From a virus: a stretch of 24,072 bases of DNA. Within the stretch, counting starts at the first letter, position 1. Each line of letters begins with the position of its first letter. The stretch spans positions 1 through 24,072 of IMG/VR virus record IMGVR_UViG_3300030099_006345, one strand, 5' to 3'. The translations under genes were made by a program, and so were the position numbers. The notes beneath the pieces were generated by a model. That model worked only from the letters and a program-made list of their open reading frames with translations. It made no database searches and was not told where the DNA came from. Positions 1-24,072 of the stretch are shown here, in pieces.

Positions 1-125
1 TCTAAGGTCAACTGGTTGATTCTTGAGAGGAACACTTCATCAATTTTTTTTTCTTTCTGTAGACGATTAATAGTAGAATAATAATAAGACTTACCTTTTA
101 CTTCGTTACGTTTTTTCTGCCACAT
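1..125 (-). CDS. Hypothetical phage protein, N-terminal 41 residues only
   Basis: The reading frame starts with ATG at 125 and runs off the left edge of the window. Its start overlaps the TAA stop of the next gene upstream by one base (TAATG), the same coupling seen at several junctions here, which supports a real, co-transcribed gene. The visible part begins MWQKKRNEVKGKSYYYSTIN and is basic, then becomes charged and helical (RLQKEKKIDEVFLSRINQL). I do not recognise a family from this fragment. It belongs to the left block of probable virion or late genes, but its role cannot be judged from 41 residues. Confidence 0.7.
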   Translation of the reverse strand, partial: MWQKKRNEVKGKSYYYSTINRLQKEKKIDEVFLSRINQLTL

Positions 126-1084
126 TAGGCACCTTCAGGATTTTCAATATTTGGTTCTTCTGGATTAGTTGGAAGAGATTCTTCAAAATTTTGAAACAAT
201 AATTTCATATTATATAAACACCAATCGCGATACATTTTTTGGTCTTCTTCATTGGACAAGTCAAGATAAGCATCAGAAAAATAAGATTGAACTAATCTAA
301 AAGCGTCAAAGGCTTGGTTTCTGCCTGTTGTGTCTCCAGTGATTCCTCCACCAAATTCTTGCTTCTCCATTTCAGCATCTCTTTTCTTTTCGAAATCTTT
401 TTGCACTTGGGATTTAGCTTTCTCATCAGATTGTTTTTCTTCATCAGATACGATATCTATTTCTTGTTCTTCTAATCCGTAGTAAACTTCTTTCAATACT
501 TCTTCCAACATACCTTCTAATTCGTTTTCTATATCTTGTGATTCTTGACCTTCTGGAGGAGCTGCAAGGACTCCTGCTGATTCTTGGTCGGCAGCAGCTT
601 CTATATCACTTAAGTCAGATTCTATCTCACCTTGTGCCTGCAAAGCGTCCAACTCATTAAACAACCTAACAAAAGCATTCAACATGTGAGCAGTGAAAGT
701 ATCTCTCTGTTCTTTTGTTGATGTTAACTGTTGGTACTTAGATTTTAAAGTTGGTTTGGCTTTTCTAAAAGCATCACGCAATTTATTGATCCCAGTGTTC
801 GGATGAGGGTTAGCCATTTCTTTTGCTTCTTTGATTAAAGATCTGATAACCATTCTCAATTGTAACTCTTGTTCTTCTTCTATTCTTTGTTGTTCGTGTA
901 TTTGTTTTCTAATTTTGTTTCTGATGTATTTTCTCAGAAGGGCTTCAGTTTGGACTTCTTCTCTCATCATGCAATCTTCCTCTTTCTTTTTAGGAGCACT
1001 AGGAACTGCATATCCAGAGACAGCAGCTGATGTTGACATTTCTAGTAGTTCTTCTATGGATGTAATTTCTATAATATTTTTCAT
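125..1084 (-). CDS. Acidic coiled-coil phage protein, possible head or scaffold-associated
   Basis: 319 residues, beginning MKNIIEITSIEELLEMS. Residues about 45-90 form a strongly charged helix with repeated IR/EE blocks (LLRKYIRNKIRKQIHEQQ then RMVIRSLIKEAKEM). The middle (about 155-245) is very acidic and rich in Glu, Asp and Gln. The C-terminal third (FDAFRLVQSYFSDAYLDLSN, then DWCLYNMKLLFQNFEESL) looks like a compact helical domain and ends in a Pro/Glu tail. No catalytic motif is visible. The start overlaps the upstream stop (TAATG), so it is translated with the metallopeptidase-like gene. Charge pattern and position next to other structural-looking genes suggest a scaffold-like or internal head role, but this is inference; the family is not one I can name. 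Confidence 0.75.
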   Translation of the reverse strand: MKNIIEITSIEELLEMSTSAAVSGYAVPSAPKKKEEDCMMREEVQTEALLRKYIRNKIRKQIHEQQRIEEEQELQLRMVIRSLIKEAKEMANPHPNTGINKLRDAFRKAKPTLKSKYQQLTSTKEQRDTFTAHMLNAFVRLFNELDALQAQGEIESDLSDIEAAADQESAGVLAAPPEGQESQDIENELEGMLEEVLKEVYYGLEEQEIDIVSDEEKQSDEKAKSQVQKDFEKKRDAEMEKQEFGGGITGDTTGRNQAFDAFRLVQSYFSDAYLDLSNEEDQKMYRDWCLYNMKLLFQNFEESLPTNPEEPNIENPEGA

Positions 1085-2112
1085 TATTTCTCTTCTGATT
1101 GTTTGGATTCTAAGATCTGTCTTAATTGTGCAACAGTCAAAGAGTCAAGAATTTTCTCGATATCAGATTCTCCAATTTCAGGAGCTTCTTCTTTTTCATC
1201 TTCCATCTCTTCTTCCATTTCTTCTTTCATTTCTTTTGCATCTTCAGCAGCATCTTTCATTGATTCTTCTTTGTCTCCATCTTTATCAAGATCGAGAAAA
1301 TCAGGCTTTGCTTCTTCATCTAATTCATCTTCAGAAACAATTTCTTTATTTTCATCATGATCTTTCTCATCATCTCTTTTGTGTGAGTGCTCTTCTTGAA
1401 CTAATATGTCCAAGTCCTCAACAGCAATGTTTTCAACGATAACGTCTTCGAACTCAACTGTGTAGTGACTTATTTCACCAGACTCACTAAGAGTGTGTTT
1501 GATAGGATGTCCTTGTTTCCCTGATTTCTTATGTGTAACTTTGAGAGCACACATGTGTGTAATTTCTTTAGACTCATTTAATTTATCCAAATTCATTGAG
1601 AAGCCGAACTTTTCATTGAGAAGGCTATTGAGTTCTTTGTTTTTCCAATCTTTTGTTGACATTTTATAAATTCTCCTTTCATTAAAAATGTTTGGATTGG
1701 AAGACTTATAACCATCCTCCCAATCTCTAAAGCACATGTTTCCTTGTAAATAGGCTTCTTTTTCCATTTTTCTCAAATGGGGATCAGATTGTGCATAACC
1801 TTGACCTGTCGATAGTTTATCATTATCAAACATTCCGCATTCGTTTTGGTTATGGTGCACTAATTCATGAGAAAAAGATCTCATAATGTCTTTAGGGTGC
1901 CTACCATCGACATAAATGACTATCTCCATGTTTGATGGGTCATAGTGGGCGGTTTTTCCAAGAGGAGAAGTGTTGCTAGAGTCTGACTTGAGACTTAAAG
2001 TAACAGGTTTCTTGAATCCAAAACGTTTTTGAGAGAACGAATACAAGTCTTGCATTAATTCCTCTATCTGTTTTACATCATAATTTGAATTATTGATAAT
2101 TTGACAAGTCAT
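1084..2112 (-). CDS. HExxH metallopeptidase-like phage protein with acidic C-terminus
   Basis: 342 residues. The N-terminal domain (about 1-135) carries HELVH at residues 82-86 inside DIMRSFSHELVHHNQNECG, the zinc-binding HExxH signature, followed by a conserved-looking KMEKEAYLQGN block in which Glu119 could be the third, gluzincin-type ligand, and then RDWEDG. The remainder is low-complexity and very acidic (about 250-320, runs of Glu, Asp and Lys), ending in a helix (VAQLRQILESKQSEEK). Similar HExxH proteins occur among structural genes of marine T4-like phages; the substrate is unknown and it is not a recognisable T4-type prohead protease. Four bases separate it from the stop of the upstream gene, and its own stop overlaps the next start. 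The Shine-Dalgarno sequence is weak, so coupling is likely. Confidence 0.8.
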   Translation of the reverse strand: MTCQIINNSNYDVKQIEELMQDLYSFSQKRFGFKKPVTLSLKSDSSNTSPLGKTAHYDPSNMEIVIYVDGRHPKDIMRSFSHELVHHNQNECGMFDNDKLSTGQGYAQSDPHLRKMEKEAYLQGNMCFRDWEDGYKSSNPNIFNERRIYKMSTKDWKNKELNSLLNEKFGFSMNLDKLNESKEITHMCALKVTHKKSGKQGHPIKHTLSESGEISHYTVEFEDVIVENIAVEDLDILVQEEHSHKRDDEKDHDENKEIVSEDELDEEAKPDFLDLDKDGDKEESMKDAAEDAKEMKEEMEEEMEDEKEEAPEIGESDIEKILDSLTVAQLRQILESKQSEEK

Positions 2113-2115
2113 ACT

Positions 2116-2403
2116 CTAATTAGTTTCTACTTTTCTTATTTTCGAGAGTAAGATCCAATATTGGTTACCTCCGTTTTCCATTACTTCGGCATAATAAACC
2201 ATTCTACCACCCATCTTCGTACCCCTTATTTGCATAATAATACCTTGATGTATGCTAATTGTTTCTTCATAATTCTCATTTCTTGTCATTTTTCTCCATT
2301 CGACGTATTCGCCAACTTCGAAACCTGTCAAATATGACTTACCAAGCATATCCATTCCTTCTTCTTTGATGCGAACCACGGGCCACCCAAAGTCATACTT
2401 CAT
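2116..2403 (-). CDS. Small conserved-style phage protein with a GEYVEW beta-rich core
   Basis: 95 residues starting MKYDFGWPVVRIKEEGMDML. A further upstream ATG at 2427 exists but has no ribosome site and lies inside the preceding gene; the start at 2403 follows AAGGG and begins a more typical phage N-terminus. The core (EVGEYVEWRKM, then HQGIIMQIRGT, then YYAEVMENGG, then WILLSKIRKV) alternates short beta strands as in small SH3-like barrels, and the G-E-Y-V element recalls the G-D-L-V proteins of the right half of the window. No catalytic residues are evident. It sits between two structural-looking genes and overlaps the upstream gene by 11 bases. Confidence 0.7.
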   Translation of the reverse strand: MKYDFGWPVVRIKEEGMDMLGKSYLTGFEVGEYVEWRKMTRNENYEETISIHQGIIMQIRGTKMGGRMVYYAEVMENGGNQYWILLSKIRKVETN

Positions 2404-2782
2404 AATAATAGGACCCTTGTCCTGCATAATTGTTGTCTTTTTCCTCTTCAGCCTCTTCTGCTACACTTTCCATTGCTTTTTCCATGTCTGGTTCTGGTAC
2501 ATCTACTTGCAATTCGTTTTCTAGGTAATGTTTTACCTTAGAAATGTAGTCATCTGCTAAAGTTATCTTGTTTTGTACCCAAGATTCCAATTCTTGATTG
2601 TCTTCTAGTATCATATGTAGTCCTAATGCGTATTTAGCCATCTTTAAAAGCTGATTTTTAGCCATTTCACCCTCTAGATCATGTTCTACACCATGACTAC
2701 TACGGTCCATTTTAGGTCCAGAATAAGCCATTTCTAGCTCTTCTTGGATGATTTTTTGTACTTTTTTCTTGGATATTTTCAT
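2393..2782 (-). CDS. Phage protein with capsid-targeting-like leader and helical body
   Basis: 129 residues. It opens with MKISKKKVQKIIQEELEMAY, a short basic amphipathic helix ending in I-x-E-E, a leader style that recurs in this window (see 9482-10384) and is common in uncultured marine phage proteins. The body is helical (NQLLKMAKYALGLHMILED then KITLADDYISKVKHYLENE) and the C-terminus is acidic then Tyr/Gly-rich. I recognise the KITLADDYISKVKHYLE type of segment from marine phage structural clusters but cannot give a function. A good ribosome site (GAGGG, six bases before ATG) fixes the start. By analogy with T4 internal head proteins the leader may direct it into the prohead; that is inference. 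Confidence 0.75.
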   Translation of the reverse strand: MKISKKKVQKIIQEELEMAYSGPKMDRSSHGVEHDLEGEMAKNQLLKMAKYALGLHMILEDNQELESWVQNKITLADDYISKVKHYLENELQVDVPEPDMEKAMESVAEEAEEEKDNNYAGQGSYYYEV

Positions 2783-2791
2783 TTTATTCCC

Positions 2792-2917
2792 TCATTTTAA
2801 CATAATAATTAGTAAAATTAGTATTACAGAGACCTCAAAACCTACAAAATAGTAAAAAATAAGCCAAAATGTTGATAAAAGTGCAAAAAGCACTGTTTTT
2901 TCTACTAATTTTTCCAT
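2792..2917 (-). CDS. 41-residue two-helix membrane protein
   Basis: A short ORF starting MEKLVEKTVLFALLSTFWLI and ending in KTGA, AAA then TGA. It has two hydrophobic stretches: residues about 9-25 and about 28-40 (VSVILILLIIMLK), enough for two short membrane spans or a hairpin. It starts one base after the stop of the upstream gene, preceded by TAGGG about ten bases away, and ends nine bases before the next ATG, so it fits the packed gene order exactly. No family is recognised. A holin-like, pinholin-like or envelope-modifying role is possible for a phage protein of this shape, but nothing in the sequence proves it. Confidence 0.6.
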   Translation of the reverse strand: MEKLVEKTVLFALLSTFWLIFYYFVGFEVSVILILLIIMLK

Positions 2918-2918
2918 T

Positions 2919-3212
2919 TTAGTTAAACCCTAGTCTTATTATTAGGTCACTTGGTACTAAAAACAGCTGTCCTTGTCCGAAAAGATAAGGTGAATACACC
3001 ATTACTCGTCCTTGGTCATCTTCTATGTCTGCTACAAGGTACATTTTCCATGTTGGTCCCAAATATAAGAACTTTTTGTCTGTTTTTGAGTAAAATTTCT
3101 GTTTTTTATCAATTTTTAAGTGAATTGGCTCCAGCATTTTGTTTTTTTGATCACAAATACACTTCCATTGCTTAGTGTAAAATATTTCTAGCTTTTTATC
3201 CCATTCAGTCAT
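2919..3212 (-). CDS. Hypothetical phage protein, 97 residues
   Basis: The start at 3212 (MTEWDKKLEIFYTKQWK) is chosen over an in-frame ATG seven codons upstream because GGAGG lies eight bases before it; the longer form would place the ribosome site inside the coding sequence. The protein is basic and Lys-rich in the first half, with two cysteines in CICDQ, and beta-rich in the second half (MYLVADIEDDQGRVMVYSPY, then QLFLVPSDLIIRLGFN). The ending resembles a small barrel with a final S-D-L strand, but no motif identifies it. It follows the HAD-Nudix gene by about 55 bases and is probably on the same transcript. Confidence 0.7.
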   Translation of the reverse strand: MTEWDKKLEIFYTKQWKCICDQKNKMLEPIHLKIDKKQKFYSKTDKKFLYLGPTWKMYLVADIEDDQGRVMVYSPYLFGQGQLFLVPSDLIIRLGFN

Positions 3213-3268
3213 GTACAAATCCTCCATTTCCATGCCTTTATCATTTAAAACTTTGTCAATAATATTTT

Positions 3269-4339
3269 TTAACGTTTTTTTTTATTTATTTTGACTCTAA
3301 GTTTCTTTTTTTCCTCTTCTTTCTCCTCTAAAACTGCAAAATCTGGAGGTGCGGCTTTTGATTTCTTAAAAGATGGGCGAGTATGACCTTTTCCACCACC
3401 AGTGTGCTTGTTTTTTCCATATCCAACGAGTCTTTTCTTCATTTTAGACCAATTTTTGTTTTGAGTAGCCAAATATGCTGTCTCTTTTAGAATTTCATGG
3501 TCCATAGAAAGCCAAAATTCTATAGCTTCTATAGCCACTTCTGTTGCATGATTGGTGTATGCTGGTAAATTTTCCTTGGTTGTCCAAACAAACTCTGAAT
3601 TTTCTTGTTTATCTTGTATTCCTAGGTCCACTGGTGGTGCTTCTGATGGGAAATCTGAGTAAAACACTATAACATCGCTGTATTTATTTTTAAAATGGTT
3701 ATCGAATCTGTGTATTTCTGTGTAATTAGGGACCAATAGTCCTGTTTCTTCCGCTACTTCACGTTCATATCCGTCTTGTAGTCCTTGATAACCTCTTTCA
3801 ACCTCAACATCCTTAACGTGTCCACCCGGCAAATCCCATTTTTTCTCTCCATCTGTTCTTTTGAGAAGTAAGATCTTGCCTGTTGAGTCAGTTATTATAC
3901 CTTTTGCAACAATTGCTGTGTCTGGATGTATTTCTAGTGCCCTTACACACTCAATTCCAGCGTTCTTACATGCTAAAATCTCTTCTATGTCGTCATCATG
4001 ATGCAAATCTATCTTAAGATTCAGTAATGTTTGAGCTTTTAGTTCTCTGTTTGTATAAATTATACGCTCTGGTGGGAAATAATTGATAATTCCAAGTGTT
4101 TTGAGGTGATAAGTTATCCTTTCTTTAGGAAAATCTGCTTCTAGTTTATAAACTCTTGAGGTTACGATGAAAACGTTGTGACCTTCCTTGATATAATTCA
4201 GCATTCTATCAATAAATTCTTGATTATACCCCTGATGAATGAATTTCACATCTTCAGATTCTTCATCCATGTAAGACATTGAAATAGTGTTGTCCCAATC
4301 AAAAGAAATGTTCATTTTTTTGCTAAAATAATTTGACAT
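3269..4339 (-). CDS. HAD-like phosphatase fused to a Nudix hydrolase, with phage C-terminal tail
   Basis: 356 residues in three parts. Residues 1-135 form a HAD-like domain: FDWDNT (motif I, Asp14 and Asp16), IVTSR at about 58-62 (motif II) and HHDDDIEE at about 113-120 (motif IV acids). Residues 140-300 form a Nudix domain with LPGGHVKDVE and REVAEETGL; compared with the classical GX5EX7REUXEEXGU box there are 13 rather than 7 residues between the first Glu and REV, so the box carries a six-residue insertion but keeps the metal-binding Glu pair. The tail (about 320-356) has YGKNKHTGGGKGHTRPSFKK, a Gly/Lys-rich ending I associate with marine phage proteins. A nucleotide-cleaning or NAD/nucleoside-diphosphate-processing role is likely. 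The gene has its own strong promoter. Confidence 0.85.
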   Translation of the reverse strand: MSNYFSKKMNISFDWDNTISMSYMDEESEDVKFIHQGYNQEFIDRMLNYIKEGHNVFIVTSRVYKLEADFPKERITYHLKTLGIINYFPPERIIYTNRELKAQTLLNLKIDLHHDDDIEEILACKNAGIECVRALEIHPDTAIVAKGIITDSTGKILLLKRTDGEKKWDLPGGHVKDVEVERGYQGLQDGYEREVAEETGLLVPNYTEIHRFDNHFKNKYSDVIVFYSDFPSEAPPVDLGIQDKQENSEFVWTTKENLPAYTNHATEVAIEAIEFWLSMDHEILKETAYLATQNKNWSKMKKRLVGYGKNKHTGGGKGHTRPSFKKSKAAPPDFAVLEEKEEEKKKLRVKINKKKR

Positions 4340-4361
4340 TTGTTGTTTCCTGTGTTATAAT
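4333..4361 (+). promoter_or_regulatory. Plus-strand sigma-70-type promoter, TTGACA-17-TATAAT
   Basis: TTGACA at 4333-4338 and TATAAT at 4356-4361 are separated by 17 bases: a perfect consensus on the strand opposite to the genes. The -35 box overlaps the start codon of the HAD-Nudix gene. The leader (AATCTGGGAGGATTACA) resembles that of the plus-strand promoter at 10444 (AATCTGGGGAGATTATA). No convincing plus-strand gene follows; the transcript would run antisense to the cupin-like gene. Confidence 0.6.
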
Positions 4362-4411
4362 ATTAATATAATCTGGGAGGATTACACTAGTAACTAGAAT
4401 CTGATATTTAC

Positions 4412-4440
4412 ATTATATCATATCATGGAGGATTTGTCAA
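4412..4440 (-). promoter_or_regulatory. Strong sigma-70-type promoter of the HAD-Nudix gene
   Basis: On the minus strand TTGACA (4435-4440) and TATAAT (4412-4417) are 17 bases apart, and the 60 bases upstream are almost pure A/T with several A-tracts, like an UP element. It carries no GGWCA dyad, unlike promoters in the right half. It faces the plus-strand promoter at 4333-4361 with start sites only about 35-40 bases apart. Confidence 0.75.
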
Positions 4441-4502
4441 ATGATTTTAATTATTTTTTTCTTTTATATATTTTCTTTTTTATATAATAATAATATATTA
4501 TA

Positions 4503-4778
4503 CTATAATTTATATAATTTAATTATTAATTTATCATTACCTTTAATAAGTCTATGGTATGTTAGTTTAGGTATAAAATATTCTCTACCCTCAGTTAATT
4601 GCATAGGTAATTGGTTATCTAGTTGTAATTTCCAATTAGATCCTTTCACCACAGATACAACTCTATCTTCTTTGTCTAAATGCCATATTAATTGTTCTTC
4701 ATCAGTATCAGATTTAAATTCTCGTAAATATAAATTACCAGATATATGAATTTCTTTGAATGGAGGTTTATAAATCAT
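4503..4778 (-). CDS. Cupin-like small beta-sandwich protein
   Basis: 91 residues starting MIYKPPFKEIHISGNLYLRE. The ATG at 4778 overlaps the TAA stop of the preceding gene (TAATG). The pattern of short strands, with VVKGSNWKLQLDNQ, then MQLTEGREYFIPKLTYHRLI and LIIKLYKL, matches the second half of a cupin barrel: a Gly-x-W turn, the E-G-x-x-x-x-I-P block and a following His. The first cupin motif with paired His is not clear, so metal binding is doubtful. Single-domain cupins of this size are frequent in marine phage genomes with no established role. The 62 bases after its stop are A/T-only and hold the upstream element of the next promoter. Confidence 0.6.
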   Translation of the reverse strand: MIYKPPFKEIHISGNLYLREFKSDTDEEQLIWHLDKEDRVVSVVKGSNWKLQLDNQLPMQLTEGREYFIPKLTYHRLIKGNDKLIIKLYKL

Positions 4779-6088
4779 TACCAAAACCTACCGGGAACAT
4801 TCTTTCCAAAATCTTTATGTGCTCTACAAGCCCAATAACCGGATTTAGTTCTATCTTTCTTATCAGCACAGTTGTGTCTAGCAGCAAAAGATTTACGAGC
4901 TTCAGCATTGTTCCAATTTCCTTTAAGACCACCTTTAGAATCTCCATAAGTGATTTTCTTTACATTACCAGTCTTTGGATTTCTTACATAAACTTGGTAT
5001 TTCTTTCCACCTCCAGAATTCTTCATAGGTTTTCCAATTGGTGGATCTTTCTTTTCATCAAGATTTTCAATATACATTGGAAAGTCAAGAGGAACTTCCT
5101 CACCTTCAAACATTACCCATTCTCCAAGATCAGTATTTTCTAACATATGTTTCTCTTCATCATTGATTACTTCATATAAACCGATCTTATAAAATTCTCT
5201 TCCCTGTCTAATCGTATTGAAATAACATTCAGATCCAACACGATAGATGTTTTCATGGAGAGGGGTTTGAGTTTTTACATGTTCTAACAATCCTTCTTGA
5301 AAAACTACTTTTCTAACTTCATCATCAATTATACGATCTAAAGTTTCGTTTTTCTTTGCAGCTTTCTTTCCCCAAGATTTACCTTTGCCTCTTTCTTTAC
5401 AAGCAGATGGAGTCGGTCTACAAGCAGGATATTTAGATCTCTTTTCTCCTGCCTCTCTACCACAAGCTTTATAACCACCTTTACCATCTGGTGCATTACA
5501 ATCAACCCAACCGCTTTTTTTGCCCTTAGCTCCTTTCCTTCCAAACCAATCACCTAAGTTAGATTCTTTCGAAGATTCAGAACCAGCTTTCTTAGCTTCT
5601 TTTTTAATTTCTATCTCTTCATTATCATCTAAGATATAATCTTTATCTTTGTGTTGACCAACGTTTGGCATTCCTTCTAAGGTTTTAATAATTTCTTCTT
5701 CCATGTCTTCACCGACTGCTTTCAAAAATGGATCCATTCCAGAAGCACCACCTTCATCTTTGAGAACTTTTTCTAATTTCTTAGGGTCTACGTGAGTGTA
5801 TCCCTTCTTAGCTAGTTCATGATGATCTTCTTCTTTGTTAGCCATTACCATATCACCTGTTTTAGGATCATACATTTTATGAGCTTTAAATTCTTCATTG
5901 ATAGCTTCGTTCTTTTTTGATTTATTGCCCCAATTCTTTGCACCAACCTTACGACATTTTACAAGAGCTCCTGAAGCATAAGCTGATGGCCATACTTTAT
6001 AACGAGATTTGACTTTATGATAACAAGCATCTTTTTTGGCTTCTTCATTAACGCCTTTGTTGATTCTCACTTTAATACTTTTTTTCAT
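4778..6088 (-). CDS. Lys/Cys-rich multidomain phage protein, probable virion component
   Basis: 436 residues. It begins with the basic tag KKSIKVRINKG. Residues about 22-57 (HKVKSRYKVWPSAYASGALV, then CRKVGAKNWG) form a small module widespread in phage and giant-virus proteins. A second module near 180-235 has DWFGRKGAKGK, GWVDCNAPDGKGGYKACGRE and SKYPACRPTPSACKERGKGK with five cysteines. The C-terminal module (about 365-436) has ARKSFAARHNCADKKDRTKS then GYWACRAH, a phage tail-end module with two conserved Cys. Linkers between them are acidic. The modules resemble DUF-type domains of cyanophage and marine phage proteins; the exact Pfam names should be checked. It overlaps both neighbours. 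No enzyme motif is visible; a DNA-binding or internal capsid role is inferred. Confidence 0.75.
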   Translation of the reverse strand: MKKSIKVRINKGVNEEAKKDACYHKVKSRYKVWPSAYASGALVKCRKVGAKNWGNKSKKNEAINEEFKAHKMYDPKTGDMVMANKEEDHHELAKKGYTHVDPKKLEKVLKDEGGASGMDPFLKAVGEDMEEEIIKTLEGMPNVGQHKDKDYILDDNEEIEIKKEAKKAGSESSKESNLGDWFGRKGAKGKKSGWVDCNAPDGKGGYKACGREAGEKRSKYPACRPTPSACKERGKGKSWGKKAAKKNETLDRIIDDEVRKVVFQEGLLEHVKTQTPLHENIYRVGSECYFNTIRQGREFYKIGLYEVINDEEKHMLENTDLGEWVMFEGEEVPLDFPMYIENLDEKKDPPIGKPMKNSGGGKKYQVYVRNPKTGNVKKITYGDSKGGLKGNWNNAEARKSFAARHNCADKKDRTKSGYWACRAHKDFGKNVPGRFW

Positions 6089-7086
6089 TTTTTTTCTTTC
6101 CTCATTCGAATTGTTTTTTCTTTGGAAGCTTCCTTACGTTTCTTAGCATATTCAAATGCTCTTTTTAATCTTGCTTTGACTTTTGGGTCCTTAGCATTTT
6201 CGTAAGCTGCTCTTACTCTTTGGTGTATAAGATTAATTATTTGCGATTGTCGTTTGTGACTCTTGGATTTAAAAGACGCTTTGGATAATGTATCTTTAAT
6301 ATCCTGAACCGTTGAGAATTTAACTGAAACGGTATCGGAAGGGTCTTCGTCGGTATACAATCTTCTACCTGAGCCTTTTGGTTTTTTGCCTGTGCCTTTA
6401 GCAGGTTCTTTGGCTTCTTTTTCAAGCTCAGGGTGGAATCCAATATGAACCAATTTACCATCTTTTTTAACAATCTTGTTATCAACTTTAATTTCAGCTG
6501 GGTAAATTTTGCTAGGATCATTGTACCAATAATATACATCGTAACCACCATCATCTAGAAGTTTAACAACCAAACCTCTGCTATAATTTTCATCTTCTGC
6601 TTTTAATATAACCTCTTTTCCTCTTGGAAGTTTTAAATCAAATTCATCATTTTCTTTATTTTCAGCCTTAACACAATTACGATATGTTTTTCCAAACATT
6701 TCTTTTGTTTTTCTTGTTGGGTGTGTTTTATAACCTTTTTGACAACGTTCTTTTAACTTGCCCTTTTCATCCATTGATAATGCAATAGCAACAGCTTGAT
6801 CTTGTTCCATACCCTTGTCCATTAATTTAGATATCTCTTTTGAAACAGGATCTTTTTTCTTTTTTTCTTTTAGATTCTTTACAATTTTTATTTTAATCTT
6901 TCTTTCGTCGTCACGTTTTCCGTCGCCACCGCCGCCACCATCACCACCGGCATCACCATAGTCGCCATAACTACCACCATAGCCCCACCAATAAGCAGCT
7001 CTTGGAGTTCTTTTCTTTCTACTCTTTTTGCGTTTCTTACGTTTCTTTTTCTTCTCTTCGAGAACTTTTGTAATTCTAATCTTCAT
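6085..7086 (-). CDS. Highly basic multidomain phage protein with duplicated KIRITK-type leader
   Basis: 333 residues. It begins MKIRITKVLEEKKKKRKKRK, followed by a Gly/Tyr/Asp-rich spacer (WWGYGGSYGDYGDAGG and a Gly5 run), and then a second leader-like copy (KIKIKIVKNLKEKKKK). Next come KEISKLMDKGMEQDQAVAIA plus CQKGYKTHPTRKTKEMFGK with a Cys pair, a beta-rich region (VVKLLDDGGYDVYYWYND), and a C-terminal helical basic module (SQIINLIHQRVRAAYENAKD then KARLKRAFEYAKKR). The modules occur in shuffled order in marine phage proteins. The duplicated leader suggests fusion of two genes that each carried it. It overlaps the next gene by ATGA. DNA condensation or head-internal location would suit the composition but is inference. 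Confidence 0.7.
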   Translation of the reverse strand: MKIRITKVLEEKKKKRKKRKKSRKKRTPRAAYWWGYGGSYGDYGDAGGDGGGGGDGKRDDERKIKIKIVKNLKEKKKKDPVSKEISKLMDKGMEQDQAVAIALSMDEKGKLKERCQKGYKTHPTRKTKEMFGKTYRNCVKAENKENDEFDLKLPRGKEVILKAEDENYSRGLVVKLLDDGGYDVYYWYNDPSKIYPAEIKVDNKIVKKDGKLVHIGFHPELEKEAKEPAKGTGKKPKGSGRRLYTDEDPSDTVSVKFSTVQDIKDTLSKASFKSKSHKRQSQIINLIHQRVRAAYENAKDPKVKARLKRAFEYAKKRKEASKEKTIRMRKEKK

Positions 7087-7090
7087 AACA

Positions 7091-8053
7091 CTATAAATAG
7101 TTATAAGAAATGGTTATGATAGAACTTTCAGGAGGTGTAACAGTGAAATGTATAGTATTTGTAGGTTCATCCCAAGTCCAATCAGGATAAAGAACGTTAT
7201 CAACAAATACTTCTATGTGACTTAATGAAACTGGTGTAAAGTCAAGTGGAACATCCTCAATCAATTGAACTTGTTGAGCAGCTTGAGAAACACCGTTCGA
7301 CCAATCTGGGCTGCATATGTCTATTATCTGTCCACTAAAATGGTTTGCAACATCCATATAATTTGTTCCAACATCATGTTGATAATAAGTGTTTGAACAA
7401 ACAGATGAGGCAATATCAACATTAACAATGGAAGCTATAAATACTTCTGATCTTATAAGAGAGACCCAAGTAATAAAATCCCAAGAACTCAGGGTAGATT
7501 GATCGTTTTCATCAGAAACAAAAACAATTAACAAAGCAGCGTCTGGTCTCATCCAATTTTGTGCATCATTGTTTTGTTGTATATATCTCTTAACAGAATC
7601 AAAACCTTTTTCATAATGACCAGATATATTATTTTGAAGGTGACTTTGAACGGTTGAAAAATTATCACCGGGAAGAACAGGAAAAGAACTTAGTGAATAG
7701 GCTCTATTTGGATCTCCGGGAATAAGTTCTAATCTCCAATTTACATTTGTTGGCAAAGCTAATAACATTTGTTCAATACCAAGTAATACTTGAGCATGAT
7801 GGGCATACATGGATCCCGATGGATCAATAACCCACAATATATCAACACCATTACCATGGCTTGGTTGGACATAAGTCTGAGACCAAACAGGATACTCTTC
7901 AGGTACTTCTACCTCAACTTCAACCTCAACTTCTTTCTCAACTTCTATGATAACTTCAACATAAGCAGTATCATAAATGTATCTTTCCTCAACAATTTTG
8001 TTAGTCAGCATTTGATCAGACATACAAGAAAATAAAAACGACAATAAAAACAT
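7091..8053 (-). CDS. Short-signal lipoprotein with von Willebrand factor A domain
   Basis: 320 residues. MFLLSFLFSC is a very short lipoprotein signal with Cys10 as the likely lipidation site. Then comes a stalk with a VEVEVEVEV repeat (about 38-48), produced by a hexanucleotide-type DNA repeat. The vWA domain starts at about 70, DILWVIDPSGSM, with the MIDAS D-x-S-x-S intact, and a later SDENDQS acid. Four cysteines lie in SSVCSNTYYQ and IIDICSPDW regions or the signal. A C-terminal beta domain ends SSIITISYNYL. A clear GGAGG precedes the ATG. The product is expected in the outer membrane or periplasm, where vWA domains bind ligands in a metal-dependent way. Such lipoproteins are typical of Myxococcota/Bdellovibrionota-like bacteria, so host origin is plausible. 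Confidence 0.8.
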   Translation of the reverse strand: MFLLSFLFSCMSDQMLTNKIVEERYIYDTAYVEVIIEVEKEVEVEVEVEVPEEYPVWSQTYVQPSHGNGVDILWVIDPSGSMYAHHAQVLLGIEQMLLALPTNVNWRLELIPGDPNRAYSLSSFPVLPGDNFSTVQSHLQNNISGHYEKGFDSVKRYIQQNNDAQNWMRPDAALLIVFVSDENDQSTLSSWDFITWVSLIRSEVFIASIVNVDIASSVCSNTYYQHDVGTNYMDVANHFSGQIIDICSPDWSNGVSQAAQQVQLIEDVPLDFTPVSLSHIEVFVDNVLYPDWTWDEPTNTIHFTVTPPESSIITISYNYL

Positions 8054-8077
8054 AATAGAACCTCCGTCTATTAATAA

Positions 8078-8668
8078 CTATAAACTACTTTTCAAATCGA
8101 TAATTTTATTTACAATTTCATTTCGATTATAGCCCTCTATCACAGTATGAATTACAAGATCATCATCTAGAAGAACGTAATACGGATAAGTAGAATAAGG
8201 AAAACCTGTCTTACCGAGGTTAATATCTATAAAAGCTCTTCCCCCAAGCCAAACATAAAAATGTGATAATAGAAAAGCATTAGCCCATCTTCTCCCATCA
8301 CTAAGAGAAGGGTTCATCCCTGCTTCGTTTTCCATTATTATTGTTATCCACTTAATATCACTACCCATTGTTTTCATATAATCATTATCAGCAGATGATC
8401 TCTGACAATCACTACATCTCATGCTGGTTAATTCGAGAACGATTGGTTCTCCATGGTAAGCATAAAGATCATCAACAGTGTTCATGGCTGTAGCCATAAC
8501 AAGATTGCATATATGATCTCCAGCGTTAAAGGAACATTCAATCGTTTCCCAATGAATAGGATCAGTATCGGCAACAACTTCATCAACAACACCAGTCTCA
8601 ACAGCTTGTTTTTCAAAGACACAAGACAAGGGCAATAAAATTAACACCAAGAAAAAAAATTTATCCAT
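8078..8668 (-). CDS. Thioredoxin-fold lipoprotein with C-S-D-C active site
   Basis: 196 residues. MDKFFFLVLILLPLSC is a lipoprotein signal with Cys16 at the lipobox. The mature part has ECSFNAGDHICNLVM, a Cys pair ahead of a thioredoxin-like core: EPIVLELTSMRCSDCQRSS with a CxxC motif, then a strand WITIIMEN and a TYPYYVLLDDD element that supplies the cis-proline. The active site lacks the usual Trp and Gly-Pro (C-S-D-C instead of W-C-G-P-C), so its redox potential or substrate may differ from its tandem neighbour. Start overlaps the upstream stop (TAATG). It is a diverged duplicate of the gene at 8668-9231. Confidence 0.85.
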   Translation of the reverse strand: MDKFFFLVLILLPLSCVFEKQAVETGVVDEVVADTDPIHWETIECSFNAGDHICNLVMATAMNTVDDLYAYHGEPIVLELTSMRCSDCQRSSADNDYMKTMGSDIKWITIIMENEAGMNPSLSDGRRWANAFLLSHFYVWLGGRAFIDINLGKTGFPYSTYPYYVLLDDDLVIHTVIEGYNRNEIVNKIIDLKSSL

Positions 8669-9231
8669 TATTCTGCTTTTAAAATTTCAATGTTTGCAAT
8701 AATCTGATCTTTATTCCAGCCACTTTGAACAGTTCTTATTCTTAAGTCTTTATCAAGAATTAAAAAGTAAGGCCAACCAGTATTAGCAAAACCAGTCAAA
8801 CCATCAGGGTCACGATTATCATCAGAACCCAACCATATTTCATTATGCCATATTCCAAAATAATCACCCCAAAATTGTCCATCCTCTTGAGTTGGAACTT
8901 CTCCATCAAGATTTTCGATAAGAACGGTAACCCAAGTAACACCTTCGGTCATAACTTTAATAGAATTGGAATTCCAAGCAGCCTCTTGACATGGTCCACA
9001 CCACATAGCAGAAACATCAACAACAATAACCTCACCATAATGAGAATATAAATTATCAAAACCGCCATCAGAAACTTGCAACGCAAGATCGCATATATGG
9101 TCTCCGCCGTTATAAGAACATTCGTCCTCGCTCCAATAAATTGGAGACTCCTCAACAACAACAGCATCCACATCAGATGAGTCGTTTTCAATTGGGGCAT
9201 CGCAGGCCCATAAAAGCAAATTAAGCAACAT
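8668..9231 (-). CDS. Thioredoxin-like lipoprotein with W-C-G-P-C active site
   Basis: 187 residues from the ATG at 9231. An in-frame longer form begins at 9360, but GGGAG lies eight bases before 9231 and this start gives a compact lipoprotein signal MLLNLLLWACDAP with Cys10 at the lipobox; the extension would overlap another gene and destroy the signal. The mature part keeps DECSYNGGDHICDLAL, the catalytic VSAMWCGPCQEAAW, the strand WVTVLIENL and the cis-Pro element TGWPYFLILDKD. It would act in the periplasm as a thiol-disulfide oxidoreductase or TlpA-like reductase. Family similarity points to Myxococcota-type secreted thioredoxins. Followed immediately by its C-S-D-C paralogue. Confidence 0.85.
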   Translation of the reverse strand: MLLNLLLWACDAPIENDSSDVDAVVVEESPIYWSEDECSYNGGDHICDLALQVSDGGFDNLYSHYGEVIVVDVSAMWCGPCQEAAWNSNSIKVMTEGVTWVTVLIENLDGEVPTQEDGQFWGDYFGIWHNEIWLGSDDNRDPDGLTGFANTGWPYFLILDKDLRIRTVQSGWNKDQIIANIEILKAE

Positions 9232-9268
9232 CAAAACATCTCCCGGGGCAAACACCCCACATAAGTAA

Positions 9269-9475
9269 TTAGGAGCCACCACGCTTATTTGCAAGCGGCA
9301 AATGAATTCTATCGCTTGGTTTGTCCATGCAACAACGTTCGCTAAAAATTTTCCCATCACAATCTCTCGAAATGTTCGTCATAGACTTCCGTTGTCTTTC
9401 AAGGCGAGAAATTTCTCTCTTCATATAACTTATAATTCTTTCATAAGCTTTTATTTGTTCTTCGATTAAATCCAT
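9269..9475 (-). CDS. Small charged coiled-coil protein
   Basis: 68 residues starting MDLIEEQIKAYERIISYMKR. The first 35 residues form a clear charged heptad-like helix; the rest contains an unusual CC pair in FSERCCMDKP and a basic end. The ATG at 9475 is seven bases downstream of the kinase-like gene's stop and is preceded by TAGG. It fills the gap between that gene and the lipoprotein once the latter's start is set at 9231, which supports both calls. No family recognised. Confidence 0.6.
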   Translation of the reverse strand: MDLIEEQIKAYERIISYMKREISRLERQRKSMTNISRDCDGKIFSERCCMDKPSDRIHLPLANKRGGS

Positions 9476-9481
9476 TAGAAC

Positions 9482-10384
9482 CTACACAAATTTATTAAAT
9501 ATAGAAATATCAATCAAGATAAGTCGAGACTTCTTTTCATCCGTTGCAACATTGCCTTCTCGAATTTCGTCGAAGTCTACTCCAAGCTCTTTGCATGTGG
9601 TAACAAATCTCATAAGCTTTTCATTGTTGGTAGCAATTGACCACGCTTCTTCGAGACGAGCAATAATTATTTTCTCTAACCTATCTCTAAGAATTTCTCG
9701 GTATATGTCAGCGTCAACAGAATCAGCCAAACTTTTGAACATTCTTTTAACAGCTCTTGAGTGAAAGATCTCATCAAGCCACATGCCCATCGCATCTCCA
9801 TCATCATCTGAGTAAGCATCCAAGATTCTTTCGAAGACCCAAGAGGAACCAAGATCATTATAATAAGTAAAACCATCAATAGATATTCCGGGAGATATGT
9901 CAATTGGTCGAGACAAAAAGTTAGCAGCTTTTCTCAGAGAACTATAAGCACTGGTTAATACACTATTCATTTCTCTACCGTCTTCTACAACATCGACCTT
10001 TTCGACGACAAACCATTCGGGGCCGCCCTTAGAGCGATCCCATGTATAAGTTCTGGGGAATACGTGGGGATGCTTGTTGAATGCTTTGATCTCCATCATA
10101 TTAGACTGAATTCCTTCCGACTTTGTATTGGGGTCGCCAATCGCAAACTTAATCACTGTACCGCCAATTGGTGCTCCTCCATGATCAATACCATAAACTT
10201 CTCTTGAGTATCCGGCTCCAATGCGTTTTCCAATATTCTTTTGAATCCACTCGGTGTCTAGGAACGGTCCCTTCTTGTATATCGCATTTTGTGTATCAAT
10301 AATTTGTTGAACGCCTTTACCGAAAAACGAACGCTCCATTTCTTCCTTTATCAACTCATACAATCTTTGTTCTGTTAGCTTCAT
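9482..10384 (-). CDS. Protein-kinase-like phage protein with capsid-targeting-like leader
   Basis: 300 residues. The leader MKLTEQRLYELIKEEMERS matches the basic/amphipathic I-x-E-E leaders seen elsewhere here. Then comes a kinase-fold N-lobe: IGKRIGAGYSREVYGI (glycine-rich loop, about 51-66), TVIKFA with the candidate ATP-binding Lys79, MMEIKAF with Glu98 as alpha-C acid, and a hinge WFVVEKVD. Near the C-terminus GVDFDEIREGNV approximates the catalytic loop with its Asn278, and LILIDIS supplies a DFG-like metal Asp292. The catalytic loop spacing is one residue off the classical D-x4-N, so activity is uncertain. Kinase-like proteins of this type are found in marine phages. If the leader targets it to the head, it could be injected with the DNA. 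Confidence 0.75.
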   Translation of the reverse strand: MKLTEQRLYELIKEEMERSFFGKGVQQIIDTQNAIYKKGPFLDTEWIQKNIGKRIGAGYSREVYGIDHGGAPIGGTVIKFAIGDPNTKSEGIQSNMMEIKAFNKHPHVFPRTYTWDRSKGGPEWFVVEKVDVVEDGREMNSVLTSAYSSLRKAANFLSRPIDISPGISIDGFTYYNDLGSSWVFERILDAYSDDDGDAMGMWLDEIFHSRAVKRMFKSLADSVDADIYREILRDRLEKIIIARLEEAWSIATNNEKLMRFVTTCKELGVDFDEIREGNVATDEKKSRLILIDISIFNKFV

Positions 10385-10443
10385 CTTAATATCCCGTTTT
10401 AATGCAATAATTAGTTATTTTTTATATTAAAAGAAAAAAATAC

Positions 10444-10472
10444 TTGACAAATGACTGACCTCATGTTATAAT
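10444..10472 (+). promoter_or_regulatory. Plus-strand sigma-70-type promoter, TTGACA-17-TATAAT
   Basis: TTGACA (10444-10449) and TATAAT (10467-10472) with a 17-base spacer. The bases after the -10 box (ATAAATAACA) match the leader of the minus-strand module promoters at 17.2 and 19.6 kb, but no GGWCA dyad is present. It diverges from the leftward kinase-like gene and points into the terminator region. Confidence 0.7.
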
Positions 10473-10502
10473 ATAAATAACAATAAAATCTGGGGAGATT
10501 AT

Positions 10503-10580
10503 ATGAACGAAATCCGAAATCTACAAATTTATTTTTGGGAATTTTTTAGAGCCTCAATAAAAAACAAGGGAAGTCCTTAA
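10503..10580 (+). CDS. 25-residue plus-strand ORF behind a consensus promoter
   Basis: The ATG at 10503 follows GGGGAG by five bases and lies about 24 bases downstream of the predicted transcription start, so promoter, leader, ribosome site and ORF are aligned. The peptide begins MNEIRNLQIYFWEFFRASIK, is aromatic and amphipathic, and ends KNKGSP before TAA. It is the only plausible plus-strand gene in the window. It could be a leader peptide, a small regulatory or membrane-active peptide, or simply a chance ORF at the head of a non-coding RNA. Confidence 0.4.
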   Translation: MNEIRNLQIYFWEFFRASIKNKGSP

Positions 10581-10693
10581 TCTCGGAATTTTGCCGTGGG
10601 TGTGCAATGTACCTAGTCGCTTTTGCCCTAAAACGCCCTTTATGACGGACTTATTTCGCCGGTTACCCTTGGGTAGGGGGAGGGGGTACAAGC
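10581..10693. other. Gene-free GC-richer stretch with G-run
   Basis: Together with the promoter and ORF to its left this forms the 365-base gap between the two gene blocks. It is richer in G and C than its surroundings, contains GCCCTAAAACGCCC and a plus-strand purine run GGGTAGGGGGAGGGGG at 10671-10686 that could form a two-tetrad quadruplex. I see no tRNA or recognised ncRNA fold. It may be the body of an RNA made from the 10444 promoter, or a cis-element such as an origin or packaging-related site. Confidence 0.4.
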
Positions 10694-10723
10694 AAAAAAA
10701 AGACCGATGAAAAAACACCGGCC
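10694..10723 (-). terminator. Intrinsic terminator closing the right-hand minus-strand block
   Basis: On the minus strand the stem GGCCGGTG pairs with CATCGGTC (eight base pairs, two G-U) around a T6 loop, followed directly by eight T residues. It lies 26 bases after the last gene of the block (10750-10974), which is where a rho-independent terminator is expected. Confidence 0.9.
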
Positions 10724-10749
10724 CTAAGCTAAAACTTGTATCGCTTAAA

Positions 10750-10974
10750 CTAGTTCCTCCTACCTAGTTCTTTCTTAATGGTTGTTTGATTGTGTGATAG
10801 TGGTGTCTCCTCCACCGGTGCAGTCTTCTCCTCATAGAGCTTGTTAAATGTCTCGCAAACAATATGCACAGAGTCGGAACCATTGAGTAGCTTTCTTGAT
10901 TGCTTACCGAGGGCATCAACTAACCAATAGAATTTCCCCCCGTGGATCGGCTTTAAATAGAATCTTTTTTTCAT
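10750..10974 (-). CDS. Hypothetical small basic protein, last gene before terminator
   Basis: 74 residues starting MKKRFYLKPIHGGKFYWLVD. The first half looks like a short beta hairpin plus helix (SDSVHIVCETFNKLYEEK), the second half is polar and probably disordered (VEETPLSHNQTTIKKELGRR). AAGGAG precedes the ATG. It is the third gene of the operon that starts at the 11.4 kb promoter module. No family recognised. Confidence 0.7.
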   Translation of the reverse strand: MKKRFYLKPIHGGKFYWLVDALGKQSRKLLNGSDSVHIVCETFNKLYEEKTAPVEETPLSHNQTTIKKELGRRN

Positions 10975-11010
10975 AGCTCATACTCCTTGTTATGTTATCG
11001 GTTAATTAAG

Positions 11011-11292
11011 TTAGTCTTCTAGGATAGTATTGTAAAGGTCCTCGAGTGTATCGACTACCACGCCACTAGAAAAGCCGTTCCCTATATCAGGGCAGTATAG
11101 CATCGATGAAGGTTGATCGCCATTGTCGGCAAATAAAGAGACCTCGTCAAGTGAGCCCGTCACAGGGTTAATAAAGTGTATGTCTACGTTTACCCAGTCT
11201 AGATCGTCCTCAAATCGGTAGATGTTTTGAATGTTCTCGCCTAGATCGGATATAAGGGCGTCAACTCGTTGTTCGAAATTTAAATTATTCAT
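11011..11292 (-). CDS. Hypothetical acidic protein, 93 residues
   Basis: Starts MNNLNFEQRVDALISDLGEN with AGGAG ten bases upstream. The protein is acidic throughout, with an alternating beta-like middle (VNVDIHFINPVTGSLDEVSL) and an acidic C-terminal helix (VVVDTLEDLYNTILED). No catalytic or metal-binding motif is seen. A net-negative small phage protein expressed from an early-type promoter could be a DNA mimic or host-protein inhibitor, but that is speculation. Confidence 0.7.
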   Translation of the reverse strand: MNNLNFEQRVDALISDLGENIQNIYRFEDDLDWVNVDIHFINPVTGSLDEVSLFADNGDQPSSMLYCPDIGNGFSSGVVVDTLEDLYNTILED

Positions 11293-11303
11293 GGTGTTTA
11301 CTC

Positions 11304-11387
11304 CTATTGTTCATTGTTTCTTAAAAGGGTGAATTTTATAATCAAACATATTGTCATATGTCCTAAGGCAAATATTAAAAAGTCCAT
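11304..11387 (-). CDS. 27-residue membrane micro-protein
   Basis: MDFLIFALGHMTICLIIKFT then LLRNNEQ and TAG. The first 20 residues are hydrophobic enough for one membrane span and the C-terminus is polar with an Arg, giving an N-out or inside-positive topology. AAGGAG sits seven to eight bases before the ATG and the stop lies 11 bases before the next start, so spacing matches a real first gene of this operon. Function unknown. Confidence 0.55.
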   Translation of the reverse strand: MDFLIFALGHMTICLIIKFTLLRNNEQ

Positions 11388-11416
11388 TGTGTTTATCTCC
11401 TTTGCTCTATACTATT

Positions 11417-11469
11417 ATAATAACATATTATTTATCTATTGTGAAATGAAAAGCGGACATTTTTTGACC
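11417..11469 (-). promoter_or_regulatory. Operator-promoter module 1 (diverged)
   Basis: Dyad GGACA-TTTTT-TGACC at 11455-11469, -35 TTCACA at 11440-11445, -10 TATTAT at 11417-11422 (17-base spacer; TATAAT three bases further down is an alternative). Long spacing class (33 bp between -10 and dyad). Drives 11304-11387, 11011-11292 and 10750-10974. Lacks the shared leader. Confidence 0.65.
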
Positions 11470-11474
11470 TCTGT

Positions 11475-11972
11475 TTATATCTCCTTTTGGTCATTGATAA
11501 TTTGAAGTTCTTCTTTATCGTCCTCATAGTGGTTACTATCATCAAACAAATCTGCTCTGTACTCAATACCCCCTTGTGGTCGCTCATCTGGATTAAGATA
11601 GTAATATTGCTCCTCTATAAGGAAGTCATTAGCAACATTGATTTTTTCGTTTAACCTCGACATACGGCTAATTTGGTGATCGGTCATTTCGGGGTACATA
11701 TCACGGAGCTTTGAAGGATCTGTTTCTTCTTTCTTCTGTCCAAGGGCACGATCTAGCAGGTTAACATGACTCTGATACACGGCAATTTCGGTGGCACGTC
11801 TCATAGATGTTTGACGTCTTTTATATGCCTTTAATCCATTGTCACATTTTTTACATATGCTGTGATATACCCTGAGACTGGACTTAAACTCAAAACAAGT
11901 TTCTATATCTAGAACCTCTCGACATGATGGGCATTTTCTTGAACCTAAAATTTTGGTTGAATTTTTATACAT
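11475..11972 (-). CDS. Zinc-ribbon protein with CxxC pairs and acidic tail
   Basis: 165 residues. The N-terminus has CPSC at 14-17 and CKKC at 40-43 with an intervening Cys26 and His37, the spacing of the zinc-ribbon or treble-clef knuckle found at the N-terminus of many phage HNH and endonuclease-VII-like proteins. No HNH or nuclease residues follow; instead there is a helical region (RRATEIAVYQSHVNLLDRAL) and an acidic C-terminus (DDSNHYEDDKEELQ). It is therefore more likely a DNA- or protein-binding factor than a nuclease, though a degenerate endonuclease is possible. Single-gene operon with AAGGAG before the ATG. Confidence 0.7.
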   Translation of the reverse strand: MYKNSTKILGSRKCPSCREVLDIETCFEFKSSLRVYHSICKKCDNGLKAYKRRQTSMRRATEIAVYQSHVNLLDRALGQKKEETDPSKLRDMYPEMTDHQISRMSRLNEKINVANDFLIEEQYYYLNPDERPQGGIEYRADLFDDSNHYEDDKEELQIINDQKEI

Positions 11973-12004
11973 TTCTTTTACTCCTTGTTATTGGTTATGT
12001 TTAT

Positions 12005-12056
12005 ATTATAACATTAAAATTCAATATATCAAAATGTTTTTGGTCAATTTATGTCC
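12005..12056 (-). promoter_or_regulatory. Operator-promoter module 2
   Basis: Dyad (plus-strand reading) GGTCA-ATTTA-TGTCC at 12042-12056, -35 TTGATA at 12027-12032, -10 TATAAT at 12005-12010, 16-base spacer, leader ATAAACATAACC. Long class (32 bp). Drives 11475-11972. Confidence 0.85.
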
Positions 12057-12100
12057 GATTTGATTTGGTGTCGTTATAGTGCTAGATATAGAAATGATTG

Positions 12101-12289
12101 CTATTCTTCTATTACCTCGAGTTCGTTTATGAGGGTGTCAACAAGGTCTTGCAAAATCTTGGTGCTTAGAGCGTCCCCAGCTTCACGGGCTTTTTCAAGT
12201 TCCTCCATTGCTTGTGCGAGTGTGAGGGAGATCATCATCTGTGCCTTGTTGGCAATTGTCTGCATATCGTATAAAGTAGGCTGTTTCAT
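12101..12289 (-). CDS. Small helical hypothetical protein
   Basis: 62 residues, MKQPTLYDMQTIANKAQMMI, almost entirely amphipathic helix with Ala/Glu/Leu (LAQAMEELEKAREAGDAL then LQDLVDTLINELEVIEE). It overlaps the upstream stop by one base, so it is translationally coupled to 12289-12537. It may be a helical-hairpin or dimeric protein. No family recognised. Confidence 0.65.
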   Translation of the reverse strand: MKQPTLYDMQTIANKAQMMISLTLAQAMEELEKAREAGDALSTKILQDLVDTLINELEVIEE

Positions 12290-12537
12290 TATTTCACCAC
12301 TGGTTTATTGTCGATTATAAGGGCACTTCCTGAACGCTCCCACTCTAGCCTTCTTTTGAGTCGCTTGACTGAAGCTCTCATGGCGGAGGGTGTTGCTTTA
12401 TATCCTCTAGAACAACGCCAGTCAGGCTCATTATTTATCATATATTGTTTAGCCTCGTCAGGTGTGTAACCTTTATCAACCAATTTTGACATACGTGAAA
12501 GAAGGTCGATTGTAGCTTGGGATAGTGATTTACTCAT
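12289..12537 (-). CDS. Small basic hypothetical protein, putative nucleic-acid binder
   Basis: 82 residues, MSKSLSQATIDLLSRMSKLV, followed by DKGYTPDEAKQYM and a basic stretch AMRASVKRLKRRLEWERSG. The DKGYTPDEA segment recalls the DKGMEQDQA segment in the long basic protein at 6085-7086, and a CSRGYKATPSA block follows in both proteins in related form (CQKGYKTHPTR). A shared small module is therefore likely. The basic helix suggests nucleic-acid contact. Middle gene of a three-gene operon. Confidence 0.7.
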   Translation of the reverse strand: MSKSLSQATIDLLSRMSKLVDKGYTPDEAKQYMINNEPDWRCSRGYKATPSAMRASVKRLKRRLEWERSGSALIIDNKPVVK

Positions 12538-12581
12538 GATGTACTCCGTTGTATAGGGGGGTGTAGATAGGTAGATGTATA

Positions 12582-12833
12582 TTAGTCTAAGATCAATTGC
12601 CTAGCAGGCACACTTCTTTTGATAAGGCTGACATGTTGTGAGGTCGTAGCCGAAACCATTCCACGAGAGCCTGATGCCATATAGTCATACACGATAACGT
12701 TACCTTGACCGTCGTGCTCGGCTATGCAAAGGTTATAAGAATAAAGTTTGCCGTCTCTCACGCTAAGAGCGTTACGTGATTTTACATTAAAATGTCCGAA
12801 TAAGAATTTATCGATTACTTGTTGTTTAGTCAT
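12582..12833 (-). CDS. Hypothetical beta-rich protein, 83 residues
   Basis: Starts MTKQQVIDKFLFGHFNVKSR. The pattern is N-terminal helix followed by short strands (LSVRDGKLYSYNLCIAEHDG, then NVIVYDYMAS) and a Ser/Thr-rich end. GAGG lies before the ATG. First gene of the operon from module 3. No motif supports a function. Confidence 0.65.
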   Translation of the reverse strand: MTKQQVIDKFLFGHFNVKSRNALSVRDGKLYSYNLCIAEHDGQGNVIVYDYMASGSRGMVSATTSQHVSLIKRSVPARQLILD

Positions 12834-12865
12834 TGTTTACCTCGTTGTTAGTTGGTTATGTTTAT

Positions 12866-12917
12866 ATTATAGCATATTGAAAAGGGAATGCAAATTATTT
12901 TTGGACAATTATTGTCC
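12866..12917 (-). promoter_or_regulatory. Operator-promoter module 3, dyad overlaps upstream stop codon
   Basis: Dyad GGACA-ATTAT-TGTCC at 12903-12917, -35 TTGCAT at 12888-12893, -10 TATAAT at 12866-12871, 16-base spacer, leader ATAAACATAACC. Long class (32 bp). The TAA stop of 12909-13079 lies inside the dyad. Drives the operon 12833 to 12101. Confidence 0.85.
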
Positions 12918-13079
12918 GTTTTTTCTTTTGATCCACTCCTCACGGAGTTTCTTCTGTCTCTGTATTAAATATAGTCTATCGTTTATCGCCATAAGGGGAC
13001 TCAAATTAAGGGTTGCCTTATAGGTTTCGTTATATAGCTGTTCTATTTGCTCGTCTGTAAGGTATTTAAATTCATTCAT
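12909..13079 (-). CDS. 56-residue basic helical protein
   Basis: MNEFKYLTDEQIEQLYNETY then a helical, basic C-terminus (RLYLIQRQKKLREEWIKRKN) ending in the operator of the next module. A ribosome site (GGAG) precedes the ATG, nine bases after the upstream gene's stop. The LTDEQIEQLY start resembles a helix-turn-helix entry helix, but no second helix typical of HTH is clear. Second gene of the module 4 operon. Confidence 0.6.
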   Translation of the reverse strand: MNEFKYLTDEQIEQLYNETYKATLNLSPLMAINDRLYLIQRQKKLREEWIKRKNGQ

Positions 13080-13088
13080 TGTTTGCTC

Positions 13089-13250
13089 CTATTTGCGATT
13101 GAGGTCTTTTACTTCTAACTTAAGAAATCTCATTGACTGTGTCGAGGTAGGTTCACGTCTACCTGTCTGAGTGTCGAGTATATCGTAGTATCCGATAAAT
13201 CTTTTTGAATTGACAATTACGTAACGTGGGTTTGAGTTTTGAGTTTCCAT
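13089..13250 (-). CDS. 53-residue hypothetical protein
   Basis: METQNSNPRYVIVNSKRFIG then YYDILDTQTGRREPTSTQSM and a basic end. It reads as two short strands followed by a helix. AAGGAG is six bases before the ATG and the promoter module lies 30 bases upstream, so expression signals are good even though the gene is short. No family recognised. Confidence 0.6.
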   Translation of the reverse strand: METQNSNPRYVIVNSKRFIGYYDILDTQTGRREPTSTQSMRFLKLEVKDLNRK

Positions 13251-13279
13251 GATTAGCTCCTTGTTTGGGTGATATTTAT

Positions 13280-13322
13280 ATTATAACATCTTGGGTGAAT
13301 TTGTCGAGGTCAGAAAATGTCC
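13280..13322 (-). promoter_or_regulatory. Operator-promoter module 4 (short spacing class)
   Basis: Dyad GGTCA-GAAAA-TGTCC at 13308-13322 directly abuts a weak -35 TCGACA (13302-13307); -10 TATAAT at 13280-13285, 16-base spacer. The dyad is 23 bp from the -10 box, ten less than in the long class. Leader ATAAATATCACC differs from the common one. Drives 13089-13250 and 12909-13079. Confidence 0.8.
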
Positions 13323-13324
13323 GT

Positions 13325-13588
13325 TTATTGGAAGTACCCTCTATTAGTTAGTTCTTTCTTCATTATAGCTTTTCTCTTATAATCATTTGATCTATTATAC
13401 ATTGAGAATAATTGATTGTCGCTAACGTCTGTATAAGGGGTTATCTCGATATAGGTGTAGTCCTGTACTAGGTCACCATATAATCTTTCTATCTGAAGGT
13501 CGATAGATCGGGATAAGTCTAGGTACACTTCCACATCCATACATTGATTTTCAAAGAATAAGGTTACTTTACATCGTGTTGTCTTCAT
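13325..13588 (-). CDS. Hypothetical beta/alpha protein, 87 residues
   Basis: MKTTRCKVTLFFENQCMDVE then YLDLSRSIDLQIERLYGDLV and TYIEITPYTD. The first half reads as beta-beta-alpha-beta, a ferredoxin-like arrangement; the second half is polar and basic (YNRSNDYKRKAIMKKELT). GGAG precedes the ATG. Single-gene operon whose stop lies just before the dyad of module 4. Function unknown. Confidence 0.7.
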   Translation of the reverse strand: MKTTRCKVTLFFENQCMDVEVYLDLSRSIDLQIERLYGDLVQDYTYIEITPYTDVSDNQLFSMYNRSNDYKRKAIMKKELTNRGYFQ

Positions 13589-13619
13589 TGTTGACTCCGT
13601 TTCGTTGGGTGATGTTTAT

Positions 13620-13672
13620 ATCTTATCACGGTTGAACAATTATGCAAACTGAAAAACGGTCAAATTCTGTCC
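13620..13672 (-). promoter_or_regulatory. Operator-promoter module 5
   Basis: Dyad GGTCA-AATTC-TGTCC at 13658-13672, -35 TTGCAT at 13642-13647, weaker -10 TAAGAT at 13620-13625, 16-base spacer, leader ATAAACATCACC. Long class (33 bp). Drives 13325-13588. Confidence 0.8.
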
Positions 13673-13764
13673 GAATTGGTTGTATTTTTCCTTTTCGTCA
13701 AGACTTTTTGAGCTTTCCCAAACCGTCCTACAAGCTCTAAATCGATGGGTTTATATACTTTGCT
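13660..13764 (-). pseudogene. Possible 3-prime remnant of a lost gene
   Basis: An open frame without a usable start (preceded by TAG at 13765) encodes SKVYKPIDLELVGRFGKAQK then VLTKRKNTTNSDRI and stops with TGA inside the module 5 dyad, as intact genes do at other modules. The composition looks like a real basic C-terminus. Alternatively it is non-coding spacer. Confidence 0.3.
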
Positions 13765-13798
13765 CTAGGTGCTACGGAAAACTGCGTCAAGACTTTTT
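13696..13798 (-). repeat. 14-bp direct repeat, two copies
   Basis: CGTCAAGACTTTTT (plus-strand reading) occurs at 13696-13709 and 13785-13798, 89 bp apart start to start. The second copy covers the stop codon of 13787-14032 and the first lies in the putative gene remnant, so a duplication or deletion between copies may have shaped this spacer. Confidence 0.6.
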
Positions 13799-14032
13799 AG
13801 AACGTGGCGTACAATACCCATTTTCAATCAATCCTCTTGCTGTTCTGCCGTAAAATCCTTGTAATGTCCATACCTCTCCTGTGTCTATGAGGTACTGATA
13901 CGCTTGTATGTATGCTTGCTCGTATGTAAGCCCTTGTGGTATCGGTGAAAATCCCTCGATAACTCCACAAGCTTGGAATAAAGACGTTATATTGCTAAAA
14001 TTAAATTTATTTTGATTTTTTTTATCATTCAT
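13787..14032 (-). CDS. Hypothetical protein, 81 residues
   Basis: The start at 14032 (MNDKKNQNKFNFSNITSLFQ) is chosen because GGAG lies six bases upstream; the frame is open 29 codons further but that extension is Cys/Val-rich and has no ribosome site. The body contains GLTYEQAYIQAYQYLIDTGE and WTLQGFYGRTARGLIENGY, the latter helical with an aromatic pattern typical of small phage regulators. No module-type promoter precedes it. The 180-base gap upstream holds only a weak TATAAT (14198-14203, poor -35), so read-through from the operon above is likely. Confidence 0.6.
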   Translation of the reverse strand: MNDKKNQNKFNFSNITSLFQACGVIEGFSPIPQGLTYEQAYIQAYQYLIDTGEVWTLQGFYGRTARGLIENGYCTPRSKKS

Positions 14033-14211
14033 GGGTCGCTCCGTGATGTAGGTACTATTTAGGTGATATGCACTTGGTACGTAAACACACGCACAAACGC
14101 ACTTGTGACTTGCTTGCACACCACACGCATACAGGCACTAGAATACGATTTAATCGGAATTAAGATAGCCCATAGGGGTAGAGGTGCAGTACGGTGGATT
14201 ATAGGGGTTAT
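14033..14211. other. Intergenic spacer with GT/CA-alternating tract
   Basis: About 180 bases without a supported gene. Positions 14070-14132 are rich in CA/CG alternation (ACACACGCACAAACGCAC and CACACCACACGCATAC), unlike the rest of the window, and there is no GGWCA dyad. A TATAAT on the minus strand at 14198-14203 lacks a convincing -35 box. Confidence 0.5.
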
Positions 14212-14706
14212 TTAGCCTTTTAGAAGGGAGGGGAATATTACTGCTCTACCTATATCTATATCAGGATATATAAGTCTATGAGATTGTTTATTCCATTGGG
14301 TCAACATCCAAGGCTCCTTTATCCGTAGGTCTTTAGGATATGGGTGATTACCTACCTCACACCAATATAGATAAGGATAATAATTTTTTAATTGCTCTCC
14401 AAAGGTTAGCAACCAGTTTGCCATGTTGGCTCGCTCCCACAGGTAACCGATCCTCTCCCCATTATCTATGGTAGCTATCGGGATATACACCATATAGTTA
14501 TTCTTCTTAAACAAAGGACTTGAGTCATCTAAATACTGTTGCTCATTATAAAACCTTTTTATATAATATAATGTATTGTCTCTGCGAATGTAGTACTTCT
14601 GACCAGTGTAGCATGTCTGATACCACCTGTTATGTAACTTGGAATTCATCATGTCTTCTATCTCTGTTGTTGCTCTCTTTTCCTCCTTGGTGCTTATTGT
14701 ATACAT
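14212..14706 (-). CDS. Hypothetical aromatic-rich protein, 164 residues
   Basis: Starts MYTISTKEEKRATTEIEDMM with AGGAGG five bases before the ATG, inside the 3-prime end of the upstream gene. The protein is very rich in Tyr and Trp (YYIRRDNTLYYIKRFYNEQQ, then NYYPYLYWCEVGNHPYP) and beta-strand-like. No catalytic motif is recognised. It is the last gene of the four-gene operon that starts at module 6. The aromatic content resembles that of 17343-17732, but no alignment can be claimed. Confidence 0.7.
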   Translation of the reverse strand: MYTISTKEEKRATTEIEDMMNSKLHNRWYQTCYTGQKYYIRRDNTLYYIKRFYNEQQYLDDSSPLFKKNNYMVYIPIATIDNGERIGYLWERANMANWLLTFGEQLKNYYPYLYWCEVGNHPYPKDLRIKEPWMLTQWNKQSHRLIYPDIDIGRAVIFPSLLKG

Positions 14707-15113
14707 TTGTTCCTCCTATCCCTCATTGTTATGCTATTTCCATCTGTGAAGTGTATCTTATATTTTTTTATGTCCTCTCCAGTTATTGACTTGACCACGC
14801 CTATCATTCCGTTGATCTCAATTAAATCGCCCACGGATGGGGGGTTGAGCATGTAGGGGAGAGGTTCATTGTCCATGAAAAACTCCCATATCGGGTTTCT
14901 TGACTGACTGTGGGTTTTAATAATGTCCACAACTACGTTCCCAATAATTTTGTGAACTTTTTGTATCATATTTAAATCTTTCTTCTTCACCAGACGCTTG
15001 GACACCAAGGTATTCCACCAGTCAATTATCTCCATGCATAGGTCTAAGTCTGAAAGGTTGACTCTTTTTTTATAGTCCTCTGCTATCTCTATTTGTGTTT
15101 GTGAATCTATCAT
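14694..15113 (-). CDS. Two-domain protein: helical domain fused to a GDLI barrel
   Basis: 139 residues from the ATG at 15113, which overlaps the upstream TGA (ATGA) and follows GGAG; a longer in-frame start at 15155 lies inside the previous gene. Residues 1-75 (MIDSQTQIEIAEDYKKRVN to HKIIGNVVVDIIK) match the free-standing 65-residue protein at 21603-21800 in order and pattern (WWNTLV against FWNEQM, VHKIIG against IHKILG). Residues about 93-139 (PPSVGDLIEINGMIGVVKSI, then IHFTDGNSITMRDRR) are a copy of the GDLV small-barrel domain. The fusion shows that the barrel acts as a module. Confidence 0.7.
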   Translation of the reverse strand: MIDSQTQIEIAEDYKKRVNLSDLDLCMEIIDWWNTLVSKRLVKKKDLNMIQKVHKIIGNVVVDIIKTHSQSRNPIWEFFMDNEPLPYMLNPPSVGDLIEINGMIGVVKSITGEDIKKYKIHFTDGNSITMRDRRNKCIQ

Positions 15114-15301
15114 TGTTCTGTCTCCAAGGGATAAATGAAATGTTTTGTTGCCCACTTTCTCTTTCCAGTTGCTATAACCGTTAGGTAATATCTTGTTGGG
15201 CTATAGTCAGTGTTTATTCCTCTTATAACTGCCAACTCTAACTTGGGCTTCACAGTTGGGTTATAATTTATATCTAAGTTTACAATGTCTCCAACTTTCA
15301 T
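15110..15301 (-). CDS. GDLV-family small barrel protein
   Basis: 63 residues, MKVGDIVNLDINYNPTVKPK then LELAVIRGINTDYSPTRYYL and KHFIYPLETEQ. It has the family start M-x-V-G-D-[LI]-V and three to four alternating strands, as expected for an SH3-like barrel. GGGAG precedes the ATG. The C-terminal codons TTG GAG (Leu-Glu) provide the ribosome site of the next gene. Second gene in the module 6 operon. Confidence 0.7.
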   Translation of the reverse strand: MKVGDIVNLDINYNPTVKPKLELAVIRGINTDYSPTRYYLTVIATGKRKWATKHFIYPLETEQ

Positions 15302-15304
15302 AGT

Positions 15305-15496
15305 TTACTCCCACGTTTCGATTATATCTAAGTCAAGTACCCAACAATTTTGAAGGTAAAACAATTTGTTTTCATTCACAAAGGAGTATTCCGTATTCTC
15401 TTTATCATAGATAAGAAACATTATGTCCTCAAAGGTTCTGTTGTAAGCCCAAGTTCTTGCGTAATCTAAAGTCTTAAAAGTTATTGATTGTTGCAT
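15305..15496 (-). CDS. Hypothetical protein, 63 residues
   Basis: MQQSITFKTLDYARTWAYNR then TFEDIMFLIYDKENTEYSFV and a hydrophobic end LQNCWVLDLDIIETW. Mixed alpha/beta, aromatic-rich, single Cys. GAGAGG precedes the ATG and module 6 lies about 30 bases upstream. No family recognised; it is the lead gene of an operon that otherwise carries barrel proteins. Confidence 0.65.
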   Translation of the reverse strand: MQQSITFKTLDYARTWAYNRTFEDIMFLIYDKENTEYSFVNENKLFYLQNCWVLDLDIIETWE

Positions 15497-15527
15497 TTTG
15501 CACCTCTCTGTTGTTGGTTATGTTTAT

Positions 15528-15580
15528 ATTATAATCTGTTCTCGGATAATTGCAAACTACAAAACGGTCATTTTTTGTCC
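15528..15580 (-). promoter_or_regulatory. Operator-promoter module 6, dyad overlaps upstream stop codon
   Basis: Dyad GGTCA-TTTTT-TGTCC at 15566-15580, -35 TTGCAA at 15550-15555, -10 TATAAT at 15528-15533, 16-base spacer, leader ATAAACATAACC. Long class (33 bp). The TGA stop of 15568-15777 is within the dyad. Drives 15496 down to 14212. Confidence 0.9.
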
Positions 15581-15777
15581 GAATGGACTTTCATCAACAT
15601 GCCCTCGTTGCATTGGACTCTGTTGCCATTGTGGATGTTTTGCACCCTGATAAAGCCCTTGAATTGTCCTTTTTCTCTTGGTTCTACACCTATCACAAGC
15701 CAAATCTCGTTGTTATGTCTCCAGTCTGCATACGAGTGTTGCTTGATATAAACCAAATCTCCTATTTTTATTTTCAT
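15568..15777 (-). CDS. GDLV-family small barrel protein, operator-terminated
   Basis: 69 residues, MKIKIGDLVYIKQHSYADWR then NNEIWLVIGVEPREKGQFKG and FIRVQNIHNGNRVQ. It ends HSDKK with the TGA stop inside the module 6 dyad; the family member at 16382-16576 ends in the same SDKK at its own dyad, so these two cassettes share a 3-prime junction with the module. It is closest to 16382-16576 (IKIGDLV, W-L-V-I-G, N-V/I-x-x-G-x-R, M-L-M/K). The ATG overlaps the upstream stop (ATGA). Confidence 0.75.
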   Translation of the reverse strand: MKIKIGDLVYIKQHSYADWRHNNEIWLVIGVEPREKGQFKGFIRVQNIHNGNRVQCNEGMLMKVHSDKK

Positions 15778-15980
15778 ACTCCCCCCAGTGTCTCGATATA
15801 ATGAGATGAAAATTTAAACCTATTGATTGCCGTGCCGTATGGATTATCCTTTACGAACGTAACCCAACAAATAACTGATCCATCATAGTGTTTTATTGGC
15901 TCTATCTCTGTTATTATTGCTAAGGCACGAGAATTTGCCCCAACTCCTGTGTAAACTTTCACTAAATCACCTACTTTCAT
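15774..15980 (-). CDS. GDLV-family small barrel protein
   Basis: 68 residues, MKVGDLVKVYTGVGANSRAL then AIITEIEPIKHYDGSVICWV and TFVKDNPYGTAINRF. The strand order and spacing follow the family: G-D-L-V strand, a loop, A-I-I-T-E strand, W-V-x-F-V strand. The C-terminus ETLGGV replaces L-E-V but its codons (GGGGGAGT) still supply a ribosome site for the next ATG. It overlaps both neighbours by four bases. Confidence 0.75.
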   Translation of the reverse strand: MKVGDLVKVYTGVGANSRALAIITEIEPIKHYDGSVICWVTFVKDNPYGTAINRFKFSSHYIETLGGV

Positions 15981-16135
15981 AATACCTCCAAATCTTTTGC
16001 TCTATGACGGTATCTCGTACCATCTGTCCATTGAACCTCGATGAAGTCGTTTATACTTTCCCAAGAATGAACAGATACAATTACCCCGACCTTTTTCTTA
16101 TTTATCCATAGTGCTACCAAGTCACCTACCTCCAT
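15977..16135 (-). CDS. GDLV-family small barrel protein, 52 residues
   Basis: MEVGDLVALWINKKKVGVIV then SVHSWESINDFIEVQWTDGT and RHRAKDLEVL. This is the shortest and most canonical member: G-D-L-V strand, V-G-V-I-V strand, F-I-E-V-Q-W strand, D-G-T turn, D-L-E-V end. The F-x-x-V-x-W-x-D-G pattern is what one expects of an SH3-like barrel. Its TGA overlaps the next start (ATGA), and GGAGG at its start comes from the end of 16137-16310. Confidence 0.75.
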   Translation of the reverse strand: MEVGDLVALWINKKKVGVIVSVHSWESINDFIEVQWTDGTRYRHRAKDLEVL

Positions 16136-16136
16136 A

Positions 16137-16310
16137 CTACCTCCGATCCTGTGGGTCTGAAATATTTATTTGATAAGTGAAGCCTTCTTTGGCTTTTGGT
16201 TGATCTTTGCAGAAGCTATCGAAAGACAACAACTTCTCAAGTTCATCAAACAACCAGTATCTTGTTAGCTTGTTTGTTTGGTTGTATTCTTCTAAAATAT
16301 AAATTCTCAT
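16137..16310 (-). CDS. Hypothetical small protein, lead gene of barrel operon
   Basis: 57 residues from the ATG at 16310, which follows GGAG by six bases; the in-frame ATG four codons earlier contains that ribosome site and is rejected. The same start arrangement (ATGGAGTT-AAA/C-ATG) is used by 23000-23821. The protein (MRIYILEEYNQTNKLTRYWL then FDELEKLLSFDSFCKDQPKA) looks like a strand followed by helices. Its last codons CGG AGG TAG form the ribosome site of the next gene. No family recognised. Confidence 0.65.
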   Translation of the reverse strand: MRIYILEEYNQTNKLTRYWLFDELEKLLSFDSFCKDQPKAKEGFTYQINISDPQDRR

Positions 16311-16341
16311 TTTAAACTCCATTGCTGTTGGTTATGTTTAT

Positions 16342-16394
16342 ATTATAACCTTTACTCACAATAATGCAAACAATAAGTCGGTCATTTTTTGTCC
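16342..16394 (-). promoter_or_regulatory. Operator-promoter module 7, dyad overlaps upstream stop codon
   Basis: Dyad GGTCA-TTTTT-TGTCC at 16380-16394, identical to module 6; -35 TTGCAT at 16364-16369, -10 TATAAT at 16342-16347, 16-base spacer, leader ATAAACATAACC. Long class (33 bp). Contains the TGA of 16382-16576. Drives 16310 down to 15568. Confidence 0.9.
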
Positions 16395-16576
16395 GATTTG
16401 AAATGTTTTAGCATATTCATGTCGTATTGGCATCTTTCTCCAGTATAGACATTTTGTATACTTATATAATCATTGAAGATATTCCAACCGATTACGAGCC
16501 ACAGGTCAATTGTATTATGTCTCATTGACTTTACACGATCTTTAATCTGTACTAAATCACCTATTTTTATTTGCAT
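16382..16576 (-). CDS. GDLV-family small barrel protein, operator-terminated
   Basis: 64 residues from the ATG at 16576, which lies four bases after GGAGG. An ATG ten codons earlier is in frame but would include that ribosome site. MQIKIGDLVQIKDRVKSMRH then LWLVIGWNIFNDYISIQNVY and TGERCQYDMNMLKHF. Ends SDKK with TGA in the dyad. Closest relative is 15568-15777. It overlaps the upstream gene by ten bases. Confidence 0.75.
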   Translation of the reverse strand: MQIKIGDLVQIKDRVKSMRHNTIDLWLVIGWNIFNDYISIQNVYTGERCQYDMNMLKHFKSDKK

Positions 16577-16752
16577 ATCACCTCCAAGTACTTGATATAA
16601 ATCCATTGCTTCATGCCATTGTGTTTTGTTATATTCATGACTCTTACGGCTTGATGGGGTTTGTTTGGATATTTTGGAAGTTCTATCACAACGAATAGAC
16701 CTTCTTTTTTGGCTGATAGCCTGTTGTATCTCACTAAATCACCTATCTCCAT
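16567..16752 (-). CDS. GDLV-family small barrel protein
   Basis: 61 residues, MEIGDLVRYNRLSAKKEGLF then VVIELPKYPNKPHQAVRVMN and KQWIYIKYLEVICK. It has the family strands (G-L-F-V-V-I-E, A-V-R-V-M-N, W-I-Y-I-K-Y) and the LEVICK terminus whose codons hold GGAGGT for the following gene. The same LEVICK end occurs in the partial gene at the right edge of the window, the strongest hint of recent shared ancestry between these two cassettes. Confidence 0.75.
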   Translation of the reverse strand: MEIGDLVRYNRLSAKKEGLFVVIELPKYPNKPHQAVRVMNITKHNGMKQWIYIKYLEVICK

Positions 16753-16918
16753 GTATCACCTCAATAAATTTATAATGATGGGCTACTGTGCTGTTTAAAC
16801 ATAACCAGTGAATTCTCCAAGTATCTTTGTTTATTTTCCCTATCACAATCCCCAAGCCCTTTATGACTCCTTTTACATGCCTTCCTCTTTTATGCTTTAC
16901 CAAGTCACCTATCTGCAT
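16739..16918 (-). CDS. GDLV-family small barrel protein
   Basis: 59 residues, MQIGDLVKHKRGRHVKGVIK then GLGIVIGKINKDTWRIHWLC and HHYKFIEVIHGDR. Basic loop between the first two strands; W-R-I-H-W-L strand in the middle; F-I-E-V-I near the end. It overlaps its neighbours by 14 bases, so the last codons encode both HGDR and the start and GD region of the next copy. It is too short for many gene finders but the frame, start and ribosome site (GGAGGTGTTGA-ATG) all agree. Confidence 0.7.
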   Translation of the reverse strand: MQIGDLVKHKRGRHVKGVIKGLGIVIGKINKDTWRIHWLCLNSTVAHHYKFIEVIHGDR

Positions 16919-17048
16919 TCAACACCTCCAAGTGGTCTTTGGGTATAGTCCAACGATTATTCACAATAACATAATTATCATTACGAACTTCCGTTATGAC
17001 CCACATTTCTCCTGTGAATATACCTTTCACTAAATCTCCTACTTGCAT
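16905..17048 (-). CDS. GDLV-family small barrel protein, 47 residues
   Basis: MQVGDLVKGIFTGEMWVITE then VRNDNYVIVNNRWTIPKDHL and EVLNADR. Minimal version of the fold: G-D-L-V, W-V-I-T-E, Y-V-I-V-N-N, W-T-I-P, L-E-V. The ribosome site GGAGGTGCT lies in the last codons of the upstream copy. Ends 14 bases into the next copy. Confidence 0.7.
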   Translation of the reverse strand: MQVGDLVKGIFTGEMWVITEVRNDNYVIVNNRWTIPKDHLEVLNADR

Positions 17049-17197
17049 AGCACCTCCAAATCCCAAGTATAGTACCAGTCCATCGAGTTATCATTATATA
17101 TCACTTGATATAAAGGCTCTCCATTGTCCTCATCTATATCTGTATTACATATAATTCCAATGTAATCACCAGTTTTTACTAAAGTTCCTATTTTCAT
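17039..17197 (-). CDS. GDLV-family small barrel protein, first of array
   Basis: 52 residues, MKIGTLVKTGDYIGIICNTD then IDEDNGEPLYQVIYNDNSMD and WYYTWDLEVLCK. The GD motif reads G-T here. Strands Y-I-G-I-I-C, Y-Q-V-I-Y, W-Y-Y-T-W and the D-L-E-V end match the family. It is acidic, unlike 16739-16918. GGAGAG precedes the ATG and module 8 lies 30 bases upstream, so this is the promoter-proximal copy of a five-gene run. Confidence 0.7.
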   Translation of the reverse strand: MKIGTLVKTGDYIGIICNTDIDEDNGEPLYQVIYNDNSMDWYYTWDLEVLCK

Positions 17198-17225
17198 TTT
17201 GCTCTCCTGTTTTGCTGTTATTTAT

Positions 17226-17278
17226 ATTATAACTCATATCGAAGTCTATGCAAATTGAAAAACGGACAGTTTTTGTCC
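17226..17278 (-). promoter_or_regulatory. Operator-promoter module 8
   Basis: Dyad GGACA-GTTTT-TGTCC at 17264-17278 (perfect arms), -35 TTGCAT at 17248-17253, -10 TATAAT at 17226-17231, 16-base spacer, leader ATAAATAACA as at the plus-strand 10444 promoter. Long class (33 bp). Drives five GDLV genes from 17197 to 16382. Confidence 0.9.
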
Positions 17279-17286
17279 AACAACCA

Positions 17287-17319
17287 TAAAGGCTCGTATT
17301 TGACGTTTAAGAGCCTTTA
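17287..17319 (-). terminator. Stem-loop after the 17.3-18.0 kb operon
   Basis: Arms TAAAGGCTC and GAGCCTTTA (9 bp, perfect; 17311-17319 and 17287-17295) enclose a 15-base loop about 25 bases past the stop of 17343-17732. No T-tract follows, so it may protect the transcript end or pause polymerase rather than terminate intrinsically. Confidence 0.45.
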
Positions 17320-17342
17320 CAATTGTTTATAGGGTTGATACA

Positions 17343-17732
17343 CTACAAGTTCTCAAAGAACACGCTATCGCCTTGTGAGGTGGTTGGAACTAGTATGTAT
17401 TGGACTGCACCGTTGCACAACAAAGCGTCATTGAGTTGAGATCTATAGCCAAAGTATCTGTTTTTTGCATCTGCTTTGCCAAGTTCTCCATACTTGACAT
17501 TTATTCCTTTTGCCCCATTCCAACTTGAGTTGATCCAGTATAAGGTATCAGATGTTAGACATTTATTACTTCTATTGTAAAGAACTGCATACTCTCTGCC
17601 TTTATGGTTGATATATTCTGCAATTACTGTTCCATTATCGATTATCTTTTGACCATCACAGTGAACTTGTCTATTGTATTTGTAATATTTTTTGTTTTTA
17701 AAGCTTAAGCTTAATTCATAATAATTAGCCAT
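17343..17732 (-). CDS. Hypothetical Tyr-rich protein, 129 residues
   Basis: The start at 17732 (MANYYELSLSFKNKKYYKYN) is eight bases after AGGAG and overlaps the end of the upstream gene by eight bases; a 30-codon in-frame extension is rejected because it lies entirely within that gene and has no ribosome site. The protein is beta-rich with many Tyr and Asn (VIAEYINHKGREYAVLYNRS, YWINSSWNGAKGINVKYGEL). No catalytic motif. Second gene of a two-gene operon ended by a stem-loop. Confidence 0.65.
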   Translation of the reverse strand: MANYYELSLSFKNKKYYKYNRQVHCDGQKIIDNGTVIAEYINHKGREYAVLYNRSNKCLTSDTLYWINSSWNGAKGINVKYGELGKADAKNRYFGYRSQLNDALLCNGAVQYILVPTTSQGDSVFFENL

Positions 17733-18030
17733 TGAAGTACTCCTGTGTTGTTTCTTCCTCATAATCGAGAACAATTTTAATATATCTTTCTGCTTGTCTT
17801 TTGCTAAAGAACATTTGTCCATTCACTATATCGCATGCACCGTCCTTTAAAGCCCTATAGATGGAATAAATCCTTCTTTTTTGGTCATAATCATCTTCTA
17901 CTATGAAGTACCTACCGTAGTATATAGTGGGGTGTACCGTAGTGTGGTTTTGTTCTTGTCTTTCTCTGCTGAAAAAGCTGTAGCCGTTATCACGAGACAA
18001 TTGTATTATTTCTTCTATTGTATCAAACAT
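17725..18030 (-). CDS. Hypothetical protein, 101 residues
   Basis: MFDTIEEIIQLSRDNGYSFF, an N-terminal helix, then a beta-rich middle (TIYYGRYFIVEDDYDQKRRI) and an end with MFFSKRQAERYIKIVLDYEE, in which SKRQAERYI looks like a helix typical of small phage proteins that handle peptides or nucleic acids. AAGGAGG precedes the ATG. Driven by module 9. Not recognised. Confidence 0.65.
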   Translation of the reverse strand: MFDTIEEIIQLSRDNGYSFFSRERQEQNHTTVHPTIYYGRYFIVEDDYDQKRRIYSIYRALKDGACDIVNGQMFFSKRQAERYIKIVLDYEEETTQEYFNG

Positions 18031-18099
18031 AAATCCTCCTTGGATTATACTTGTGTTAGGTTTTTATATGATGTCACACTCTCAATCGGTGATGTATAT

Positions 18100-18142
18100 A
18101 TTATAACCGATTGAGTAGAGAACACAAGGACAGAAAATGACC
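18100..18142 (-). promoter_or_regulatory. Operator-promoter module 9 (short spacing class)
   Basis: Dyad GGACA-GAAAA-TGACC at 18128-18142 directly abuts the poor -35 TTGTGT (18122-18127); -10 TATAAT at 18100-18105, 16-base spacer. Dyad 23 bp from the -10 box. Leader ATATACATCACC. The core GAAAA is the same as in module 4, also short class. Drives 17725-18030 and 17343-17732. Confidence 0.8.
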
Positions 18143-18169
18143 GTTCACTTTCTGCCCTCTGCTACAGGC

Positions 18170-19228
18170 TTATTGACCTGCTGTTAATATCTTGACGATA
18201 AAGCTTTGCACAGAACCTTGTGCAGTCTCCAATTGATGTAAATTAGAAACATTGTGAGTAGCTTGATCACCACTTCCCATAGCTTGCCATAAAGTCATAG
18301 CTATCTCTGAGGGAAGTGTTGTGAAATAGTTAGCTAAATTCTGTAATTGATCAGGTGATAGCCTATCATCAAAGCACTTTTTAGCTTTAAACTTTTCAAT
18401 CAAAGAGTTGTGGTCATTGATTTTAAACTTCTCAGTTAGTTCAATCTTGCCGTGGTCAAGAATATCTTCAGGAGTTACAATTTTGCAATAGTTCTTTACA
18501 TAATCATTAAGAGCCATAGCACCCTCAAAGCCTATAAAAGCGTGAGCCAAGTGATACAATGTTGTACCGTGCTTTACCTCACCAACCTTATCAAGAGCAT
18601 TGCTCAATCGTTCCCAAGAACGTCTTGATGGATAAATTTTGTTAGGCTCGTAGGTATCTTTATGCTCAAGATGATTGTGATTGTGATTGATAAAATCCCA
18701 AATCTCGTCTCTGACGTTACCTTCTGCCCAAGATAACCAATCTTCTACGGTAGGCTCGACATCAAATACGGTATAGCGATCTAACTCGGCAGGGTCGAAC
18801 TCATTGACTTGATACTCTGAACCATGCTGTCCACCATTAACACAAGCGAATATGAGCGTGTCGGGGTGTAGGGTATGACCAGCTATTTTTCGAGAGTCAC
18901 ACAATTCAAAGATACCTTGTCTAACTTCAAGGGTTGCTCTGTCAACTTCATCAAGGAATAAAACTACTGGTTTTTCACAGGCAATTGCTAACCACTCAGG
19001 AGCTAACCATTTTGTTACATTGTTATCAACCTTTGGTAGACCAAGAAGATCACCCTCAGTCATCTGTGAAGCACGTCTTTCTACAACGTCTAGCTCACGC
19101 TCTTTTGCGATTTGATAGACAACTGTTGATTTACCGATACCATGTCTACCACGAAGTAGAACAGGGAATTTAGCTTCAAGAACATGGGGAAGGATATTGT
19201 TTATAAGGGTTTTGTAATCAATAGACAT
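18170..19228 (-). CDS. MoxR-type AAA+ ATPase
   Basis: 352 residues. Walker A is GRHGIGKST at 27-35, followed by the MoxR-typical EGDLLGLP at about 58-65, Walker B VVLFLDEVDR at 88-97, a sensor-1 Asn in LIFACVNGG and an Arg in AELDRYTVFDVEPT. The rest is helical lid plus a C-terminal extension. MoxR ATPases work as hexameric chaperones that act with von Willebrand A proteins to insert metals, mature or remodel complexes. The partner is very likely the vWA/HExxH protein at 19902-21164, two genes upstream. Each has its own module promoter, so the pair is co-regulated although not in one operon. AGGAG precedes the ATG. Confidence 0.9.
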   Translation of the reverse strand: MSIDYKTLINNILPHVLEAKFPVLLRGRHGIGKSTVVYQIAKERELDVVERRASQMTEGDLLGLPKVDNNVTKWLAPEWLAIACEKPVVLFLDEVDRATLEVRQGIFELCDSRKIAGHTLHPDTLIFACVNGGQHGSEYQVNEFDPAELDRYTVFDVEPTVEDWLSWAEGNVRDEIWDFINHNHNHLEHKDTYEPNKIYPSRRSWERLSNALDKVGEVKHGTTLYHLAHAFIGFEGAMALNDYVKNYCKIVTPEDILDHGKIELTEKFKINDHNSLIEKFKAKKCFDDRLSPDQLQNLANYFTTLPSEIAMTLWQAMGSGDQATHNVSNLHQLETAQGSVQSFIVKILTAGQ

Positions 19229-19282
19229 ATTAGTCTCCTATTTTGATTGGTTTTTATGTAGGCTGAATTGCCTGATGTATAT

Positions 19283-19326
19283 ATTGTAACTAGAAATTAG
19301 AATTTTGTAAAGGACAAATTCTGTCC
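19283..19326 (-). promoter_or_regulatory. Operator-promoter module 10 (short spacing class, weak core)
   Basis: Dyad GGACA-AATTC-TGTCC (perfect arms) at 19312-19326, -35 TTACAA at 19305-19310, -10 TACAAT at 19283-19288, 16-base spacer. Dyad 24 bp from the -10 box. Weakest -10 of the short class, consistent with a need for activation. Drives the MoxR ATPase gene. Confidence 0.8.
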
Positions 19327-19330
19327 GTTT

Positions 19331-19543
19331 TTATTTACCTTTGAGTTTGAAGCCGATTGTAGGCTTTTCCTCAGTAGGTTTACCCTCAAGCTTTTGCTTT
19401 GGAATTGGTAGCCCACCTAAAGCACCTAGCAAATTCATTGGTATTCCCATTGGACTCCCAGTTGGCTTTATTGATGAAAGTATTTTGGCAATCTCTACCA
19501 CTGCTTCATCAGATAATGTTATTGTTATTTTATTTTCACTCAT
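19331..19543 (-). CDS. Hypothetical protein, 70 residues, between MoxR and vWA genes
   Basis: MSENKITITLSDEAVVEIAK then ILSSIKPTGSPMGIPMNLLG and a Gly/Pro/Lys-rich tail. The first 25 residues could be a strand-helix pair; the rest, with repeated G-x-P and GGLPIPKQ, looks disordered or linker-like. GGAGG precedes the ATG. Its position between the ATPase and its presumed partner suggests an accessory or substrate role in that system, without direct evidence. Confidence 0.6.
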   Translation of the reverse strand: MSENKITITLSDEAVVEIAKILSSIKPTGSPMGIPMNLLGALGGLPIPKQKLEGKPTEEKPTIGFKLKGK

Positions 19544-19572
19544 ACTTACCTCCGTTTGTTGTTGTTATTTAT

Positions 19573-19625
19573 ATTATATCCGATTTGATAAATAATGCAA
19601 ATCGATTTTTGGACAAATTATGTCC
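19573..19625 (-). promoter_or_regulatory. Operator-promoter module 11, dyad overlaps upstream stop codon
   Basis: Dyad GGACA-AATTA-TGTCC (perfect arms) at 19611-19625, -35 TTGCAT at 19595-19600, -10 TATAAT at 19573-19578, 16-base spacer, leader ATAAATAACA. Long class (33 bp). Contains the TAA of 19618-19878. Drives 19331-19543. Confidence 0.9.
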
Positions 19626-19878
19626 GAAATAGTTTTAATTCTCTGAAGAAGAACTTTGTTGCAACATTGGAATTATCAATGTTCATCCAAATTACCTCTA
19701 TTGGGTACTTATCATAGCCTTTGTGTACTTTCGATACGTAGCCCATCTCGTTACCATCGAACCTCACGTCCTCGTTTTGTGAAGAGTTCCTTCCATAGTA
19801 CGATAATTGTACTAAGTCACCTACTCTAAACTTACCTTGTTTATCTATATGCTCTCTATCTCGATATTTTTGTGCCAT
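19618..19878 (-). CDS. GDLV-family barrel protein with N-terminal extension
   Basis: 86 residues from the ATG at 19878, which follows GGAGG by six bases; the alternative start four codons earlier contains that site. MAQKYRDREHIDKQGKFRVG then DLVQLSYYGRNSSQNEDVRF, EMGYVSKVHKGYDKYPIEVI and WMNIDNSNVATKFFF. The family motif R-V-G-D-L-V begins at about residue 18 after a basic extension. Ends LKLFRT with its stop in the module 11 dyad. Shares a transcript with the vWA/HExxH gene. Confidence 0.7.
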   Translation of the reverse strand: MAQKYRDREHIDKQGKFRVGDLVQLSYYGRNSSQNEDVRFDGNEMGYVSKVHKGYDKYPIEVIWMNIDNSNVATKFFFRELKLFRT

Positions 19879-19901
19879 TATGACCTCCAATTGACCATTG
19901 G

Positions 19902-21164
19902 TTACCCCTCTATGGGGATACCAATAATCTTTTCGTTAGTTGTGAAATAAGGGTTCTTAGCGTGATAATCGCTAGTAAACCATATACGTTGACATTTAGA
20001 TGGAATTGGCTTTGGAGCCTCCATATCTGTTAGAATGATGTGACCGTCGAAGTCACCTCTGTTGTTTACAAATTTGGTTGGAGCGTCAAAGCACGTACCA
20101 CCACACAGTACCCTCTCGGTAGCTCTACGTTGCCCCTTCTTCCACACATAGACTTTTGACTCGTCTACATCGGTATCGAAAGGAATGACCGTGAATTCTG
20201 CAAGCTTAGATAGCCCATTTAGTTCTGAAAAGAAAGCTGATAACATAGCGTCCGATACAGAGCCACTTTGGTCTATGGATATAGCAATTTTTGCCTGTCT
20301 GTTGACCTTCTTACCTGCATGGATGTAGGGGTATCGGGGGTTTACTCTACGCACTGTCGATCTTTTATTGCTACGTTGGGAGGTCTTGATGAAATAACGC
20401 AAGACCTTTTTCCAATCAACCTTTGGAGTTATCATGTCGATAATCTTCTCTTGCATACTAGCACCGACAGTGCCCCAACCTTGACCACGATTTTGAACTT
20501 CTTTCACAGCGTCCTCAACTGCCTGTCTCATACGCTCTTTAGCCATTTGCTTGGTATCTTCATCTGCTTCACCCCAACCACTATGGTCGTCCATGCTGTC
20601 AGGTTCACCATCTCCTTGCCCTTGGTTGCCGTGCTTTGGATCATATGCACCTTCTTCATTCTCTTGATCTTTTTGCAATTTGGAATAATACCACTCTGCT
20701 GACTGTTCAGATGGATATGTCTCGAACATACCTCTAGTAGGTATACACCCTCCTTCGGGTAACTCGTCCATGATGAAAGAATTGATAGCCAAGTCAGTTG
20801 CGATATTCCATATCTTAGACATACCTTCGGGTGGTAGCCGACCTGTGACATGCTCAAAGATGATGTGATAGAACTCATGCTTGAGAACACCAAGCTTTTG
20901 AACATCAGTAAGTTTTTCAAAGAACTCAGGGTTGTAAATCATTTCAAACGTACCACTACCTTCATTAAGTCGAACACCAGCCGTTGGAATTGCATTTGTT
21001 TGTGACTTGTTGATACGTCTTGACAATGCTGAGAAGAAAGGTTCAGCCTGTAACAGACGATAAGTGTGCAAGTCAAGATCAAAGCTTGATTTGATAATTT
21101 TTTTATCTGCTTTTTCAGTTACTTCTTCTGTAGTCTCTGTGTTATTAGTTTCAGTTTCGGACAT
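19902..21164 (-). CDS. vWA protein with N-terminal HExxH metallopeptidase-like domain (DUF2201-type)
   Basis: 420 residues. HEFYH at 96-100 sits in VLKHEFYHIIFEHV with a nearby IATDLAIN block (about 121-128), the arrangement of the DUF2201 N-terminal putative metallopeptidase. A Gly/Asp/Gln-rich linker covers 165-205. The vWA domain (292-420) has IAISIDQSGSVSDA with the MIDAS D-x-S-x-S at 298-302, GGTCFDAP with Thr357, and IILTDMEA with Asp380. In bacteria this type is encoded beside a MoxR ATPase, here at 18170-19228. The pair probably forms a metal-dependent remodelling or maturation machine. AAGGAG precedes the ATG; promoter is module 12. Confidence 0.9.
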   Translation of the reverse strand: MSETETNNTETTEEVTEKADKKIIKSSFDLDLHTYRLLQAEPFFSALSRRINKSQTNAIPTAGVRLNEGSGTFEMIYNPEFFEKLTDVQKLGVLKHEFYHIIFEHVTGRLPPEGMSKIWNIATDLAINSFIMDELPEGGCIPTRGMFETYPSEQSAEWYYSKLQKDQENEEGAYDPKHGNQGQGDGEPDSMDDHSGWGEADEDTKQMAKERMRQAVEDAVKEVQNRGQGWGTVGASMQEKIIDMITPKVDWKKVLRYFIKTSQRSNKRSTVRRVNPRYPYIHAGKKVNRQAKIAISIDQSGSVSDAMLSAFFSELNGLSKLAEFTVIPFDTDVDESKVYVWKKGQRRATERVLCGGTCFDAPTKFVNNRGDFDGHIILTDMEAPKPIPSKCQRIWFTSDYHAKNPYFTTNEKIIGIPIEG

Positions 21165-21195
21165 TTTATATCTCCTTGTTGTAGGTTATGTTTAT

Positions 21196-21248
21196 ATTAT
21201 AACTAGGATTGAAATAATAGTCAAATAGTTATCGGACAATTTTTGTCC
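21196..21248 (-). promoter_or_regulatory. Operator-promoter module 12, inside an upstream coding region
   Basis: Dyad GGACA-ATTTT-TGTCC (perfect arms) at 21234-21248, -35 TTGACT at 21219-21224, -10 TATAAT at 21196-21201, 17-base spacer, leader ATAAACATAACC. Long class (33 bp). The whole dyad is codons of 21221-21601 (reading D-K-N-C). Drives the vWA/HExxH gene. Confidence 0.9.
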
Positions 21249-21601
21249 AATTCCTCAAGTCTCTTAGAAGTCACGTTACTATATCTTCTTATAAGATCGG
21301 TACAGTAACCTCTTTGATCCATGGTCATATGACTGACTAGATCCTTGTGGGGTAAAAAGAACTGAGGTATTATTATAAATCTTGAAGCCAAATACTTTGC
21401 AACCCTCAAATTAGAAGTCTTACAGGCTCTTGTACCACTAGCCATATGACTAACACACCACTGACTTGGATATAAAGGGTGTCTATGGATTAGAAATGGG
21501 TAATGAAGATAATGAATACCTTCGCATGTCTGCCATGACTCAGTTGGTGAGTATATTTTAAATTGCCCATCTTTCCTTTTAAATTTTAATATCTCTCTCA
21601 T
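21221..21601 (-). CDS. Hypothetical His/Cys-rich protein, 126 residues
   Basis: MREILKFKRKDGQFKIYSPT then CEGIHYLHYPFLIHRHPLYP, WCVSHMASGTRACKTSNLRV and SHMTMDQRGYCTDLIRRYSN. Many His and Cys, but the spacing does not match a zinc finger I know. The reading frame continues through the module 12 dyad and ends with TGA in the -35 region, so its last ten residues (LDKNCPITI) are dictated by the operator. AAGGAG precedes the ATG, formed by the last codons of 21603-21800. Confidence 0.65.
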   Translation of the reverse strand: MREILKFKRKDGQFKIYSPTESWQTCEGIHYLHYPFLIHRHPLYPSQWCVSHMASGTRACKTSNLRVAKYLASRFIIIPQFFLPHKDLVSHMTMDQRGYCTDLIRRYSNVTSKRLEELDKNCPITI

Positions 21602-21602
21602 T

Positions 21603-21800
21603 TTAATCTCCTTCGCTATAAAGCAAACTTTCTACTATTTTAGAACCAAGTATCTTATGTATCTCAATTAAGAACTCTGAATCATCAAAGCGTGTTTTCA
21701 TTTGTTCATTCCAAAAATTGGTGATCAACTTAGCAGTGTTGTGATTTAAGTCCAACCTTTCCAACGCTCTTGCGTAATCTATTGCTTGTTGTCTATCCAT
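21603..21800 (-). CDS. Small helical protein, paralogue of the N-domain of 14694-15113
   Basis: 65 residues, MDRQQAIDYARALERLDLNH then NTAKLITNFWNEQMKTRFDD and EFLIEIHKILGSKIVES. All-helical. The order of features (A-x-x-Y/L, a D-L-N/D-L-x turn, FWNEQM, IHKILG, IVESLL) parallels the first 70 residues of 14694-15113. GGGAGA precedes the ATG and module 13 lies 20-70 bases upstream. Function unknown; the pair shows gene duplication plus domain fusion within this region. Confidence 0.7.
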   Translation of the reverse strand: MDRQQAIDYARALERLDLNHNTAKLITNFWNEQMKTRFDDSEFLIEIHKILGSKIVESLLYSEGD

Positions 21801-21820
21801 TGTCTCTCCCTGTTGTTTAT

Positions 21821-21873
21821 ATTATAACCTTTTCACTTGATAATGCAATCATTTAAACGGACATTTTTTGACC
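21821..21873 (-). promoter_or_regulatory. Operator-promoter module 13, inside an upstream coding region
   Basis: Dyad GGACA-TTTTT-TGACC at 21859-21873, -35 TTGCAT at 21843-21848, -10 TATAAT at 21821-21826, 16-base spacer, leader ATAAACAACA. Long class (33 bp). The dyad and -35 are codons of 21833-22099. Drives 21603-21800 and 21221-21601. Confidence 0.9.
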
Positions 21874-22099
21874 ATATTCTTATGTTACCTATAAAGCTAC
21901 GATTATCACGAAGAACTTCGCTTATTGTCTTTCCTTCTATTTTACAAATTTCGGGATACTTCTGTATATTACCCTCGCAGTCGGAGGAGTACACCAGTAC
22001 GTCATAGGAGTCATCTATTACCAAGTAATTATTGCCCTTGTATTCGACAACACAAGCAAAGCTATTTCTATATTCATCAATCCATTTCAGTATTTTCAT
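21833..22099 (-). CDS. Hypothetical protein, 88 residues, reads through a promoter
   Basis: MKILKWIDEYRNSFACVVEY then KGNNYLVIDDSYDVLVYSSD and CKIEGKTISEVLRDN. Starts at the ATG at 22099 after GAGGTG; a TTG one codon earlier is less likely. Beta-rich first half, helical end. The last 17 codons (IWSKNVRLNDCIIK) run through the module 13 dyad and -35 box and stop within the spacer. Last gene of the six-gene operon from module 14. No family. Confidence 0.65.
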   Translation of the reverse strand: MKILKWIDEYRNSFACVVEYKGNNYLVIDDSYDVLVYSSDCEGNIQKYPEICKIEGKTISEVLRDNRSFIGNIRIWSKNVRLNDCIIK

Positions 22100-22271
22100 C
22101 AATCACCTCTACAACATCTTGTTTCAGAAAGGAGAAAACACCCCCAACATTAGGTGACTGTATCAATACAAATTCTTTGCCACCTCTTACTTCAAATCCA
22201 ACAACTTTCCAAAGTGTCTCGATTAGTTCGCCCTTGTTGTCGTTAAATCTTACATGATCACCTATCTTCAT
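22077..22271 (-). CDS. GDLV-family barrel protein (GDHV variant)
   Basis: 64 residues, MKIGDHVRFNDNKGELIETL then WKVVGFEVRGGKEFVLIQSP and FLKQDVVEVIDENTEMD. G-D-H-V replaces G-D-L-V. Strands W-K-V-V-G-F, F-V-L-I-Q-S and the end V-V-E-V-I match the family, with the GAGGTG codons of E-V serving as ribosome site for 21833-22099. The acidic tail after E-V-I overlaps that gene by 23 bases. Confidence 0.7.
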   Translation of the reverse strand: MKIGDHVRFNDNKGELIETLWKVVGFEVRGGKEFVLIQSPNVGGVFSFLKQDVVEVIDENTEMD

Positions 22272-22497
22272 TTTCTTCTTTCCTTATCAAGAACTGGTTG
22301 CCTTGGATCATACTGGCTCTCAATTTGGGGATATTTAATTGCACCTCGGAGGGTTCACTGCCATTGACGAACCACTCAGCTTTTACAGCCATCTGTCCTT
22401 GTCTTAAAGTTTCCTTTACAACATGGTATGAACCATCCTTGTGCATTATAATATCTCCTTCTTCAGGAGCATATCTCAACATTTCACTTATATTCAT
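22258..22497 (-). CDS. Possible diverged GDI barrel protein, 79 residues
   Basis: MNISEMLRYAPEEGDIIMHK then DGSYHVVKETLRQGQMAVKA, EWFVNGSEPSEVQLN and a basic/acidic end. E-G-D-I-I with a following H-V-V-K strand and V-K-A-E-W-F strand is compatible with the barrel family, but the N-terminus is longer and the C-terminal L-E-V is missing. It overlaps both neighbours. The ribosome site is weak (AAAGAG). Confidence 0.6.
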   Translation of the reverse strand: MNISEMLRYAPEEGDIIMHKDGSYHVVKETLRQGQMAVKAEWFVNGSEPSEVQLNIPKLRASMIQGNQFLIRKEENEDR

Positions 22498-22766
22498 CTC
22501 TTTTTCCTCACATCAAAAGCGTCTATGTAACCTTCGGGACACCGACACCACACAACTCTCCAACCTCTACATTTAGGTGGTAATCGTGGTGGATCTCCAT
22601 CTATTCCTCCCTCAACATATACTTCAATCACAGTACCCCCATCATCAGAGGACTTTTTGATCGCAAATGCGTTCTCGGTATACTCGACAACAAACGTAGT
22701 CAAGAATTCTTCCATCTCGTCATAAGTGAGTTTGTCTGTTGGGTTCCAATTATGTGTGTAAGCCAT
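22494..22766 (-). CDS. Hypothetical protein with Cys-rich C-terminus, 90 residues
   Basis: MAYTHNWNPTDKLTYDEMEE then FLTTFVVEYTENAFAIKKSS and PPKCRGWRVVWCRCPEGYID. An N-terminal helix precedes beta strands; three Cys lie in the last quarter (C-x7-C-x-C). AGGAGG precedes the ATG. It overlaps the next gene by ATGA. No family recognised. Confidence 0.65.
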   Translation of the reverse strand: MAYTHNWNPTDKLTYDEMEEFLTTFVVEYTENAFAIKKSSDDGGTVIEVYVEGGIDGDPPRLPPKCRGWRVVWCRCPEGYIDAFDVRKKR

Positions 22767-22767
22767 G

Positions 22768-23013
22768 CTAACCTCCTATGGTTATTTTAGTTATATCACC
22801 TTTATCAATTATACAAGTTACCTTGTTGGGCAAGTAAGCTTGATTTTTTACTGCTTGTCTTAAATAGTCTAAGAACACTTGGTTGGTGAAGTTCGCCTTC
22901 ACAAGTAATGCATAGAAGTCATGTATATCACCCTCCCAAGTAGATGTAGAGTAGTTCTTTGATACAAACTCTATTGCTTCATCAAGTGCTTCATTAAAGT
23001 TAGGATATTCCAT
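22768..23013 (-). CDS. Hypothetical protein, 81 residues
   Basis: MEYPNFNEALDEAIEFVSKN then WEGDIHDFYALLVKANFTNQ, VFLDYLRQAVKNQAY and VTCIIDKGDITKITIGG. Start at 23013 chosen because GGAGG is six bases upstream; an in-frame ATG four codons earlier contains that site. Two helices followed by a beta hairpin. The start lies within the end of the zinc-knuckle gene (14-base overlap), so translation is coupled. Confidence 0.65.
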   Translation of the reverse strand: MEYPNFNEALDEAIEFVSKNYSTSTWEGDIHDFYALLVKANFTNQVFLDYLRQAVKNQAYLPNKVTCIIDKGDITKITIGG

Positions 23014-23821
23014 ATTTACCTCCATATGTTGTTATCAAATTGCTTATCTTAGCCAAGAATGTAGACATTTGTTCTCTCGACCACTTCTTTAATGAATAAT
23101 CTATGTCCTCAATTGGAGCTTCATCTATCCACCCAGTAGGAAATTCATAATTTGAAGTTGATAGTATCTTTAATTCGCTTATGTTACTACTCGAATACCT
23201 GTAAGCAAACATTGACCTAGCAAGATCTTCATTAAAGTGGTTAAATAAAACCCTAGCATTTACTATTGGCTTACCCCATTGTGGCTTATATCCCAATAGA
23301 GGTATGTTTATCTCTTGGTTTTTTTGTTCTTCACCAAGTGCAAAAACACTCAAGTTCTCAGGTAGTTCTGCACCAACAGTACACAGGTCTGTTGTAGTCT
23401 CGTACCCACCTTTGTGATAATCGTACTTTCTAGTCGATACAGTCAACAAAGACGCAGGTGTCGCACCAAATTGTTTAGCACTTTCAGAGTATATTCTTCT
23501 CCAAACCTTGTTACCTTTTATTATAAGTTCTTTATCTGCTTGCATAGTTGGGCAATTCTTACGACTATGCCCAGTTTCTCTACAGTATCCACACTTTTTG
23601 CCTGTCTTCTTTCTTAATTTAGACTTAGCAGTTTTTCTTTCTATGTATTGTACTGCATAGTTCTCTTTGAAAGTCCTGTCGTGCAAGTCTTTATCTTTGC
23701 ACTGCTCGTATATGCTTTTCATATCAGGACAATGGGCAAGCGTATGCCCCTCTTTACTACAAAATTTGCATGTCGGTGAAGCATTTTTATATATATTGTT
23801 ATCTAGTCTTGCATTTATCAT
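23000..23821 (-). CDS. Protein with two CCHC zinc knuckles
   Basis: 273 residues from the ATG at 23821 (GGAG six bases upstream; a start four codons earlier contains it). Two C-x2-C-x4-H-x4-C knuckles: CKFCSKEGHTLAHC at 18-31 and CGYCRETGHSRKNC at 77-90, separated by a basic/charged helix. Behind them is a Lys/Arg-rich segment and a C-terminal domain of about 170 residues with no recognised motif (FALGEEQKNQEINIPLLGYK, FNEDLARSMFAYRYSSSN). Such knuckles bind single-stranded nucleic acid in retroviral nucleocapsids and eukaryotic RNA factors and are uncommon in phages. First gene of the six-gene operon from module 14. Confidence 0.8.
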   Translation of the reverse strand: MINARLDNNIYKNASPTCKFCSKEGHTLAHCPDMKSIYEQCKDKDLHDRTFKENYAVQYIERKTAKSKLRKKTGKKCGYCRETGHSRKNCPTMQADKELIIKGNKVWRRIYSESAKQFGATPASLLTVSTRKYDYHKGGYETTTDLCTVGAELPENLSVFALGEEQKNQEINIPLLGYKPQWGKPIVNARVLFNHFNEDLARSMFAYRYSSSNISELKILSTSNYEFPTGWIDEAPIEDIDYSLKKWSREQMSTFLAKISNLITTYGGKYGIS

Positions 23822-23852
23822 GTTTAACTCCATTGTTGTTGGTTATGTTTAT

Positions 23853-23905
23853 ATTATAATTTATTGCTTATTGTTTGTCAAATTAGAAACGGTCATAAAA
23901 TGTCC
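23853..23905 (-). promoter_or_regulatory. Operator-promoter module 14, strongest core
   Basis: Dyad GGTCA-TAAAA-TGTCC at 23891-23905, consensus -35 TTGACA at 23876-23881, -10 TATAAT at 23853-23858, 17-base spacer, leader ATAAACATAACC. Long class (33 bp). Drives the six-gene operon from 23821 to 21833. Confidence 0.9.
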
Positions 23906-23925
23906 AAGTTGATTTTTATTTGCAT
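23893..23925 (-). pseudogene. Vestigial GDLV cassette start, cut at an operator
   Basis: GGAGGTCAT then ATG CAA ATA AAA ATC and, after five codons, the sequence passes directly into module 14, stopping with TGA in the dyad (MQIKINLDIL). The intact copy at 16382-16576 has the same upstream end (LEVICK) and the same first codons (MQIKI) before continuing with GDLV, and also stops in a dyad. The simplest reading is a deletion that removed the body of a cassette. Confidence 0.5.
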
Positions 23926-24072
23926 ATGACCTCCAAGTCTGATTTAAGTTGATCAAATCTCCAATCAAGATTTTTGATTAAAGCCACTTTGCATATTCCT
24001 GTCGGTCTAATGGATACGATAACACCAACAAGGTGACACTCCCAATGTCTAGCCTTTACTAAATCACCTACT
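23916..24072 (-). CDS. GDLV-family barrel protein, start outside window
   Basis: 51 residues visible: VGDLVKARHWECHLVGVIVS then IRPTGICKVALIKNLDWRFD and QLKSDLEVICK. The V-G-D-L-V at the edge implies that only about two residues are missing. It has the family's V-G-V-I-V strand and the D-L-E-V-I-C-K end found in 16567-16752. The TTG GAG GTC codons of L-E-V still form a ribosome site, which now precedes only the vestigial ORF. Shows that the cassette array continues beyond the right edge. Confidence 0.75.
   Translation of the reverse strand, partial: VGDLVKARHWECHLVGVIVSIRPTGICKVALIKNLDWRFDQLKSDLEVICK

Follow-up and report, generated by a model that had tools for sequence, protein, structure and literature searches.

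The window analysed here comprises bases 1-24072 (24,072 nucleotides) of an 84,406-base IMG/VR record, in which almost all genes lie on the minus strand and the opposite end encodes sheath- and tube-like tail proteins of T4-like style, as assigned by eye. Two genes of the window, coding for proteins of 300 and 129 aa, begin with the leaders MKLTEQRLYELIKEEM and MKISKKKVQKIIQEEL, which share M-K-[IL]-[TS]-x3-[LV]-x2-[LI]-I-x-E-E in the same register (Table 1). The first-pass annotation had described a common basic amphipathic leader ending in I-x-E-E. The sharing was borne out, in the same register and at real gene starts; the amphipathic character was only weakly so, as the hydrophobic moment of both leaders was unexceptional relative to shuffles of their own residues.

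Table 1. Features of the window and of its record (arrow, cut or candidate cut site here and in the text).
Feature	Position	Strand	Evidence
342-aa protein	1084..2112	-	C-terminal half resembles an S-H9-1 gene, E=2.5e-8
129-aa tagged protein, body domain LExWVQxKITxAxDYI	2393..2782	-	ORF; SD-like 'gaggga' upstream
Leader MKISKKKVQKIIQEEL of 129-aa protein	2735..2782	-	Fits family motif
436-aa protein, untagged here, body DACYHKVKxRY	4778..6088	-	phmmer E=5e-38 to L079 protein
333-aa protein, untagged here, segment ERCQKGYKTHxTRKT	6085..7086	-	phmmer E=1e-16 to L078 protein
300-aa tagged protein, 'kinase-like' body	9482..10384	-	ORF; SD-like 'cggga' upstream
Leader MKLTEQRLYELIKEEM of 300-aa protein	10337..10384	-	Fits family motif
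Weaker third leader MKLTKEILKEMVIKEMKMTE↓A	54963-55652 of record, outside window		Candidate site MTE20↓A

Counting of such leaders over the full record, as proposed in the first-pass annotation, gave two motif starts, both those of the window, and a weaker third leader. The generalised motif was expected at 0.001 gene starts when the first 14 residues of each protein were drawn from that protein's own composition; because it was derived from the two window leaders, the independent evidence comes from the collection searches described below. The body behind the third leader showed a weak match, just below the cut-off, to the S-adenosylmethionine lyase family PF23780 (E=5e-6), and neither this protein nor the 300-aa protein had relatives in IMG/VR. 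The kinase label of the latter is unproven and is based on motifs seen by eye (IGxGYSREVY...VIKFA...EIREGN...LID). The protein matched phrog_4301 (E=3e-4; annotated as function unknown), searches of Pfam, NCBIfam and PDB returned no match, including to any kinase-family profile, and its AF2 model was uninformative (pLDDT 34.5).

Two neighbours that are untagged in the window have tagged counterparts elsewhere. The body of the 436-aa protein follows directly behind MKITLSQLRGMVEEALLEK in L079, beginning 20 aa past the first residue of the leader, and the segment of the 333-aa protein follows directly behind MKITKTHLREMIKQQ in L078, where the body begins 12 aa past that residue. The cyanophage S-H9-1 match of the 342-aa protein adjoins the leader-bearing homologue in that phage, a conserved neighbourhood. 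A connection of this 342-aa protein to the virion proteome of S-SM1 by way of a cyanophage 'cytidyltransferase' was also considered and dropped, as no S-SM1 match was found.

IMG/VR was searched at the DNA level with a degenerate pattern encoding MKI[TS]xxx(hydrophobic)xx(hydrophobic)IxEE, which detected at least 120 stretches, and the matches listed contained at least 165 leader starts. The N-terminal tag follows the consensus MKITKxQLxxIIKEE-[LI]xxLLxE (leader consensus, MKITKSQLKQIIKEEL). Among the matches listed, an SD-like site preceded 150 leader starts (91%) compared with 30% for ATGs overall in these loci, and no multi-leader locus had leaders on both strands (one strand in 32/32). Thirty large leader records carried 123 leaders, 1 to 13 per record; as loci were picked for having one leader, the informative counts are those beyond the first. 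The reversed pattern gave 0 matches in the same 30 records, and the leader pattern gave 0 matches in 8 control records. Patterns with the spacing off by one base found no leaders (0 matches; 65 out-of-frame matches; 0 matches in leader records), indicating that the leader register matters. I12, E14 and E15 appear conserved because the search pattern required them; in a wider recount that admitted non-EE leaders, E14 was present in 27/38 of the non-EE leaders and A was the commonest residue at position 15 (16).

The motif is short, and at least one of the listed IMG/VR loci (L153, phage lysozyme) is a chance match, which would be in line with a fortuitous likeness between two lysine- and glutamate-rich N-termini. 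The 123 leaders against none for the reversed pattern, together with the low expectation for the record, refute this explanation for the leader family and leave it a negligible probability overall.

In 257 Gb of prokaryote genomes, a stricter pattern matched 11 stretches, all in MAGs; one of them, a 305,838-b contig, is most likely phage DNA, since gp21 and eight leaders are encoded on it. Compared with IMG/VR, this distribution points to a phage-bound tag. None of the few cultured phages tested had the exact tag, and the tag was absent from Mel-JY01 and immuto, the cultured phages nearest by protease. A tblastn search with the bare leader gave no matches, for which the low-complexity filter is perhaps responsible, and the tag was not found in print in the literature searched.

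The claim that such leaders sit as a portable tag on unrelated bodies in uncultured phages was confirmed. Among the matches listed, clustering by body split the 111 distinct leader proteins that reach 100 aa into 90 clusters, of which 81 hold a single member, and identity dropped from 63% in the leader to 7% just downstream. Synonymous codons of leaders from different phages were nearly randomised (47% identical vs 41% expected), indicating that the peptide and not the DNA is conserved. Few tagged bodies fit known families (pentapeptide repeats, GNAT, TseH-like domain), and most are small and without assigned function. The leader was also seen to be interchanged with leaders of T4 style. Relatives of the 129-aa (EWVQ) body have MKIS/MKIT leaders in seven loci, and the EWVQ body occurs in at least 119 places, in some of them behind MKSFKSFLAE↓A (L273) or MKNFKDFLNE↓S (L288), both of which read like the T4 IPIII leader; two cyanophage relatives of the 129-aa protein begin with MKTFKQLREE.

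The leader records are associated with genes for head maturation of T4 type. The prohead protease gp21 (PF03420; S77) was present in 22/30 leader records and in 11/11 of those above 140 kb, and the gp23 capsid protein in 20/28. A leader lay within 15 kb of gp21 in 18/22 records compared with 8.4 by circular shift, and 0/5000 shifts were as high. The protease was also present in 3/8 tagless control records, indicating that only part of the T4-like phages have the tag; leaders occur solely in certain T4-like lineages, and their co-occurrence with gp21 partly reflects shared ancestry. The protease was not found in the window's own 84,406-base record, which looks like a fragment.

As a yardstick, gp23 LTE65↓A, gp24 LRE10↓S, IPI ITE19↓A and IPIII MKTYQEFIAE↓A (IAE10↓A) were read from the T4 record and agreed with the published cuts (PMC9958956, PMC9026906), and the L/I-x-E cleavage rule and the T4 leader lengths are documented in the same papers (PMC9026906, PMC9958956). 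At junctions predicted by analogy, the major capsid protein (MCP) propeptides of leader phages end in L-[RK]-E in 21/21 cases, the next residue being A in 10, S in 8, Q in 2 and T in 1; E directly after the junction occurred in 0/21. LLTE is frequent near the N-terminus of the protease of these phages. Judged from the capsid junctions and this N-terminal LLTE, the specificity of the protease in leader phages is probably L/I-x-E.

That the leader instead sends proteins elsewhere, to the membrane or another compartment of host or phage, or acts on expression, would make the association with T4 head genes a matter of lineage only, and the confinement of leaders to certain T4-like lineages, by which gp21 co-occurrence is partly phylogenetic, points that way. 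Leader proximity to gp21, the matching cleavage motif and the occurrence of T4-style leaders in place of the tag on one body speak against it, as does the synonymous-site divergence, which argues for selection on the peptide; this explanation is considered very improbable.

Candidate cut sites were found just past the leader. The motif [LI]xE[GAS] occurred within aa 16-40 in 41/152 leader proteins compared with 13.1 after shuffling (z=8.1), in register at aa 19-22 with E peaking at residue 21 or 22, and no excess over shuffles was seen once E in the motif was exchanged for D, Q or K. The residue after [LI]xE was G/A/S in 41% of cases in leaders vs 20% in their bodies (P=2e-4). The strict site is present in roughly one in four leader proteins, and [LI]xE in about 60%. 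The first-pass annotation had placed the cut at I-K-E↓E or I-Q-E↓E (E14↓E15). This position is disfavoured, since no MCP of these phages has E after its predicted cut and the enriched site is L-x-E↓G/A/S at 21/22; the L/I-x-E rule itself held, with the site usually about two helical turns further downstream. Only the less common 'EA' form, MKITKxxLxxIIKE↓A, would plausibly permit cleavage after I-x-E14.

In the first 45 residues of the two window proteins, [LI]xE[GAS] is absent; the only [LIM]xE sites are LTE5↓Q, LYE10↓L and IKE14↓E in the 300-aa protein and IQE14↓E in the 129-aa protein. Both appear to possess the targeting part, and they may be targeted untrimmed, like T4 leaders with D10, or be cut at an unusual site. 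Such proteins bring in the reading that the leader is an uncut docking helix, a cargo-loading peptide that binds the core, the portal or the capsid interior, with most tagged proteins, including the window's two, packaged with the leader in place. The near-fixed EE ends the leader, whereas mapped or inferred cuts have a small or polar residue next, and a large minority of leader proteins lack any [LI]xE in aa 16-40. A precedent exists in T4, in which proteins with D at position 10 of the CTS are still targeted although their processing is blocked (PMC9026906). Against these points stand the strong in-register enrichment of gp21-type sites just past the leader and the existence of the I-x-E14↓A form, and we regard a general absence of cutting as unlikely, though the least unlikely of the alternatives.

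In the same loci, [LI]xE[GAS] was also frequent in the first 35 residues of untagged long ORFs (78 vs 25 shuffled, z=10), with MKLLMENWRKFLKE↓G and KLITE↓SWRSFL as examples. The tag thus represents one kind of leader among several on a broader group of probable gp21 substrates.

Internal sites bear on another possibility, that tagged proteins are parts of the prohead core or scaffold, targeted and then digested at maturation, with nothing injected. The T4 core proteins gp22, gp67 and gp68 are cut into fragments (PMC9958956) and carry many L/I-x-E sites, and the small size and lack of assigned function of most tagged bodies would fit such a role. However, internal sites were not enriched in leader bodies (37 vs 48 shuffled; non-leader ORFs, 325 vs 261), and some bodies are enzyme- or effector-like (TseH-like, GNAT, pentapeptide repeat), making this reading improbable. 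The low internal-site count (P=0.001 vs non-leader ORFs), with no difference in the residue after [LI]xE, is a weak hint of internal cleavage-site avoidance in leader bodies; two such sites, LEE↓A and IRE↓G, lie within the kinase-like body.

Among the known systems, the capsid-targeting sequence (CTS) of T4 IPI, IPII and IPIII is the closest in kind. Like the tag, it is N-terminal, starts with MK, is portable and stands before an L/I-x-E site followed by a small residue, and in both cases a gp21-type protease is found in the same phages. The two differ in length (10-19 aa for the T4 CTS vs about 14-22 aa for the tag) and in core, MKTYQEFIAE in T4 compared with MKITKxxLxxIIKEE, with its near-fixed EE and up to 13 genes per record, in the tag. 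Sequence comparison of the T4 internal-protein leaders with the tag found only MK and I-x-E-A in common and did not establish membership of the tag in the T4 CTS family by descent. The propeptides of T4 gp24 and gp23 end at an L-x-E↓A/S junction, the motif that also ends the MCP propeptide in leader phages, but they belong to structural shell proteins, unlike a portable cargo tag. The ejection-protein propeptides of phiKZ and SPN3US resemble the tag in being N-terminal, on head or ejection proteins, and cut after E by a gp21 relative; they differ in their S/A-x-E motif, in being mostly longer than 100 aa, and in having no short tag common to unrelated bodies.

We therefore favour, with a probability of roughly 0.7, the reading that the tag works like the T4 capsid-targeting sequence. 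This part of the first-pass proposal is supported by the ties to T4-type head genes (gp21, gp23, proximity and site motif), and its cut site is the part that did not stand. Counting against the reading are the missing gp21 in the window's fragment-like record, the share of leader proteins that lack the strict site, the window's two among them, the internal sites of the kinase-like body and the failure to find the exact tag in the cultured phages tested. In this mechanism, the first 14-16 residues (MK[IL][TS]xxx[LV]xx[LI]IxEE) would attach to the prohead core of a T4-type phage as it assembles, taking along into the shell whatever protein follows them. The gp21-type protease would then cut after L/I-x-E, usually at the site at 21/22 and at E14 in the 'EA' form, and the mature protein would stay in the head and probably enter the host with the DNA. 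We infer that the kinase-like protein would likewise be packaged and injected.

A broader proposal, to which we give somewhat less than even odds, is that MKITKxxLxxIIKEE is a general tag that marks, by sequence alone, the head-packaged and injected proteins of many uncultured T4-like phages, including possible anti-defence or takeover proteins (kinase-like, SAM-lyase-like, TseH-like and GNAT). Provided that the tag targets capsids, scanning for it would be a simple way to list the injected proteome of never-cultured phages, which is an open question for marine viruses, and dozens of unassigned bodies would become candidates for early-infection effectors. It would also be a second capsid-targeting sequence beside that of T4, usable for loading proteins into phage heads.

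For the 517-aa protein of the 84,406-b record, the family search gave no match, and IAE|A is present in its C-terminus. The body of the third leader-like protein showed a weak match to PF23780 (S-adenosylmethionine lyase; E = 5e-6, 26.9 bits, cut-off 28), an enzyme type with a known role in anti-restriction. The TseH-like domain of a tagged protein from another phage locus, L091, is type VI effector-like.

Coordinates of tagged and leader-like proteins and of other genes in the record (G000) and the collected loci (L)
Feature	Position	Strand	Remark
517-aa protein	G000 33617-35227 = L001:9618-11228	minus	leader-like start MSKKLTEQTIDEMIKDILKE
Third leader-like protein	G000 54963-55652 = L002:11064-11753	minus	leader-like start
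Tagged protein with TseH-like domain	L091:10031-10849	minus	PF25218, E = 9e-15
Many small tandem paralogues	window 15774-17197, 22077-22271; record 24-27 kb		start M[KQE][VI]GDLV or M[KQ]IGxLV
Chaperonin (GroEL-like) gene	G000 31982-33555, in L001

The 129-aa window protein contains the EWVQxKITxAxDYI domain, a very common module in modular phage proteins (L255-L372), where DACYHKVKxRY often adjoins it. Between the tagged genes, window 7091-9360 encodes a VWA-domain protein and two thioredoxin-like proteins, which have hydrophobic N-termini, and its base skew differs from that of the adjoining genes. The tandem paralogues look like small beta-barrel proteins, and the chaperonin gene is apparently divided by a run of N.

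GTDB bacterial MAGs include binned phage-like contigs (NHDW01000006.1; others L374-L384), which the tag makes recognisable. The largest tag-bearing one, NHDW01000006.1 (305,838 b, listed under a Methylococcaceae MAG), carries the T4-type prohead protease gp21 as well.
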